A stretch of DNA of 64,000 nt from Burkholderia latens. Lineage in GTDB: Bacteria > Pseudomonadota > Gammaproteobacteria > Burkholderiales > Burkholderiaceae. The DNA is taken from positions 62,001-126,000 of the forward strand of contig NZ_CP013435.1 of assembly GCF_001718795.1 (NCBI RefSeq), read 5' to 3'. Position numbers and translations under genes: made by a program. The notes under the pieces were generated by a model. That model did no database searches. It was not told where the DNA came from and saw only the letters and a program-made list of their open reading frames with translations. Positions 1 through 64,000 of the stretch are shown here, piece after piece (the stretch's first letter is position 1; each line of letters starts with the position of its first letter).

Positions 1-670
1 CGATGCGCTCGACGCCGCGCGACGCGAGCACGGCCGCGAGCACGCCGGTGCCCGTGCCGATGTCGAACGCGAGCGACGTCGCGGGCAACGGCGCGCGCGC
101 GACGAGCTCGACGTATTCGCCGCGAACCGGCGAGAACACCCCGTAATGCGGATGGATCGGCGCGCCGCCGAGTGCCGGAATCGGCACGCCCTTCTTGCGC
201 CATTCGTGCGCGCCGACGAGCCCGAGCAGTTCGCGCAACGACACGATCGACGGCACGCCGCCCGCGCCGTACGCTTCCTCGCATGCGGCGCGCACGTCCG
301 GAGCGCGGCGCAGCGCAATCGTGTAGTCGGCCTCGAGCGGGATCAGCAGCATCCCGAGCGTGCGGGCGCGTTGCGACTGTGCGAGCCGGTGCAGGTTGAA
401 CGCATCGACGCCGGCCGCAGCCTTCGCCTTCTTCGGCTTGCGCTCGACGCGGCGCGCCATCGCCTGCACGAGCTGGCGCGCATTCTGGAAGTCGCCCTGC
501 CAGACGAGCGCCGTGCCCTCGCAGGCGAGGCGATACGCGGCGTCGGCCGTCAGGCGGTCGTCGGCCGCCACGGCGCGCTTCGGCGGCGGCACGCCGGCTT
601 CGGAACGCCAGCGCAGCGCATGTTCGGCGCCGTCGGCGTCGGTCCAGTGGAAAACGGGAAAATCGGTCAC
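1..670 (-). CDS. Class I SAM-dependent methyltransferase (C-terminus outside window)
   Basis: About 223 residues are visible; the reading frame runs off the left edge, so the C-terminal half is missing. A GTG start at 670 begins MTDFPVFHWTDADG. Near the visible end the stretch FDIGTGTGVLAAVLASRG is the glycine-rich SAM-binding motif I of Rossmann methyltransferases. Just before it, HPHYGVFSPVRGEYVELV resembles the segment before motif I in methyltransferases that act on proteins or small molecules. The substrate cannot be told because motifs IV to VI lie outside the window. A 149-bp gap separates it from the upstream lipoprotein gene on the same strand. Family call is firm; specific function is unknown. 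Confidence 0.8.
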   Translation of the reverse strand, partial: MTDFPVFHWTDADGAEHALRWRSEAGVPPPKRAVAADDRLTADAAYRLACEGTALVWQGDFQNARQLVQAMARRVERKPKKAKAAAGVDAFNLHRLAQSQRARTLGMLLIPLEADYTIALRRAPDVRAACEEAYGAGGVPSIVSLRELLGLVGAHEWRKKGVPIPALGGAPIHPHYGVFSPVRGEYVELVARAPLPATSLAFDIGTGTGVLAAVLASRGVERI

Positions 671-819
671 GCGAGCTCGGTTACAGGTTGGCTTCAGACA
701 GGCGGTGCGACGGGAGAGTGCACCGCGCGGACCACACCATACCGTGCTTTGCGCGCGCGGCAAAGCGCGCGAACCACTGCTGGTTCCGCCCCTTTCCGCG
801 GCGGCCGGCGCACATCCGC

Positions 820-1317
820 CTACCCGCCCCATCCCGGCGCGGCCGGCATCCGCAGCGTGCCCGCGTCGCTGAACCGCACGGTACCGAGCACGCCGCCCGC
901 GAGCCGGCCGCGCAGCGCGTATGGCAACTCGCCGTTCGCTGCCGCGCCGGGCAGATTCCACGCCTGCCGCGCGGCGGCGAACGCCGATACCGACACGGGC
1001 ACGTCGATCACGGCCTCGCCGAAGCGCGGGACGATGCCGGAGCGGTCGCTGACGCCGCTCGCGAACGGTGTGCCGTTCAGGTCAAGCGCGACCGAAATGC
1101 CGTCGTATTCGATCGGCGCGTCGTTCGGGTTCTGCACGCGCAGCTTGAGGCTGAAACGCATCTCGAGACCTTGCCCGACGAGCGGCTCGAGGCCGGCGAC
1201 CGTGACGCTCACGGGTTCGCGCGTCAGGCCCGCGCAGCCGGCGAGCAGCAACCCGGCGGCGAACAGCGGCAGTACGGCGCGAAGCACTGCGATTCGGAAC
1301 AACGCGTGTGGCATCAA
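820..1317 (-). CDS. LEA type 2 (WHy-domain) family lipoprotein
   Basis: A 165-residue protein with a lipoprotein signal: hydrophobic stretch 8-27 and lipobox LLAG followed by Cys28, so it is probably lipid-anchored in the envelope. The rest resembles the LEA-2/WHy fold, including RVQNPNDAPIEYDGISVALD (residues about 61-80), typical of this beta-sandwich family. Such proteins are common as small Burkholderia lipoproteins; their role is poorly defined and stress protection is only inferred from the family name. Two ATG codons start the frame, at 1317 and 1314; the first is used here. It is read away from the AT-rich intergenic region that also precedes the aminopeptidase gene. Confidence 0.8.
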   Translation of the reverse strand: MMPHALFRIAVLRAVLPLFAAGLLLAGCAGLTREPVSVTVAGLEPLVGQGLEMRFSLKLRVQNPNDAPIEYDGISVALDLNGTPFASGVSDRSGIVPRFGEAVIDVPVSVSAFAAARQAWNLPGAAANGELPYALRGRLAGGVLGTVRFSDAGTLRMPAAPGWGG

Positions 1318-1956
1318 GGGCCTCCGGGCGGGAATCGATCGTCACGGTATCGATGCATTGTACCGAGCGCGCGCCGCGACGCACCGATTCGTAGTTTTCC
1401 AGCACCGCCTCGATCCTTAATAGATTAAAACTACGAAAATACCGGATAAACAAAATTCGAATTAATGCCTCCCGGCATTCAATCGACCGCACAAGCCGCA
1501 ATCGAATCACCTTCTAATTTTTTCGTTTCCTTTACCCAAAACCATCAAGTATATTTACCCATCCTTCGAGCAGGCCGACAAAGCTTCAAGCCGCATGACG
1601 GCGATTTTACGGAACGGCGACAGGCCGTCCTTCCGTCCTGCGGCCTGGTACGGCCAGCCCCGTGGGCTGTCGGTTTAAAGGGAATGCACGCCCGCGCAGG
1701 GCGGGCGGCCCCGTGTCGTGCGCGCGAAATCAATTCAGTAGAACACGCGCCCGGCCATTTTGAACCGGCAAGTTAACCGACATCCGGAAACACAGAGGGG
1801 GCAGTAAACCATGATTACCTTCACGTAGTCGGCCGACCGTCTTTTCGAATAAACCGTCATTGGCATTTCTCGTCGCTGTTGATTAACGGCGAGGGGTTCC
1901 TTTTGCCGGCGTTTTCGCAGCACTGAACGATTCCTTCAACAATAGAGGTTTCAGTC
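1318..1956. other. Long intergenic region, divergent promoter area
   Basis: 639 bp between the LEA lipoprotein (leftward) and the M1 peptidase (rightward). The section 1405-1560 is clearly more AT-rich than its surroundings, as expected for promoters of both genes. A GC-rich short inverted repeat lies near 1692-1710. Short open frames here (for example 1465-1776) have no ribosome binding site or recognisable domain, so I do not call a gene. Confidence 0.5.
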
Positions 1957-4125
1957 ATGTCGATCAACATTCACAAGATGCGTTATCTGCCGCTGGTCGC
2001 CGCGCTCGCACTCGCCGGGTGCGGTGGCGACGACGGCGGCGTGGGTTCGGCTTCCGCACTCAGCTCTGCCGGCGCGCCGCATTCCAGTTCGGCGCCCGCC
2101 GCCAGCACGCCGCCGAGCCCATCCAATGTCGACAAGAGCGTATCGCCTGTCGAGCTGCCGGACACTGTCGTGCCGGTCAACTACCGGCTGTGGTTCCGCC
2201 CGAACGACGCGCTGAACGCGTTTGACGGGCGCGCCGACGTCGCGATCAAGGTGCTGAAGCCGGTCAACAACATCGTGGTCGCCGGCCACCGGATCAAGTT
2301 CACGAACGGCCGCATCACGCTGCAGCCGGGCAACATCCAGCTGATCGCGACACCGCAGGACAAGGGCGACTTCTACCAGCTGCGCCCCGTCGCCGGCACG
2401 ATCGCCCCGGGCAACTATTCGCTGCACATGGAGTGGTCGGGCATCATCAACTTCAAGTCGTATGACGATCCGGCCACGCAGACGGGCGGCAGCTGCGGCG
2501 ACGATCCGTATCCGGGCTGCTCGGCCGCGGAAGGCGTGTTCCGCGTCGACCTGAAAAGCACCGACGGCACGACGAGCGGCGCGATCCTCACGCAGGGCGA
2601 AACGAACCTGGCGCGCCAGTGGTTCCCCGGCTGGGACGAGCCGGCGTTCCGTCCGACCTATGAAGTGACGGCCGAAGTGCCGCAGAACTGGCGCGTGGTG
2701 TCGAATGCGGCCGAAAAGCCGTCGACCAACGTTGGCGGCGGATACAAGCTCGTGCAGTTCGAGAAGACCCCGCCGATGCCGTCGTACCTGCTGTTTTTCG
2801 GCGGCGGGATGTTCGACACCTACGAGGACGATTTCACGAGCCCGCTGCCGGGCGGCAAGGGCGGCCTGCATCTGCGCGTGTTCACGCCGCCGGGCATGAG
2901 CGACTGGGCAAAGCCGGCGATGGATCGCACCAAGCAGGCGCTTGACTTCTACTACCGCTACACGGGCATTCCGCTGCCGCTGACGAAGTTCGACACGGTC
3001 GCCGCGAACGACGCGTTCAAGGAACAGAAGGACCTGAACTTCGGCGGGATGGAGAACTGGGGGTCGATCCTCGAATTCGCCGACGACATCCTGCCGCAGC
3101 CGGGCCAGCCGATGTCGCACTACGGCAACGAGGTGCTGACGCACGAAGTCGCGCATCAGTGGTTCGGCGATCTCGTCACGACCGACTGGTGGGACAACGT
3201 GTGGCTCAATGAATCGTTCGCGACGTTCTTCGAAACGAAGACGACGATCCAGTTCTTCCCCGACGAGTTCAGCTGGCTCGACCAGGTGAAGAACAAGTAT
3301 CGCGTGATCAATCGCGACATCGGCCCGAACGCGTTCCCTGTCGCGCCGAACTTCAACGACTGGGCGTCGAACGACTTCGTGCTGAGCGCAAGCGCGTTCA
3401 CGTACGACAAGGGCGGCCACGTGCTGAAGACGCTCGAGAACTATCTCGGCGAGCAAACCTTGCGCAAGGGCTTGCAGCAATACCTGGTCGACTACTCGTT
3501 CGGCAACGGCACGCCGAAGCGCTTGTGGGATGCGCTGTCGAAGGCGAGCGGCCAGCCGGTCGGCCCGATCGGCGACAGCTACGTGCGCCAGACGGGTGTG
3601 CCGCTGATCTCGCTCGACACGCAGTGCGACATGACGAAGAACCAGACGATCGTCACGTTGAAACAGCAGCCGTTCCCGAACAAGAACGCGTACCCGGGCC
3701 TGCAATGGACGGTGCCGATCACGCTCGCGTACGGCCAGGGTCTCGCGAAACGCACGACGCTCGCGCTGAAGGATACGCAGACGCAGACGCGGGTCGACGG
3801 CTGCACGGGCGTGGTCGCGGATCCGAGCGGGCTCGATTACTACGTCGTGAACTACAGCGACGCCGCGTGGAGCGGCCTGCTCACGCAGGTCAACGGCTCT
3901 ACCGATCCGGTGCTGCTCGCGAACCTGAAGAGCGAGGCCGCGCTGCTCGTGGCGAACAACCTCGCGCCGGCTTCGCGCTCGACGTCGATCGGCTCGGTTG
4001 CTTCGCCGGCCGCGATGAAGCTGCGTCAGACGCCGAGCTTCGGCGGCATCGCACCGGCGGTGAAGGAGCGCCCGTCGCTGCGCTATCAGGGCATGTTCAA
4101 GCCGCGCAAGACGCTCGTTCAGTAA
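1957..4125 (+). CDS. M1-family metallopeptidase (aminopeptidase N-like) lipoprotein
   Basis: A 722-residue zinc aminopeptidase of the M1 family, expected to remove N-terminal residues from peptides. The zinc site is complete: HEVAH at 396-400 with the third ligand Glu419 in NESF, exactly 18 residues after the second His. The exopeptidase motif is GGMEN (363-367), a variant of the usual GAMEN. The N-terminus has a lipobox (LALAGC, Cys22) followed by a Ser/Pro/Ala-rich linker, so unlike cytosolic PepN this enzyme should be anchored in the envelope. RBS AGAGG precedes the ATG; an alternative ATG is codon 8. It is monocistronic, followed by terminator hairpins. Confidence 0.92.
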   Translation: MSINIHKMRYLPLVAALALAGCGGDDGGVGSASALSSAGAPHSSSAPAASTPPSPSNVDKSVSPVELPDTVVPVNYRLWFRPNDALNAFDGRADVAIKVLKPVNNIVVAGHRIKFTNGRITLQPGNIQLIATPQDKGDFYQLRPVAGTIAPGNYSLHMEWSGIINFKSYDDPATQTGGSCGDDPYPGCSAAEGVFRVDLKSTDGTTSGAILTQGETNLARQWFPGWDEPAFRPTYEVTAEVPQNWRVVSNAAEKPSTNVGGGYKLVQFEKTPPMPSYLLFFGGGMFDTYEDDFTSPLPGGKGGLHLRVFTPPGMSDWAKPAMDRTKQALDFYYRYTGIPLPLTKFDTVAANDAFKEQKDLNFGGMENWGSILEFADDILPQPGQPMSHYGNEVLTHEVAHQWFGDLVTTDWWDNVWLNESFATFFETKTTIQFFPDEFSWLDQVKNKYRVINRDIGPNAFPVAPNFNDWASNDFVLSASAFTYDKGGHVLKTLENYLGEQTLRKGLQQYLVDYSFGNGTPKRLWDALSKASGQPVGPIGDSYVRQTGVPLISLDTQCDMTKNQTIVTLKQQPFPNKNAYPGLQWTVPITLAYGQGLAKRTTLALKDTQTQTRVDGCTGVVADPSGLDYYVVNYSDAAWSGLLTQVNGSTDPVLLANLKSEAALLVANNLAPASRSTSIGSVASPAAMKLRQTPSFGGIAPAVKERPSLRYQGMFKPRKTLVQ

Positions 4126-4132
4126 CGTTGTT

Positions 4133-4214
4133 CCGGCCGGCGCCGTGCTTTGCGGCGCCGGCCGGCGTTCAGATGTCACGTCCGTTCCGGGCCTCGCGTG
4201 CGAGGCCTTTTTTT
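4133..4214 (+). terminator. Tandem hairpins / Rho-independent terminator after the M1 peptidase
   Basis: A 13-bp GC-rich inverted repeat (arms 4133-4145 and 4153-4165) is followed by a second hairpin (GGCCTCG 4190-4196, CGAGGCC 4201-4207) with seven T (4208-4214). The second is a canonical terminator for the plus-strand peptidase gene; the first has no T-run. Confidence 0.85.
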
Positions 4215-4223
4215 CGAATGCCG

Positions 4224-5252
4224 CTAGCGATCGTCGCGCCGGCGGAACGCCCACCACGCGGCAAGCGCGGTGAAGCCCGCGACGAGCAGCACCATCAGCC
4301 AGAACCCGTGCTTGTTCTCGGCGAACGGCACCCCGCCGACGTTCATCCCGAAGAAACCCGCGACGATGTTGATCGGCAGCGCGATCACGGTGACGAGCGT
4401 GAGCGTGAACAGCGTCCGGTTGTTCTGCTCGTCGAGCCGCGAACCGATCTCTTCCTGCAACAGCTTGATCCGCTCGTTGAGCCCCGACAGATCGGCAAGC
4501 ACCAGCGAGAACTCTTCGGTCGACTCGCGCAGCTCTTGCACGTCCTCGGGATGCAGCCACGCGGGCGGCTTCGCGAGCAGCCGGAAGATCGACCCCGGCT
4601 CGGGCGCGAGCATCCGTTGCAGCCGCGTCAGCGTGCGGCGCATCGCGCCAAGCTCGACGCGATTCGACGTAAGCCGCTGCGACAGGAAGCGATCCTCGAT
4701 GCGGTCGACGTCGACGCTCGTGCGCCGCATGATCTGGATCAGCAGATCAGCCTGATCGCGCAGCAGATGCACGAGCAGCTCGGCCGGCGAGCGGAACCGT
4801 TCGCCGTCGCGCACGCATGCGCGCAGCGTGTCGACCGAGCGCAGCGGCTTGAGCCGAGCAGTGACCATGATGCGCCGCTCGACGTGCACGAACAGCGTCG
4901 CGATTTCGGACGGCGTCAGTTCGAGGTTGAACATCACGTCGTTGACGATGGCGCGCAGCGCACCGTCTTCCTGCTCGATGCGCGTCGAGCGCGATCCTTC
5001 ATGCAGGAATTCGAAGAAGCTGTCCGGCAATGCGAGATGCGTGCGCATCCAGCGCTCGCTCGCGCCGTGCGCGAGATTGAAGTGCAGCCAGACGAAGTCG
5101 TCCGAGGCGGCCGCATCGCCGTCGCGGCACGTGCGCAACCATGCGGCGGCCGCATCGGCGTCGAGCATCGCCCCCGATCCGCCTGGCACGAAACGGAATC
5201 CGCACACCATGCCGGACGTATCGGCGCCGTAAGTCTGTACGATCAGGTCCAT
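4224..5252 (-). CDS. CorA/ZntB-type metal ion transporter
   Basis: 342 residues, the normal length for CorA-superfamily channels. The N-terminal two thirds form the soluble funnel domain. Two membrane segments close the protein: about 286-307, ending in the family signature GMN (FFGMNVGG), and about 320-338. The residues after GMN and the overall sequence resemble the ZntB branch (zinc, proton-coupled) more than classical CorA (magnesium), but ion specificity cannot be read from sequence alone. It lies convergent to the M1 peptidase gene, only 9 bp beyond that gene's terminator. No operon partner is visible. Confidence 0.85.
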   Translation of the reverse strand: MDLIVQTYGADTSGMVCGFRFVPGGSGAMLDADAAAAWLRTCRDGDAAASDDFVWLHFNLAHGASERWMRTHLALPDSFFEFLHEGSRSTRIEQEDGALRAIVNDVMFNLELTPSEIATLFVHVERRIMVTARLKPLRSVDTLRACVRDGERFRSPAELLVHLLRDQADLLIQIMRRTSVDVDRIEDRFLSQRLTSNRVELGAMRRTLTRLQRMLAPEPGSIFRLLAKPPAWLHPEDVQELRESTEEFSLVLADLSGLNERIKLLQEEIGSRLDEQNNRTLFTLTLVTVIALPINIVAGFFGMNVGGVPFAENKHGFWLMVLLVAGFTALAAWWAFRRRDDR

Positions 5253-5403
5253 CGTGTCGAAAGTCGTGCGGCGCGCACCGTGCCGCGCTTCGCGCGCCGC
5301 GGCGCTACGCCGGGAAATGAAAGGAAACGTATGCCCGACGCGCGTGACGTTCTCGTGACACCGTCACACACGGCTGTCCGGACGCAGGGCACCCGCAAAA
5401 GCA

Positions 5404-5428
5404 ACGCGCCGCCCATTGGGCGGCGCGT
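5404..5428 (-). terminator. Strong GC hairpin downstream of the Ala-rich membrane protein
   Basis: Perfect 11-bp arms (5404-5414 and 5418-5428) around a 3-nt loop. On the minus strand it lies just past the stop of the gene at 5457 and is followed by a T-containing stretch (TTGCTTTTGC), consistent with a Rho-independent terminator. Confidence 0.6.
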
Positions 5429-5456
5429 GTGCGACGAGCGGGCGGCGTGATGCCGG

Positions 5457-6434
5457 TTACTGGCGCGTTTCCGACTGCGCGGCGCTCGGGCATGCCGGAT
5501 CCTTGCCCCAGTGGCCGTCGCAGACGCGCCACCGGCACAGCTGATCCTCGAAGAAACCGCGCTCCGAGCAATCCTTCACGCGCGCTGCAAGCGAGCCGCC
5601 CGTCGCGGCGGCCGTCCGGGTCGGCACGGCCTGCGCCTTCTGCGCAGCCGCCTTCTTGTCCGCAGGTTTCGTCCGCGCGACGAGCGCGGCCAGCAGATCC
5701 GCATCCGGATCGTCCTTCGCAGTGGCCTTCGCGCTCGCGGTACGCGTCGCAGCGTCCCGACGCTTCTTCGCCTGCGCAAGCTCCGCCTGCTGTTCCTTGC
5801 GATGCTTGCGCGCGTCCGCCTTCGCATCGGCCTTTGCATCGGTCTTGCCGCGTGCGGCGACCTTGTCGTTCTTCGCGGCGTCGGCCTTCGCGGAGTTCGT
5901 CGCCGCAGCGGCGGCGGCCGTCGCGGCGACGGCGCCGGCCGTGGCTGCGCCCGACGCGTCGTCGGCGCCGTTGGCAAGCGCGCGCGACAGGCGGCTGTTG
6001 TCCACGCCAGAAGCCGGCGCCTGGGACGATGCGGACGCAACGGTCCGGGATGCGGCATCGTCGTTGACGATGGTCGCCGGTTGCGCGGCGGGGGCGGACG
6101 AAGCGGCATTCTGCGCGGCCTGCGCGGCGGCGCCGCTGGCGGGTTCCGCCTTCGCCGATGCCTGCGCGGGCGCTGCGGGCGTCGCGGTCGCGACCGGTTC
6201 GGCGGACCGCTGCTGCGAGCGCCACGCGCCCCAGCCGCCGACGGCGACCACAAGCGCGACGACGGCGGCGATCGGCGCCTTCAGCGAACGGCGCGGCGCT
6301 TCGGCCGGGGGCGTGACGCGTCCTTCCAGATCCGCGAGAATGCGCGACTGCTGAGGTCCGCCCTGGCCCGCCGGTTTGGTATCGGACAACAGGCTCGGCG
6401 GGGTTTTCGAATTTGAATTTTCCGGCGCACTCAT
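5457..6434 (-). CDS. Ala/Lys-rich single-pass membrane protein next to T6SS, Cys-rich tail
   Basis: 325 residues. A short polar N-terminus is followed by one membrane segment (about 52-68, APIAAVVALVVAVGGWGAW), then a long low-complexity region of Ala, Lys, Thr and Pro (about 75-285). The compact C-terminus has four cysteines (CSERGFFEDQLCRWRVC... then DPAC), which could form disulfides in the periplasm. It is divergent from tagX, and published Burkholderia T6SS loci carry an accessory membrane gene here (I recall it as tagY, not verified). Function is unknown; a periplasmic accessory role is inference from topology and position. Strong GC and Ala bias make homology detection unreliable. Confidence 0.75.
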   Translation of the reverse strand: MSAPENSNSKTPPSLLSDTKPAGQGGPQQSRILADLEGRVTPPAEAPRRSLKAPIAAVVALVVAVGGWGAWRSQQRSAEPVATATPAAPAQASAKAEPASGAAAQAAQNAASSAPAAQPATIVNDDAASRTVASASSQAPASGVDNSRLSRALANGADDASGAATAGAVAATAAAAAATNSAKADAAKNDKVAARGKTDAKADAKADARKHRKEQQAELAQAKKRRDAATRTASAKATAKDDPDADLLAALVARTKPADKKAAAQKAQAVPTRTAAATGGSLAARVKDCSERGFFEDQLCRWRVCDGHWGKDPACPSAAQSETRQ

Positions 6435-6555
6435 TCAGCGTCTCATTGAATCCTGGTTTAATTCACCGCGATAATATAGCCCGGCCTCTCAAAGCAGCCT
6501 GATTCTAAGAGCAAGCATTGCAAAACACAATCAATTCCAATTTCCGGGGATTTCG
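6435..6555. promoter_or_regulatory. AT-rich divergent promoter region (Ala-rich protein gene / tagX)
   Basis: 121 bp between two divergent starts, with TATA-rich stretches near 6470-6480 and 6505-6545. No clean -24/-12 or -35/-10 pair could be assigned by eye. Confidence 0.45.
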
Positions 6556-7401
6556 TTGATTGCCGTCGCACTCGTCGCCTATTTCGCCCTTGCCGTCGCG
6601 GTAGCGGCCCTGTTGCTTTTACCGGGTATTCGCGCGACCGTTTTCGAATCCGTCGCCCAGTTTCACGGCCGCCTGACGCGCCGCGCGAACGAGCGCGCCG
6701 CCCGCACGCGCAGTCAAATTGTTAAATCGGCAAGCGTGACGCGCGGCGCATTAAGTGACGTGCAAAATTTACTGATCCGGCGACGCTTGATGATTATGGT
6801 GTCGGCAGGTATTCTTGCGACGCCGCCATTGGTGGCCATTGCGTTACGCGGTCGGCAATTGTTTCAGTACGACGACACGGCGCGCGTGCCCGACGAGAAG
6901 ATTGCCGCGCTGCTGCAGGGCGAGCAGCTCGTCCCGCCGCCGCCGTTGCCGCCTGAAGTGTTTGCCACGAAGGAAGTCGAACAGGTGCGGCCTGCGCTGA
7001 GAGATGCGAGCCGCGACTGGAATCTGCTGGATCCCGACTTCCGCACGCGTTTGCTGCTGGTCTACAAGATCATGCACGAACAACATGGCTATGAAATGGC
7101 GCTGCTGGAAGGTTATCGGAGCCCGGAACGACAGAACCGGCTCGCGCAGATGGGCACCAACGTGACCAATGCGGCGGCTTTCCAGAGTTATCACCAGTTC
7201 GGGCTCGCAGCCGACAACGCATTCTTGCGCGACGGCAAGCTGGTCATTTCCGAGAAAGACCCCTGGGCGATGCGCGGCTACCAGTTGTACGGACAGGTCG
7301 CCGAGCAGGTCGGCCTGACCTGGGGAGGCCGATGGAAAATGATGGATCTCGGGCACGTGGAATACCATAAACCCGGTTTTAAACTGGGACGCGGCAGCTA
7401 G
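6556..7401 (+). CDS. tagX: T6SS-associated M15-family peptidase (TagX-like)
   Basis: 281 residues with two membrane segments (about 2-23 and 79-97) and a C-terminal metallopeptidase domain of the M15 D-Ala-D-Ala carboxypeptidase / L,D-endopeptidase type. Visible zinc-site motifs are SYHQFGLAADNAF (His213, Asp220) and DLGHVEYH (His267). Homologues called TagX cut peptidoglycan so that the T6SS envelope complex can cross the wall; acting on peptidoglycan here is inferred from that family. The start is TTG at 6556, preceded by GGGGA with 5-nt spacing; no in-frame ATG gives the first membrane segment. It precedes tssM by 301 bp. Confidence 0.85.
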   Translation: MIAVALVAYFALAVAVAALLLLPGIRATVFESVAQFHGRLTRRANERAARTRSQIVKSASVTRGALSDVQNLLIRRRLMIMVSAGILATPPLVAIALRGRQLFQYDDTARVPDEKIAALLQGEQLVPPPPLPPEVFATKEVEQVRPALRDASRDWNLLDPDFRTRLLLVYKIMHEQHGYEMALLEGYRSPERQNRLAQMGTNVTNAAAFQSYHQFGLAADNAFLRDGKLVISEKDPWAMRGYQLYGQVAEQVGLTWGGRWKMMDLGHVEYHKPGFKLGRGS

Positions 7402-7486
7402 TCAGGGCTGCCGGACAAGAAATAATGAGGGCGGCATGGGGCTTTTTAATCACCCGGCAGGAAACGGTTTTGGCGGCGCAATCGAT

Positions 7487-7502
7487 CGGGCATTCCGTTG
7501 CA
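7487..7502 (+). promoter_or_regulatory. Candidate sigma-54 (-24/-12) promoter upstream of tssM
   Basis: GG at 7488-7489 and GC at 7500-7501 have the required 10-nt spacing, and the -12 element is a good TTGCA; the -24 side (CGGGCA) matches poorly beyond GG. It lies 201 bp before tssM within the 301-bp gap 7402-7702, which holds no other recognisable feature. Found by eye, so low confidence. Confidence 0.25.
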
Positions 7503-7702
7503 CGATTTTTTCCGGCGGCCGCTTCAGTTTTAATTCTCACAGCGTCCTTTCATTATTGCGCGCGCCTTCTCCGATGTCGCGGGCGCACTGATGCCAGCCC
7601 CTTCTTCCTGTTTGACAGCATGGCGACACATCGCGCCGCCACGCTTGCCGCTCGGCGCGCCTGCGTCGCCTCACCGAAAACGCACCGGAACCTGAACGTC
7701 CT

Positions 7703-10700
7703 ATGCAACGCATCCTCAACGTGCTGACTCATCCGCGTACGCTCTCGATCGTCGGGATCGTCGCGCTCGCGGCGATCCTGTTCATCGCCGCCGACATGCT
7801 GCAGCTGCCGCTCCTGTGGGCCGCGATCGCGTTCGCGGCCATCCTCGTGATGTGGCTCGGCGTCGCGTTGTGGCGCCGCTGGCGCGTGAAGCGCGCGAAC
7901 CAGCAGCTCGGCCAGGTGCTGGAAGAACAGGCCGAAACGGGCAAGATCGCCGCACCGGCCGCCGCCGCGATCTCGCCGGACGCAAAGACCGCCGATCTCG
8001 ACGTGCTGCGCACGCGCCTGTCGGACGCGGTGAAGACGATCAAGACGTCGAAGATCGGCCAGGTATCGGGTGGCTCGGCGCTGTACGAACTGCCGTGGTA
8101 CATCGTGATCGGCAACCCGGCCGCGGGCAAGAGCAGCGCGGTGCTGAACTCCGGCCTGCAGTTCCCGTTCGCGGACAAGAACAGCGCGGTGATCCACGGC
8201 ATCGGCGGTACGCGCAACTGCGACTGGTTCTTCACGACCGAGGGCATCCTGCTCGATACGGCCGGCCGCTACTCGGTGCACGAGGAAGATCGGGGCGAAT
8301 GGCTGGGCTTTCTCGGCCTGCTGAAACGCTATCGGCCGAAAGCGCCGATCAACGGCATCATCGTCACCGCCAGCATCGCCGAACTCACCGGCAACCGCCC
8401 AGAATTCGCGATCAACCTCGCGAAAAACCTCCGTCAGCGCGTTCAGGAGCTGACCGAAAAGCTCGAAGTGTTCGCGCCGGTCTACGTGATGTTCACGAAG
8501 GCCGACCTGATCACCGGCTTCACCGAATTCTTCAGCAGCAGCGACAAGCACGAATACGACCGCGTGTGGGGCGCCACCCTGCCCTACGAGCCGGACGAGA
8601 AGCGCGACGTCGTCGCACTGTTCGACGAACGCTTCGAGGAACTGTACGAAGGGCTGAAGGAGATCAGCGTCGCGCAGCTGTCGCTGTCGCGCGGCAACCA
8701 GTTGTCGCCGGGCCAGCTGAGCTTCCCGCTCGAATTCTCGACGATCAAGCCGGCGCTGCGTGCGTTCCTCGCAACGCTGTTCGAGAACAACCCGTTCCAG
8801 TACAAGCCGATCTTCCGCGGTTTCTACTTCACCAGCGCACTGCAGGAAGGCGAGACCAACAGCGCCGCCGCACAGCGCATCGCGCACCGCTTCGGCCTCG
8901 ACGCGAGCGCGCTGCCGAAGCCGCACAGCGCATTCTCGAAGAACGGCTTCTTCCTGCGCGACCTCTTCTCGAAGGTGATCTTCGCGGACCGCCAGACCGT
9001 GCGCCAGTTCGCGAGCCCGACCAAGACGCGGCTGCGTTATGCGACCTTCTTCGGCTTCGTCGCGGCGCTCGCGCTCGCACTCGGCGGCTGGACCTGGTCG
9101 ACGATCGGCAACCAGCAGCTCGTCGCGAACGTGCAGGCCGACCTGGACAACGTCACGCGCCTGCAGCAGGGCCGCAACGACCTGCAGTCGCGGCTGCAGG
9201 CGATGGACATTCTCGAAGACCGGATCGAGCAGCTCGAACAGTTCCGCCGCGACAAGCCGATGTCGGTGTCGCTCGGCCTGTATCAGGGCGACCGGCTCGA
9301 ACAGCATCTGCTGACCGAGTACTACAACGGCGTGCGCCAGATCCTGCTCGCGCCGGTCTCGCAGAACCTCGCATCGTTCATGAAGGACGTGAACGCGCAC
9401 CCCGAACAGCTCGTGCCGATGACGCGGCCGCCCGAATCGGGCGCGGTGCAGGGCGGCACGATTCCGGTGTCGACGAATCCGCCGGGCGCCGCACCGCCCG
9501 CCGGCGCCGCGCAAGGCGCATCGGCCGCAGCGGCAGGCTCGCCGCAACAGCCGGCCGCACCGCAAGGCGGCCTGTACAGCGACGCTTCGCCGACCAACGT
9601 GCAGGATGCGTACAACGCGCTGAAGACGTACCTGATGCTGTCGGACAAACGTCACGTCGAACAGGCGCACCTGACCGACCAGCTCGCACGCTTCTGGCGC
9701 GGCTGGCTCGAGACGAATCGCGGCAACATGCCGCGCGACGAGATGATCAAGAGCGCCGAACGGATGATCTCGTTCTATCTGTCGCGCGTGAACGACAACG
9801 ACTGGCCGATGATCGATGCGAACCTCGCGCTCGTCGACCAGACCCGCGAAAACCTGCGTCGCGTCGTGCGCGGGATGCCGGCCCGCCAGCGGGTCTATGA
9901 GGAAATCAAGGCGCGCGCGTCGACCCGCTTCGCGCCGATGACCATCGCGCGCATCGTCGGCGACGGCAACCAGGGGCTGATTGCCGGCAGCTACGCCATT
10001 CCGGGCACGTTCACGCGCGAAGCGTGGTTCGACTACGTGCAGCCGGCGATCCGCGACGCTGCGACCAAGGAACTGCAGGCGAAGGACTGGGTGCTGAACA
10101 CGTCGACGCAGGACGACCTGACGCTGGAAGGCAGCCCCGAGCAGATCCAGAAGACGCTCGTCGGCATGTACAAGACCGAATACGCGCAGCACTGGCAGAA
10201 GTTCATGCAGGGCATCGCGGTGCAGGGCTTCACGAGCTTCGGTCAGGCCGTCGACGGGATGAACCGCCTCGGCGATCCTCAGGATTCGCCGATCCGCAAG
10301 ATTCTGGAGACCGCGTACGACCAGACGTCGTGGGACAACCCGTCGCTCGCGAACGTCGCGATCAAGAAGGCGCAGACGGGCGTGGTGAACTGGGTGAAGC
10401 AGCTGTTCACGCGCTCGCAGGCCGGCCAGATGGCGGCCGCGAACATCGACATCAACGGGAATCCGGCCGAGGTTCCGATGGGTCCGATCGGCCAGGAGTT
10501 CATCGGGCTCGCGCGGATCGTCGCGACGCACGACGGCACGTCGATGCTCAAGGGCTACATGGATTCGCTGTCGAAGGTTCGTACGCGCTTCAACGTGATC
10601 AAGAACCAGGGCGACCCCGGCCCCGGCGCGCGCCAGCTGATGCAGCAGACGCTCGACGGCAACGGCTCGGAGCTCGCCGATTCGCTGAAGTTCGTCGACG

Positions 10701-11641
10701 AGCAGATGCTGACCGGCCTCACCGATTCGCAACGCAAGTCGCTGCGTCCGCTCCTGGTGCGCCCGCTGATGCAGGCGTTCTCGGTGGTGATCCAGCCGGC
10801 CAGCGCCGAAGTGAACAAGGTGTGGAACGCGCAGGTCTACCAGCCGTTCCAGAACTCGCTCGCGACCAAGTATCCGTTCGCCGCGAACGCGAAGGTCGAG
10901 GCCGGCGCCGGCGAAATCGCGCAGGTGTTCGGCCCGGACGGTGCGATCGCGAAGTTCGTCGGCACGACGCTGGGCCCGCTCGCGGTGCGCCGCGGCGACA
11001 CGCTCGCCGCCCGAACGTGGGGCGACATGGGTATCGGCCTCACGCCCGACTTCACGAACGGCTTCGCGCGCTGGGTGGCGCCGCTCGCCGGCGGCGCCGC
11101 GGGCGGTGCAGCCGCGGCGGCCGAGCCGCAGACCGTGTTCCAGATCCTGCCGCAGCCGAGCACCGGCACGACCGAGTACACGATCGCGATCGACGGGCAG
11201 CAGCTGCGCTACCGCAACACGCCGCCGCAGTGGACCAATTTCGTGTGGCCGAACCCGCAAGGCTCGCCGGGCGCGACGCTGTCCGCGACCACCTTCGACG
11301 GTCGCACCGTGCAGCTCGTGAACGAACCGGGCCGCTACGGCCTCGAGAAGCTCATCAACTCGGCGCAGCGCAAGCGGCGCCCGGACGGCACGTTTGATCT
11401 CACGTGGACGCAGGGCAGCGTGAACGTGTCGGTGACGATGCGCATCATCAGCACGTCGCAGCCGACCGGTGGCGGCGGCGATCAGCCGCAGCAGCAGAGC
11501 CTGCGCGGCCTGCAACTGCCGTCGTCGGTCGCCGACGCGAGCGCAGGCGCCGCGCAGAACGCGACGCAGGCCGGCACCGGCGCGCCGGCCACGGCACCGG
11601 CCGTCGCGGCCGCCGCAACGAATGCACAGGGGGCGCAATGA
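7703..11641 (+). CDS. tssM: Type VI secretion inner-membrane subunit TssM (IcmF)
   Basis: 1312 residues, full-length for TssM. Two N-terminal membrane helices (about 13-30 and 34-54) enclose no large loop and are followed by a GTPase-like domain with Walker A GNPAAGKSS (137-145). A third membrane helix lies near 450-470, before the long periplasmic region that contacts TssJ. TssM, TssL and TssJ together form the trans-envelope complex on which the T6SS baseplate docks. A Pro/Ala/Gly-rich insert lies near 590-620, and the C-terminal tail is low-complexity. The stop overlaps the tagF start (ATGA), so the two are translationally coupled. Confidence 0.97.
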   Translation: MQRILNVLTHPRTLSIVGIVALAAILFIAADMLQLPLLWAAIAFAAILVMWLGVALWRRWRVKRANQQLGQVLEEQAETGKIAAPAAAAISPDAKTADLDVLRTRLSDAVKTIKTSKIGQVSGGSALYELPWYIVIGNPAAGKSSAVLNSGLQFPFADKNSAVIHGIGGTRNCDWFFTTEGILLDTAGRYSVHEEDRGEWLGFLGLLKRYRPKAPINGIIVTASIAELTGNRPEFAINLAKNLRQRVQELTEKLEVFAPVYVMFTKADLITGFTEFFSSSDKHEYDRVWGATLPYEPDEKRDVVALFDERFEELYEGLKEISVAQLSLSRGNQLSPGQLSFPLEFSTIKPALRAFLATLFENNPFQYKPIFRGFYFTSALQEGETNSAAAQRIAHRFGLDASALPKPHSAFSKNGFFLRDLFSKVIFADRQTVRQFASPTKTRLRYATFFGFVAALALALGGWTWSTIGNQQLVANVQADLDNVTRLQQGRNDLQSRLQAMDILEDRIEQLEQFRRDKPMSVSLGLYQGDRLEQHLLTEYYNGVRQILLAPVSQNLASFMKDVNAHPEQLVPMTRPPESGAVQGGTIPVSTNPPGAAPPAGAAQGASAAAAGSPQQPAAPQGGLYSDASPTNVQDAYNALKTYLMLSDKRHVEQAHLTDQLARFWRGWLETNRGNMPRDEMIKSAERMISFYLSRVNDNDWPMIDANLALVDQTRENLRRVVRGMPARQRVYEEIKARASTRFAPMTIARIVGDGNQGLIAGSYAIPGTFTREAWFDYVQPAIRDAATKELQAKDWVLNTSTQDDLTLEGSPEQIQKTLVGMYKTEYAQHWQKFMQGIAVQGFTSFGQAVDGMNRLGDPQDSPIRKILETAYDQTSWDNPSLANVAIKKAQTGVVNWVKQLFTRSQAGQMAAANIDINGNPAEVPMGPIGQEFIGLARIVATHDGTSMLKGYMDSLSKVRTRFNVIKNQGDPGPGARQLMQQTLDGNGSELADSLKFVDEQMLTGLTDSQRKSLRPLLVRPLMQAFSVVIQPASAEVNKVWNAQVYQPFQNSLATKYPFAANAKVEAGAGEIAQVFGPDGAIAKFVGTTLGPLAVRRGDTLAARTWGDMGIGLTPDFTNGFARWVAPLAGGAAGGAAAAAEPQTVFQILPQPSTGTTEYTIAIDGQQLRYRNTPPQWTNFVWPNPQGSPGATLSATTFDGRTVQLVNEPGRYGLEKLINSAQRKRRPDGTFDLTWTQGSVNVSVTMRIISTSQPTGGGGDQPQQQSLRGLQLPSSVADASAGAAQNATQAGTGAPATAPAVAAAATNAQGAQ

Positions 11642-12627
11642 CGCAAACCGTTCAGGCGCAGATCGCCTACTTCGGCAAGATTCCGTCGCGCGGCGACTTC
11701 GTGAAGAGCGCGCACAATCCGCAACTGCTGCAGACACTCGATCGCTGGATCGCGCAGGCGCTCGAACTCCTCGCGGAAGATCCGCGCTGGAAGATCGTCT
11801 ACGAGGACGCGAAGCCGATGCATTTCGCGTTCCTCGGCTCGCGCAGCAAGCTCGCGATCGCGGGCCACATGGTCGCGAGCCACGACGTGTCGATGCGCCG
11901 CTTCCCGTTCCTCGGCGCGACCGCGCTGGAAGTCGACCGGCCGCTCGCGTTCCTCGCGCGCAGCCCGCTCGCGTTTGCGCGGCTGTGGTCGCGCGTTGCC
12001 GCGCAGATGCCGGCGCTGCTCGCGAAGGAGGAGCCGCCCGGCGCGCTGCAGGCGCTCGGCGACACGCAGGTGCCGATCGACATCGGCGGCCCGGGCACGT
12101 CGCATGACGGCACCTTCAACGATTTCGTCGAACACCAGTCGCTGTACGGGTTGCAGCAGATGCTGCTCGAAAGCGGCCATCCGGTGCGACTGCGCGGTGC
12201 GATGCTCGCGCTCGGCTCGCTGCTGCGGCCGGTGATGCAGAGCGGCTCGTCGCACATCGAGCGCGGCCTCACGCTGCCGCTGCCCGTCGATCCGTTCTAC
12301 CGCAGTCTCGTCGCCGCGTTCTGGCTCGAACTCATCACGCCGTTCGTCGCGCAGGCCGACTTCGAGCTCGCGATCTTCATCGGCACCATCGCCGAGCGCG
12401 AACGGCTGATCATCGGCTTCAACGGCGCGTCGTCGAAGACGCTGCTGAGCGTCGTCGACCCGCGGACTTACGCCGCCCACAACATTGACATCGACGATCC
12501 CGAGTGGATCGACGCCCATGCGCAAAACGATCCGCAGATCAGCAAGCTCGTCAGCTACCTCGACCAACCGCAACTGTCGCTGCGCGTCGCCATCGACGCG
12601 TTCCGCGAAGCGTTCATCGGAGGCTGA
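11638..12627 (+). CDS. tagF: Type VI secretion-associated protein TagF
   Basis: 329 residues, starting MTQTVQAQIAYFGKIPSRGD at an ATG that overlaps the tssM stop codon. The opening YFGKIPSRGDFV is the hallmark of the TagF/SciT (BMA_A0400) family. In other bacteria TagF represses T6SS assembly post-translationally, in some by binding the Fha scaffold; no Fha gene is in this window, so its partner here is unknown. The frame stays open upstream into tssM, but the overlap start is the only one giving the conserved N-terminus. The ompA-like gene follows after 4 bp, so tssM-tagF-ompA form one operon. Confidence 0.93.
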   Translation: MTQTVQAQIAYFGKIPSRGDFVKSAHNPQLLQTLDRWIAQALELLAEDPRWKIVYEDAKPMHFAFLGSRSKLAIAGHMVASHDVSMRRFPFLGATALEVDRPLAFLARSPLAFARLWSRVAAQMPALLAKEEPPGALQALGDTQVPIDIGGPGTSHDGTFNDFVEHQSLYGLQQMLLESGHPVRLRGAMLALGSLLRPVMQSGSSHIERGLTLPLPVDPFYRSLVAAFWLELITPFVAQADFELAIFIGTIAERERLIIGFNGASSKTLLSVVDPRTYAAHNIDIDDPEWIDAHAQNDPQISKLVSYLDQPQLSLRVAIDAFREAFIGG

Positions 12628-12631
12628 CGGG

Positions 12632-13597
12632 ATGCAACGTACGAATCATGTCCGGCGCGTGCGCTTGCCGCGTTTGTCGCATTTGTCGCCGTTCGTCATC
12701 GCCCTTTTCGCTGCCGGCCTCGTCGGCGGCGGTGCGGCTTACGCACAGAACACGGGCGCGACCGTCACGCCCGTTGGCAACGGCACGGTCGCAGCCGCCG
12801 CGCTACCTGCTGCGCCGAACGCCGGCGGCGCACCGGGCACGGCGTCCGGCACCGTGGTGCACGGCACGGCCGGCACGATCGCGCCGCCGCCCGCGAACGC
12901 GACGCCCGGCCAGGTTGTGGTCGGCGGCAAGGTGCCCGACGAAGCGACGAAGGCAGCAGTGCTGCAGAAGCTGCGCGACACCTATGGCGCGGCGAACGTG
13001 GTCGATCAGATCGAAGTCGGCGACGTCGCGACGCCGCCGAACTGGAGCGCGAACGTGCAGAAGTTGCTCGGCGCGCAACTCAAGCAGATCAGCAAGGGGC
13101 AGCTGAAGATCAACGGCACGCAGATCGAGATGAAGGGCGAGGTGCACAACGAGGCGCAGCGCCAGCAGCTCGCGAGCGACATGGCGAACACGCTGAACCC
13201 GACGTATACGATCAAGAACGGGCTGCGCGTGTCGGCGTCCGAGCAAGGGCTGCTCGATCAAACGCTCGCCAATCGCACGATCGAGTTCGAAACCGGCAGC
13301 GCAACGCTCACGCCGCAAGGCAAGCAGATTCTCGATCAGATGGCGGCCGCGCTCGCGAAGCTGCAGAACCGCACGGTCGACATCATCGGGCATACCGACA
13401 ACTCGGGGAACCGGACTTCGAACATCGCGCTGAGCCAGGCGCGCGCGGATGCGGTGAAGGGGTATCTGATCACGAAGAGCATCCCGCCGCAGCAAATGAC
13501 GACGACAGGGGTCGGGCCGGATCAGCCGATTGCGCCGAATGATACGGCGGAGGGGCGCGCGAGGAATCGGCGGATCGAGTTTCGGGTGGGGCAGTAG
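12632..13597 (+). CDS. OmpA-family peptidoglycan-binding T6SS protein (TagN/TagL-like)
   Basis: 321 residues. An N-terminal signal (hydrophobic 20-36, likely cut after AYA at 38) is followed by a Gly/Ala-rich linker. The C-terminal OmpA-like domain (about 205-321) begins NRTIEFETGSATLTPQG and contains GHTDNSGNRTSN and the Arg-rich RARNRRIEFRV end, which bind the diaminopimelate of peptidoglycan. In T6SS clusters such proteins anchor the membrane complex to the wall. It is the last gene of the tssM-tagF operon and is convergent with the vgrG remnant and tssA. Published Burkholderia loci name a gene here tagN; I leave the symbol open. Confidence 0.88.
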   Translation: MQRTNHVRRVRLPRLSHLSPFVIALFAAGLVGGGAAYAQNTGATVTPVGNGTVAAAALPAAPNAGGAPGTASGTVVHGTAGTIAPPPANATPGQVVVGGKVPDEATKAAVLQKLRDTYGAANVVDQIEVGDVATPPNWSANVQKLLGAQLKQISKGQLKINGTQIEMKGEVHNEAQRQQLASDMANTLNPTYTIKNGLRVSASEQGLLDQTLANRTIEFETGSATLTPQGKQILDQMAAALAKLQNRTVDIIGHTDNSGNRTSNIALSQARADAVKGYLITKSIPPQQMTTTGVGPDQPIAPNDTAEGRARNRRIEFRVGQ

Positions 13598-13705
13598 GCG
13601 GGAATTAGGCGGCATTGCGCGACCGGTAGCGGATAGCGGCAGGTTCGCCCGTCGGACGGCGCGCTCCATCCGCTCACGCATGATCGATAAGCCGCTCGCC
13701 TCACC

Positions 13706-13722
13706 GCCCCGCCCCGCCCCGC
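13706..13722. repeat. Short CCCCG tandem repeat at the broken end of the vgrG remnant
   Basis: About three and a half copies of a 5-bp CCCCG unit lie exactly where homology of the vgrG stub to a full vgrG stops, suggesting the repeat took part in the deletion. Confidence 0.6.
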
Positions 13723-13944
13723 CCACAGCGTGATCGGCTGCGCGATCAGCGTCTTGAGCTCGACGTCGCTTGCGGCGGAAACCAGGTCGAGCACCACGCT
13801 GAAATCGCGGCCGCGCTAGGAGCGCGTCACCGCGCGCCCCGGCACGAGCGCATTATTCTGCAGCGACGGGATGTCCGTCTTCAGCAGGCGATCCTGCTGA
13901 ATCAGGCCGCCGCGAATCGCCTGCGCCAGTTCGGTCACGTTGAT
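13723..13944 (-). pseudogene. vgrG 5' remnant (start codon lost, internal stop)
   Basis: Translating 13944 down to 13723 gives 74 codons that align without gaps at the start to the second vgrG stub of this window (28540-29250): RGGLIQQDRLLKTDIP against RGGLLQQDRLLKLDTP, and LKTLIAQPITLW against LKKLIAQPVTLW. The codon at the position of the start is ATC instead of ATG, and codon 43 (13816-13818) is TAG. Homology ends at the CCCCG repeat. It lies directly after tssA on the same strand, where many T6SS operons carry vgrG. It cannot make a spike protein. Confidence 0.85.
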
Positions 13945-14011
13945 GCGTCACCTTTCTTCTCGTTCATCGCGGACGCGCCGGGCCCGCGCTCTCGGGTCAA
14001 AACGTCATCGC

Positions 14012-15133
14012 TCACGACTGCTCGTCGGGCCTCACGCCCAGCAGCTCGCGGATATGCGACAGCGATCCGTCGTCCTTCACCACGCTCTCGAGCCATTTGT
14101 GCAGCGGCATGTCGGCCCATTCGGCTGCCTTGTCCGCCAGGTACGCGACGGGGCTGTGCGGTTCGGTCTGGCGGAAGTAACGCGCGACCGCACGCAACTG
14201 GTCGACGGCCTGCGCACGATTCTGAATGCCGGCGATCATCTGCGCGACCGGCGCACGCGGAGTGGTCTGCGGCTGCACATGGGTCTCCTGTTGATGGAAC
14301 GCGTCGCCGAAGCTCGGCTCGACCCGCTCGGGCGGCGCGCTCGGCGCAGACGGCGCATGCGGTGCGCTGCCGGTATAACCCTGCTCGCGCGCAAAGCGCT
14401 CGACGAGCCGATAGACCGTCTCGAATGCGTCGCGGGTCTGGCGGAAGCTGGGCGCGGAATCGCCCGCGCGTTCGACGAGCCGCTCGTCGAACGCGTCGAG
14501 CGCGAATTCGAACGCCTTCAGGTTCGCGAGCAACGTCGTGTAGAACGCGATCGGCGTCATGCGCCGCGACGCGTCGATCTGCTCGACCGACGGCTTGCCG
14601 CGCGCGATGTCGTCGGCGTGATCGGGATCGCGCTTCACGGCCTGAGCGACGTGCTGCGCGACCTCCCAGTCGAGCGTGGTGAACGCAGTCGACCCGCCGT
14701 CCGTCACCGGAATGCCGCGCAGCAGTTCGGCGGTGCGCCCCGACAGCCACGCAACGTTGCCGAGCCGGTATTCGGCGTCGTCACCCTCCGGCAGCGGATG
14801 CACGGTGTCCCAGTAGTCGCGGCACAGGCCTTCCAGCAGCGCATAGCCTTCGGTGAGGCCGGTGAGGCCGTCCTCGAGCGCGAGCGCCTCGGTCAGCCAC
14901 ACGGCGAGCCGCAGGTCTTTCGTGCGCGTGCGCAACAGGTCGCTCGCACTATCGACGACAAAGCCCCAGTCGGCCTCCTTGATCTCGGTCACCCACTCGC
15001 CCTGGTCGAGCGTCGGATCGTCGTGGCGCCGCGCATCCTGGATCGCGTCGAATTCGTTTGAGAACAGCAGGTCGTCGCCGCTTGGCGACGCGTCGCTGAT
15101 CGGCGAGAGCAGCTCGGGGAGATTGATCGGCAT
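14012..15133 (-). CDS. tssA: Type VI secretion protein TssA
   Basis: 373 residues with the ImpA_N domain at the start (MPINLPELLSPISDASPSGD, then EWVTEIKEADW near 48), the defining feature of TssA. TssA primes sheath polymerisation and caps the growing tail. A Pro/Ser-rich linker (about 255-285) separates the N-terminal part from a short C-terminal domain ending ELLGVRPDEQS, as in short TssA types. It is the last core gene of the minus-strand operon tagM-tssB-C-D-E-F-G-H-A, starting 39 bp after the tssH stop. Downstream lies only the vgrG remnant. Confidence 0.93.
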   Translation of the reverse strand: MPINLPELLSPISDASPSGDDLLFSNEFDAIQDARRHDDPTLDQGEWVTEIKEADWGFVVDSASDLLRTRTKDLRLAVWLTEALALEDGLTGLTEGYALLEGLCRDYWDTVHPLPEGDDAEYRLGNVAWLSGRTAELLRGIPVTDGGSTAFTTLDWEVAQHVAQAVKRDPDHADDIARGKPSVEQIDASRRMTPIAFYTTLLANLKAFEFALDAFDERLVERAGDSAPSFRQTRDAFETVYRLVERFAREQGYTGSAPHAPSAPSAPPERVEPSFGDAFHQQETHVQPQTTPRAPVAQMIAGIQNRAQAVDQLRAVARYFRQTEPHSPVAYLADKAAEWADMPLHKWLESVVKDDGSLSHIRELLGVRPDEQS

Positions 15134-15172
15134 GATTCGGTCAGTTCATCAATACGTGTTGCACGGACGCGC

Positions 15173-17839
15173 TCATTCGACGGTGTACGCGAATTCGCCA
15201 GCCTCGTCCGCGCGCACCGCGATGCGCGCGATCGCGGCGCCGTCGGCGATCCGGCCAAGCACGTGGCCCGCGATCTCCGGCAGCAGCGTGCCGTTCAGGA
15301 TATGGTCGACGTTGCGGGCGCCCGAATCGACTTCGGTGCAGCGCGCGAGCACCGCATCGACGAGCGACTCGTCCCATTCGAACGCGGCCTTGTGGTTCGC
15401 TTCGATGCGGCGGCGAATCCGTTCCAGCTTCAACTCGATGATCTCGGCCAGCACGTCGTCGGAGATCGGGTAGTACGGCACGACCTTCATCCGGCCGAGG
15501 AACGCCGGCTTGAACGCCTTGTACAGCTGCGGGCGCAGCGCCTCGGCGAGCGCGTCCGGATCGGGCAGCTCGTCGGCCGGCTTGTTCAGGCACGCCTGCA
15601 TCACCGCGGCCGACCCGACGTTCGACGTCAGGATGATCAGCGTGTTGCGGAAGTCGATCTCGCGCCCTTCGGCGTCGTCCATCGTGCCCTTGTCGAATAC
15701 CTGGAAAAACATCTCGAGCACGTCCGGGTGCGCCTTCTCGACCTCGTCGAGCAACACGACCGAATACGGATTGCGCCGCACCGCTTCGGTGAGCACGCCG
15801 CCCTCGCCGTAACCGACGTAGCCCGGCGGCGAACCCTTGAGGCCCGACACGCTGTGCGCTTCCTGATATTCGCTCATGTTGATCGTGACCATCTTGCGCT
15901 CGCCGCCGTACAGGATGTCGGCCAGCGCCAGCGCGGTCTCGGTCTTGCCGACGCCCGACGGCCCGACGAACATGAACACGCCGCGCGGCTTGTTCGGATC
16001 CTCGAGGTTCGCAGTCGCGGTGCGCACGCGCTGAGCGATGGCCTCCAGCGCATGGTCCTGGCCGATCACGCGGGCGGTCAGCAGCGGCTGCAGGTTCAGC
16101 ACGGTATCGATTTCGTCCTTCACCATCCGGCCGAGCGGAATGCCGGTCCACGCGGCGACGATCTCGGCGACGACGTGGCCGTCAACCTGCAGCGGCACCA
16201 TCGGCTCGCCGCCCTGCAACGCGTGCAGCGCCGCGACGCGTTCGGCCAGTTTCTCGCGCGTGGCCGGCACGTCGACTGGCTCGCCGTCTTCGGACGGGCC
16301 GCGCGCCTTGTCGAGCGTCTCGCGCAGCGCGGTGATCTCGGCGACGATCGCGCGCTCGGCCTCATAGCACGCCTCGTCCTCGGTCAATTGCGCGAGCGCC
16401 GAATCGCGTGCGCCGCGCAGCTCGCCGAGCCGCTCGTCGTGCGCCGCGCCGCCTGCCGCTTCGCGCTCCAGCGACGCGATTTCCGCGTCGATGCGCTCGA
16501 TGCGCTTCTTCGTATCGTCGATCGCCGCCGGCGTCGCGCTGTGCGCGAGCGCGACCTTCGCGCATGCGGTGTCGAGCACGCTGATCGCCTTGTCCGGCAG
16601 CTGGCGGCCGCTGATGTAGCGATGCGACAGGCGCACGGCCTCGGTAATCGCGTCGTCGAGGATCCGCACGTTGAAGTGCTTCTCCATCAGCCCGGACATT
16701 CCGCGCAGCATCGCAGCCGCGAGCGGCTCGCTCGGCTCCTCGACCTTCACGACCTGGAAGCGCCGCGCAAGCGCCGCATCTTTCTCGAAGTACTTCTTGT
16801 ATTCGCTCCACGTCGTCGCGGCGATCGTGCGCAGCTCGCCGCGCGCGAGCGCCGGCTTCAGCAGGTTCGCCGCATCGTTCTGGCCGGCCTGGCCGCCCGC
16901 GCCGATGATCGTGTGCGCCTCGTCGATGAACAGGATGATCGGGTGCGCGCTCTTCTTCACCTCGTCGATCACGCTCTTCAAACGGTTCTCGAACTCGCCC
17001 TTCACGCTCGCGCCGGCCTGCAGCAGGCCCATGTCGAGCACGTGCAGCGCGACGCCGCGCAGCGGCGGCGGCACGTCGTCCGCCGCGATCCGCAGTGCGA
17101 GACCCTCGACGACGGCCGTTTTGCCGACGCCGGCCTCGCCGGTCATGATCGGGTTGTTCTGGCGACGACGCATCAGGATGTCGATCGCCTGGCGGATCTC
17201 GGCTTCGCGGCCGATCACCGGGTCGATCTTGCCGTCGCGCGCACGCTGCGTGAGATTGGTCGTGTACGTATCGAGCGCGGGCGTCTTCGACGGACCGGCC
17301 GCGGCTGCCGCGCCGTCGGCGGGCAACGCATCGCCGCCTTCGTCGTCCGGCTGGCGCGGCTCGGCCTCGCTCGAACCGGCCATGATCTCGTCGAACTTGT
17401 GCTTCAGGTCCGTCACGTTCATTTCCGCAAACCGCGGCGACATCCGCTGCGCGAACTGCGCGAGATCGGGCGCCGTCAGCAGCGCGAGCAACAGGTGCCC
17501 TGAGCGGATCCGGCCGAGCTGCGAATCGAGCGACGCGATCAGCCACGCCTGCTCGAACAGCGCGATCAGATGCACGGAGAACACCGGCGTGCGCGTGTTG
17601 CCGGTCTTCAGACGCGTGAGTTCGCGCTCGAGATCGGCCCGCAACGCATGCGGATCGACGCGACTCGCGCGCAGCGCGAGCGGCAGGTCGCCCGTCGCTT
17701 CGTCGAGGAGCGCGAGAAACAGATGCTCGAGATCGACCTCGTAATGGCCGCGCGTCAGGCACGCGCTCGCCGCACGCTCGGTCGCGTGCCGGCACAGCGG
17801 GTTCAGTTTCGTGATGAGGGTCTTCAGAGGCGTGCTCAT
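15173..17839 (-). CDS. tssH: Type VI secretion AAA+ ATPase TssH (ClpV)
   Basis: 888 residues, full-length ClpV. An N-terminal Clp repeat domain (1-150) recognises the contracted sheath. Two AAA+ modules follow: Walker A GEAGVGKT (234-241) and GPSGVGKT (about 620-628), with a ClpB-like middle domain between. The enzyme disassembles contracted TssB/TssC sheaths for recycling. The start is the ATG at 17839 (MSTPLKTLITKLNP), with GAGAA about 8 nt upstream; the frame is open further upstream, but that stretch is not conserved-looking. It sits 44 bp after tssG and 39 bp before tssA. Confidence 0.95.
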   Translation of the reverse strand: MSTPLKTLITKLNPLCRHATERAASACLTRGHYEVDLEHLFLALLDEATGDLPLALRASRVDPHALRADLERELTRLKTGNTRTPVFSVHLIALFEQAWLIASLDSQLGRIRSGHLLLALLTAPDLAQFAQRMSPRFAEMNVTDLKHKFDEIMAGSSEAEPRQPDDEGGDALPADGAAAAAGPSKTPALDTYTTNLTQRARDGKIDPVIGREAEIRQAIDILMRRRQNNPIMTGEAGVGKTAVVEGLALRIAADDVPPPLRGVALHVLDMGLLQAGASVKGEFENRLKSVIDEVKKSAHPIILFIDEAHTIIGAGGQAGQNDAANLLKPALARGELRTIAATTWSEYKKYFEKDAALARRFQVVKVEEPSEPLAAAMLRGMSGLMEKHFNVRILDDAITEAVRLSHRYISGRQLPDKAISVLDTACAKVALAHSATPAAIDDTKKRIERIDAEIASLEREAAGGAAHDERLGELRGARDSALAQLTEDEACYEAERAIVAEITALRETLDKARGPSEDGEPVDVPATREKLAERVAALHALQGGEPMVPLQVDGHVVAEIVAAWTGIPLGRMVKDEIDTVLNLQPLLTARVIGQDHALEAIAQRVRTATANLEDPNKPRGVFMFVGPSGVGKTETALALADILYGGERKMVTINMSEYQEAHSVSGLKGSPPGYVGYGEGGVLTEAVRRNPYSVVLLDEVEKAHPDVLEMFFQVFDKGTMDDAEGREIDFRNTLIILTSNVGSAAVMQACLNKPADELPDPDALAEALRPQLYKAFKPAFLGRMKVVPYYPISDDVLAEIIELKLERIRRRIEANHKAAFEWDESLVDAVLARCTEVDSGARNVDHILNGTLLPEIAGHVLGRIADGAAIARIAVRADEAGEFAYTVE

Positions 17840-17883
17840 GGCGTCGTTCTCAGGTTCGATTGCGTGTTTTTGTCGTTCGGAAT

Positions 17884-18984
17884 TCAGTGAATCACGTGCA
17901 GTTCGTAGCGAGCGTCGGACCGGTCCTCGTCCGCGTCGCGCGTGCACAGGAACGCGTCCCAGCCGAGCCGCGAGCCCGCACCGAGCACGCTCGCGCCGAC
18001 CTCGGTGCGCTTCAGCACGAGCTTGACCTCATATTCGAGCGTGACGCCGGCGAGCAGCGTCAGCATCCGTTCGAGCGCGACGGCCTGCGGGCCGCCGGGC
18101 AGGAACGCTTCGTAATCGCGCTTCGACAGCGGGCCGACGACGATCCGCGCGCGCATGTCGCGCTGCCACACGCGCTCGCCGACGAGCGCCGTCGCGCCGA
18201 GCACCGCGTTGACCTCGCCGAGCACGCTCAACTGGTCGGGCGGCACGTCGTACCACTTGCCGACGAACTGGTCGATCTTCACCGGCACGCGGAAGTAGTC
18301 GGACAGCGTGCGCTGCAGGTACGCGGCCGACATCGGCCGGTGCCGTGCCGCGAGCGCGTAGCCGGCAACGGCCTCGTCGAGCACGCCGCCCGCGCCGGCC
18401 GCGAGACTGTCGCGCACCTCGTCGCTCGGCACGCCGGCGATCGCGAGCAACAGCGGCAGATAGCGCTCGTCGCGGTCGAGCTCGTAATGGAACGGCAGCC
18501 GGTATTTCTTCCACGCCGCGTAGAAGAGTGCGGTCGCGCGGTTCGAGAACACGTCGAAGAACGCACGCGCCGCGTGGTCGCGCTTCAGGTGCTCGCGCGC
18601 GACGATCTGCTCGGTGTAGTGCAGCGGCAGCGCGCCCTGCCCGCCGAGCAGCCCGAAGAACGCGGGCGTCAGCTCGACGTGACCGAGCTCTCCGGCCGCG
18701 AGCGCGGCGCCACGCGCGTCGCCCGAATCGAGCAGCGTGCCTTCGTCGTCGAACGAGCGCGCGCCTTCGATCTCGCTCGGCGGGAAGCCTAGCGACAGCG
18801 TGTTGCGGAATTCGATGCGCTGCGCGACGACGTCGCCCTGCCGCCACGCGCCGGGTGCATCCGACGCCTGCCGCGCGAACAGCCCCTCGAGCACGCGCAC
18901 TGCCTGGAAGAACTCGAAGCGGTGCGGCTCGTCGAGCAGCGCGTCGACTACGCCAGGATCGATTCGCCGGTTCGGGGCTTGCAT
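17884..18984 (-). CDS. tssG: Type VI secretion baseplate protein TssG
   Basis: 366 residues of the TssG/ImpH/VasB family. The N-terminal HRFEFFQAVRVLEGLF (about 21-36) and the middle FFGLLGGQGALPLHYTE (about 112-128) are family hallmarks. TssG joins TssE, TssF and TssK in the baseplate wedge. Its start (MQAPNRRIDPG) overlaps the last 37 bp of tssF, so the two are translationally coupled; they bind each other in the wedge. No unusual features. Confidence 0.93.
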   Translation of the reverse strand: MQAPNRRIDPGVVDALLDEPHRFEFFQAVRVLEGLFARQASDAPGAWRQGDVVAQRIEFRNTLSLGFPPSEIEGARSFDDEGTLLDSGDARGAALAAGELGHVELTPAFFGLLGGQGALPLHYTEQIVAREHLKRDHAARAFFDVFSNRATALFYAAWKKYRLPFHYELDRDERYLPLLLAIAGVPSDEVRDSLAAGAGGVLDEAVAGYALAARHRPMSAAYLQRTLSDYFRVPVKIDQFVGKWYDVPPDQLSVLGEVNAVLGATALVGERVWQRDMRARIVVGPLSKRDYEAFLPGGPQAVALERMLTLLAGVTLEYEVKLVLKRTEVGASVLGAGSRLGWDAFLCTRDADEDRSDARYELHVIH

Positions 18985-20780
18985 CGAATGATCTCCTCGC
19001 CGGTGCGCTTCGACACGACGACCAATTGAACGAAACTGTTGAGATGGACGTACAGCCCGAAGAAGCTGTCGAGCACGCGCACGAACGACGCGAGGCTCGC
19101 GCCGACGAAATGTTCCTCATCGATCGTGAGGCGCACCTCGATGCCGCGCACGAACGTCGCGAACGGCTTGCCGGGCAACCATTGAACGGCGCTGCGCTGC
19201 TCGACGGCGACGAGGCCGTCGATCTGGCGCATCGACACGGCGGTGCGCCGCAGGTCGTACAGCGTCAACATTTCCTTGAGCGGCGCGAGCCCGTGCGCGA
19301 CGAGCGACACATGGTTCAGCGCGAGGTGCGACACGAGCCGCCAATGCGCGGCGCGGCCGCGCTCGAAGCGCACGCTCTGCGTCGGGCGCCGCAGCATCGA
19401 GATGCCGCTCGTCTGCGCACCGCCCTCCTGGAACAGGTCGCCGCCTTCGAGCCCGAACGCGAGCATCGCCGGCAGGTCGCGGTTCGTGCAGGTGAGGTCG
19501 AGGCTCAGCGTGTCGGTCTGCGGCGACGTCGGCTCGAAGTCGATGTCGACGATCGAGATCTCGGTTTCGTAGCCGGGGCTCTTCTGCGCGACCCAGTCGT
19601 TGCGGCGCGCGAACCAGTAATGGCCGATCCGCGCCGCTTCGCCGTGATGCAGCGAGTAGAACGGCCGGAATTCGATCACCGATTCTTCGTGCGCCTGCTG
19701 CCGGACGAGCTTCACCGAGTCGATCGAGTACACGTCGTACGCGAACGCGCGGCGCGCCTCGGCGATCACCGGGTACGACACCGCGCGGTGCGTGATCCGG
19801 ATCGGCTCGCCGTGCTGGCGGAACAGATTGACGACCGGCGTGCAGAACAGCCGGAAATGGCTTGCCGTCAGAAGTTCGAGCAGGCGCGCGACGTGCGAAT
19901 CGCTGCGCACGTCCTGCAGCACCAGGTGCAGCGTCGCACGCTGGCAGCGGCCGGCCGCGCGCGCGATCGCCGCGACGTCGAAATCGACGAAATCGAATTT
20001 GTCGGGGAATGCGAAGTACTCGGTAAGCAGCCGGTATGCGGGGTGCGACTTCGCCGGGTAGTCGATCAGCGCGTCGTCGTCGAAGCCGGCCTGCGCGATC
20101 GGCAGCTTGCGCAGCGGCGTCCAGCGGCCGTTGCGCTCAGGTTCGACGTACGCGCCGAGCACGTTGACGAACAGGCAATCCGTCAGCGCGGCGACGAACG
20201 ACTGCTCGCCGTGCAGGTGCGCGCGCAGCGTCGACAGCTTCAGCGCGCCGAGATCGAGCTGCGCGGCGAGCGATTCGAACGTGATCGAGATCACGCCCGT
20301 CGCGTTCGACGGCAGCACCGTCGCGCTCGGCGCGAGCGCGACCGGCGTGTAGCGCGCCTCCGAGATGCGGATCGGCGCGAGCGTCACGTCGTAGGCGGTG
20401 CGGAACCGGCACTGCACGCCGCGGATCGGGCGGCTCTTCAGCTCGGTGCCGCGCTCGATCACGACCGGTTCGGTCTGCTGGCCGGGCGACGCCGGCGTGA
20501 ACTGCGCGATCGAACATGACGGAAACGGCCGCATGTAGTGCGGATACAGCACTTCCAGCAGCGCCTCGGTGAATTCCGGGTAGTCGTCGTCGAGCTTCTT
20601 GTTGATGCGTGCGCCGAGCAGCGCGAACGACTCGATCATTCGCTCGACGTGCGGATCCTCGCAATGCTCGCCGGACAGCGCGAGCCGCGCCGCGATCTTC
20701 GGATAGCGTTCGGCGAAATCCCGCGAATAGCGCCGCAAAAACGATAATTCGCGCTCGTAATACGGCAGCAATTCTTCCAT
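18948..20780 (-). CDS. tssF: Type VI secretion baseplate protein TssF
   Basis: 610 residues, typical for TssF/ImpG/VasA. The start MEELLPYYERELSFLRRYSR and the following FAERYPKIAARLALSGE are the strongly conserved N-terminus of the family. TssF is the core of the baseplate wedge, two copies per TssG. The gene follows tssE after 77 bp and overlaps tssG by 37 bp. Domain and length are intact. Confidence 0.95.
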   Translation of the reverse strand: MEELLPYYERELSFLRRYSRDFAERYPKIAARLALSGEHCEDPHVERMIESFALLGARINKKLDDDYPEFTEALLEVLYPHYMRPFPSCSIAQFTPASPGQQTEPVVIERGTELKSRPIRGVQCRFRTAYDVTLAPIRISEARYTPVALAPSATVLPSNATGVISITFESLAAQLDLGALKLSTLRAHLHGEQSFVAALTDCLFVNVLGAYVEPERNGRWTPLRKLPIAQAGFDDDALIDYPAKSHPAYRLLTEYFAFPDKFDFVDFDVAAIARAAGRCQRATLHLVLQDVRSDSHVARLLELLTASHFRLFCTPVVNLFRQHGEPIRITHRAVSYPVIAEARRAFAYDVYSIDSVKLVRQQAHEESVIEFRPFYSLHHGEAARIGHYWFARRNDWVAQKSPGYETEISIVDIDFEPTSPQTDTLSLDLTCTNRDLPAMLAFGLEGGDLFQEGGAQTSGISMLRRPTQSVRFERGRAAHWRLVSHLALNHVSLVAHGLAPLKEMLTLYDLRRTAVSMRQIDGLVAVEQRSAVQWLPGKPFATFVRGIEVRLTIDEEHFVGASLASFVRVLDSFFGLYVHLNSFVQLVVVSKRTGEEIIRCKPRTGESILA

Positions 20781-20857
20781 CGACGACCCCGAACCTCAAT
20801 ATTTCCTGCCGGACCCTGATCCGCCACCGGGCGGTCCGGCCCGCTCGGCGGCTTGAT

Positions 20858-21343
20858 TTACGGCATTCTGGCCGCGCGCGTGCGCGTGACCGAATACTGC
20901 AGCGTCGACGGCTGCAGCATCGCGTCGAAACTCACCGGCTCCTCGGCCGGATGCACGACGAGCAGCGCCTGGATCGCGAAGTAAAGCGCGTTGGTCGATT
21001 GCTCGCTCAGCTCGAACGTCACCTTGACCTGCTGCAGCCGCGGCTCGTGGCGCGCGATGGCCTGCTGAATCGACTTGCAAATGAATGCGCGGTCGTAGTG
21101 ACTCGCGAGGCTCAGCCCCGCGAAGTCGTTCAGCCCGTAGGTCAGCACCGACTTCTGGCATTCGGGCAGCGCCTCGAGCTCGACTTCGGTGTGGGCGATA
21201 CGCGTGTTGAGGATCGCCTCGACGTCGCGGGCGACCGTGCTCTTCAGCTCGTCCAACGACAATTGCCGCATCGCAGCCGTTGCCGGCTGGTGCGGTTCGT
21301 CGTCGAACAGCTTGTCGAGAAAACTCGGTTCGAATCGTTTCAT
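20858..21343 (-). CDS. tssE: Type VI secretion baseplate protein TssE (gp25-like)
   Basis: 161 residues of the gp25-like lysozyme-fold family that forms part of the baseplate and starts sheath assembly. The start chosen is the ATG at 21343 (MKRFEPSFLDKLFDDEP), matching TssE proteins; the frame is open further upstream but would overlap hcp. The conserved centre is LTYGLNDFAG (about 69-78), and the C-terminus has the VTFELSE strand. It follows hcp after 62 bp. Confidence 0.92.
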   Translation of the reverse strand: MKRFEPSFLDKLFDDEPHQPATAAMRQLSLDELKSTVARDVEAILNTRIAHTEVELEALPECQKSVLTYGLNDFAGLSLASHYDRAFICKSIQQAIARHEPRLQQVKVTFELSEQSTNALYFAIQALLVVHPAEEPVSFDAMLQPSTLQYSVTRTRAARMP

Positions 21344-21405
21344 CGGCCGGCCTGCACAGCGAAAACGGCAACGGGACGCCGAGCGCCCCGTTGCCGCAAC
21401 CGACC

Positions 21406-21909
21406 TTAGACCGCGTAGGTCTTGTCGTTCTTGGTCAGGCTCCAGGCGCCCTGCGTGTTGCCACCCTGGTTGCCGCCGATCTTCTGCTGGGTCTGCTTCC
21501 ACTGCACGGCCGCATACTTCAGCGAGAAGGTTTCGACCGGCAGGCCTTCCTTGCGCACGCTCGGTGCGATGCTGGAAATGATCACGTACTTGAGCTTGAC
21601 CTCGAGATACTTGACGCGCTGGCCTTCGCCGTCCGAACGCATGAAGTCGATCGTGACTTCATCGAACGTCGTGCCGCCCGACGCGTGCTGATACAGCAGC
21701 GGGCTCGACGAATCGATTTCCTTCGTAAACACCATGTCGCCGTGCTCGCAACGCTCGGCGGTCAGGCCGCCCGACGTCGATGCGGTCGCCGAACGCGGCT
21801 GCACGATCGAATGGTCCCAGGACTTCACTTCGATCCAGCCCGAGTGGTCCTTGTCCGCGGATTCGCCCTTGATGACGGGATTTCCGAATTTCAGATACAG
21901 GTCTAGCAT
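21406..21909 (-). CDS. hcp: Type VI secretion tube protein TssD (Hcp)
   Basis: 167 residues, the tube subunit that stacks as hexameric rings and is secreted. Canonical start MLDLYLKFGNPVIKGES at 21909; six extra upstream codons (MGSRRA) are open but lack family support. Hallmarks are HSGWIEVKSWDHSI (about 22-35) and VEVTIDFMRSDGEG-like strands near 90. It lies 70 bp after tssC, a gap containing a small GC-rich inverted repeat near 21950-21968. Confidence 0.95.
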   Translation of the reverse strand: MLDLYLKFGNPVIKGESADKDHSGWIEVKSWDHSIVQPRSATASTSGGLTAERCEHGDMVFTKEIDSSSPLLYQHASGGTTFDEVTIDFMRSDGEGQRVKYLEVKLKYVIISSIAPSVRKEGLPVETFSLKYAAVQWKQTQQKIGGNQGGNTQGAWSLTKNDKTYAV

Positions 21910-21979
21910 GGCCCTTCGACTCCCCAAAGAGGTGGTTTTAACGTCCTACCCAGGCGGCCCGCCCGGGCGATTTACTCGC

Positions 21980-23470
21980 TTATGAATTTGCCGGTTTGGG
22001 CAGATCAGCGACAAGTCGCAGAGAAATCGAGAGTTCGTCGAGCTGGAAGTGCGGACGCAGGAACGCGACCGAACGGTACGAGCCCGGCTTGCCCGGAATC
22101 TCCGACACTTGTATGGAAGCCTCGCGCAGCGGAAATTGCGCCTTCTGTTCCTGCGTCGCGTTGTCGTCGAGCAGCACGTATTGCGAAATCCACCGGTTGA
22201 GGAATGTTTCCACGTTCTGCGCCGATGCGAAGCTGCCGATCTTGTCGCGCATCATCGCCTTCAGGTAGTGCGCAACGCGCGATACCGAGAAGATGTACTG
22301 CAGCTGAGCGGACAGAACGGCGTTCGCGTTCGCGCTATCGGTGCTGTATTTCTTTGGTTTCTGCACCGATTGCGCGGCAAAGAACGCGGCGTAATCTGAG
22401 TTCTTGCAATGGACGAGCGGGATGAAGCCGAGGTCGCTCAGCTCCTTCTCGCGGCGATCGGTGATCGCGATCTCGGTCGGGCACTTCAGCGCGATCTCGC
22501 CGTCGTCGGTCTTGAACGTGTGGGTCGGCAGATCCTCGACGAGGCCGCCGCCTTCGACGCCGCGGATCGCCGCGCACCAGCCGAAGTCGTCGAATGCGGC
22601 CGTGAGCCGCGCGGCGAACGCCCATGCGGCGTTGCACCACAGGTACTTGTCGTGGTCGGTGCCGTCGACGTCCTCGACGAAGTTGAAGCGTTCCGCCGTC
22701 TGGCCGTCCTTCGGATTGAACGGCAGGCGGCCGAGGAAGCGCGGCAGCGTCAGGCCGACGTAGCGCGAATCCTCGGAATCGCGGAACGACTTCCACTTCG
22801 CGTACTCAACCGTATCGAACACCTTGCCGAGATCGCGCGGCTTGCCGAGATCGGCGAACGATTCGAGCCCGAGCAGTTCCGGCGACGCCGACGCGATGAA
22901 CGGCGCGTGCGCGGCCGCCGCGACGCGCGACATCTGCTCGATGAAATACATGTCTTCCGGCTGGCGCGAGATCTCGTAATCGCCGATCAGCGCACCGAAC
23001 GGCGAGCCGCCGAACGTGCCGAATTCCTCTTCGTAGACCTTCTTGAACAGCGCGCTCTGGTCGAACTCGCTCGCACCCTTGAAGTCGCGCACGAGGTCGC
23101 GCTTCGGTGCGTGAAGCGCCTTGATCTTGATCGTCTGGCCGGTGTTGCTTTCCTTGACCAGGTAATCGAGGCCGCGCCACGTGCTTTCCAGGCGCTGGAA
23201 TTCCGGCGCGTGCATCACCGCGGACAGCTGCGTGGAGATCAGGCGGTCGAGTTCCGCGACGCGCGCGTCGATCGTTGCCGACAGGTTGTCCGACACGATG
23301 ACCGTGCCGTCGAGCACCTGATGCACGAGCTCGCCGATCAGGTCCTTGGCGCGCGCATGCTCGGAATCGGATTTCGCGACCTTGCTCTTCTCGACGATCT
23401 CGTCGAGCAGCGAAGTCCCGGCGGCGTATTCCGCGCCGCTCGCTTGGGCCGCAGCCGTTTGCTGGTTCAT
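21980..23470 (-). CDS. tssC: Type VI secretion sheath large subunit TssC
   Basis: 496 residues, normal for TssC/VipB/EvpB. The long conserved core includes LESTWRGLDYLV (about 92-103) and FLGRLPF (about 250), and the C-terminal half ends in the sheath core domain. With TssB it forms the contractile sheath that drives the Hcp tube outward. Start at 23470 (MNQQTAAAQASG), 15 bp after tssB. Confidence 0.96.
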   Translation of the reverse strand: MNQQTAAAQASGAEYAAGTSLLDEIVEKSKVAKSDSEHARAKDLIGELVHQVLDGTVIVSDNLSATIDARVAELDRLISTQLSAVMHAPEFQRLESTWRGLDYLVKESNTGQTIKIKALHAPKRDLVRDFKGASEFDQSALFKKVYEEEFGTFGGSPFGALIGDYEISRQPEDMYFIEQMSRVAAAAHAPFIASASPELLGLESFADLGKPRDLGKVFDTVEYAKWKSFRDSEDSRYVGLTLPRFLGRLPFNPKDGQTAERFNFVEDVDGTDHDKYLWCNAAWAFAARLTAAFDDFGWCAAIRGVEGGGLVEDLPTHTFKTDDGEIALKCPTEIAITDRREKELSDLGFIPLVHCKNSDYAAFFAAQSVQKPKKYSTDSANANAVLSAQLQYIFSVSRVAHYLKAMMRDKIGSFASAQNVETFLNRWISQYVLLDDNATQEQKAQFPLREASIQVSEIPGKPGSYRSVAFLRPHFQLDELSISLRLVADLPKPANS

Positions 23471-23485
23471 CTCAACACTCCGTCG

Positions 23486-24001
23486 TCATTCGCCGTCTTT
23501 GTCGCCGCCCGTGCCCTTTGCGAGCTCCTGCAGCTGCTGCGTGTTCTTCAGCACCTCGGACAGCAGGTCCTCGAGCTTGTCGTTGCCCGCGAGCTTGTTG
23601 CGCAGGTCGGCGAGCTTCGCGCGCGCCTCGAGCAGGCGGCGCAGCGGCTCGACCTGTTCGACGACTTCGTCCGGGCTGAAATCCGACAGCGAACGGAACT
23701 TCAGGTCGACCGCGAACTTGCCGCCTTCCGGGCTCAGGCGGTTTTCCACCTGGAACGCGGCGCGCGGCTCGATCGCCTTCATCACGTCGTCGAAGTTGTC
23801 GCGGTCGATGTTGACGAACTTGCGGTCGCGCAGCTTCGGCTGCTCGACTTCCGACTGGCCCGCCAGATCGCCGACGACCCCGACGACGAACGGCAGCTCC
23901 TTCACCTCGATCGCATCGCCCTTCTCGACCTCGTAGGTCAGCTGGACGCGCGGCGGCCGTATTTTCTGCAAGCTCTTCTGAATGCTTTCTTTCTTGGCCA
24001 T
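23486..24001 (-). CDS. tssB: Type VI secretion sheath small subunit TssB
   Basis: 171 residues of the TssB/VipA family. Start at 24001 (MAKKESIQKSLQKIRPPRVQ), the canonical N-terminus; the frame is open for 27 more codons upstream without conservation. Family features are LPFVVGVVGDLAG (about 36-48) and the C-terminal coiled helix with LRNKLAGNDKLEDLL (about 132-146), where the ClpV-recognised sheath is stabilised. It starts 49 bp after the tagM stop. Confidence 0.95.
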   Translation of the reverse strand: MAKKESIQKSLQKIRPPRVQLTYEVEKGDAIEVKELPFVVGVVGDLAGQSEVEQPKLRDRKFVNIDRDNFDDVMKAIEPRAAFQVENRLSPEGGKFAVDLKFRSLSDFSPDEVVEQVEPLRRLLEARAKLADLRNKLAGNDKLEDLLSEVLKNTQQLQELAKGTGGDKDGE

Positions 24002-24050
24002 CTCGACGGCTCCCAGGTTAGTTGTGGTTATCGCGTCAGTTGCGTTCGGG

Positions 24051-24686
24051 TCAGCGCAGCGCGCTGAACGGGTCGGCGCCACCCTTTTGCGGCGCCGCTG
24101 CCTGCGGCGGGGCTGCCGGCGTCGGCGCGGTCGTTGCCGCTTCTGCGGCCGGTGCCGCGCTCGTCTTCGGACGATGAACCGGGCGGCGCGCCGTGCGCGT
24201 CTTCACCGCGCGCTGCTCGGGCGGGAACAGCGCCGACTCGCCGAGCGTGTCGCGCAGCTGCTTCGCGAGCGCCTGCGCGTCCGACTTCGCGTCGCCTGCC
24301 AGCGATGCATCCTGGCGCAGCTCGCCGAGCGACTGCGTCGCGATCCGCAGGCCGGCGACGGCGAGCACGCTCTTCGCCTGGCGGTCCGTCGCATCGCGCT
24401 GCAGCGCTTCCTGCGCGGCGACGATCGCCTGGCCATAGTGATTCTGTGCAAACTGGATCTGCGCGATGCGCGACCACGGTTCCTCGCGCGTCGGGTCCGA
24501 CTTCGCGAGCTGCTGGTACAGGCCGAGCGCCTTGTCCTGGTCACCCGCCTTCGCGACGGCGTCCGCATCGGCCAGCGACTTGTTGAACACCTCGGCAGTC
24601 GGCGCCGGCGGCTGGCTCGCACAACCGGCGATCACGCCGCAAGCCAGCACTACCCCAGAAAGTTTTGCGAAGAGACGGTCTTTCAT
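24051..24686 (-). CDS. tagM: T6SS-associated TPR-type lipoprotein (TagM-like)
   Basis: 211 residues. Lipobox VIAGC with Cys22 predicts lipid anchoring. Residues about 35-115 look like tetratricopeptide helices (ALGLYQQLAKSDPTREEPW, ALQRDATDRQAKSVLAVAG), and the C-terminus is Ala/Pro-rich and disordered. I start it at the ATG at 24686 because GGTGG lies 8 nt upstream; a GTG at 24698 would merge with that ribosome site. It is the first gene of the minus-strand T6SS operon. Burkholderia papers name the gene here tagM; its biochemical role is unknown. Confidence 0.82.
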   Translation of the reverse strand: MKDRLFAKLSGVVLACGVIAGCASQPPAPTAEVFNKSLADADAVAKAGDQDKALGLYQQLAKSDPTREEPWSRIAQIQFAQNHYGQAIVAAQEALQRDATDRQAKSVLAVAGLRIATQSLGELRQDASLAGDAKSDAQALAKQLRDTLGESALFPPEQRAVKTRTARRPVHRPKTSAAPAAEAATTAPTPAAPPQAAAPQKGGADPFSALR

Positions 24687-25061
24687 CGTTATATCCACCG
24701 GCGCGTGAGTATTAAAATCGTTGAGAATCTGGTTCTTTTGCTTTGCAAGAAGCGCGCGGGTATAGTACCGATCAATTTTTCATAATTCAATCGCTGCGTG
24801 CAGAGTAATTCCTTTTAAAACCGTGCGCTACCCCGTCGAAACGCGTCTCGAAGCCGCTTGGCGGCCGCTTTTCCCGCGACCGGAATGTGCAAGTTTTACT
24901 TGGCGCCGAGCGCATCGGCCGCCTCGCGGAAAAAATTTCCGGGGCTCGGCGCGGAGCACGCTGCTTAATATTTGAACGGCAGATAGGCCGGGCGCCACCG
25001 CCGACGCGGAAATACCCGGCAGTTTTGACAGGGGAGTTAAAGGCGGCACGCCGGAAACACG
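24687..25061. promoter_or_regulatory. Divergent T6SS promoter region (tagM-tssB... / tssJ-tssK-tssL)
   Basis: 375 bp without a gene. The part 24700-24830 is markedly AT-rich. It must hold the promoters of both divergent operons. I looked for GG-N10-GC sigma-54 elements on both strands and found only near misses (for example at 24731, spacing off by two). A GGGGAG stretch near 25031-25036 precedes tssJ. Confidence 0.5.
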
Positions 25062-25673
25062 ATGAGATCGTCAATGATTCGCTTTGCGCTGCCGCTCGTT
25101 GCCTGCGCGCTTCTGGCCGGATGCGCGGCCGCCCCGTTGCTCGGTTCCGCCGCGAGCGCCGTAATGCAAGCGGCCGGCGTCGGCAAGCCCGAGTTGCCCG
25201 ATGCGCAGAAGCCGCCGCGCAACATCGGGCTCACGCTCGCCGCCGCGCCCAACCTGAACGCCGCGAACGATCACAAGCCGCTTGCATTAGTGGTGAGACT
25301 CTACGCGCTGAAGGACCCGACGTCGTTCCAGCAGGCGCCGTTCGACGCATTCACCGATCCGACCAAGGAAAAGGCCGCGCTGGGCGCCGATTTGCTGAAC
25401 GTACGTGAAATCACGCTGATTCCCGGGCAGCGCTATACGGCCACCGAAAAGGTTTCACGCGAAGCGCAGGCATTCGGCATCGTTGCGCTGTTCCGCGATC
25501 CCGCCATCCAGCGATGGAAACTGACGTTCGACCCGGCGAAGTCGGAGAAATCCGGCATAATCATCGGCCTGCACAATTGCGCGATGACCGTCACCGGCGG
25601 CTCAGTCATCGCACCGCAACAGGGCGCGCCTTCGCAACCGCTGAATATGCTGTCGTCGGTCACTTGCGGTTAA
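25062..25673 (+). CDS. tssJ: Type VI secretion outer-membrane lipoprotein TssJ
   Basis: 203 residues. A signal peptide ends in lipobox LLAGC (Cys21), and the rest is the TssJ beta-sandwich, with LALVVRLYALKDPTSFQQAPFD-type sequence (about 75-96), a family landmark. It sits in the outer membrane and binds the periplasmic end of TssM. Two ATGs are possible (25062 and 25074). tssK follows after 103 bp, a gap that is AT-rich and holds an inverted repeat TTAAC-aaga-GTTAA at 25693-25706. Confidence 0.92.
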   Translation: MRSSMIRFALPLVACALLAGCAAAPLLGSAASAVMQAAGVGKPELPDAQKPPRNIGLTLAAAPNLNAANDHKPLALVVRLYALKDPTSFQQAPFDAFTDPTKEKAALGADLLNVREITLIPGQRYTATEKVSREAQAFGIVALFRDPAIQRWKLTFDPAKSEKSGIIIGLHNCAMTVTGGSVIAPQQGAPSQPLNMLSSVTCG

Positions 25674-25776
25674 GCATGACGCACGAATGTCAATTAACAA
25701 GAGTTAACAAATTGGCGATTAAATTCGGGCACGACCAAATCGATTACATCACAACGCCACATTAACCGGATTTGAC

Positions 25777-27123
25777 ATGAGTTATTCGGCCAAGGTGCTT
25801 TGGGGGGAAGGGCTGTTCCTCCGGCCTCAACACTTCCAGCGGCAGGACGCCTACCACGAGGCTCGCCTGTTCGAATCGATCCAGGCGATCCAGCCGTACA
25901 ACTGGGGCGTGCGTTCGGTGCGCATCGACCGCGATGCGCTAGGCAGCAACGTGCTGCGCGTGGCCGAACTCGCGCTCGTGTTTCCGGACGGCGCGCTGTA
26001 TGCCGCGCCGCAGGCCGACGAGCTGCCGCCGCCGATCGCGCTTGACACGCTGCCCGACGGCATCGGCGAGTTCGTGTTCTACCTTGCGCTGCACCCGCTG
26101 CGCGAGAACGGCACCAACTACAGCGACGATCCGGCCGCCGGCTTCACGACGCGTTTCGTCAGCGAACAGACGAGCGTCGCCGACAACTTCACTGACGCCG
26201 CCGAAGCCGACATCACGTTCCTGAAGACGCAGGTCAAGCTGATCGCGCACAGCGAGCCGCGCGACCAGCTGCTGTCCGTGCCGCTCGTGCGCGTGCGCCG
26301 CACCGCGACGTCCGGCTTCGAAATCGACGACAACTTCGTGCCGCCGTGCCTCGCGATCGAGGCGTCGCCGATTCTTCATCAGCGGCTGCGCCAGCTCGTC
26401 GATGCGCTGCAGGCGAAGGTCAACGCGCTGTATGGTTTTCACCGCGAGCCGTCGAAGAACATCATCGAGTTCCGCTCGGGCGACATCGCGTCGTTCTGGC
26501 TGCTGCACACCGCGAACGCCGCATTCGCCACCCTCGCGCATCTGCACCAGCACGCGGCGCTGCATCCGGAGCGGCTGTTCCAGGAGTTGCTGCGCCTCGC
26601 CGGGCAGTTGATGACGTTCTCGAAGGGCTACACGCTCGCCGACCTGCCCGTGTACCGCCATGATGATCCGGGGCCGAGCTTCGCGCGTCTCGACGGGATG
26701 CTGCGCGAGCTGCTCGACACCGTGATCTCGACGCGCTACTTCGCGATCACGCTCGACGAGGTGCGTCCGTCGTTCCACCTCGGCCGCCTCGACTCCGGCA
26801 AGATCGACGACAAGACCGAGTTCTACCTGGCGGTGTCCGCGGACATGCCGAGCGTCGAGCTTGTCGATGCGGTGCCGGCCCGCTTCAAGGTCGGCGCGCC
26901 CGACGACGTCGACAAGCTCGTGCTGTCGGCGATGCCCGGCGTGCGGCTGTCGTACACGCCGCAGGTGCCGCCCGCGATTCCCGTGCGGCCGGGTGCATGC
27001 TATTTCCAGCTTGATTCGCGCGGCGCGCTGTACGAGCGCATGCTGCAGGCCCAGTCGGCGATGATCTATGCGCCGACTGGCATCAATGACCTGAAATTCG
27101 AACTGATCGCGGTCACATCATGA
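25777..27123 (+). CDS. tssK: Type VI secretion baseplate protein TssK
   Basis: 448 residues, normal for TssK/ImpJ/VasE. The start MSYSAKVLWGEGLFLRPQHF is the strongly conserved N-terminus of the family. TssK connects the cytoplasmic baseplate wedges to TssL/TssM. The stop overlaps the tssL start (ATGA). There is little ribosome-binding signal before the ATG, but conservation fixes the start. Confidence 0.95.
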   Translation: MSYSAKVLWGEGLFLRPQHFQRQDAYHEARLFESIQAIQPYNWGVRSVRIDRDALGSNVLRVAELALVFPDGALYAAPQADELPPPIALDTLPDGIGEFVFYLALHPLRENGTNYSDDPAAGFTTRFVSEQTSVADNFTDAAEADITFLKTQVKLIAHSEPRDQLLSVPLVRVRRTATSGFEIDDNFVPPCLAIEASPILHQRLRQLVDALQAKVNALYGFHREPSKNIIEFRSGDIASFWLLHTANAAFATLAHLHQHAALHPERLFQELLRLAGQLMTFSKGYTLADLPVYRHDDPGPSFARLDGMLRELLDTVISTRYFAITLDEVRPSFHLGRLDSGKIDDKTEFYLAVSADMPSVELVDAVPARFKVGAPDDVDKLVLSAMPGVRLSYTPQVPPAIPVRPGACYFQLDSRGALYERMLQAQSAMIYAPTGINDLKFELIAVTS

Positions 27124-27902
27124 GCTACGCGCCTTCCCTGTTCGGCGACAACACGCCGGCCCCTCTTCATACGCCGGCGTCCACCGATGCCGCGTTCCAG
27201 GCTCGTTCGCTGCTCGATCTGCTGTACGACGGGTTCTTCATGTTGTTCCTGCTCAAGAACGGCCGCGAGCCGGACAGCGCGAGTGAATTCAGCACGAAGA
27301 TCCAGGAATTCCTGTCGGATTTCGAGCGCGGCGCGAAGAAGCTGAACATCGCTGCCGAGGACGTATACGGCGCGAAGTTCGCCTATTGCGCGGCGGTCGA
27401 TGAGATGGTGCTGTCGTCGCAGTTCAAGATCCGCACCGACTGGGAGCGCCGGCCGCTGCAGCTCGTGCTGTTCGGCGAGCAACTCGCGGGCGAGAAGTTC
27501 TTCCAGTATCTCGAGGAATGTCGCGCGCAGGGCGCGGCGCGGTTGCAGTCGCTCGAGGTGTTTCACATGTGCCTGCTGCTCGGCTTCCAGGGCAAGTATC
27601 TGCTCGAGGGGCCGGAGAAGCTCGCGTATCTGACCGCGCGGCTCGGCGACGAGATCGCGCACATGAAGGGCAAGCGCGCCGCGTTTGCGCCGCATTGGCC
27701 GCTGCCGGATCAGATCGCACACCGGCTGAAGCGAGAGGTGCCGGTGTGGGCGATCGGGGCAGTGTTTGCGCTGGTAGCGCTGCTCGGGTACCTCGGGCTC
27801 AATACGTATCTGAAGGACAAGACGTTGCAGGCGTTGGCGCCTTATTCGCAGGTGATCAAGGTGGGCCCGGAGTCGGCGAATTTGACGATTTCGTTGCCTT
27901 GA
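27120..27902 (+). CDS. tssL: Type VI secretion inner-membrane protein TssL (DotU family, short form)
   Basis: 260 residues. The cytoplasmic hook-like domain (about 25-200) includes SLLDLLYDGFFMLFLLKNG and FAYCAAVDEMVL, typical of DotU/TssL. One membrane helix near the C-terminus (VPVWAIGAVFALVALLGYLG, about 204-223) is followed by a short periplasmic end. It lacks the C-terminal OmpA domain of long TssL forms, which agrees with the separate OmpA-like gene at 12632. Coupled to tssK by a 4-bp overlap and followed by a terminator. Confidence 0.94.
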   Translation: MSYAPSLFGDNTPAPLHTPASTDAAFQARSLLDLLYDGFFMLFLLKNGREPDSASEFSTKIQEFLSDFERGAKKLNIAAEDVYGAKFAYCAAVDEMVLSSQFKIRTDWERRPLQLVLFGEQLAGEKFFQYLEECRAQGAARLQSLEVFHMCLLLGFQGKYLLEGPEKLAYLTARLGDEIAHMKGKRAAFAPHWPLPDQIAHRLKREVPVWAIGAVFALVALLGYLGLNTYLKDKTLQALAPYSQVIKVGPESANLTISLP

Positions 27903-27936
27903 GCGCTGCGCTTCGTTCCGACGTTGACGCTGCATG

Positions 27937-27964
27937 AAAAAGGACCGCCTGGCGGTCCTTTTTT
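27937..27964 (+). terminator. Rho-independent terminator after tssL
   Basis: Inverted repeat AAGGACCGCC (27940-27949) / GGCGGTCCTT (27951-27960) preceded by A-rich and followed by T-rich sequence; it ends the tssJKL operon and can also serve the opposing gene at 27988. Confidence 0.9.
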
Positions 27965-27987
27965 GCTGTGGCACGCGACGTGCGTCG

Positions 27988-28305
27988 TCAGAGCAGAATG
28001 AATTCTTCGTTGTCGACGTAGAACACGAATGCGTCGAGCAGTTGCGCGACGCTCGGTTCGTCGACCTGGTCATGCGCGTTGATCACGATGTCTTCGATCG
28101 TCGTGCTGTTCAAGGTGACGCGCCAGCCGGGGTGTGGCGCGGTTGCAGGTGGTGCGGTGCTTTCGGCGCGGGCGGCGGCGTCGGTGAACTCGCCCACTGT
28201 CTCGAGCGTCCACGGCATCGGCGGCATGCAAAGCCATCCGGAGAAGTCTCCCGGGTGTTCGAGGATGTGTTTCAGCGACGCGGTGGTCGGGGTGACGGTC
28301 GACAT
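27988..28305 (-). CDS. Small acidic protein, putative Rhs-toxin immunity protein
   Basis: 105 residues, acidic, no signal peptide or membrane segment. It begins MSTVTPTTASLKHILEHPG and ends FVFYVDNEEFILL. The pattern of an aromatic/Pro-rich PMPWTLET early and YVDNEEF at the end resembles small proteins (I recall DUF7716) that sit beside Rhs-type polymorphic toxins. It lies on the same strand, 100 bp after the broken rhs toxin tip described at 28405-28636, which is where a cognate immunity gene is expected. The frame is intact, so it may persist as an orphan immunity gene. The role is inference from position and family memory. Confidence 0.6.
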   Translation of the reverse strand: MSTVTPTTASLKHILEHPGDFSGWLCMPPMPWTLETVGEFTDAAARAESTAPPATAPHPGWRVTLNSTTIEDIVINAHDQVDEPSVAQLLDAFVFYVDNEEFILL

Positions 28306-28404
28306 GGGTGTTGCGGTGAGAACTGGACTTGAAGCGATGCGTATACGCGATAGTGACGGCGCGCGTCGTGCCTGTGTGGCAGCACTCCGGTCGGCGAGGC
28401 GTGA

Positions 28405-28636
28405 TTATGCCAATTCCGGATGCTCGACGCCGGCTCCGTGGTCAGTGTCGGTCGGTTTCACCTCGTATCGATACTCCAAGCCGGAGGCATTTCTTGACTG
28501 ACCGATTGGTTGTTGGCTCGTCGGAATGCCTGCTTGCCCTCATTGCTTCCCGGCGCGCCGCTCTGGATGTGGGACAACGTGCAAGTCCAAGTGGATCAAT
28601 CCAGCCGGTCGGATTTTCCGCGTACTGAAAGACGTC
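28405..28636 (-). pseudogene. rhs core end plus toxin-tip remnant, frameshifted
   Basis: From 28636 the minus strand reads DVFQYAENPTGWIDPLGL, the hallmark end of an Rhs/YD-repeat core (NPTGWIDPLGL), then ARCPTSRAARREAMR. At about 28537 one extra G shifts the frame, and the next frame continues QAGIPTSQQPIGQSRNASG, then LEYRYEV, up to TAA at 28405-28407. The EAMR-QAGIPTSQQP order is, from memory, typical of the start of Rhs C-terminal toxin domains, so the two frames are one broken gene. Only about 45 toxin-tip codons remain. Its 5' part is gone: the frame is joined to a vgrG stub near 28640, so this is a deletion scar. Confidence 0.8.
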
Positions 28637-29250
28637 GGCGCAAACGCCTGCAGGTTATCGGCGATCACGAGCGTATGCGACTTGCCGCCGTCGGCCTGCT
28701 GCCACGTCGTGTAAAGGCCCTCGCTTTCCATCAGCCGGTGCACGAAATGCCAGTCGGTGTCGTGCTGCCGCGTGTACGAACGGCTCCGCAGCGGCGTCGA
28801 CAGCGCGAAGCGGAATTGTCCGCGCGCCTGCGGATGCTGGTTCAGCACGTCGCTGATGATCTGGTCGACGGACGTGTCGTTCCAGATTCTCTGGTGGCGG
28901 CAGAACTTCAGGAAATGGGTGAAATCGGCGAACGTCAGCTGATAGGTCGTGCGCGCCCCGTCGGCGCCGAGGCGCCGCGCGGTGTGCACGTAGCCGTTCA
29001 CTGGGCGGTAGCTGCGATCGCCCTGCTGAATCCACAACGTGACCGGCTGCGCGATCAGCTTTTTGAGCTCCAGTTGGACGTCGGTCGACAGCACGTCGAG
29101 CGTGAATTCGTACGCTCGCCCGATGCGCGAGCGGCCGACTGCGCGCTGTACGGTCAGCACGTTCGCGCCCAACGGGGTGTCGAGCTTCAACAGCCGGTCC
29201 TGCTGAAGCAACCCGCCGCGCAATGCGGCAATTGTGTTCTGCATGTTCAT
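28540..29250 (-). pseudogene. vgrG 5' stub fused out of frame to an rhs remnant
   Basis: Start at 29250 (MNMQNTIAALRGGLLQQDRL). Residues 1 to about 204 are the gp27-like N-terminal domain of VgrG, with ARRLGADGARTTYQLTFADF and DTDWHFVHRLMESEGLYTTW in the right order. After SHTLVIADNLQAF the sequence stops looking like VgrG; the next codons are an out-of-frame reading of the rhs core end, and the frame stops at 28540. A working VgrG has about 600-1000 residues including the gp5 needle, so this 236-residue product would lack the spike. It lies convergent to tssL. Confidence 0.85.
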
Positions 29251-29585
29251 GGCTACGGCCTTTTCTTCTTTTGACGCGCCCTCGGATGGCGCGGTGAGCG
29301 ATTTCGCTCGCGCGGTTTTACAGACAAATTACTGCGTGAATCGGAAAAACGACCTGGTTTAAAAGAGTATTTTTAAGCGTATGCCGAACAAGCGGTGGAA
29401 CACACGGGCGCACATTCATCGCCTTCGCGCAGCTTGCGCGGCCTCCGCCGGGAATCAATTGCAATCAGGGCCAATTCGACTTCCGGCGCGGCGCGGTTGC
29501 GAGTAGTGTCTACGTGCCCGCATTCCGGCCCGGGCGCGCTGATGCCCGGCGCCCAAACACCACACTGAACCACTGGAGATCCACG
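29251..29585. other. Intergenic region, divergent from vgrG stub to binding-protein gene
   Basis: 335 bp without a gene. AT-richer in 29315-29385; a GC inverted repeat (GCCCGGGCG...GCCCGGCGCC) lies near 29527-29552 before the ribosome site of the next gene. No recognisable protein remnant was found. Confidence 0.4.
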
Positions 29586-30386
29586 ATGAAACGTTCGAAG
29601 TTCCTGCTGACGGGCCTGCTGCTCGCGTCGGCTCTCGGTTTTACGGCCGTCGCCGCGCACGCGGAAGACTTGCTTGACTCGGTGAAAAAAGCCGGCGTGC
29701 TGCGCGTCGGTCTCGAAGGCACGTATCCGCCGTTCAACTCGCGCGGCACGTCAGGTCAGCTCGAGGGCTTCGATGTCGACGTCGCGAATGCGGTGGCCGG
29801 CAAGCTCGGTGTGAAGACGCAGTTCGTGCCGACCGAGTGGAGCGGCATCATCGCGGGGTTGCAAGCCGGCAAGTTCGACGTGATCGTCAACCAGGTGACG
29901 ATCACGCCGCAACGCAAGGAGGCGCTCGACTTCAGCGAGCCGTACACGTATTCGGCCGCGCAGCTGATTCAGCGCAAGGACGACACGCGCAACTTCAAGT
30001 CGCTCGAGGACTTCAAGGGGAAGAAGCTCGGCGTGACGCTCGGCACCAACTACGACCAGATGGCGCGCAGCGTGCCGGGCATCGAGGTGCAGACGTATCC
30101 GGGCGCACCGGAAAAACTGCGTGATCTCGCCGCGGGCCGGATCGAAGCGACGCTCGACGATCGCCTGATGCTGCCGTACATGATCAAGACGTCGAACCTG
30201 CCGCTGCGCTCGGGTGCGGTGCTGAACGGCGGCAAGCAGGAGATGGCGATCCCGTTCCGCAAAGGCAATCCGAAGTTCGAGAAGGCGATCAACGATGCGC
30301 TCGATTCACTCCGCAAGGAAGGCACGCTGAAAAAGATCTCGATGCACTGGTTCGGAAGCGACGTGACCGTGCCGGTCGCGCAGTAA
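29586..30386 (+). CDS. Periplasmic amino-acid-binding protein (ABC transporter family 3)
   Basis: 266 residues. A Sec signal peptide (1-26, cut after AHA) is followed by the type 2 periplasmic binding fold: VLRVGLEGTYPPFN near 37-50, GFDVDVANAVAGKLG near 60-75 and KLGVTLGTNYDQ near 150, all typical of polar amino-acid / cystine-binding proteins. GGAG lies 8 nt before the ATG at 29586; the frame is open 24 codons upstream without a signal peptide. No permease or ATPase gene adjoins, so it is an orphan binding protein that must share a transporter encoded elsewhere. Ligand not determinable here; cystine or another polar amino acid is most likely. Confidence 0.9.
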   Translation: MKRSKFLLTGLLLASALGFTAVAAHAEDLLDSVKKAGVLRVGLEGTYPPFNSRGTSGQLEGFDVDVANAVAGKLGVKTQFVPTEWSGIIAGLQAGKFDVIVNQVTITPQRKEALDFSEPYTYSAAQLIQRKDDTRNFKSLEDFKGKKLGVTLGTNYDQMARSVPGIEVQTYPGAPEKLRDLAAGRIEATLDDRLMLPYMIKTSNLPLRSGAVLNGGKQEMAIPFRKGNPKFEKAINDALDSLRKEGTLKKISMHWFGSDVTVPVAQ

Positions 30387-30418
30387 GCGGTTCGCCGCGC
30401 GTTCATTGCGCGTGCAGT

Positions 30419-30453
30419 GCGTCACGTTCTTCGCTGCGGCGAAGGCGTGACGC
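30419..30453. terminator. Long hairpin between convergent genes
   Basis: Arms GCGTCACG (30419-30426) / CGTGACGC (30446-30453) plus an inner CTTCGC/GCGAAG stem around a TGCG loop. It lies between the binding-protein stop and the convergent small gene, without a T-run; possibly a bidirectional terminator. Confidence 0.45.
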
Positions 30454-30498
30454 GCAGCTGCCGGATTTTCCCGGGCTGCTCTCTCTTTTCCGTTTCGA

Positions 30499-30702
30499 TC
30501 AAGCCGCCTCGTCGAAGCGAGCAAGCAGCATCTGCCCGATCGGTGTGAGCGCCGGGCGCGCTGCAACCGCATTCACGCGTACCTGCGTATCGTCGACCAG
30601 CCGTTTTTCGACGAGCACGGCAAATGCCGGGTTCGCGAGGTCGACACTGTCAGGCGCGCGCGCAATGCGCAGCAGCATCGAGAATTCGTGCGGACTCAAC
30701 AT
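30499..30702 (-). CDS. Small conserved-looking hypothetical protein
   Basis: 67 residues, MLSPHEFSMLLRIARAPDSV, no signal or membrane segment. The order of hydrophobic helices and LTPIGQMLLARFDEA resembles a small winged-helix-like fold, but I do not recognise a family. AGGAG lies 9 nt before the ATG, and codon use matches the neighbours, which supports a real gene. It is convergent with the amino-acid-binding-protein gene. No function is proposed. Confidence 0.6.
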   Translation of the reverse strand: MLSPHEFSMLLRIARAPDSVDLANPAFAVLVEKRLVDDTQVRVNAVAARPALTPIGQMLLARFDEAA

Positions 30703-31085
30703 GGTCCTTGTCTCCTGATCGTCCGCGAGCGGTTCAATCGGCGTCGATCGTGTTTTCGAATGGAATCGGTGCGAGGCAATAGCCGATGCGTGGGCGGGAG
30801 CGAGATCCCGGGTGACCGTTGCAGGACGCGGGCACGGCGTTGCATGCGGTCACACGCGCCCCGATCGCGAAGGTGCTGCCGCGACGGGAGTGTGCAACGT
30901 TAGCGATGCCGCGTGACGCCGGCGTGACAGCAAAACGGGGACGATTATGGTGCACGCGTAGCGGCCGCAGCGGCCCCGGCATGACGGCCCGCTACGTACG
31001 CGGCGCGCCGCCGGTAAAGTCGCCGGGTTGATCGGCGTGCTGGCAAATCGAATACCTTCGCCGGCCATGTCGCCCGGGAAGCCCG
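30703..31085. other. Intergenic region, nothing recognised
   Basis: 383 bp between the small hypothetical gene and the LysR gene, both on the minus strand. Short open frames exist but lack ribosome sites and resemble GC-rich noise. The promoter of the small gene must lie here. Confidence 0.4.
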
Positions 31086-32021
31086 TCATGCAACCGCGAT
31101 GCCGAGCTCTTGCGCATACGCATTGAGCTGGTCACCTACCCGCGCGTTCAGTACGTCGATGAACCGCTTGATTTTCGCGTCGACGAACTGACGCGACGAA
31201 TACACCGCATATACGTTGCGCTGAGCGGTGTGAAACTCGGGCAGGACGCGAACCAGCGATCCTTTACGCAAATCGTCGATTGCCGAGAAGGCCGCGATCA
31301 GCCCGATTCCCGCACCCTCGCGCAGCACGGTGGACATCGCATCCATGTCGTTGATACTGAAGTGCGATCCCGTCGGGCGATACACCGCGTCGCCGGTCCT
31401 GCCTTGCAAATGCCACTCGTCCGGTGCGTAATCGACCGTGCTCAGCAGCACACACGTGTGATCGACGAGATCCTCCACACATTCCGGAGCCGGATGCCGC
31501 GCCAGATAATCGGGCGAGGCCGCCAGAATGCAATGGCTCGCGCCGATCTTCTGGCTCACGTACGCCGAGTCCGGCAGCGTGCGCGCAATCACGACCGCCA
31601 CGTCGAGTTGCTCTTCGAGCAGATTCGGCATCCGCTGCGACAGCATGAGCTCAACCGACACTTCCGGATATGCGTTCCGATACGCAAGCACGGCTTGAGT
31701 AACAAGCTGACGGCCTAATCCCGGCACGGCGTGCACGCGCAGTAGCCCTCGCGGCTCCAGCAGCGCATCGCGGGCTTCCGCTTCTGCCCGGTCGATGTCG
31801 GAGAGGATCGCCACGCTGCGCTCGTAAAAACGTCGCCCCGCATCGGTGACCACGAGCCGTCGCGTCGAGCGCTGCAACAACCGCGTGTTGAGATTGTCCT
31901 CGAGTACCGAGACCGCTCGGGAAATGTTGCCGACAGTCGTATCGAGGTGGTTTGCGACGGCCGTGAAGCTGCCCATCTCGACCACTTTCGCAAACACCGA
32001 CATGGTATAGACCTTGTCCAT
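31086..32021 (-). CDS. LysR-family transcriptional regulator
   Basis: 311 residues, full-length LysR. The N-terminal winged helix-turn-helix (MDKVYTMSVFAKVVEMGSFT, then AVSVLEDNLNTRLLQRSTR near 38-56) belongs to the CrgA/DsdC-like group of LysR proteins. The C-terminal effector domain (about 90-295) is complete. It is divergent from an aldehyde dehydrogenase / CMD / oxidoreductase operon 376 bp away, and LysR regulators usually control the divergent operon and themselves, so that operon is the likely target. The effector is unknown, probably the operon's substrate. Confidence 0.92.
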   Translation of the reverse strand: MDKVYTMSVFAKVVEMGSFTAVANHLDTTVGNISRAVSVLEDNLNTRLLQRSTRRLVVTDAGRRFYERSVAILSDIDRAEAEARDALLEPRGLLRVHAVPGLGRQLVTQAVLAYRNAYPEVSVELMLSQRMPNLLEEQLDVAVVIARTLPDSAYVSQKIGASHCILAASPDYLARHPAPECVEDLVDHTCVLLSTVDYAPDEWHLQGRTGDAVYRPTGSHFSINDMDAMSTVLREGAGIGLIAAFSAIDDLRKGSLVRVLPEFHTAQRNVYAVYSSRQFVDAKIKRFIDVLNARVGDQLNAYAQELGIAVA

Positions 32022-32397
32022 TACACACCTGGCTCTGAATTATTCGTCGAATCGCCGCATTTCCGGCCCGCGCGAGCCTGTGATCATAGAGCCGGCCCCC
32101 GTTTCATGCAGTCAGCGCGCGGCCTCGTGTCGTTTTTGCGCATCTTTCAATCCGCCTTCACGTCGGCGGCGGGATTTTCTCTCCAGCGACAAGATTCATT
32201 CTTTCCGGCCCCTCTAAGTTGCCGCCCGCTTCCCGCCTAGACTTGGTTCCGAAGTCAGGCAGCCAGAACCAGGAAGCTTCAGACCGGATCCCGGCCCGAC
32301 ATGGCGGATCACCCGGACACGCTGTCGCGCAGGTTCCGTTATCCGGCTCGCGGCGAACACTTATTGAATCGCAATCCTAACCATAGAGGTCACTATC
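32022..32397. promoter_or_regulatory. Divergent control region, LysR gene / dehydrogenase operon
   Basis: 376 bp without a gene. An inverted repeat TGGTTC (32244-32249) / GAACCA (32266-32271) is a possible regulator site, although the arm spacing (16 nt) is longer than the usual T-N11-A LysR box. An AGAGG ribosome site lies just before the ATG at 32398. Confidence 0.45.
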
Positions 32398-33834
32398 ATG
32401 AACATCAATTACGACGCACTTCATCTTTTCATCGATGGCGAGTGGATCGGTGCGAGCGAACGCGAAACGGCGCCGGTGATCAACCCGGCCACACAACGCG
32501 AGATCGGACGCGTCCCGCTGGCTACGGCAGCTGATCTGGATCGCGCGCTACAGGCCGCTGCACAGGCGTTCGACGTCTGGCGCACGACCGTGCCGGCCGA
32601 ACGCGCGCGCATTTTGAAACGCGCGGCGGAGCTGATGCGCGAGCGTGCCGAGCATATCGCCACGGTCATGACGCTCGAGGAAGGCAAGCCGCTGGCCGAA
32701 AGCCGCGACGAAGTCCTGCGTGCGGCAGACTACTTCGAATGGTTCGCCGAAGAGGCACGTCGCATCGACGGCCGCGTGGTGCCGTCCAACCGCCCGGGTG
32801 TGCAACAGCTCGTGAAGAAACAGGCGATCGGGCCCGTCGCCGCATTCACGCCGTGGAATTTTCCGGCAATCACCCCGGCGCGCAAGCTCTCCGCCGCGCT
32901 CGCCGCCGGCTGCAGCGTGATCATCAAACCGGGCGAGGAAAGCCCCGCAACGGCGCTTGCGCTGGCGCGCGCACTGGACGAGGCAGGTTTGCCGAAGGGC
33001 GTGCTTCAGGTCGTATTCGGCGTGCCCGACCAGGTGTCGAAACAGTTGATCGCTTCGCCGGTCATCCGGAAGGTGACGTTCACGGGCTCGGTGCCGATCG
33101 GCCGTCTGCTGTCGGCACGCGCAGCCGAAGGCGTCAAACCCATCACGCTGGAGCTGGGCGGCCACGGGCCCGTCCTCGTATTCAACGATGCGGATGTCGA
33201 AAAGGCCGCAGTAGAAGGCGCCGCGAATCGCTTTCGCGGTACGGGCCAGATCTGCATCTCGTCGACACGCTTCCTGATCCAGCGTGAAGTCTACGACGAG
33301 TTTGTCGGCCACTTCGTGCGTGCGGCCAACGCGCTCAAGGTCGGGGACGGCATGGATGCGGGCACGCAGGTCGGGCCGCTGGCAAATCCGAGACAGCTTG
33401 CGAAGATGGAGGAACTCATCGCCGATGCGGTGAAGCGTGGCGCAAGGGTGCTTGCCGGCGGCAAGCGCATCGCGCTCGAAGGGTATTTCTTCGAACCAAC
33501 GGTCCTCGCCGACGTACCGCAGGACGCCCGCGTGATGCACGAAGAACCGTTCGGCCCGATCGCGGTGCTGATGCGTTTCGATGCGCTGGCCGACGGGCTC
33601 GCCGAGGCGAACCGGTTGCCCTACGGCCTCTCAGCCTATGCGTTCACGAGCAGCGCACGCACGGCCATCGATGTCGCAGACGGTCTCGAAGCCGGCATGA
33701 TCGGCATCAACCAGTACCGCATCGTTTCGACAGAACTGCCGTTCGGCGGCATGAAGGAAAGCGGCCACGGCTCGGAAGGCGGCACCGAGGGCATCGAGTA
33801 CTACCTCACGCACAAGTTCATCAGCCAGGCTTGA
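32398..33834 (+). CDS. NAD(P)-dependent aldehyde dehydrogenase, succinate-semialdehyde type
   Basis: 478 residues, normal for the ALDH superfamily. Catalytic residues are present: Cys286 in RGTGQICISS and the general base Glu252 in LELGGHGP; the cofactor loop FTGSVPIGR lies near 223-231 and the N-terminal PWNFP near 153. Sequence is closest to the GabD-like / succinate-semialdehyde branch, so it probably oxidises a semialdehyde or related aldehyde to an acid. First gene of a three-gene operon with a CMD-like protein (12-bp gap) and a quinone oxidoreductase. Exact substrate unknown. Confidence 0.88.
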   Translation: MNINYDALHLFIDGEWIGASERETAPVINPATQREIGRVPLATAADLDRALQAAAQAFDVWRTTVPAERARILKRAAELMRERAEHIATVMTLEEGKPLAESRDEVLRAADYFEWFAEEARRIDGRVVPSNRPGVQQLVKKQAIGPVAAFTPWNFPAITPARKLSAALAAGCSVIIKPGEESPATALALARALDEAGLPKGVLQVVFGVPDQVSKQLIASPVIRKVTFTGSVPIGRLLSARAAEGVKPITLELGGHGPVLVFNDADVEKAAVEGAANRFRGTGQICISSTRFLIQREVYDEFVGHFVRAANALKVGDGMDAGTQVGPLANPRQLAKMEELIADAVKRGARVLAGGKRIALEGYFFEPTVLADVPQDARVMHEEPFGPIAVLMRFDALADGLAEANRLPYGLSAYAFTSSARTAIDVADGLEAGMIGINQYRIVSTELPFGGMKESGHGSEGGTEGIEYYLTHKFISQA

Positions 33835-33846
33835 AGGGGAACCGCC

Positions 33847-34224
33847 ATGTCTCATACGCATTTCGACAGTCCGCGCGAGGCCGCGCGTGCGTTCACGCCG
33901 AAGCTCTCGGCATTCGTCGACGATACGCTCTATCCGCGGATCTGGAGCGATCCCGCGCTGTCACCGCGCGACCGCAGCCTCGTGACCGTCGCCGCGCTGA
34001 TCGCGGGAGGCCATCTCGACGAGTTGCCGGCGCATCTGCACCGTGCGTTGACGAACGGCGTAACGCGCGAAGAACTCGCAGCGGCAATCACCCACCTTGC
34101 GTTCTATGCGGGGTTTCCCGCGGCCATCTCGGCATCAGCGGCGGCGCAGGAAGCGCTTGGCGCCCAATCCCGGTCCGACGAGCGCGCGGTCCATTCATTC
34201 ACGAAGCAGGAAGATTGCAAATGA
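33847..34224 (+). CDS. Carboxymuconolactone-decarboxylase-family protein (no CxxC)
   Basis: 125 residues of the CMD fold. RSLVTVAALIAGGHLDELPA (about 44-63) and EELAAAITHLAFYAGFPAA (about 77-95) are the family core. The redox CxxC of AhpD-type members is absent, so it is not a peroxidase partner; it belongs with PcaC-like or uncharacterised members. Its stop overlaps the start of the next gene (ATGA), coupling it to the oxidoreductase. The reaction in this operon is unknown. Confidence 0.85.
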   Translation: MSHTHFDSPREAARAFTPKLSAFVDDTLYPRIWSDPALSPRDRSLVTVAALIAGGHLDELPAHLHRALTNGVTREELAAAITHLAFYAGFPAAISASAAAQEALGAQSRSDERAVHSFTKQEDCK

Positions 34225-35216
34225 AAGCCATCACATTCGACGAATTCGGCGAGGCCGACGTTCTCCGGCTCGCCGAGGTCCACGCACCCGAGGTTCGCCC
34301 GGACGATCTGCTGGTACGCGTCCATGCCGCAGGTGTGAATCGCGCGGATCTTACGCATCGGCGCGGCGGATACGGTCGGCCGAACTTCGGCGACTCGTCC
34401 ATCATGGGGCTTGAAATCGCCGGCGAGGTGATCGAAACCGGACCTTCCGTTCAGGGTTACAAGGTCGGCGATCGTGTAATGGGCGTGGTGGGCGGCGGAG
34501 CCTACGCAGAACTCGCACGCATTGACTGGCGAATGGCGATGCCCATTCCGGCAACGATCGACTACGTGCACGCGGCGGCAATACCGGAAGTCTTCGTCAC
34601 GGCGCACGAAGCGTTGTTGCATCTTGGCCGCTTGCAGCGAGGCGATTCGGTGCTCATTCACGCAGCGGCGGGCGGGGTGGGTTCTGCAGCGGTCCAACTG
34701 GCCTACGCAACCGGTGCGACGATATTCGCGACCGCCGAGGCTTCGAAGCTGGAACGGATCGTTCAACTCGGCGTGGACCATCCAATCGACTACAAGACGC
34801 AGGATTTTGCGGAAATCGTCGCGAGCAGGACGGACAAACGTGGCGTCGACGTTGTCATCGACTTTGTGGGCGAGCCGTATTTTTCCCGGAATGTCGCGTC
34901 ATTGGCAAACGGCGGCCGACTGGTGCAGGTGGGGATACTCGGCGGCGGCGGTGACGTGAACGTTGGTCTTGAACAGATCCTGTACCGTCATCTGCAAATC
35001 ATCGGCACGGTGATGAAGTCGCGCGACCAACGCGAGAAACACGAGATGGTTCGGCGGTTTCGCGAACATTGGCTGGACCGCTTTACGGGAGGGGCGGGCC
35101 TGGAACCGGTCGTCGACAGCGTGTTTCCTCTCGCCGATGCCGCGGCTGCACATCGACGGATGGAGTCGGCCGTGAACGTGGGAAAGATCATCCTGACGAT
35201 GGGCGAAAACAGCTGA
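34221..35216 (+). CDS. Zinc-independent quinone oxidoreductase-like MDR protein
   Basis: 331 residues of the medium-chain dehydrogenase/reductase superfamily. The nucleotide-binding motif is AAAGGVGSAAVQLA (about 152-165), typical of NADPH:quinone oxidoreductase (QOR, PIG3-type) members; catalytic-zinc cysteines are missing. The N-terminal MKAITFDEFGEADVL also fits this branch. Start ATG 34221 overlaps the previous stop. Predicted to reduce a quinone or an alpha,beta-unsaturated carbonyl with NADPH. Last gene of the LysR-linked operon. Confidence 0.87.
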   Translation: MKAITFDEFGEADVLRLAEVHAPEVRPDDLLVRVHAAGVNRADLTHRRGGYGRPNFGDSSIMGLEIAGEVIETGPSVQGYKVGDRVMGVVGGGAYAELARIDWRMAMPIPATIDYVHAAAIPEVFVTAHEALLHLGRLQRGDSVLIHAAAGGVGSAAVQLAYATGATIFATAEASKLERIVQLGVDHPIDYKTQDFAEIVASRTDKRGVDVVIDFVGEPYFSRNVASLANGGRLVQVGILGGGGDVNVGLEQILYRHLQIIGTVMKSRDQREKHEMVRRFREHWLDRFTGGAGLEPVVDSVFPLADAAAAHRRMESAVNVGKIILTMGENS

Positions 35217-35353
35217 CGTGCCGTTGATTCACGTCGAACGCCGGTGCTCGAAGTTTATGGCGGTCGAGCGGGGATCGCTGGCAGGAGCTTCGCGCGAGCG
35301 TTGGAGCGTAGCGGCCTCGACTCGGCAGCGCAGAGCCAGCATTCTTGCGGTAC

Positions 35354-35381
35354 AAAAAAAGGGGCCTCATCTTTGGGGCCC
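35354..35381 (-). terminator. Displaced Rho-independent terminator of tRNA-Thr
   Basis: On the minus strand GGGCC, a 10-nt loop, GGCCC and then seven T. It lies 12 bp beyond the partial tRNA-Thr sequence at the left att, where the terminator of an uninterrupted tRNA-Thr gene would be. It probably was that terminator before the element inserted. Confidence 0.6.
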
Positions 35382-35400
35382 GCTTTTCGGTGTTTGGTGC

Positions 35401-35441
35401 GGCTGCAGGACTCGAACCCGCCACCTGATGATTACAAATCA
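35401..35441. repeat. Distal attachment-site repeat (partial tRNA-Thr 3' end)
   Basis: 41 bp identical to 43234-43274. Homology goes on for a few more bases outward (TTGGTGC) with a single-base deletion. It covers the T-arm and anticodon-loop region of the tRNA, and beyond it the tRNA match stops. Confidence 0.93.
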
Positions 35442-35570
35442 TCAAGACGCGACATTTATCGACGTTGATCAAAGAACCGAAAATCGCCTAAAACCCGGTA
35501 AATATAAGGCACACAAGGAAGTTCGTCATCTTCTAACGTTGACACAGACGCCCTCAAAGTCCCAGAATCG

Positions 35571-35606
35571 GGTTACACAGCGGTTACATGGAATGTCCAT
35601 GTAACC
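35571..35606. repeat. Integrase arm-type site, left end
   Basis: GGTTACACAG (35571-35580) followed by a perfect inverted repeat GGTTACATGG (35582-35591) / CCATGTAACC (35597-35606). The GGTTACACAGCGGTTACA string recurs at the right end (43151-43168), consistent with integrase or excisionase arm sites. Confidence 0.55.
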
Positions 35607-35616
35607 CTTTCCGAGG

Positions 35617-36990
35617 GTGGCAACGGTGGCGAAGGTCAATTTCACGGCAGGACGCGTAGAAGCGCATAAGTGCCCTGCCGGCAAATCGCAGGCATTCATC
35701 TGGGACAGCAAGGCTCCCGGTCTCGGCTTGCGTGCAACCAAGGCAGGGGCGAAGGCGTACATCTTCCAGGCGAAGCTCAACGGGGACGCCGTCCGCGTCA
35801 CGATAGGCGACCCCAGAAGCTGGAACATCGACCAGGCACAGGAGGAAGCGCGCCGTCTGCAGCGCCTCGTCGACGAAGGCATCGACCCGCGCGAACACGC
35901 TGCCGAGCAGCGTGCCGTGGTAGCGACGCGAAAAGCCGAAGCCGAGCGCAAAAACGTGACCTTTGCCGACGCATGGGCGGCTTACCTGATCGAGCTTGAA
36001 ACGAAACCCTCCCCGAAAACAAAGCGCCCGCGCAGCGCGCAGTACATCGAGGACCACCGCAAATTGGCCGCCCCCGGCGGCGAGAAAAAGAAGCGAGGAA
36101 AGGGGCTGACCAGCCAAGGCCCGCTGTATCCGCTCATGCCGCGGAAGCTGTCCGACATGACTGGCGACACGATCGCCAGTTGGATGGAAGACGAGGTTGC
36201 CGAACGCCCGACCAGCATCGCCTACGCCTACCGCATGTTTAAGGCCTTTGCCGGTTGGTGCGAGGGTCAAACGAAACTCAAGGGATTGTTGCCGGACGAC
36301 TGCCATTCGTCTCCCAAGGTCACGGCCCTGCTGCCCAGTACGAAAACGCCCGAAGGCGACTGCCTGGAGCGCGAGCAATTGCCGGCATGGTTTAAGGCAG
36401 TACGCGCGCTACCCAACCCCGTGGCGTCCGCCTACCTGCAAGGGGTTCTCATCACCGGCCCACGCCGCGAAGAACTCGCGGAACTGCGGTGGGAAAACGT
36501 CGATTTGCGCTGGAACAAGATAAAGCTGCGCGACAAGATCGAAGGCACCCGCACCATCCCGCTGACGCCCTATTTCCGATCGCTCCTGCTGGAACTGAAG
36601 CGCATCAACGAGACACCGCCGAGCGTCGCACAACGGAAGGACATGACAGCGGCAGGCACGCCCTGGCAACCTTCGCCATGGGTATTCCCGAGCAGCGCAT
36701 CGGAAAGCGGCCATATCGAGGAACCGCGCTATGCCCACGGGACCGCCATCGAACAAGCGGGCCTACCCCACGTGACGCTACAGGGTTTGCGCCGTTCTTT
36801 CGGCACACTGGCCGAGTGGCTGGAGGTTCCCGCCGGTGTCGTGGCTCAAATTCAGGGACACAAGCCTAGCGCACTGGCCGAGAAGCACTACCGCCGACGA
36901 CCGCTCGACTTGCTACGCCAGTGGCACACCCGCATCGAGGCGTGGATGCTGGAGCAGGCTGGCATCGAATTCGATTCAACCCAATCTTGA
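35617..36990 (+). CDS. int: Tyrosine recombinase / phage-type integrase
   Basis: About 457 residues. The N-terminus carries the DUF4102-like arm-binding domain (residues 5-90, FTAGRVEAHKCPAG...APGLGLRATKAG) found in island integrases. The catalytic domain (about 240-440) holds ITGPRREELAELRW (first Arg), HVTLQGLRRSFGTLAE (His and second Arg), IQGHKPSALAEKHY (second His and the nucleophile Tyr). It should cut and join at the tRNA-Thr repeats. The start is GTG; 35617 is given, but GTG 35626 has a better AGGGTGG ribosome site 5 nt upstream. It reads into the element, away from the distal repeat. Confidence 0.92.
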   Translation: MATVAKVNFTAGRVEAHKCPAGKSQAFIWDSKAPGLGLRATKAGAKAYIFQAKLNGDAVRVTIGDPRSWNIDQAQEEARRLQRLVDEGIDPREHAAEQRAVVATRKAEAERKNVTFADAWAAYLIELETKPSPKTKRPRSAQYIEDHRKLAAPGGEKKKRGKGLTSQGPLYPLMPRKLSDMTGDTIASWMEDEVAERPTSIAYAYRMFKAFAGWCEGQTKLKGLLPDDCHSSPKVTALLPSTKTPEGDCLEREQLPAWFKAVRALPNPVASAYLQGVLITGPRREELAELRWENVDLRWNKIKLRDKIEGTRTIPLTPYFRSLLLELKRINETPPSVAQRKDMTAAGTPWQPSPWVFPSSASESGHIEEPRYAHGTAIEQAGLPHVTLQGLRRSFGTLAEWLEVPAGVVAQIQGHKPSALAEKHYRRRPLDLLRQWHTRIEAWMLEQAGIEFDSTQS

Positions 36991-36993
36991 AAC

Positions 36994-37012
36994 TATGCCA
37001 CCAAGTGGCATA
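36994..37012. promoter_or_regulatory. Palindromic operator before the toxin-antitoxin operon
   Basis: Perfect TATGCCAC / GTGGCATA with a 3-nt centre, 8 bp before the toxin start. Position fits the site bound by the XRE antitoxin to autoregulate the operon. Confidence 0.65.
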
Positions 37013-37020
37013 ATACCAAA

Positions 37021-37404
37021 ATGAAGAGAGTGTTCAAAACCCGGCACTTCCAGCGCTGGATGCGCAAGTCCAGGCTGACGGATGCGGCCTTGTGCGAGGC
37101 GGTCGAGGAAATGATTGCCGGGCTGATTGATGCCGACCTTGGGGGCGGTGTCGTGAAGAAGCGGATTGGCCTTTCCGGGCGCGGCAAGCGTGGCGGGGCC
37201 AGAACGCTCCTTGCAACGAACAAGGGAACCCGCTGGTTCTTTGTGTTCGGATTCGAGAAAAACGAACGCTCGAATATCAGTGACAGCGAACTCGATGCCT
37301 TGCAGAGTCTTGCTGCCGATTTGCTTGCCAGAACGTCCGGCCAACTCGACCTTGCGGTGGCCGACGGAACGCTACAGGAGATTTGTCATGGCGACCAAAG
37401 CTAA
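37021..37404 (+). CDS. RelE/HigB-like type II toxin
   Basis: 127 residues. The sequence VFKTRHFQRWMRKSRLTDAA and later RTLLATNKGTRWFFVFGFEK is typical of the RelE/ParE-fold family (DUF1044/HigB-like), predicted to cleave mRNA on the ribosome. Here the toxin gene comes first, as in higBA. The downstream XRE gene overlaps it by 17 bp. Length and basic character fit. The C-terminal extension after GQLDLAVADG is longer than many RelE proteins. Confidence 0.82.
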   Translation: MKRVFKTRHFQRWMRKSRLTDAALCEAVEEMIAGLIDADLGGGVVKKRIGLSGRGKRGGARTLLATNKGTRWFFVFGFEKNERSNISDSELDALQSLAADLLARTSGQLDLAVADGTLQEICHGDQS

Positions 37405-37711
37405 AGCCAAGAGCGCGATCCTTGGTGCCGTTCATGAAACGGCGGCCGATCTGCATCGCCTCGGTTTTATCGACAAGCGGAAGATGCAGAAGTACGAGGC
37501 ACTCTGCCTCGAACCCGTGCCGGAATACGATGCCGCGAAAATTCGCGCGTTGCGCGCCCGATTTCATTTGAGCCAGGCAGTGCTTGCGGCCGCGCTCAAC
37601 ACCAGTTCATCGACGGTGCGTAAGTGGGAGATCGGCGACAAACGACCGAGCGGACCTTCGCAAAAGCTGCTGAACCTGATTGACAGGAAAGGGCTCGAAG
37701 CCGTTCTTTAA
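37388..37711 (+). CDS. XRE-family antitoxin
   Basis: 107 residues. The helix-turn-helix lies at about 55-90 (RARFHLSQAVLAAALNTSSS then VRKWEIGDKRPSG), as in HigA/NadS-type antitoxins and their repressors. The N-terminus (MATKAKAKSAILGAVHETA) should hold the toxin-binding part. Start ATG 37388, overlapping the toxin gene; the frame is open upstream but only inside the toxin. Expected to neutralise the toxin and repress the operon at the palindrome 36994-37012. Confidence 0.85.
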   Translation: MATKAKAKSAILGAVHETAADLHRLGFIDKRKMQKYEALCLEPVPEYDAAKIRALRARFHLSQAVLAAALNTSSSTVRKWEIGDKRPSGPSQKLLNLIDRKGLEAVL

Positions 37712-38108
37712 GCTCGAGAGCAACTATGCCGCCAGTGCCAGGCGGCATGTCTGCTCCCTCATGCCCCCAGAAATGCCCCCAAACTGTTCCGGTACCAACA
37801 GAAATACCAACAAAAGCCTGTGGTAGCGCAGTTCGAGTCCCGCAAGCTTCGCGCCGCGATACGCCCACGCAATGACTCGCTGAGGCCCGACGGGGAAACA
37901 GATCGTCCACAAAACCCTGGGAACTCCAAACCTAATACAGCCTGTAGGCACCGAGGAACCCTCGACAACATGGGTTCCTCTTTTTGGCTACCGTCCGATT
38001 CTCTCGGTCCCGAGAATCGCCGCGCCTCCCCCTGAACGTTGTCCGCTCCAGCGCTTCATCGCTTGCACGACAAAGCTTACTGAACGGCGCGGCGCGGACC
38101 ACGTTCCT
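37712..38108. other. Gene-free stretch in the element: hairpins and spaced repeats
   Basis: 397 bp. It holds an inverted repeat ATGCCGCC (37726-37733) / GGCGGCAT (37741-37748), two ATGCCCCCA copies 12 bp apart (37761, 37773), two TACCAACA copies also 12 bp apart (37793, 37805), and a terminator at 37953-37985. The spaced repeats look like integrase arm sites of another element. No protein remnant could be read in any frame. Confidence 0.5.
37953..37985 (+). terminator. Rho-independent terminator
   Basis: GAGGAACCC (37953-37961), 10-nt loop, GGGTTCCTC (37972-37980), then five T. Confidence 0.8.
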
Positions 38109-38520
38109 TCATTCGAGGCAAGGTCCTGCACGTTCTTGGATTGGCAGTGATCCTTGTCCACAAATGATAGCGACCATGTGCGGCGCGTTCCACTTGCTTG
38201 CCTCGCCGATCTTGCCGTCGGCCACGAGTTTCTTCAGCACTTCGAGCTTCTTCTGGTACTCCAGCCCATCGTCGCTGTTCTCGATCTCGAACTGGTAGAC
38301 CTTGAGCATCGAGCCGTGGTCTTCGTCAATGTGTGTGACGTCGTAGAACTGTCCCTCGTAGCCTGTCTTCAGTGCCTTATAGAAGCGGTCGGTGTAGTCG
38401 GCCAAAAGTCGAATCAGGATGTCTTCCTGCTTGCGGATGTCTGTGAACGCGTTCACAGCCAGCTCGGCCGCCGGGATGAACAGCGTGTACCAGTCCGATG
38501 CGTCTGCGCAGAAGTCGATC
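38109..38520 (-). pseudogene. C-terminal fragment of a larger protein, cut by the IS
   Basis: About 137 codons remain, from the IS edge to the stop at 38109: DASDWYTLFIPAAELAVNAF ... YEGQFYDVTHIDEDHGSML ... KIGEASKWNAPHMVAIICG. The 5' part is missing; codons before it come from the insertion sequence. The acidic helical sequence reminds me of the C-termini of large restriction or helicase-type proteins, but I cannot name the family. Same strand as the truncated P-loop gene on the other side of the IS. Confidence 0.65.
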
Positions 38521-38549
38521 TGTTGATGTCCACGCAGAACTGACCCACC
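38521..38549. repeat. IS21 left terminal inverted repeat
   Basis: 29 bp starting TGTTGATGTCCAC and ending GACCCACC; pairs with 40974-41002. Confidence 0.9.
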
Positions 38550-38625
38550 TGAGGCTGTAGTTTTCATCGAATTTTGACCCACGTGATTGAATGCCCTGCT
38601 CAATCTTTGAGCAGGGGATACAGAG

Positions 38626-40140
38626 GTGATCACGGTGGGCATATTGGCCAAGATCAGGCGGATGTATTTCCGCGAGAAGGTCCCGCTGCGCGAGATTGCG
38701 AGGCGCACGGGCCTGTCCCGGAACACGGTGCGCAGCTGGCTTCGGCAGACGGATGCCGTTGAGCCGAAGTACCCGAAGCGCGTCAGCCCGAGCGTCGTCG
38801 ACGAGTGGGCCGCGCAACTGACGGGCTGGCTGCGGGCAGACAGTCATCGCCCGAAGCGTGACCGGCGCACGGCCCGGTTCATGTTCGAGGCCATCCGCGG
38901 CGAGGGCTATGCCGGCAGCTACGGCCGCGTCAGCGCCTTCGTGAGACGCTGGCACGAGGAGCAGGCTGCAGCACCGCGCAGGAAGGCCTATGTACCGCTG
39001 GCCTTCGAACCCGGCGAAGCCTTCCAGTTTGACTGGAGCTGCGAATACGCCTTCATCGGCGGGTTGCGGCGACGCCTGGAGGTCGCCCACGTCAAGCTCA
39101 ATGCCAGCCGGGCGTTCTGGCTGGTCGCCTATCCGACCCAGAGTCACGAGATGCTGTTCGATGCGCACGCCCGCGCATTCGCCGCGTTCGGCGGCGTGCC
39201 GCGCCGCGGCATCTACGACAACATGAAGACCGCCGTGGACAAGGTCGGCCGCGGCAAGGAGCGCGCGGTCAACGCCCGCTTCGAGGCAATGTGCGGCCAT
39301 TACCTGTTCGAGCCGGAATTCTGCAACCGTGCCGCCGGCTGGGAGAAGGGCATCGTTGAGAAGAACGTGCAGGACCGGCGCCGCCAGATCTGGCACGAGG
39401 CTGCGCTACGACGCTGGGAAACGCTGGAGCTTCTGAACGAATGGGTCGCGGGCCAGTGTCGTCAGGCCTGGCAGATGCGGCACCCGCAGTGGCCCGAGCT
39501 GACGGTCGAGGACGTGCTGCAGGACGAGCGCACCAGGCTGATGCCCAATCCACGCCCGTTCGACGGCTATGTCGAGCAGACGCTGCGGGTGTCGTCGACC
39601 AGCCTCATCCACTTCCAGCGCAACCGCTACAGCGTGCCCACCGAGTACACGAACCAGCTGGTGAGCGTGCGCTGCTATCCGGCATATCTCAGCGTCGTCG
39701 CCGACGCCCAGGAGATCGCACGCCACGAACGCAGCTTCGAGCGGCACATGACCTTCTACGACTGGCGCCATTACATCACGCTGGTTGAGCGCAAACCCGG
39801 CGCGTTGCGCAACGGCGCTCCGTTCGTCACGATGCCACAGCCGCTGCAGCAGTTGCAGCGGCACCTACTGAAGCACCCGGGAGGCGATCGCATCATGACG
39901 CAGGTGCTCGCCGCGGTGCGCGAACACGGACTCGATGCCGTGCTGCTTGCCGTGCAGGCAGCGCTGGACTCGGGACGCCCCAGTGGGGAGCACGTTCTGA
40001 ACGTGCTGAGCCGGTTGAAGGCACCCACCACGAGCACCAACCTCGCGACGACGAAACTCCAGCTTACCGAAGAGCCGGCCGCCGACGTGAGCCGCTACGA
40101 AACCCTGCGCGCCAACCCACCGGAGGACCGTCATGTCTAA
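38626..40140 (+). CDS. istA: IS21-family transposase IstA
   Basis: 504 residues. N-terminal helix-turn-helix ([20 protein letters not shown], about 22-41) and a DDE integrase core (about 125-260) with FDWSCEYAF and [13 protein letters not shown], the usual IstA blocks. It catalyses transposition together with IstB. Start is GTG at 38626, with another GTG at 38635. It overlaps istB by 8 bp. Frame is intact, so the element may be active. Confidence 0.93.
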
Positions 40141-40930
40141 CGACATCGCCGCCCAACTCAAGGGGCTCAAACTGCATGGTATGGCGAGCACCTGGCCAGA
40201 GCTGCTGGCGCAGTCGCGTCACACGGAGTTCGCCCCGGAGCGCTTCATGAAGCAACTGCTGATGGCTGAGACGGCGGAGCGACAGGTGCGCTCGATCGCC
40301 TACCAGATGACCGCCGCTCGCTTCCCGGCTCACCGCGACCTGAAGGGCTTCGACTTCGCGCAGGCACACGTCGACGAAGCGCTGGTTCGAGAACTCAGTG
40401 ACCTGTCGTTCCTCGCAGGCGCACACAACGTCGTGTTCATCGGTGGCCCCGGCACCGGCAAAACGCACCTCGCCTCAGCGATCGGAATTGAGGCCGTGCA
40501 GCGCCACGGCAAGCGCGTGCGTTACTTCTCGACCGTCGAGCTGACCAACGCACTGGAGCAGGAGAAGTCCATCGGAAAACAAGGCCAGATCGCCCATAAG
40601 CTGATGTACGTCGACCTGGTGATCCTCGACGAACTGGGCTACCTGCCGTTCAGCCAGACCGGTGGCGCATTGCTGTTCCACTTGCTCTCGAAGCTGTATG
40701 AACACACGAGTGTCGTGATCACCACCAACCTCAGCTTCGGCGAGTGGGCGACCGTGTTCGGGGACGCAAAGATGACGACGGCGCTGCTGGACCGCGTCAC
40801 CCATCACTGCCACATCGTCGAAACGGGCAATGAATCCTGGCGCTTCAAGTCCAGTTCTGCCAAGGCGAAGACAACCAGAAAGAGAGCAGCAAAAGCAGCA
40901 GGCAGTGAGGAGTTATCCACACCGGAATAG
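40133..40930 (+). CDS. istB: IS21-family helper ATPase IstB
   Basis: 265 residues of the IstB/DnaA-like AAA+ family. Walker A is GGPGTGKT (104-111) and Walker B is [13 protein letters not shown] (about 162-174). IstB assembles on target DNA and guides the IstA transposase. Start ATG 40133 overlaps the end of istA. A Lys/Arg/Ala-rich tail follows the ATPase fold. Intact. Confidence 0.94.
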
Positions 40931-40973
40931 ATGTACTACGCTGTCTCGGGGTGGGTCAGATTTAGATGAAAAC

Positions 40974-41002
40974 GGTGGGTCAAGATTCGGTGGAAATCAA
41001 CA
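40974..41002. repeat. IS21 right terminal inverted repeat
   Basis: 29 bp; its reverse complement starts TGTTGATTTCCAC and ends GACCCACC, matching the left repeat at 22 positions. Confidence 0.9.
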
Positions 41003-41755
41003 GGCAAACAGGCCAATTTCGAGTGCATGCCTTCCCTGGGGTGTGCGCAAAAAGGCTAGGAGTCGGTCTGGCTGAATTGGCACGGCCATCGTAATCTTCG
41101 GATCGACCATCGTTACGCCTGTGCCGCGACGCGAGAAACTGATCGGGATGCCACTCCAGCTCGAACACAGCAAACCGATCAAGTCCTTCCCCAACTCGGG
41201 CAAGAAGGCACTGCCCTCATCCGGGGCAATCAAAAGCGCCCGGTTCTGATCTGTCTGCTCTTTCACGGCAACAAACGTAAACCGTTCAAGGGTGCGAGGC
41301 GGTGACGGCGGGGCTTTGGGACGACTTTGTTCAAGCTCGACCAACCGACTGGCAAAGGCATCGTTAGAGGGAAGTCCCTTGCTCGCTAGCTTGCCAATTG
41401 CCCTCTGGGTGCCCGCATACTCGGCGTGCCACGCCGTCATGCGGCCTTTGTGTTCCTGCCACGCAGCGAGCGTCTCCGTATCGTGTGCGGCAATGAGGGC
41501 GCGGCGGTGATTCATGGACGGCTCCGCTGCTGGAGACTTTCCAACGCCTGAGGCACCACCCATTCCAATGTAGGCGGCAAGCCCGATTAGCCGACCGTTC
41601 CATTTGGCTTTGGCGCATGGAGCAACAGCGTTCGCGGTATGTGTATCAATAACGCCTGCGAACATCGTAGCGAACGTAGCGGTGCGAGCCACTGCCTCGA
41701 CCAAAGCACGTTGCTTCCTCGATAGCGCGTGTAGCGGAACAGAATTGCCGGACAT
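40997..41755 (-). pseudogene. P-loop DUF3987-like protein, 3' end lost to the IS
   Basis: 252 codons survive, starting at ATG 41755 (MSGNSVPLHALSRKQRALVE) with AGGAGG 7 nt upstream. A P-loop GGASGVGKSP (about 67-76) follows a Gly-rich segment, then an alpha-helical region and RTLERFTFVAVKEQ. This layout resembles DUF3987/YfjI-type primase-helicase-like proteins found in mobile elements. The reading frame runs into the IS21 end, whose TGTTGA supplies the stop at 40997; the true C-terminus is gone. Confidence 0.65.
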
Positions 41756-41820
41756 CACGCGGCCTCCTGTCCATCGAGGAGAACTACCATGTAGACTTTG
41801 TCGGTGGCGATGCCAATCAT
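41755..41820 (-). CDS. Possible 21-codon coupling ORF
   Basis: ATG 41820 to TGA 41755, product MIGIATDKVYMVVLLDGQEA plus Ala. Its start overlaps the stop of the gene above (ATGA) and its stop shares one base with the start of the P-loop gene (TGATG), and the AGGAGG for that gene lies inside it. The arrangement suggests translational coupling; a functional peptide is not implied. Confidence 0.4.
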   Translation of the reverse strand: MIGIATDKVYMVVLLDGQEAA

Positions 41821-42074
41821 TGCGCCACCTCGCTATTGCTGATGTTGACAAATGCGTCATAGGCAGCCACTACACCATCGCGCTTGGTAACGATCACGGC
41901 AGGCCAGCGAAGACGGCCGTTCGCATGCTTCTGCGGCACGACACCGAAGTAGCTGCCCGTCTGGCAGTAGCGCTTGCGGGCGGTCTGCTCTTCGATATGG
42001 TTGTGCGCGGCAAACGTCTTGGTTTGCCACGGATATGCGGTGTGTTCGGCTGAACGATTTTGAGTATTGGACAT
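41817..42074 (-). CDS. Small excisionase / DNA-binding-like protein
   Basis: 85 residues. NHIEEQTARKRYCQTGSYFG (about 25-44) followed by NGRLRWPAVIVT looks like the winged helix of AlpA/Xis-type proteins, where a specificity helix is followed by an NGR[LR]xxP loop. Such genes in tRNA elements act as excisionases or regulators of the integrase. AGGAA precedes the ATG. It heads a three-gene chain with the 21-codon frame and the P-loop gene. Confidence 0.6.
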   Translation of the reverse strand: MSNTQNRSAEHTAYPWQTKTFAAHNHIEEQTARKRYCQTGSYFGVVPQKHANGRLRWPAVIVTKRDGVVAAYDAFVNISNSEVAQ

Positions 42075-42112
42075 CTCTGTTCCTCGTCGGCCGGAATGCG
42101 GGCCTGTGCGCC

Positions 42113-42212
42113 ACGTTGATCAAATGCGATCAACGTAACGCCATGATCCGACTCGAGAAGCAGGTGCTGAACCAGAGCGACGGTAACCGTCGCTTATCGA
42201 CGGCTACCGTCG
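42113..42212. promoter_or_regulatory. Cluster of three inverted repeats (operator region)
   Basis: ACGTTGATC (42113-42121) / GATCAACGT (42128-42136); GCGACGGT-A-ACCGTCGC (42177-42193); CGACGG-CTA-CCGTCG (42198-42212). They lie upstream of the excisionase-like gene, in the gap after the gene ending at 42229. Likely operators; the protein is unknown. Confidence 0.55.
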
Positions 42213-42228
42213 GAATCCTTCGTGAGTT

Positions 42229-43071
42229 TTAGCCCTTTTGCTTTTCGCGCAGCCTACGCAACCGAGCGCCAAGCGCATCTTCAGTCAGGCGGCCCATCAT
42301 GGTTCCGTCTTTCTGTACGGTATTGGCTTTATAGATAAGGGCAGATACGGTCGCCTTCTTGGTCTGGTACTGCTCGATGCGACCAGTGAATGGAGGGACC
42401 TCATCCAGCGCCATCCCCTTGAGCTGTAGCCATACTTCCTTGGTGGCATCAGAGGCCGCCGCCGTAATGGCTGCCGCAATTAAATGATCCAGATCGTGTA
42501 GTCTTTTTTTCCCCAAGAGGGAGACACGCCGACCATGGTTAGACGTCGGTTGCACTGCGACATCTGCCTGTGACGCAGATTGAGTTTTTTGCTCCTCCTC
42601 TGCTGTGGCTAATAATCTCAAAGCAGCCAACTCGTCGTCTACGGAGACCGCGAAAGGGTGCTGGTTAGAGCCGGGAGGGTAAATATGCCGCATAAACTCC
42701 AGCAGCTTGGGAACATTCCAAGAGGCTTCGCCAGTAGCGTTGCACCACTTCAGGAATTCGTCCGATACGATCTCATCAAGGGGCATGAGCCCGCCACGTG
42801 CATCATCGCGATATTCGTCCAGCAATCGACTCGCGAACTGCAATTGACGCGGGGTCGCGGGCAAATCGGGGTCATCGAGCTGGCGTACATCGCTTCCCTC
42901 GCCGGGGATCTCCGTGCATCTGTCGGAAGGCGGGATGACGCCCGTGACCAACAAGACCCCTTCTGCTGGCGTCCAGTATGGGCGCTTATTTATGTAGTAT
43001 TCGACCCGCTCAAGAAACTTCACTCGTTTGTGGGCTGATTGACTGCGTTTTTTCTGAACGTCGGCGCTCAT
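42229..43071 (-). CDS. Hypothetical protein of the integrative element
   Basis: 280 residues from ATG 43071 (MSADVQKKRSQSAHKRVKFL); a TTG at 43095 would add eight codons without a ribosome site. It is hydrophilic, with an early VEYYINKRPYWTPAEGVLLV motif and a helical basic C-terminus (ALGARLRRLREKQKG). I do not recognise a family. Codon use and base composition are less GC-rich than the host, as in the rest of the element, which points to foreign origin. Confidence 0.6.
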   Translation of the reverse strand: MSADVQKKRSQSAHKRVKFLERVEYYINKRPYWTPAEGVLLVTGVIPPSDRCTEIPGEGSDVRQLDDPDLPATPRQLQFASRLLDEYRDDARGGLMPLDEIVSDEFLKWCNATGEASWNVPKLLEFMRHIYPPGSNQHPFAVSVDDELAALRLLATAEEEQKTQSASQADVAVQPTSNHGRRVSLLGKKRLHDLDHLIAAAITAAASDATKEVWLQLKGMALDEVPPFTGRIEQYQTKKATVSALIYKANTVQKDGTMMGRLTEDALGARLRRLREKQKG

Positions 43072-43150
43072 CCTCGGCAGTTGCAGTAGTGGCAAGGGCC
43101 GTAGCCTACCGTATCCCGGTGATCGAGATGGATCTTCGCTGACCGAATCC

Positions 43151-43219
43151 GGTTACACAGCGGTTACACGGACACAAAAACGAACAAGGGGTTACACGAA
43201 AAAATCGCGTAACCCCTTG
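43151..43219. repeat. Integrase arm-type sites and hairpin at the right end
   Basis: GGTTACAC at 43151-43158, 43162-43169 and 43190-43197, the first two spaced as at the left end. The perfect 11-bp inverted repeat CAAGGGGTTAC (43185-43195) / GTAACCCCTTG (43209-43219) lies 7 bp past the tRNA 3' end and on the minus strand is followed by TTCGTTTTTG, so it may replace the tRNA terminator. Confidence 0.6.
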
Positions 43220-43226
43220 ATTTTAT

Positions 43227-43302
<76 letters not shown>

Positions 43303-43321
43303 GTAAGCGCGAGATTCTACC

Positions 43322-43843
43322 TCATTTCACGATCTTGAGGCGAGGTCTGCTGCCACCTTTCGAGCCGTCGCCATCGGTTTTCGGCGGTTCGTCGGCACCT
43401 TCGGACGGCTCCTCGTTCGCGCCGCCATCGGCGACCGGCGTCAACACGGCAGGCGACTCATCGCGCGGCGCATCTTCCGCGTGCTCGGCTTCGTCTTCGA
43501 ACGCCCCCGAATCCGCACCCTCGCCCGCCACCGCATCGACCTGGAACGCCATTCCCTGCCCGTTCTCCCGCGCATAGATCGCGAGCACGTTTGCGACCGG
43601 AATCTCGATCTTGTGCGCCTTCCCGGAGAACCGGGCAGTGAACTCGATCCACTCGTTGCCCATCTGCAGCTGGCTCGTCGCCTCGAAGCTGATGTTGAGC
43701 ACGATCTCGCCGTCACGCACGAACTGTCGCGGCACGCGCGTCGAGTTGTCGACCCTCACCGCGATATGCGGCGTGTAGCCGTTATCGGTGCACCACTCGT
43801 ACAGCGCGCGCAGCAGATAAGGCTTCGTTGAAATCTCTTGCAT
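43322..43843 (-). CDS. sspB: ClpXP protease specificity-enhancing factor SspB
   Basis: 173 residues. The N-terminal SspB fold begins MQEISTKPYLLRALYEWC at ATG 43843, with VPRQFVRDGEIVLNISFEAT (about 38-57). SspB tethers ssrA-tagged proteins to ClpX. After residue about 115 comes an acidic, Pro/Asp/Glu-rich linker, and the C-terminus RPRLKIVK is the ClpX-binding tail, both typical of SspB. It follows sspA after 71 bp in the usual sspAB pair. Confidence 0.95.
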   Translation of the reverse strand: MQEISTKPYLLRALYEWCTDNGYTPHIAVRVDNSTRVPRQFVRDGEIVLNISFEATSQLQMGNEWIEFTARFSGKAHKIEIPVANVLAIYARENGQGMAFQVDAVAGEGADSGAFEDEAEHAEDAPRDESPAVLTPVADGGANEEPSEGADEPPKTDGDGSKGGSRPRLKIVK

Positions 43844-43914
43844 CACAATCCTCGAACCCGGAGCGGGCACGCGGCATGCCGCGCCGCCCGCTCCGTCGTG
43901 CACTCATTGCACCA

Positions 43915-44526
43915 TCAACGACGCATGACCTTTTCGGACGGCGTCAGTGCTTCGATATACGCCGGACGGCTGAAGATTCGCTCGGCGTACTTCATCAGCG
44001 GCGCAGCGTTCTTCGACAGCTCGATCCCGTAGTGATCGAGACGCCACAGCAGCGGCGCAATCGCGACGTCGAGCATCGAGAACTCCTCGCCGAGCATGTA
44101 CTTGTTCTTCACGAAGATCGGCGCGAGCTGCGTCAGGCGATCGCGGATCGCCAGGCGCGCCTTCTCGTGGTTCTTCTCGGCGGCCTTGCCCTTCTCGTTC
44201 TCGAGCGTGCTGACGTGAACGAACAGTTCCTTCTCGAAATTGAGCAGGAACAGGCGCGCGCGCGCGCGCTGCACCGGATCAGCCGGCATCAGTTGCGGAT
44301 GCGGGAAGCGCTCGTCGATGTATTCGTTGATGATGTTCGATTCATACAAGATCAGGTCGCGCTCGACCAGAATCGGCACCTGACCGTACGGGTTCATCAC
44401 CGAGATGTCTTCCGGCTTGTTGAACAGGTCGACGTCGCGGATCTCGAAGTCCATGCCCTTCTCGAACAGCACCAGCCGGCAACGCTGGGAGAACGGGCAA
44501 GTTGTGCCGGAATACAGAACCATCAT
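43915..44526 (-). CDS. sspA: Stringent starvation protein A
   Basis: 203 residues. Thioredoxin-fold N-terminal domain (MMVLYSGTTCPFSQRCRLVL) and a GST-like helical C-terminal domain. SspA binds RNA polymerase and affects stress and virulence gene expression; it has no GST activity. NPYGQVPILVERDLILYES (about 45-63) is the conserved glutathione-site region. It is read together with sspB downstream of petABC, as in other betaproteobacteria. Confidence 0.95.
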   Translation of the reverse strand: MMVLYSGTTCPFSQRCRLVLFEKGMDFEIRDVDLFNKPEDISVMNPYGQVPILVERDLILYESNIINEYIDERFPHPQLMPADPVQRARARLFLLNFEKELFVHVSTLENEKGKAAEKNHEKARLAIRDRLTQLAPIFVKNKYMLGEEFSMLDVAIAPLLWRLDHYGIELSKNAAPLMKYAERIFSRPAYIEALTPSEKVMRR

Positions 44527-44620
44527 ATTTGCGTTTCCTCAAAAAAGCCGAGGGCCGGCACGCGGCGCAACCCCTTTCACGGGTTCCACCTTGCGCCGGC
44601 CCCACGCCGGTCAGGCGTGT

Positions 44621-45379
44621 TTACTTGATATCTTTCCAGTACGCGGCATTGAGCCGCCAGGCCAGGAAAGTCAGGACACCGAGAAAGACCAGCACCCACA
44701 CGCCGAGGCGTTTGCGGGTCTGCTGGGCCGGCTCGGACATCCACGTCATATAGGCCACCAGGTCGGCCACCGCAGCATCGTAGTCGGGCGACGATAACGT
44801 GCCCGGCGTGACCTGCTGGAAGCCGACGAGCGTGTGAACCTTCTCGCCCGTCTCCTCGTCCGTCTTGTCTTCGAATTTGGCGGTGCGCTGCCCCTGCAGT
44901 TGCCACAATACGTGGGGCATGCCGACGTTCTCGAACACCGCGTTGTTCCATCCGGTCGGCCGCGTATCGTCGCGATAGAAACTGCGCAGATACGTGTACA
45001 GCCAGTCGCGACCGCGCGCCCGCTCCTCGACCGACAGGTCGGGCGGCGTGGTGCCGAGCCAGTTCTTCGCGTCTTCGGGCCGCATCGCGACGGACATCGT
45101 GTTCCCGACCTTGTCGGTCGTGAACAGGAGATTCTTTTCGATCTCCTTCTGGGATATGCCCAGATCCGTCAGACGGTTGTAGCGCATCAGGTTCGCGCTG
45201 TGGCAGTTCAGGCAATAGTTTACAAACAATTGCGCGCCGTGCTGAAGCGAAACGAGATTTTCCGTGTTATCGGGCGCCCGGTCGAGCGGAAAATGACCTT
45301 CCGCGCGCACGGCCGGCGCCGCCAGCAGCGCCACGGCCGTCGCCCCGATCAGCGCGAGCGTCGAAAGCAGTTTCTTCAT
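44621..45379 (-). CDS. petC: Ubiquinol-cytochrome c reductase, cytochrome c1
   Basis: 252 residues. A signal peptide (1-26) is cleaved after VRA; the heme c motif CLNCH lies at 56-60 and a membrane anchor near 222-243 ends the protein. Cytochrome c1 passes electrons from the Rieske protein to soluble cytochrome c. Last of petA-petB-petC; it starts 21 bp after petB. Confidence 0.96.
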   Translation of the reverse strand: MKKLLSTLALIGATAVALLAAPAVRAEGHFPLDRAPDNTENLVSLQHGAQLFVNYCLNCHSANLMRYNRLTDLGISQKEIEKNLLFTTDKVGNTMSVAMRPEDAKNWLGTTPPDLSVEERARGRDWLYTYLRSFYRDDTRPTGWNNAVFENVGMPHVLWQLQGQRTAKFEDKTDEETGEKVHTLVGFQQVTPGTLSSPDYDAAVADLVAYMTWMSEPAQQTRKRLGVWVLVFLGVLTFLAWRLNAAYWKDIK

Positions 45380-45400
45380 GTCGTTCTCTCCTCGCTCACG

Positions 45401-46783
45401 TTAATGGGGCTTGAAGCGCACCCGTTCCGGCGGCTGCTTGAACGTGCCAAGCGGCGTCCAGACGGGCATGCCGAGGAAGAACGCGAAGTAGATCAGCGCG
45501 CAACCCTGCGCAATCAGCGTCGCGGCCGGCGACGGCGGCCGTGTGCCGAGGAACGCGAGGGTCAGGAACGCCGCCACGAAGATCCCGAGGAACACCTTGT
45601 GGAACAACGGCCGGTAGCGGATCGACTTCACCGGGCTGCGGTCGAGCCACGGCAGGAAGAACAGCGTGATCACCGCCGAGCCCATCACCACGACACCCCA
45701 GAACTTCGATTCCGTCAGGAACATGAACACGACGATCGCCGCGGCCAGCACGGGCAGGCCGATCTTCCACTTGCCGCGCGCGCGAATCAGCGCGAGCACC
45801 CCCAGCAGCGCGATCACGATCATCAGCACGATCTTGAACGGATCGGTGGTCGCGCGCAGCATCGCGTAGAACGCGGTGAAGTACCACACCGGCGCGATCT
45901 CAGGCGGTGTCTGCAGCGGGTTCGCCGGCACGAAGTTGTTCGACTCGAGGAAGTAACCGCCCATCTCCGGCGCGAAGAACACGATCACCGCGAACACCAT
46001 CAGGAACACGCAAACGCCGAAGAAGTCGTGCACCGAGTAGTACGGATGGAACGGGATGCCGTCGAGCGGATTGCCGTTCGCGTCCTTCTTTGCCTTGATC
46101 TCGATGCCGTCCGGGTTGTTCGACCCCACTTCATGCAGCGCGACCAGATGCGCGACGACGAGGCCGACCAGCACGAGCGGAATCGCGATCACGTGGAATG
46201 CGAAGAAGCGGTTCAGCGTAACGTCGGACACGACGTAGTCGCCGCGGATCCACAACGACAGGTCCGGACCGACGAATGGAATCGCCGAGAACAGGTTCAC
46301 GATCACCTGCGCGCCCCAGAACGACATCTGGCCCCACGGCAGCAGGTAACCGAAGAACGCTTCTGCCATCAGGCACAGAAAGATCGCGCAACCGAAAATC
46401 CACACGAGCTCGCGCGGCTTCCGGTACGACCCGTACATCAGCCCGCGGAACATGTGCAGGTAGACGACGACGAAGAACATCGACGCCCCGGTCGAGTGCA
46501 TGTAGCGGATCAGCCAGCCCCAGGGCACTTCGCGCATGATGTACTCGACCGACGCGAATGCGAGCAGGGAGTCGGGCTTGTAGTTCATCGTCAGGAAGAT
46601 GCCCGTGACGATCTGGTTGACGAGCACCAGCAGCGCGAGCGAACCGAAGAAGTACCAGAAGTTGAAGTTCTTCGGCGCGTAGTACTCGGAAACGTGCTTT
46701 TTCCAGGTCGACGTGAGCGGGAAGCGCTGGTCGATCCAGCCGGTGACACCTGTCGTGGAGACTTCCTTGTTGTCGACTGCCAT
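45401..46783 (-). CDS. petB: Ubiquinol-cytochrome c reductase, cytochrome b
   Basis: 460 residues. Start ATG 46783 (MAVDNKEVSTTGVTGWIDQR) shares one base with the petA stop. Eight or more membrane helices carry the two hemes; the quinol-site PEWY-like motif appears as PVWYFTAF (about 295-302), and GYLLPWGQMSFWGAQV (about 138-153) is the conserved Qo-side segment. The length includes an extended C-terminus usual in betaproteobacteria. Confidence 0.96.
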   Translation of the reverse strand: MAVDNKEVSTTGVTGWIDQRFPLTSTWKKHVSEYYAPKNFNFWYFFGSLALLVLVNQIVTGIFLTMNYKPDSLLAFASVEYIMREVPWGWLIRYMHSTGASMFFVVVYLHMFRGLMYGSYRKPRELVWIFGCAIFLCLMAEAFFGYLLPWGQMSFWGAQVIVNLFSAIPFVGPDLSLWIRGDYVVSDVTLNRFFAFHVIAIPLVLVGLVVAHLVALHEVGSNNPDGIEIKAKKDANGNPLDGIPFHPYYSVHDFFGVCVFLMVFAVIVFFAPEMGGYFLESNNFVPANPLQTPPEIAPVWYFTAFYAMLRATTDPFKIVLMIVIALLGVLALIRARGKWKIGLPVLAAAIVVFMFLTESKFWGVVVMGSAVITLFFLPWLDRSPVKSIRYRPLFHKVFLGIFVAAFLTLAFLGTRPPSPAATLIAQGCALIYFAFFLGMPVWTPLGTFKQPPERVRFKPH

Positions 46784-47403
46784 CACGCTTCTCCTTTCTC
46801 GTCCTTGCCGATCACGAGGGTCGTCGCCGACGTGAACATGTAGGGCGGGATGTCGAGATTCTGAGGCGCCGGCTTGTTCTTGAACACGCGGCCGGCGAGG
46901 TCGTAGGTCGAACCGTGACACGGGCACAGGAAACCGCCCGGCCAGTCGTCCGGCAGGTTCGGCTGCGGACCCGGCGTGAAGCGTTGACTAGGCGTGCAGC
47001 CGAGGTGCGTACATACGGCCATCACGACGAGAATGTTCTTGCGATCGGCCCGCGCGCGATATTCGTTCGCGCAATACGCGGGCAACGGCATCGAATACGG
47101 AGATTTCGTGGTCGGATCGGCCACTTCCTTGTCGGCCTTGACGACGTCGGCCAGCATGTCGTCGGTGCGGTTCAGGATCCAGACCGGCTTGCCGCGCCAC
47201 GGCACGGTCACCATCTCGCCGGGCTTCAGGCCGCTGATGTCGACTTCGACCGGCGCACCGGCCGCTTTCGCTTTCGCGGACGGCGCAAGCGACGCCGCGA
47301 AAGGTATGACGGTGGCTACGCCTCCCACGCCACCTGCTACGGATGTCGCAATCAGCCAGGTACGGCGGCCGCTGTCGACGCGTTTCTCTTCCTTGTCTCG
47401 CAT
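46783..47403 (-). CDS. petA: Ubiquinol-cytochrome c reductase, Rieske iron-sulfur protein
   Basis: 206 residues from ATG 47403. A twin-arginine signal-anchor (SGRRTWLIATSV, about 11-22) precedes the periplasmic domain. The [2Fe-2S] ligands are Cys131/His133 in CTHLGC and Cys160/His163 in CPCHGS, with Cys136 and Cys162 forming the disulfide. The Tat genes needed for its export are 2.3-4 kb away. Upstream in-frame codons reach 47481 but add no conserved sequence. Head of petABC. Confidence 0.95.
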   Translation of the reverse strand: MRDKEEKRVDSGRRTWLIATSVAGGVGGVATVIPFAASLAPSAKAKAAGAPVEVDISGLKPGEMVTVPWRGKPVWILNRTDDMLADVVKADKEVADPTTKSPYSMPLPAYCANEYRARADRKNILVVMAVCTHLGCTPSQRFTPGPQPNLPDDWPGGFLCPCHGSTYDLAGRVFKNKPAPQNLDIPPYMFTSATTLVIGKDEKGEA

Positions 47404-47621
47404 CACACGCCCCACTTCTGAGTTGGATTTTCCGTCACGACTTTCCATTCCGCCGCTAGTTTGCTCGAATGGAGCCGCCATTTACAAGGCCCGGAGACGA
47501 AAATCCCTTCGAAGTAATTGATAGTCAAGGGTTTTCCCCCACTATCGGAGCAATTAAATCATTTCGCTTTTAAGCAGACGCTACATTGAGAAATTTCGAT
47601 GCGCCGCCGCAAATCCGGCTG
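47404..47621. promoter_or_regulatory. petABC promoter region
   Basis: 218 bp between petA and the end of the NIF3-family gene, all on one strand; AT-rich around 47505-47580. It should contain the petABC promoter. No clear box assigned. Confidence 0.4.
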
Positions 47622-48368
47622 TCAGACCGGATTATGAATATCGATAAAAAGGTGCTCGATATCGAATTCTTCCGACAAGTGGCGGCCAAGTGCCTGAATT
47701 CCGTAACGTTCGGTCGCATGGTGCCCCGCCGCAACGAATGCGACGCCGCTCTCGGCCGATGCGTGCGTGACCGATTCCGACACCTCGCCGGTCAGGAACA
47801 CGTCGGCGCCCGCGTCGATCGCTGCGTCGAAGTAACTCTGCGCGGCGCCCGTGCACCACGCGATGCGGCGCAGCTGCATGTCGGGATCGCCGAGCACGAG
47901 CGGCGTGCGGCCAACGGTGTTCTCGACCTTGGCGACGAAGTGCTCGAGCGTGACCGGCATCGGCAGCGTGGCCATCCAGCCGAGATCGCCGTCGCCGAAC
48001 CGCTGTTCGCCGATCAGCCCGAGCTTCTGGCCGAGCTGCGCGTTATTGCCGAACTCGGGATGCGCGTCGAGCGGCAGGTGGAACGCGAACAGGTTCAGGT
48101 CGTTCGCGAGCAGCAGTTTCAGGCGCTGGTACTTGCGGCCGGTGATCTGCGGCGCTTCGTTGCGCCAGAAGTACCCGTGGTGGACGAGCACCGCATCCGC
48201 CCCCCATTCGAGCGCCGCTTCGAGCAGCGCAACCGACGCCGTCACGCCGGTGACGATCTTCTCGATCTTGCGGCGCCCCTCGACCTGCAGGCCGTTCGGG
48301 CAATAGTCCTTGAAGCGCGCGGTTTCAAGGGTATTGTTCAAGTACAATTCGAGTTCGATCCGATCCAT
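47622..48368 (-). CDS. NIF3-family dinuclear metal-binding protein (YbgI-like)
   Basis: 248 residues. The start is ATG 48368 ([20 protein letters not shown]) with AGAGG 8 nt upstream. Family motifs are [13 protein letters not shown] (about 60-72), and [17 protein letters not shown] then [16 protein letters not shown] near the C-terminus, which supply metal ligands. Members form hexameric rings with a dinuclear metal site; the cellular role is unsettled. Divergent from the DegS-like protease with only 21 bp between start codons. Confidence 0.9.
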
Positions 48369-48389
48369 ATAAACCTCTAATCCATTCAG

Positions 48390-49595
48390 ATGCTTAGACG
48401 CTTCTGGCTGTTCTTCGCGCAGGCGGTGACCGTACTGCTCGCGCTGATGTTCATCGTCGTGACGCTCAAGCCGCAATGGCTGCAACGGCAAGGACAGCTC
48501 GGCAAGCAGCTCGCCACGCCGATCGTCGCGCTGCGGGAAGTCGCGCCGGGCATCGGCGGCGCACCGGCGACCACGTCGTACGCCGAAGCCGCCCAAAAGG
48601 CGATGCCTGCCGTCGTCAACGTGTTCTCCAGCAAGGACGGTTCGCTGCCGCCCGATCCGCGCGCGAAAGACCCGCTGTTCCGCTATTTCTTCGGCGACCG
48701 CAACGCTCGCAAGCACCAGGACGAACCGGCAGCCAACCTCGGCTCCGGCGTTATCGTGAGCCCGGAAGGTTACATTCTAACGAACCAGCACGTCGTCGAC
48801 GGCGCCGACCAGATCGAAGTCGCGCTCGCCGACGGCCGCACCGCCACCGCGAAGGTGATCGGAAGCGACCCGGAAACCGACCTCGCGGTGCTGAAGATCA
48901 ACATGACGAACCTGCCGACGATCACGCTCGGCCGCTCCGATCGATCGCGCGTCGGCGACGTCGTGCTCGCGATCGGCAACCCGTTCGGCGTCGGCCAGAC
49001 GGTCACGATGGGGATCATCAGCGCGCTCGGCCGCAATCACCTTGGCATCAACACGTTCGAGAACTTCATCCAGACCGACGCGCCGATCAACCCCGGCAAC
49101 TCGGGCGGTGCGCTGGTCGACGTGAACGGCAACCTGCTCGGCATCAACACGGCGATCTACTCGCGCTCCGGCGGCTCGCTCGGGATCGGCTTTGCGATCC
49201 CCGTGTCGACCGCGCGCACCGTGCTCGAAAGCATCATCACGACGGGCTCGGTCACGCGCGGCTGGATCGGCGTCGAGCCACAGGACGTCACGCCGGAAAT
49301 CGCCGAGTCGTTCGGGCTGCAGCAGAAGTCGGGCGCGATCGTTGCGGGTGTGCTGCAAGGCGGCCCGGCCGACAAGGCCGGGATCAAGCCAGGCGACATC
49401 CTGGTCAGCGTGAACGGCGACGAAATCACCGATACGACGAAGCTGCTGAACACCGTCGCACAGATCAAGCCGGGCACACCGACCAAGGTGCATGTCGTGC
49501 GCAAGGGCAAGGAGTTCGACGTGAACGTCGTGATCGGCAAGCGTCCGCCGCCGCCGAAGCAGACCCTCGACGAGCAGGACAGCGACTCCGAATAA
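48390..49595 (+). CDS. DegS/HtrA-family membrane-anchored serine protease
   Basis: 401 residues. One N-terminal membrane helix (about 5-25), a trypsin-like domain with the complete triad His134 (TNQHVVDG), Asp164 (PETDLAVLK) and Ser238 (NPGNSGGAL), then a single PDZ domain (about 287-385) and an acidic tail. One PDZ plus a membrane anchor is the DegS layout, so it may cleave a regulated-proteolysis substrate such as RseA; that is inference. No ribosome-binding site is visible before the ATG and the upstream in-frame stop is 12 bp away. Confidence 0.92.
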
Positions 49596-49643
49596 CACCG
49601 CACGGCCGGCGCGTCCGCGCCGCCTGCGTCCGCCGGAAAGCAA

Positions 49644-49675
49644 AAAAGGGCAGCTCGATTCCGAGCTGCCCTTTT
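49644..49675 (+). terminator. Rho-independent terminator after the DegS-like gene
   Basis: GGGCAGCTCG (49648-49657) / CGAGCTGCCC (49662-49671), flanked by A-rich and T-rich sequence; can act in both directions between convergent genes. The rest of the 220-bp gap to tatC shows nothing recognisable. Confidence 0.88.
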
Positions 49676-49815
49676 GCGTTGTATCGCCGTTGCTTCCGGC
49701 AAAGCTGCGCTTCGCTCATACCGCGCGCGCTGCCCTTACCTTGCCCGAGTCGGCGCTGCCACACGGCCACCAATCCGTAGCGCCGCTCATGCCCGCCAGG
49801 GAGCGCCTGCGCGCG

Positions 49816-50601
49816 TCAGCTTGCGGCGCCGTTGTTCTCGGCTTCCGGTTCTTCGGCCGGCTTCGGCACGAAGAATCGCGCGGCCAGCAGCCCGATCTCG
49901 AACAACACGACGAGCGGCAGCGCCAGCATCAACTGCGAGAATACATCCGGCGGCGTGACGACCGCCGCGACGACGAACGCACCAACGATCACGTACGGCC
50001 GCATCTCCTTCAGCTTCTTCAGCGACAGCACACCCATCCGGACGAGCAGCACGACGACGATCGGCACCTCGAACGTGACGCCGAACGCGATGAACATCCC
50101 GAGCACGAAGCTCAGATAGTTGTCGATGTCGGTCGACATCTCCGCGCCGAGCGGCGCGTTGTAGTGCGCCATCACGCGGAAGATGGTCGGGAATACAAGG
50201 AAGTACGCGAACGCCATCCCGCACAGGAACAGGAAGTAGCTGCTTCCGACGAGCGGCGCGACGAGCTTCTTCTCATGCTGGTACAGCCCCGGCGCGACGA
50301 ACGCCCAGATCTGGTACAGCACGATCGGCAGCGCGATCACGAGCGCGACGAGCATCGTGACCTTCATCGGCACGAAGAACGAGCCGGTGACGTCGGTGAC
50401 GATCATCCTGCCGCCCTTCGGCAGGTTTTCCATCAACGGCCGAGCAAGCAGCCTGAAGATGTCGGGCGCCCAGTACACGAGCCCGAGGAACACGACGATC
50501 ACGGCCAGCCCCGCGCGAATGATGCGATCGCGAAGCTCGACGAGATGGGAAATGAAGGTTTCTTCCGGGGCGTCGCCCGGATTCTGCTGGGGGTCGCTCA
50601 C
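49816..50601 (-). CDS. tatC: Twin-arginine translocase subunit TatC
   Basis: 261 residues, GTG start at 50601 (MSDPQQNPGDAPEETFISHL) with GAGGG upstream. Six membrane helices; the conserved ELRDRI (about 22-27) and the PxxLYQIWAFVAPGLYQHEK segment (about 95-114) mark TatC. It recognises the twin-arginine signal, for example that of the Rieske protein. Last gene of tatABC. Confidence 0.95.
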   Translation of the reverse strand: MSDPQQNPGDAPEETFISHLVELRDRIIRAGLAVIVVFLGLVYWAPDIFRLLARPLMENLPKGGRMIVTDVTGSFFVPMKVTMLVALVIALPIVLYQIWAFVAPGLYQHEKKLVAPLVGSSYFLFLCGMAFAYFLVFPTIFRVMAHYNAPLGAEMSTDIDNYLSFVLGMFIAFGVTFEVPIVVVLLVRMGVLSLKKLKEMRPYVIVGAFVVAAVVTPPDVFSQLMLALPLVVLFEIGLLAARFFVPKPAEEPEAENNGAAS

Positions 50602-50642
50602 ACCGGCCCTCGGTAGGATTGACGAGCGAGCATGCGCTCGAC

Positions 50643-51176
50643 TCAGAAGAAGCGCGTCGGCCGGCGCAGGCTGGCCGGCTGGTGGCGCGCGACACGCGCG
50701 GCGCCCGACTGCACGTGCGTGCGGCGGGTCGTCGCGCGCTTGTACCAGACAGGCATCGCCGCCTGCTTGACACGCCAGTTGCGACGCTTGCGCGCGAACA
50801 CGGCCGTGCCGCCGCCACGCCAGGACGGCGCCGCGGGCGTGTCGCTGCCGTACGTGCCGGCATCGACCGAGCCTTCGTTGAGACCGCCGACCGCGGAATT
50901 CCACGTGTCGTTCAGTTCCTTCTCGTGCTCGCGCAGGTTGTCGTGAATCGTCGTCTCGACATTGCGTGCGGCCGTTTCGAAATCGGTCTTCATCGTCCGC
51001 AGCGCGTCGAGTTCGATTTCGCGCGAGACCTCGGCCTTCACGTCGTTGATGTACCGCTGCGCGCGGCCGAACAGTGCGCCCGCCGTACGCGCGACGCGCG
51101 GCAGGCGCTCAGGGCCGAGCACCACGAGCGCGACGACGCCGATCAGCGCCATCTTCGAAAGACCGAGATCCAGCAT
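50643..51176 (-). CDS. tatB: Twin-arginine translocase subunit TatB
   Basis: 177 residues. One N-terminal membrane helix (MLDLGLSKMALIGVVALVVL) with the hinge GPERLP, then an amphipathic helix and a disordered, Arg-rich C-terminus. Between tatA (26-bp gap) and tatC (41-bp gap). Confidence 0.93.
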   Translation of the reverse strand: MLDLGLSKMALIGVVALVVLGPERLPRVARTAGALFGRAQRYINDVKAEVSREIELDALRTMKTDFETAARNVETTIHDNLREHEKELNDTWNSAVGGLNEGSVDAGTYGSDTPAAPSWRGGGTAVFARKRRNWRVKQAAMPVWYKRATTRRTHVQSGAARVARHQPASLRRPTRFF

Positions 51177-51202
51177 CGCGAATGCCTGTCAGCGTGCCGG
51201 CG

Positions 51203-51433
51203 TCAAGCCTTGTTCGAGTCGGAACGCGTCGTTTCCTTCGCGTTGACGTCGACCGAGCCCGAACGCGGCAGTTGCTGCGCGTCTGCCGGCGTGTCGCCTT
51301 CCTTCATGCCGTCCTTGAAACCCTTCACGGCGCTGCCGAGGTCGTTGCCGATGTTGCGCAGCTTCTTCGTACCGAAAACCAGCGCGACGATCAGCAGCAC
51401 GATCAGCCAGTGCCAAATGCTCAATCCACCCAT
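51203..51433 (-). CDS. tatA: Twin-arginine translocase pore subunit TatA
   Basis: 76 residues from ATG 51433 ([20 protein letters not shown]), with AGGAG upstream. Single membrane helix, then [20 protein letters not shown], the conserved amphipathic segment. Start fixed by conservation; the frame is open 13 codons upstream. Confidence 0.95.
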
Positions 51434-51526
51434 GATGAAACCTCTCCTCAACCACGCCGCGTCGCGGCGCAAATTGCCGGCGGCACGCCGGCTTCGACTA
51501 TCGATGCGGGGAAACGCCCCGCTGCG

Positions 51527-51892
51527 TCAACCCATTCGCTGCCACGGGCGCGGGCCGGCCAGGATGTGAGCGTGCAGGTGGTAGACCTCCTGCCCGCCGC
51601 CGGGGCCCGTGTTGATCACCGTGCGAAAACCGGTTTCGCCGCCCGTGTACGCAACGCCGAGCTGGTCGGCCAGACGCGCGACGAGCAGCATCAGCCTGCC
51701 GAGCATCGGGGCATCGGCGTCGGTCGCTGCCGACAGCGTCGGCACGTGCCGGCGCGGAATCACGAGCACATGCGTCTCGGCCGCCGGGCGGATGTCGCGG
51801 AACGCGACGAATTCGTCGTCCTCGTGCACCTTCGTGCTCGGGATCTCGCCCGCCGCGATCTTGCAGAACAGGCAATTCGGATCGTGACTCAT
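51527..51892 (-). CDS. HIT-family nucleotide hydrolase (HinT-like)
   Basis: 121 residues. The histidine triad HLHAHIL places His105, His107 and His109; NCLFCKIAAGEIP (6-18) adds the Zn-type N-terminal cysteines. HinT-like proteins hydrolyse aminoacyl-AMP and phosphoramidate bonds. It lies between the DUF4870 gene and tatA in the his-tat block, an order common in betaproteobacteria. Confidence 0.93.
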   Translation of the reverse strand: MSHDPNCLFCKIAAGEIPSTKVHEDDEFVAFRDIRPAAETHVLVIPRRHVPTLSAATDADAPMLGRLMLLVARLADQLGVAYTGGETGFRTVINTGPGGGQEVYHLHAHILAGPRPWQRMG

Positions 51893-51920
51893 GTTGCTCC
51901 TGCGAAACGCTCGCGCGCGG

Positions 51921-52313
51921 TCAGAACCACGCCTGCGGATCGAGCGTCTTGTTGTCGTTCAGGTACAGCCAACCCTTGATGATACGGTACAGCGTCCAGA
52001 TCCACGTGACAAACATGATCGCGAACCCAACCACCACGAACATCAGCGCGAAGCCGATCACGTATGCGATCAGTGCGCGCCAGAACGTGCGGATCTGCCA
52101 CTCGAAATGGTCGGCGTACGGCGTGCCGGCCACGTCGCCGCGCTTCACGTAGTTGATGATGATCGCGATGATGCCGGTGACGCCGCCCGTCAGCCAATGA
52201 ATCGCATAGAGGCCGTACAGCACGTGCGTGAGCGTGCGCAGACCGTTCAGTCGCTCGGCGTCTGCTGCGCCCGGCACCGACGGCGTCGGAAACTGGCTCG
52301 GCGTATCGGTCAT
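51921..52313 (-). CDS. DUF4870-type small membrane protein
   Basis: 130 residues from ATG 52313 (MTDTPSQFPTPSVPG) with GGAG upstream; an ATG at 52337 is also in frame. Two to three membrane helices (about 28-50, 78-102, 108-118) and NYVKRGDVAGTPYADHFEWQ between them mark the DUF4870-like family. Function unknown. Located after hisE in the his operon. Confidence 0.85.
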   Translation of the reverse strand: MTDTPSQFPTPSVPGAADAERLNGLRTLTHVLYGLYAIHWLTGGVTGIIAIIINYVKRGDVAGTPYADHFEWQIRTFWRALIAYVIGFALMFVVVGFAIMFVTWIWTLYRIIKGWLYLNDNKTLDPQAWF

Positions 52314-52384
52314 GATGCTACTCCCGTTGGATGACAATTCTTACAGCTTACCGCACTGTTGCCACCACGGCGTGCCGATACACG

Positions 52385-52750
52385 TCACCCGCCGTTTTCC
52401 TCGCGCTCGCGACGCTTGCGCAGCGCCTTTTCCTCGATCCCCGACAGCCCTTCGCGGCGCTCGAGCTCGGCAATCACGTCGGCCGGGCTCAGGTTGAAAT
52501 GCGACAGCATCACGAGGCAGTGGAACCAAAGATCGGCGACTTCGCCGACCAGCGCCGTCGGCGCGCCGCCCTGGCGCACGTCCTTCGCGGCCAGCACGAC
52601 CTCGGTCGCCTCTTCGCCGATCTTCTTCAGCACCGCGTCGTCGCCCTTGTGGAACAGGCGCGATACGTACGATTGCTCGGGGTCGCCGCCCTTGCGGCTA
52701 TCGATCACCGCCGCGAGCCGCAGCAGCGTGTCTTCGGTCGATTGCGTCAT
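52385..52750 (-). CDS. hisE: Phosphoribosyl-ATP pyrophosphohydrolase
   Basis: 121 residues, start ATG 52750 ([20 protein letters not shown]). The MazG-like fold shows [15 protein letters not shown] (about 42-56), where acidic residues bind Mg, and [13 protein letters not shown]. Removes pyrophosphate from PR-ATP, step 2 of histidine synthesis. Overlaps hisI by 4 bp (ATGA). Separate from hisI, unlike the fused enterobacterial gene. Confidence 0.95.
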
Positions 52751-53163
52751 TTGTAGATGTGTTCGGGGTCTTTCAGCACCGGATCGACCGCGACCCAGTC
52801 GCCGCTGTCCACGTTGCCTTCGAATTTCTGGAAGAAGCACGAATGCCGGCCGGTGTGGCAAGCGATGCCCGACACCTGCTCGACCTTCAGCAGCACGACG
52901 TCCTCGTCGCAGTCGAGCCGCACCTCGTGCACGTGCTGCACGTGGCCCGACTCCTCGCCCTTGAACCACAGGCGCTTGCGCGAGCGCGAATAATAGACCG
53001 CGCGCTGCGTTTCGATCGTCTTCGCGAGCGCATCGCGGTTCATCCACGCGAACATCAGCACGTCGTTCGTCGACGCTTCCTGCGCGATCACCGGCACGAG
53101 GCCGTTGTCGTCCCAGCGGACCTTGTCGAGCCACGCGGGCAGCGGTTTCGTTTCGGTATTCAT
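52747..53163 (-). CDS. hisI: Phosphoribosyl-AMP cyclohydrolase
   Basis: 138 residues, ATG 53163 sharing one base with the hisF stop. Zinc cysteines are in [15 protein letters not shown] and [13 protein letters not shown] (about 84-112). Opens the adenine ring of PR-AMP, step 3. Starts [19 protein letters not shown]. Confidence 0.96.
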
Positions 53164-53936
53164 CACAACCTCACCGCGATGCCCTGGTCGGACATGAAGC
53201 GCTTCGCCTCGCCGACCGTGTGCTCGCCGTAGTGGAAGATGCTCGCGGCCAGCACTGCGTCGGCGCGGCCTTCCTTGATGCCGTCCGCAAGATCCTGCAG
53301 GCAGCCGACACCGCCCGATGCGATCACCGGCACCGGCACCGCATCCGACACGCCGCGCGTGAGCGCGAGATCGAAGCCCGACTTCGTGCCGTCGCGATCC
53401 ATGCTCGTGAGCAGGATCTCGCCCGCGCCGAGCTCGGCCATCTTGCGCGCCCATTCGATCGCGTCGAGGCCCGTGTTCTTGCGGCCGCCATGCGTGAACA
53501 CTTCCCAGCGCGGCGGCTCGCCGTCGGCGGACACGCGCTTCGCGTCGATCGCGACGACGATGCACTGCGAGCCGTACTTGTCGGCGGCGTCGCGCACGAG
53601 CTGCGGGTTCGCGACCGCCGAAGAATTCATGCTGACCTTGTCAGCGCCCGCATTCAGCAGGCGCCGCACGTCCTCGACGGCGCGCACGCCGCCGCCGACG
53701 GTCAGCGGAATGAAGACCTGCGACGCGACGGCTTCGATGATCGGCAGGATCAGGTCGCGCTGGTCGGACGTCGCGGTGATGTCGAGGAACGTCAGTTCGT
53801 CGGCGCCCTGTTCGTCGTAGCGGCGCGCGATTTCGACCGGGTCGCCGGCATCGCGCAGTTCGACGAAGTTGACGCCCTTGACGACACGCCCGGCGGTCAC
53901 GTCCAGGCAGGGGATGATGCGTTTAGCTAGAGCCAT
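53163..53936 (-). CDS. hisF: Imidazole glycerol phosphate synthase cyclase subunit
   Basis: 257 residues, (beta/alpha)8 barrel. Catalytic Asp12 in [14 protein letters not shown] and the second Asp in [13 protein letters not shown]. Uses ammonia from HisH to close the imidazole ring. In the operon after hisA (108-bp gap). Confidence 0.97.
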
Positions 53937-54044
53937 GATGTTGCGCCATAGGCCGCGGTGGGACGGCCGGTTGCGAACGCCTCGCGCGAGGCGTCCGGTC
54001 GGGGCCGCCCGTGGGCAGCCCCGGCGAAGAGGACGCCGCCGCGC

Positions 54045-54800
54045 TCAGGCGTTGTCGAGTTCGCCGTTCAGTTCGTCCGCGCGCTTTTGCGCGGCCGCGA
54101 AATCGAGATCGCCGGAGTAGATCGCACGGCCGCAGATCACGCCTTCGACGCCGTGCTCTTCCACTTCGCACAGCTGCTCGATGTCCGTGAGGTTCGACAG
54201 GCCGCCGCTTGCGATCACCGGAATGCCGACCGCCTGCGCGAGCTTCACGGTCGCGTCGATGTTGATGCCCTGCAGCATCCCGTCGCGGCCGATGTCCGTG
54301 TAGACGATCGACTCGACGCCGTAGTCCTCGAACTTGCGCGCGAGATCGATCACTTCGTGGCCCGTCAGCTTGCTCCAGCCGTCGGTCGCGACCTTGCCGT
54401 CCTTCGCGTCCAGCCCGACGATGATGTTGCCCGAGAACGCGGTGCACGCGTCCTGCAGGAAGCCCGGGTTCTTCACCGCGGCAGTGCCGATGATCACGTA
54501 GGACAGGCCGGCGTCGAGATATTTTTCGATCGTCTCGAGGCTGCGGATGCCGCCGCCGAGTTGAACGGGGATTTCGTCGCCGACTTCATCGAGGATCGCT
54601 TCGATCGCGTCGAGATTCTTCGGCTTGCCGGCGAACGCGCCGTTCAGGTCGACCAGATGCAGCCGCCGGGCGCCGAGATCCACCCACTTGCGGGCCATCG
54701 CCGCCGGGTCCTCGGAGAAAATCGTGGCCTGGTCCATATCGCCCTGTTTGAGGCGCACACACTGACCGTCTTTGAGATCGATGGCCGGAATCAGCAACAT
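54045..54800 (-). CDS. hisA: ProFAR isomerase
   Basis: 251 residues, barrel isomerase. Catalytic Asp8 in [12 protein letters not shown] and a second Asp in [11 protein letters not shown]. Converts ProFAR to PRFAR. A 164-bp gap to hisH contains a small inverted repeat (CCGGCCAAACCGG) near 54846-54858 and a short AT-rich stretch. Confidence 0.97.
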
Positions 54801-54964
54801 AGCAATCGGGTGTCGTCGTGGAAAATGAAAAGAATCAGGCGCGTACCGGCCAAACCGGTGCCGCGCCGTCTCGCTAGTTTAGTACAACTCTTTCGGCGCT
54901 TAAGCTCGCTCGCCACGCGCGACAGGCCGTTCGGCCAGGTCGACTGTGGCTCGCGCGCCACGTT

Positions 54965-55606
54965 TTACGGCTTCCAGTGCACGAAGTTGCGATACAGACG
55001 CAACCCGACCTCGGCGCTTTTCTCCGGGTGGAATTGGGTCGCGAAGATGTTGTCCCGCGCGACCGCGGACGTAAACGGCGCGCCGTATGCCGTTTCGCCG
55101 ACCGTGTGCGCCGGGTTCTCCGGGCTCACGTAGTAGCTGTGCACGAAATAGAAATATGCGTCGTCGGGCACGCCGTCCCACAGCGGGTGCGGCTGCGCCT
55201 GGCGCACGCGGTTCCAGCCCATCTGCGGCACCTTGAAGCGCGAGCCGTCGTCCTGCAGCCGGCCGTCGAGCTCGAAGCGCACGACCTTGCCGGGCAACAG
55301 GCCCAGCCCCTTCGTGTCGCCTTCCGCGCTCCAGTCGAACAGCATCTGCTCGCCGACGCACACGCCGAGCAGCGGCTTCGTGCGCGACGCGTCGATCACC
55401 GCTTCCTGCAGCCCCGATTCGCCGAGGCAGCGCATGCAGTCGGGCATCGCCCCCTGCCCGGGCAGCACGACGCGGTCGGCCGCGCGAATCGCGGCCGGCG
55501 TGTCGACGATCGCCACGTCGGCGGCCGGCTCGGCCTTCTTGAGCGCCTGCGCGACCGAGCGCAGGTTGCCCATCCCATAATCCACAATCGCAATCGAAGT
55601 TTTCAT
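54965..55606 (-). CDS. hisH: Imidazole glycerol phosphate synthase glutaminase subunit
   Basis: 213 residues, class I glutamine amidotransferase. Nucleophile Cys83 in GVCVGEQM, with His193 and Glu195 in FHPEKS. Start ATG 55606 ([20 protein letters not shown]), overlapping the marC stop by 4 bp (ATGA). Supplies ammonia to HisF. Confidence 0.96.
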
Positions 55607-56223
55607 CTCAGTGCAGGCAGTAGCGCCCTTAGTCCATTGACGATGAATTCCACCGCCAGCGCCGACAGCATCAAACCCATCAGCCGCGTGGCGATGTTGA
55701 TGCCGGTGCGGCCGATCCAGTTCGCGATCGGCTCGGCAAGCCGCATCGCGAAGAAACACAGCAAAGCCAGGACCGCGCCGATCGCGACGAGCCCGGCTCG
55801 CTCATACCAGTGATGCGAGTTCGCCGCGTAGATGATCACCGTGCTGATCGAGCCGGGGCCCGTGAGCAGCGGAATCGCCAGCGGCACGACCGCGATGTTG
55901 TCCTTCAACTCGGCCTCGTCGCGCTCCTCCGGCGTCGATCGCGTGTTGCCGATCTGCGCGTTCAGCATGTTGATCGCCATCAGCAGCATGATGATCCCGC
56001 CGCCGACTTCGAGCGAGCCGACCGAAATGCCGAAGAAGTCGATGATCTGCTGGCCGAGCAGCGTCGTCACCGTCATCACGCAAAACACCGACACCGACGC
56101 GATCCGGATCGTGCGACGCCGCTCGGCATCCGTCTGCTGCGCCGTCAGGCTCAGGAAGAACGGCACCGCGCCGACCGGGTTGATCAGCGCCAGCAGCGAA
56201 ATGAACGATTTGAGCAGATCCAT
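55603..56223 (-). CDS. MarC-family integral membrane protein
   Basis: 206 residues, six predicted membrane helices; [20 protein letters not shown] and [15 protein letters not shown] (about 110-125) are hallmarks of the MarC/UPF0056 family. Transport role is suspected, no substrate is established. It lies inside the his operon, coupled to hisH by a 4-bp overlap, between hisB and hisH. Confidence 0.9.
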
Positions 56224-56283
56224 CGCAAGCCGGCGCGCCGCGCCGAAGCCGTGAGGTTGTCCTTGGCGTCGTCCGTTTGGAAG

Positions 56284-56871
56284 TTAGAGGCTGCCCTTCG
56301 TCGACGGAATCTGCCCGGCCGCGCGCTCGTCGAGCTCCACCGCCGCGCGCAGCGCGCGGCCGAACGCCTTGAACACCGTTTCGAGCTGGTGGTGCGCGTT
56401 GATTCCGCGCAGGTTGTCGATATGCAGCGTGACGCCCGCGTGGTTCACGAACCCGCGGAAGAACTCGATCGACAGGTCGACGTCGAACGTGCCGATCCGC
56501 GCGCGCGTGAACGGCACGTGGAATTCGAGGCCCGGCCGGCCCGAGAAGTCGATCACGACGCGCGACAGCGCCTCGTCGAGCGGCACGTACGAATGGCCGT
56601 AGCGGCGGATGCCCTTCTTGTCGCCGACCGCCTTCGCGACGGCCTGGCCGAGCGTGATGCCGACGTCCTCGACCGTATGGTGGTCGTCGATATGCGTATC
56701 GCCATGCGCTTCGACCTCGAGATCGATCAGACCATGTCGCGCGATCTGGTCGAGCATATGGTCGAGAAACGGCACGCCGGTGGCCAGCTTCTGTCGGCCC
56801 GTACCGTCGAGATCGAGCTTCACACGGATCTGCGTTTCGCTGGTATTGCGAACGACTTCCGCCACACGCAT
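56284..56871 (-). CDS. hisB: Imidazoleglycerol-phosphate dehydratase
   Basis: 195 residues from ATG 56871 ([20 protein letters not shown]). Metal-binding [15 protein letters not shown] and [12 protein letters not shown] motifs are present. Monofunctional: lacks the phosphatase half of the enterobacterial protein, so histidinol phosphatase must be encoded elsewhere. Confidence 0.97.
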
Positions 56872-56936
56872 GGCAATTCCTTGATTGAGTCTGATGTAAA
56901 TGGGGATTGATCGTCGCGCACCGCCGCGCCCTGGGC

Positions 56937-58010
56937 TCAACCGGGCAGCGCGAGTTTCAAGGCAGCCAGCAGTCGCGCGTTTTCGTCGGGAGAACCGACG
57001 GTCAGCCGCACGCATTCGACCAGCAACGGATGCATTTTACTCACGTTTTTGACCAGCACCCGCTCCGTGAGCAATGCGTCGAATACGGCCGCCGCGTCCG
57101 GCACGCGCACCAGCAGGAAATTGCCGGCGCTCGGGAACACCGTCGTGCCCGGCAGCGCGGCCACGGCCTCGGCAAGGCGCGCGCGTTCCGCGCGCAGTTC
57201 GGCCGCCTGCGCATCGAGTACGTCGAGGTGGTCAAGCAGGAAATCGGCGGTCGCCTGCGTCAGTACGTTGATGTTGTACGGCGGGCGCACCTTGTCGAAT
57301 TCGGTCAGCCACGCGGGCAGCCCGGCGAGGTAGCCGAGGCGGATGCCCGCCAGGCCAAGCTTCGACACCGTGCGCATCACGACGACGTTGTCGAACTCGG
57401 CCGCGCGCGGCAGCCACGAGCGCTCCGCGAACGGCTGGTACGCCTCGTCGATCACGACCAGGCTGTGCTGCGCGGCCGCAATGATCCGCTCGACGTCGGC
57501 TTCGTCGTACAGCGTGCCGGTCGGGTTGTTCGGATACGCGAGATAGACGAGCGCGGGCCGGTGCTCGGCAATCGCCGCGATCATCGCGCCGGCGTCGAGC
57601 GTCAGGTCGGCCTTCAGCGGCACGCCGACGAATTCGAGCTGCGCGAATTTCGCCGACAGCTCGTACATCACGAAACCGGGCACCGGCGCAAGCACCTTCG
57701 CGCCGGGCTTCGCGCACGCCATCGCCATCATGCTGATGATTTCGTCCGAACCGTTGCCGAGCAGCACGTCGCATGCGGCCGGCACGCCCATCGTGCGGCG
57801 CAGCTTGTCGAGCAGCGCGGCCGGACGCGGCGCCGGGTAGCGGTTCAGCGCGACCTGCGCAAGGCGCTCGCCGAGCGCCGCCGCGAGCGGTGCGGGCAGC
57901 GAATACGGATTCTCCATCGCGTCGAGTTTCACGAAGCCGGTCGCGTCCGGCACCGGGTAGCTCGTCATCGCGAGCACGTCGCGGCGAATGATGTCTTGTG
58001 GCGTCGTCAT
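56937..58010 (-). CDS. hisC: Histidinol-phosphate aminotransferase
   Basis: 357 residues, fold-type I PLP enzyme. The PLP lysine lies in [27 protein letters not shown] supplies the Asp/Tyr of the cofactor site. Transfers the amino group to imidazole acetol phosphate. Starts [20 protein letters not shown]. Confidence 0.96.
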
Positions 58011-58129
58011 GGTCTCAAGCCGGCGTGCATCGCGCCGGCATCAAATGGTCGGCAAGGCGGCGGCTGCCGCCCTGCGCCGGGTCTCCTCGTCGACCGGAGC
58101 CAATGCGTCGGCATCGGCTCCGGCGCGCG

Positions 58130-59446
58130 TCACCCTTTCATCCGCAGTTCGGCGCTGCGCGCGTGCGCCTGCAGCCCTTCGCCGTACGCAAGCTCGGACG
58201 CGATCTCGCCGAGCGTCTGCGCGCCTTCCGCGCTCACTTCGATCAGGCTCGAGCGCTTGATGAAGTCGTACACGCCGAGCGGCGACGAGAAGCGCGCGGT
58301 ACGCGACGTCGGCAGCACGTGGTTCGGCCCCGCGCAGTAGTCGCCGAGGCTTTCGCTCGTGTAGCGGCCGAGGAAGATGGCGCCCGCGTGGCGGATCTGC
58401 TGGCCCCATTGCTGCGGCTCCAGCGCGGAGATTTCGAGGTGCTCGGGCGCGATGTCGTTCGCGATCCGGCACGCCTCGGCCATGTCGCGCACCTTGATCA
58501 GCGCGCCGCGACCTTCGAGCGATGCGCGGATCACGTCCTGGCGCGGCATCGTCGGCAGCAGTTCGCCGATCGCCTTCTCGACGCGGTCGATGAACGCGGC
58601 GTCCGGGCACAGCAGGATCGACTGCGCGAGCTCGTCGTGTTCGGCCTGCGAGAACAGGTCCATCGCGACCCAGGCCGGATCGGTCGTGCCGTCGCACAAC
58701 ACGAGGATCTCCGACGGGCCGGCGATCATGTCGATCCCGACCGTGCCGAATACGCGGCGCTTCGCCGACGCGACGTACGCGTTGCCGGGCCCGCAGATCT
58801 TGTCGACGGCCGGCACCGTCTCGGTGCCGTACGCGAGCGCGCCGACCGCCTGCGCGCCGCCGATCGTAAATACGCGATCGACGCCGCCGAGCAGCGCCGC
58901 GGCGAGCACGAGATCGTTCTTCACGCCGTCGGGGGTCGGAACGACCATCACGATTTCGCCGACGCCGGCAACGCGCGCGGGAATCGCGTTCATCAGCACG
59001 GACGACGGATATGCAGCCTTGCCGCCCGGCACGTACAGGCCGACGCGGTCGAGCGGCGTGACCTTCTGGCCGAGCACGGTGCCGTCGCTTTCCGTGTACT
59101 GCCAGCTATGTGTGCCGCATTCGATCTTCTGTTTCTCGTGGTACGCCCGCACCCGCGCGGCAGCGGCTTCCAGCGCCGCGCGCGCTTTCGGCGCGAGGCC
59201 GTCGAGTGCCGCCTGCAGCGCGTCCTGCGGCAGTTCCAGCGCGGCGACGCTCTGCGCGTCGAGCCGGTCGAAGCGGTTCGTGTACTCGAGCACCGCGGCG
59301 TCGCCGCGCGACTTCACGTCGGCGAGAATCTTCGCGACCGACTGCTCGATCGCTTCGTCCTCGCTCGCCTCGAACGCGAGCACCGCACGCAGCGCGGCGT
59401 CGAAGCCGTCGCTCGTCGAATCGAGTTTGCGGATGGTGATGGCCAT
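58130..59446 (-). CDS. hisD: Histidinol dehydrogenase
   Basis: 438 residues. [20 protein letters not shown] and [12 protein letters not shown] blocks mark the family. Oxidises histidinol to histidine with NAD and zinc, the last two steps. A 119-bp gap to hisC follows; hisG starts upstream 24 bp away. Confidence 0.97.
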
Positions 59447-59470
59447 GGGAATTCCGTTACGGTGATGCGC

Positions 59471-60124
59471 TCAATTGCCATTCTGCGACGCGCGTTCGAA
59501 CGCGTCGAGAATCGGCTTGAGCGCGGCGCGCTTCAACTTCAGCGCAGCCTGGTTCACGACGAGGCGCGACGAGATCGCCATGATCTCCTCGACCTCGACC
59601 AGATTGTTCGCCTTCAGCGTACCGCCCGAGCTGACGAGGTCGACGATCGCGTCGGCCAGCCCCACGAGCGGCGCGAGCTCCATCGAGCCGTACAGCTTGA
59701 TGAGGTCGACGTGCACGCCCTTCGCGGCGAAGTGTTCGCGCGCCGTTTCGACGTACTTGGTCGCGACCCGCAGCCGCGCGCCCTGGCGCACCGCGCTCGC
59801 GTAGTCGAATCCGGCCGGCACGGCCACCGACATCCGGCAGCGTGCAATGTTCAGATCGATCGGCTGGTACAGGCCCGAGCCGCCGTGCTCGATGAGCACG
59901 TCCTTGCCGGCCACGCCGAAGTCCGCCGCGCCGTATTCGACGTAGGTGGGCACGTCGCTCGCGCGTACGATGATCACGCGCAGGTTCGGATCGGTCGTCG
60001 GCAGGATCAGCTTGCGCGACGTTTCCGGGTCCTCGGCGACGTGTACGCCGGCGGCCGCCAGCAGCGGCAGGGTTTCCTCGAAAATCCGGCCCTTCGACAG
60101 GGCGAGGGTCAACGGCGCAGTCAT
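59471..60124 (-). CDS. hisG: ATP phosphoribosyltransferase, short form
   Basis: 217 residues, so the short form without the C-terminal regulatory domain; it needs the HisZ subunit, not in this window. [16 protein letters not shown] at the start and the PRPP-binding [15 protein letters not shown] near 155-170 are typical. First committed step of the pathway. Overlaps murA by 4 bp (ATGA). Confidence 0.96.
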
Positions 60125-61470
60125 GCTTGGCTCCCGGAGAGGCGGCGCACGTTCGCGCCGACGGCAGTCAGTTTCGTTTCCATGCGGTCGTAGCCGCGGT
60201 CCAGGTGATAGATGCGGTCGACGAGCGTTTCGCCTTCCGCGCGCAGCCCGGCGATCACGAGGCTCGCCGACGCGCGCAGATCGGTGGCCATCACGTTCGC
60301 GCCGGACAGCTTGTCGACGCCCGTCACGAGCGCGGTGTTGCCGTCGATCGTGATGTTCGCGCCGAGCCGGTTCAGTTCCTGCACGTGCATGAAGCGGTTC
60401 TCGAAAATGGTCTCGACAACCTGCGCGGTACCCGTCGCGACCGAATTGAGCGCCATGAACTGCGCCTGCATGTCGGTCGGGAACGCCGGATATTCAGACG
60501 TGCGGATCGTCACTGCCTGCGGGCGGCGGTCCATCTTCACGCGCAGCCAGCTGTCGCCTTCCTCGATCGACACGCCCGCCTCGCGCAGCTTGTCGATCAC
60601 CGCATCGAGGATGTGCGGGCGCACGCCCGTCAGCAGCACGTCGCCGCCCGCCGCCGCGACCGCGCACAGGAACGTGCCCGCCTCGATGCGGTCCGGAATC
60701 ACCGAATGACGTGCGCCATGCAGCCGCTCGACGCCCTGGATCACGAGACGGTCGGTGCCGATGCCGTCGATTTTCGCGCCCATCGCGACCAGCAAGTGTG
60801 CGAGATCGCTCACTTCCGGCTCGCGGGCCGCGTTCTCGATCACCGTTTCGCCGTCGGCGAGCGTCGCGGCCATCAGCAGGTTTTCCGTGCCCGTCACCGT
60901 GATCATGTCGGTCACGATGCGCGCGCCCTTCAGCCGCTTCGCGCGCGCGTCGATGAAGCCGTGCTCGATGCTGATCTCGGCGCCCATTGCCTGCAGGCCC
61001 TTGATGTGCTGGTCGACCGGACGCGCACCGATCGCGCAGCCGCCAGGCAGCGACACCTTGGCCTCGCCGAAGCGCGCGAGCAGCGGCCCGAGCACGAGGA
61101 TCGACGCGCGCATCGTCTTCACGAGCTCGTAAGGCGCGACGAGATTGTCGACGTGCGACGCATCGAGTTGCACGCGGCAGCCGTCCGTTTCGCTCTTCAC
61201 GCCCATCTGGTTCAGCACCTTCAGCGTCGTGCGCACATCCTTCAGATTCGGCACGTTGTCGAGCTCGACCGGCTCGGCGCTGAGCAGCCCTGCGCACAGG
61301 ATCGGCAGCGCGGCGTTCTTCGCGCCCGACACGACGATTTCGCCCGACAGCCGGCGACCGCCTTCAATCACCAGCTTGTCCATCCCCTGTCCCTGCGATT
61401 CCCCGTTGGCGGCCGGGTGTGCCGTGGCGACGCTCTGGACGGCGTCGCGCTCGTTGACGGTGACTTGCAC
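60121..61470 (-). CDS. murA: UDP-N-acetylglucosamine 1-carboxyvinyltransferase
   Basis: 449 residues from GTG 61470; a downstream ATG (61383, [11 protein letters not shown]) would match the E. coli N-terminus. I keep the longer form because I recall Burkholderia orthologues with a similar extension. The fosfomycin-target Cys145 lies in [15 protein letters not shown]. First committed step of peptidoglycan synthesis. Usual betaproteobacterial neighbour of hisG. Confidence 0.94.
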
Positions 61471-61484
61471 TCAGTGGTTCCGGG

Positions 61485-61724
61485 TTATGCGTTCTGCCAT
61501 TCGGCGGGCGTCAGCGTCTTCATGCTGAGCGCGTGGATTTCCTGCTTCATGCGGTCGCCGAGCGCCGCATAGACGAGCTGGTGCCGCTGGATCGGCCGCT
61601 TGCCTTCGAAGGCCGCCGACACGATCGTCGCGAAGAAATGCTGGCCGTCGCCTTCGACTTCCAGATGAGTGCAGGCGAGACCGCCGGCGATGTATTGCTT
61701 GACCTGTTCGGGAGTCGGCAACAT
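61485..61724 (-). CDS. BolA/IbaG-family protein
   Basis: 79 residues, ATG 61724 with AGGAG 7 nt upstream. THLEVEGDGQHFFATIVSAA and RPIQRHQLVYAALG mark the IbaG/BolA group, which pairs with monothiol glutaredoxins in iron-sulfur trafficking. It lies 14 bp before murA and 50 bp after the ABC-2 permease, as in ibaG-murA loci. Confidence 0.92.
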   Translation of the reverse strand: MLPTPEQVKQYIAGGLACTHLEVEGDGQHFFATIVSAAFEGKRPIQRHQLVYAALGDRMKQEIHALSMKTLTPAEWQNA

Positions 61725-61774
61725 GAGGGGCTCCTGTCGGCGCGTGCCGCCCGAGGCGGCCGCTGCCGTCGATA

Positions 61775-62530
61775 TCAATGACGCAGTTTGTAGCCGGTCG
61801 CGAGCAGCCGCATCGCGAACGCCGCGAGCAACACGAAGAAACCGGTGACGATCGCGAGGCTCGCGAGCGGGTTGATGTCGGACGCGCCGAAGAACCCGTA
61901 ACGGAAGCCGTCGATCATGTAGAAAAACGGATTGAGACGCGAGATCTCGCGCCACACGGGCGGCAGCGAGTGCGTCGAATAGAACACGCCGGACAGGAAC
62001 GTCAGCGGCATGATCAGGAAGTTCTGGAAGGCGGCGAGCTGATCGAACTTTTCGGCCCAGATCCCGGCGATCAGCCCGAGCGTGCCGAGGATCGCAGAGC
62101 CCAGCAGCGCGAACGCGAGGATGAACAACGGCGCGGCGAAGTGCGTCGGAATGAACCAGATCGTCACGACGAACACGCCGGCGCCGACCGCGAGCCCGCG
62201 CACGACCGACGCAAGCACGTACGCGCCGAAGATGTCCTTGTAGGATAGCGGCGGCAACAGCACGAACACGAGGTTGCCGGTGATCTTCGACTGGATCAGC
62301 GACGACGAGCTGTTCGCGAACGCGTTTTGCAGCACGCTCATCATCACGAGGCCGGGCACGAGGAAACTCACGTACTCGACGCCCGGATACACTTCGACGC
62401 GGCCCGACAGCGCGTGGCCGAAGATCGTCAGATACAGCAGCGCCGTGACGATCGGCGCGCACACCGTCTGGAACGACACCTTCCAGAAGCGCAGCAGTTC
62501 CTTGTAGAACAGGGTTTGAAAACCGCTCAT
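61775..62530 (-). CDS. ABC-2 type transporter permease
   Basis: 251 residues, six helices. Start ATG 62530 (MSGFQTLFYKELLRFWKVSF), overlapping the ATPase stop by 4 bp. LNPFFYMIDGFRYGFFG near the C-terminus is typical of YadH-like permeases. Substrate unknown; export is likely. Confidence 0.92.
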   Translation of the reverse strand: MSGFQTLFYKELLRFWKVSFQTVCAPIVTALLYLTIFGHALSGRVEVYPGVEYVSFLVPGLVMMSVLQNAFANSSSSLIQSKITGNLVFVLLPPLSYKDIFGAYVLASVVRGLAVGAGVFVVTIWFIPTHFAAPLFILAFALLGSAILGTLGLIAGIWAEKFDQLAAFQNFLIMPLTFLSGVFYSTHSLPPVWREISRLNPFFYMIDGFRYGFFGASDINPLASLAIVTGFFVLLAAFAMRLLATGYKLRH

Positions 62531-63453
62531 GCGAGTCCCTCGACGACTTCTGCTCCGTTCATCACCTGGACGAACACGTCCTCGAGGTCGGCCTTGCGGA
62601 CCTCGATCTCGTCGAACGTGCAACCCGCCGCGCGACACTGCGCGAGGATGCGCTCGACATCGTCGTAGTTCGCAAGGCGCAGCAGGTGCTCGCCCGGCGC
62701 GCGCGCGGCCGGATCCGTTTCCATCCCGCGCAGCTCGGCCGGCAGCGCGCCGGTCGCGAGCCGCAGGTACAGCTGCAGCCCCGCAAAGCGGCGCAGCAAC
62801 GCATCGGTGCGGTCGAGCGCGACGACTTCACCGCGACGCAGCATCGCGATGCGGTCGCACAGCGACTCGGCTTCCTCGAGGTAATGGGTCGTCAGGACGA
62901 TCGTGTGGCCCTCGCGGTTCAGCCGCGAGATGAATTTCCACAGCGTCTGGCGCAGCTCGACGTCGACTCCGGCTGTAGGCTCGTCGAGCACGATCACGGG
63001 CGGCCGGTGCACGAGCGCCTGTGCGACGAGCACGCGGCGCTTCATCCCGCCCGACAGCGCGCGCATGTTCGCGTCGGCCTTTTCCGTGAGGTCGAGATTG
63101 GCCATCACTTCGTCGATCCAGTCGTCGTTGCGACGCAGCCCGAAATAGCCGGACTGGATCCGCAGCGTCTCGCGGACGGTGAAGAACGGGTCGAACACGA
63201 GCTCCTGCGGCACGACGCCGAGCGCGCGGCGCGCGCCGCGGAAGTCCTTGACGACGTCGTGGCCGCGCACGGAGATACTGCCTTCATCGGCCCGGGCTAG
63301 CCCGGCGAGGATACTGATGAGCGTGGTCTTGCCTGCGCCGTTGGGGCCGAGCAGACCGAAAAACTCGCCTTCCTCGACCGACAGGCTGACGCCCTTGAGC
63401 GCCTGAAGCGATTTGTAGCGCTTCTTGACGTGACGGATTTCTATGGCTGACAT
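62527..63453 (-). CDS. ABC transporter ATP-binding protein
   Basis: 308 residues from ATG 63453. Walker A GPNGAGKTT (36-44), signature LSGGM (133-137) and Walker B VIVLDEPT (153-160). It pairs with the downstream permease (YadG/YadH-like pair). An upstream extension of the frame to 63561 is not conserved-looking. A 192-bp gap separates it from mlaB. Confidence 0.94.
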   Translation of the reverse strand: MSAIEIRHVKKRYKSLQALKGVSLSVEEGEFFGLLGPNGAGKTTLISILAGLARADEGSISVRGHDVVKDFRGARRALGVVPQELVFDPFFTVRETLRIQSGYFGLRRNDDWIDEVMANLDLTEKADANMRALSGGMKRRVLVAQALVHRPPVIVLDEPTAGVDVELRQTLWKFISRLNREGHTIVLTTHYLEEAESLCDRIAMLRRGEVVALDRTDALLRRFAGLQLYLRLATGALPAELRGMETDPAARAPGEHLLRLANYDDVERILAQCRAAGCTFDEIEVRKADLEDVFVQVMNGAEVVEGLA

Positions 63454-63645
63454 GACTGTGCGCGACGCAACGGCCGCGACGCCTATTCTGTGCTTGCTGC
63501 GAATGAAAATGGGGGCCGGACGCCGATTGGCAGCCCCGCAAAACGCTTGATTATAGGGCAAACCGGCTGGTGGAGCCGACGCGGCAGGCGCGCGGCCGGA
63601 AGCGTGCGCGCGCCGGCTGGCGCGGCAGGCTTCGAGCGGACAGGG

Positions 63646-63921
63646 TCAATGTCGGCCGGTGGGTTCGACGAGGGTGTCGACGCCGTACGCGCGAGCGAGG
63701 CTCGCGAGCTTCGGAGGGAGATTGAGGATGTCGAGGGTGGCGCCGCGCGCGTGGGCGGCGCGTTGCCATGCGAGCAGCACGGCGAGCGCGGACGAGTCGA
63801 ACTGCGTGAGCGCGGCAAAATCGACGGCGGTGGCGCCCGCGTCGATGCGCGCGAGACCGTCCGCGAGCGCGGCCTTCGCGCTCGCGACGGTCAGCGACGA
63901 GCCGGCTGCGAAGCCGCTCAC
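63646..63921 (-). CDS. mlaB: STAS-domain protein MlaB
   Basis: 91 residues, STAS fold; DFAALTQFDSSALAVLLAWQ (about 34-53) includes the conserved Ser-containing loop. MlaB binds the MlaF ATPase of the phospholipid-transport complex. The GTG start at 63921 overlaps the mlaC stop (GTGA). Confidence 0.88.
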   Translation of the reverse strand: MSGFAAGSSLTVASAKAALADGLARIDAGATAVDFAALTQFDSSALAVLLAWQRAAHARGATLDILNLPPKLASLARAYGVDTLVEPTGRH

Positions 63922-64000
63922 GACGCCTGCTTGCCGGCGGCAAGCTCCTGGTTGCGCTGCGTCAGGAACTTGATCAGGCCGTCGACGCCGCTTTGCTGGA
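63918..64000 (-). CDS. mlaC: MlaC-like phospholipid-binding protein, C-terminal end only
   Basis: Only the last 27 codons are in the window: QQSGVDGLIKFLTQRNQELA then AGKQAS. This end and its overlap with mlaB match the mlaC-mlaB order; most of the gene lies beyond 64000. Confidence 0.75.
   Translation of the reverse strand, partial: QQSGVDGLIKFLTQRNQELAAGKQAS

What the first reader, a model, noticed from the sequence alone, without database searches (positions are those of the whole stretch)
28405..29250. A deletion fused a vgrG head to an Rhs toxin tip
The minus-strand frame from 29250 is VgrG up to about residue 204. Across a junction near 28640 a different frame reads VFQYAENPTGWIDPLGL, the conserved end of an Rhs core, followed by the start of a C-terminal toxin domain that a single extra G (about 28537) splits into two frames. 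So a vgrG-rhs-immunity module once lay downstream of tssL and a deletion of several kilobases removed the VgrG needle and nearly all the Rhs shell. What is left is a fossil of this strain's former T6SS effector.
Basis: partly seen in the sequence, partly recalled or inferred. Interest (0 to 1): 0.75.

Follow-up and report, generated by a model that had tools for sequence, protein, structure and literature searches.

The report
Broken T6SS spike-toxin genes, immunity kept
This is the wreck of a bacterial weapon: most of a spike gene and its toxin gene next to a type VI secretion cluster were deleted, while a gene that probably protects against such toxins stayed intact, an ordinary decay event with a telling survivor.

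Summary
On the minus strand a vgrG start (29250-28636) runs out of frame into an Rhs-core end and toxin start (28635 to about 28460). In the 24 best-matching Burkholderia genomes vgrG homology ends at the same window base. The nearest held genome (G001, probably B. latens) keeps intact vgrG, rhs and toxin cassettes there; the two fused pieces lie 8.65 kb apart. Corrections: a second join lies at 28455-28459, where the rest of the toxin is missing; the tip's best match in G001 is an orphan cassette; the join is not private, as a protein labelled B. cenocepacia has the same fused tail. The next gene (28305-27988), DUF7716, is intact; a Salmonella homologue is a tested immunity protein against a WHH nuclease (PMC13224477). 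DUF7716 occurs at this site in 46 of 46 genomes with both flanks on one contig, 16 of them without a full vgrG. The window also holds a second truncated vgrG (13944-13723); relatives that lack the first lack the second (0 of 16 have it, against 23 of 30). Ordinary effector decay, probably with orphan immunity kept.

The parts
28636..29250 (-). vgrG head remnant (205 codons of a gene of 1063 codons in G001)
   Evidence: Pfam Phage_GPD 1.2e-52; 93% DNA identity to G001, homology ends at 28636 in the 24 best genomes
28540..29250 (-). 236-aa fused ORF: VgrG head plus an out-of-frame tail
   Evidence: same ORF, 232 of 236 residues identical, in P0001
28635..28636 (-). join 1: vgrG | Rhs core end
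   Evidence: a 24-mer across it has no exact match in genome contigs
28460..28635 (-). Rhs core end and first codons of a C-terminal toxin, frame broken inside
   Evidence: 84% to L031:15652-15819; 79% to the main rhs end of G088; pieces read apart
28455..28459 (-). join 2: toxin start | upstream flank of DUF7716; about 2.3 kb present in G001 is absent here
28404..28412 (-). TGGCATAAT, conserved promoter-like block upstream of DUF7716
   Evidence: motif in 35 of 47 upstream windows (46 genomes and the window), out of 41 hits in all these regions together (positions); one search found no two-hexamer sigma-70 promoter in 27850-29550
27988..28305 (-). intact DUF7716 gene (105 aa), probable orphan immunity gene
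   Evidence: PF24832 1.7e-25; 46 of 46 relatives; Salmonella homologue tested as immunity (PMC13224477, passages)
27120..27902 (+). tssL, end of the T6SS-1 cluster (landmark)
   Evidence: PF09850 2.2e-59
29514..30386 (+). solute-binding protein gene, other flank (landmark)
   Evidence: PF00497 3.6e-45; on the same contig as tssL and within 25 kb in 46 genomes
13723..13944 (-). second, different vgrG remnant (about 74 codons, in-frame stop) after tssA
   Evidence: 55% to the G001 tssL-side VgrG; sequence with stop; full-length vgrG there in 8 of 11 fetched relatives, homology ends at 13723 in those 8

Best explanation
The locus is a non-functional remnant of a T6SS effector module (vgrG - rhs - toxin cassettes - immunity genes) at the tssL end of the T6SS-1 cluster. 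One deletion by illegitimate recombination removed the rest of vgrG and the Rhs shell and joined the vgrG head, out of frame, to an Rhs-core/toxin start. A second deletion removed the rest of the toxin and the genes up to the flank of DUF7716. Order and number of steps are inferred. The DUF7716 gene, which has its own conserved upstream block, was kept and probably still works as an orphan immunity gene against WHH-type (HNH) nuclease effectors of neighbouring bacteria. Shown: both joins, the broken frames, intact modules in relatives, the intact DUF7716 and its presence in all 46 syntenic relatives, and the same fusion in another record. Inferred: loss of function, immunity function, and selection for keeping immunity.
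For: Homology breaks at one base in 24 genomes. G001 has intact vgrG, rhs and orphan cassettes, with the two pieces 8.65 kb apart. The Rhs part is out of frame with vgrG. Full vgrG in 30 of 46 relatives, none in 15, a short remnant in one. The same fused ORF occurs in P0001. The head carries 11 residues found in none of 30 intact heads, while those heads have 0-7 private residues each (median 1); at six of the 11 sites all 30 agree. Changes on the window lineage are 14 nonsynonymous to 16 synonymous, against 131:363 pooled over 30 intact heads, Fisher p 0.021. DUF7716: 46 of 46, frames of 99-108 aa; median pairwise dN/dS 0.23 among genomes without a full vgrG (window included) and 0.26 among those with it. 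In G001 a WHH cassette (Pfam 2e-7) is followed directly by another DUF7716 gene. The DUF7716-WHH pair in Salmonella was tested (PMC13224477, passages). Protection by an orphan Rhs immunity protein was shown in Serratia (PMC10539506, passages).
Against: Against the sister lineage alone (G001, 4:9) the excess of nonsynonymous change is not significant (p 0.50), and the window is a longer branch than most, which raises private counts. The fused ORF is 98% conserved in P0001, so decay since the join is slight; 10 of the 11 private residues are shared with it. The window's own genome is not held, so other vgrG copies, RNA and polymorphism could not be checked. The true parent of the Rhs piece was not found: one match with 3 mismatches to a 26-base pattern, in 1 of 65 genomes. 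No classic promoter was found by the scan. 12 of 47 upstream windows lack the conserved motif. DUF7716 in Burkholderia is untested at the bench as far as the searches here show.
Confidence: 0.9

Rival explanations
1. The vgrG head was not fused to the main Rhs gene in one step. An orphan toxin cassette, already separated from rhs, became the downstream partner, so the fusion records the loss of a whole module plus part of its cassette array.
For: In G001 the best match of the tip is an orphan cassette with its own short Rhs-core start, downstream of an intact rhs with a different (HNH) tip.
Against: In G088 the same toxin family sits at the end of the main rhs gene, 79%. Only about 55 bases of Rhs core are left in the window, too few to tell.
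Confidence: 0.45
2. The 236-aa truncated VgrG is a functional protein, for example a partial hub or a regulator, and the ORF is kept by selection.
For: The same ORF, 98% identical, exists in another record; its cluster at 90% identity has 20 member sequences, of which only the representative was seen. Pairwise dN/dS of the head is still well below 1.
Against: It lacks the second part of the GPD domain and the needle. The tail is an out-of-frame reading of Rhs DNA. It has the most private residues of 31 heads.
Confidence: 0.04
3. The join is a sequencing or assembly artefact.
For: The own assembly and reads are not available.
Against: P0001, a record with four different residues, has the same join to the last residue.
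Confidence: 0.01
4. DUF7716 at tssL is not an immunity gene here but a T6SS-1 accessory gene that merely shares a fold with immunity proteins.
For: It is present on the tssL side in 46 of 46 syntenic genomes whatever the effector content and has a conserved upstream block of its own in 35 of 47, unusual for a disposable immunity gene.
Against: Family members directly follow WHH toxins in G001 and in Salmonella. It evolves fast: 71% protein identity to G001, where the DNA of the tssL end is 95% identical. The 10 genus genomes that have tssL without this synteny have no DUF7716 near tssL.
Confidence: 0.2

Closest known systems
VgrG/TssI (TIGR03361, PF05954) and T6SS Rhs effectors with exchangeable C-terminal toxins
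   Same: The two ends of the fused stretch derive from these families.
   Different: Here both are truncated and joined out of frame; neither can make its full product.
Orphan Rhs-CT/immunity cassettes (Salmonella PMC3967940, search listing only; Serratia PMC10539506, passages)
   Same: Relatives carry displaced toxin starts and extra immunity-type genes downstream of rhs.
   Different: The window lost the array and the delivery gene and kept one immunity-type gene.
Orphan immunity gene arrays after effector displacement (Vibrio cholerae, PMC5361080, outline and abstract)
   Same: The immunity gene outlives the effector.
   Different: Here the effector was deleted, and one immunity family stays at one site in all 46 syntenic genomes.
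RhsA-HNHc / DUF7716 pair of Salmonella Tennessee SPI-6 (PMC13224477, passages)
   Same: Same Pfam family PF24832; a WHH nuclease is the partner, as in the G001 array.
   Different: No cognate toxin is left beside the window's copy.
Disrupted tssI BCAL2503 of B. cenocepacia J2315 (PMC6612558, passages)
   Same: A tssI gene broken by a deletion and fused to a neighbour, in the same species complex.
   Different: Other locus; fused to tssF, not to Rhs.

Membership tests
VgrG/TssI | GPD-like hub domain | tested here: met
   PF05954 residues 41-206, profile positions 2-165 of 305, so only the first half
VgrG/TssI | OB domain and beta-needle | tested here: not met
   No such match in the 236-aa ORF; for comparison the intact tssA-side VgrG of G001 shows Phage_base_V, T6SS_Vgr and DUF2345
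Rhs effector | YD/RHS repeat shell | tested here: not met
   Only 23 residues of core end match; G001 rhs has 12 RHS_repeat stretches
Rhs effector | DPLGL core end followed by a variable toxin | tested here: met
   WIDPLGLARC reading and 84% DNA match to a G001 cassette
Rhs effector | Complete toxin domain | tested here: not met
   Match stops at 28460, frame broken before that
DUF7716 immunity family | Full-length PF24832 domain | tested here: met
   Profile 3-101 of 102, E 1.7e-25
DUF7716 immunity family | Cognate WHH/HNH toxin upstream | tested here: not met
   The DNA upstream is the toxin start of another family and the vgrG head; a WHH partner is seen for another copy in G001
DUF7716 immunity family | Neutralises a nuclease | not testable with these tools
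   Shown for the Salmonella homologue only (PMC13224477)

The most novel reading that the evidence does not exclude
In the B. cepacia complex the T6SS-1 cluster loses its resident spike modules as a set (the tssL-side vgrG-rhs and the tssA-side vgrG together), while a fixed, independently transcribed DUF7716 immunity gene is kept as a permanent guard against WHH nucleases of kin. The window is caught part-way, with fossils of both spikes and the guard intact.
Probability: 0.4. Interest if true: 0.5.

Novelty: new member of a known kind. Interest (0 to 1): 0.36.

Why it matters
It shows the loss of a weapon at one site: the spike and toxin go, the shield stays. Because intact, remnant and empty states of the same site exist in 46 related genomes, the idea that orphan immunity is kept by selection after the toxin is lost can be tested here. 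It also bears on the published remark that most B. cepacia complex species lack tssI in the T6SS-1 cluster (PMC6612558, section 3.1): of the 46 genomes here 30 have a full vgrG between tssL and the next flank gene, though that paper may draw the cluster's border at tssL.

Tried and rejected
Looked for the exact join in genome contigs (one genome per species, contigs from 3,000 bases; genomes very near the window may be left out): 0 exact matches to a 24-base pattern. Looked for the Rhs parent with up to 3 mismatches in 65 genus genomes: 1 match, 3 mismatches, G027. Pfam gave no significant toxin family for the toxin start (Ntox47 at 0.17) nor for the G001 cassette (Ntox47 1.7e-4 over residues 6-44, under its cut-off; NCBIfam only Rhs_assc_core, under its cut-off), so the toxin's activity is not named. 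Microhomology at join 1: against G001, G088 and G027 no shared run longer than a few bases is seen by eye, but the true Rhs parent is not held. A sigma-54 reading of the conserved block upstream of DUF7716 was considered (GG-N10-GC fits in some genomes, not in the window, by eye); left open. The scan found 0 promoters and one terminator-like site at 29215, not at the end of DUF7716. Transposons or insertion sequences as agent were not searched for. Of the 120 proteins listed only P0001 covers the whole query; the sequences of five were read.

Full report
What is there. The minus-strand ORF 29250-28540 (236 aa) begins as VgrG: Pfam Phage_GPD over residues 41-206, E 1.2e-52; NCBIfam TssI/VgrG 1.3e-36, below that model's full-length cut-off. 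From 28635 on, the DNA is no longer vgrG. In another frame it reads ADVFQYAENPTGWIDPLGLARCPTS, an Rhs core end and the start of a toxin. The vgrG frame runs through this DNA in the wrong frame and stops at 28540.

The join is sharp. A search of 61 genomes with 29280-28306 gave 37 with a match; in the 24 best, the match ended at query base 645, window 28636, at 85-93% identity. In G001, the nearest held genome, the next piece (28628-28460) matches 8.65 kb further on, at 84%, E 2.65e-45.

The intact state. G001 has vgrG (1063 aa), rhs (1514 aa, 12 RHS-repeat stretches, HNH tip), a DUF4265 gene, a WHH cassette followed directly by a DUF7716 gene, then the orphan cassette that matches the window's tip, two genes without a Pfam match, and another DUF7716 gene beside tssL. 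In G088 the same toxin ends the main rhs gene. So the tip in the window could come from either arrangement.

A second join. The toxin match stops at 28460. From 28454 down to tssL the window is colinear again with G001, G021 and G022, and from 28457 with G031 and G023; in G018, G006, G027 and G003 the flank match ends lower, at 28308-28423. About 2.3 kb that G001 has between these points is missing, with the rest of the toxin.

Not private. Among 120 listed hits of a search of 5.8 billion proteins, P0001 (236 aa, labelled B. cenocepacia, cluster of 20 members) is the only one that covers the whole fused ORF; 232 of 236 residues are identical. Only the cluster's representative was seen.

Decay. 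The window head has 11 residues found in none of 30 intact heads; each intact head has 0-7 private residues, median 1. Window-lineage changes are 14 nonsynonymous to 16 synonymous, against 131:363 pooled over 30 intact heads (p 0.021), but not different from the sister G001 alone, 4:9 (p 0.50). Relaxed selection is thus likely, not proven; 10 of the 11 private residues are shared with P0001, so most arose before the two records parted.

The site in relatives. Of 65 genus genomes, 62 have tssL. In 46 of these tssL and the solute-binding protein gene stand on one contig within 25 kb; in 6 they are on two contigs; 10 lack this synteny. Of the 46: full vgrG in 30, a short remnant in one (G062), none in 15; Rhs of at least 1300 aligned residues in 29; DUF7716 in 46. 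On a tssL+SBP tree the vgrG state needs 10 changes, at least 6 forced by well-supported branches, so it was lost (or gained) repeatedly; that these are losses is inferred from the remnants.

DUF7716. The window copy is intact (105 aa). A family member is a tested immunity protein of a WHH nuclease in S. Tennessee (PMC13224477, passages). Pairwise dN/dS is 0.23 (median, 134 pairs) among genomes without a full vgrG (window included) and 0.26 (428 pairs) among those with it, pairs with extreme synonymous distance left out; these are rough. The motif TGN[CT]ATAAT stands upstream in 35 of 47 regions, while all regions together hold 41 hits on both strands (places). This suggests an own promoter, but the two-hexamer scan found none. 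The only paper found for DUF7716 or PF24832 is the Salmonella one.

A second fossil. At 13944-13723 (-), after tssA, the window holds about 74 codons of the start of a different vgrG, with an in-frame stop. In 8 of 11 fetched relatives a full-length vgrG stands there and 3 (G062, G002, G004) lack it. A match of the whole query down to 13723 occurs in 22 of the 30 genomes with a full tssL-side vgrG and in 0 of the 16 without. Direct comparison of 4 kb behind tssA in the 21 genomes not yet seen and without such a match found a vgrG in one, G020, and none in the 13 others that lack the tssL-side vgrG. The table is then 23 of 30 against 0 of 16, Fisher 4.9e-7 (8.2e-7 with 22). Corrected for kinship, with the 22: of 6 independent pairs on supported branches about 5 go the same way and none the other way, p about 0.06. 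So the two losses go together; as independent events the support is only suggestive.

The rest of the T6SS-1 cluster. Pfam matches that fit TssF, TssE, Hcp, TssC, TssB, TssJ, TssK, TssL, TssM, ClpV and TssA were found (the Tss names for some are my reading of the domains). No TssG match came from the one frame tested. PMC6612558 (section 3.1 read) reports that most B. cepacia complex species have tssI elsewhere in the genome, so the cluster may still work with other VgrGs; not testable here because the own genome is not held.

Verdict. It is a common kind of event, shared with at least one other record, and its more interesting side is what was kept. Literature searches (listings seen, open-licence PMC papers only) listed no paper whose title or abstract start describes this join.

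Noticed in passing
window 13723-13944 (-): Second vgrG remnant after tssA, with an in-frame stop; G001 keeps a full vgrG (893 aa) there, followed by three ORFs without a Pfam match.
   Followed up: partly
window 28404-28412 (-): TTGGCATAATCACG block upstream of DUF7716 conserved across most relatives: extended -10-like, a sigma-54 reading not excluded.
   Followed up: partly
window 35617-36987 (+) and 35393-35441: Tyrosine integrase next to a block of about 49 bases that is 94-98% identical in several relatives at another distance from the T6SS flank; no tRNA found there (the only one in the window is tRNA-Thr at 43227). Possible island edge.
   Followed up: no
L041 (B. ambifaria RZ2MS16) 9693-9820: A separate, smaller vgrG remnant (128 bases, 80%) at the same site.
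   Followed up: partly
L031:14801-15508: WHH nuclease cassette followed directly by a DUF7716 gene, a Burkholderia counterpart of the Salmonella pair.
   Followed up: partly
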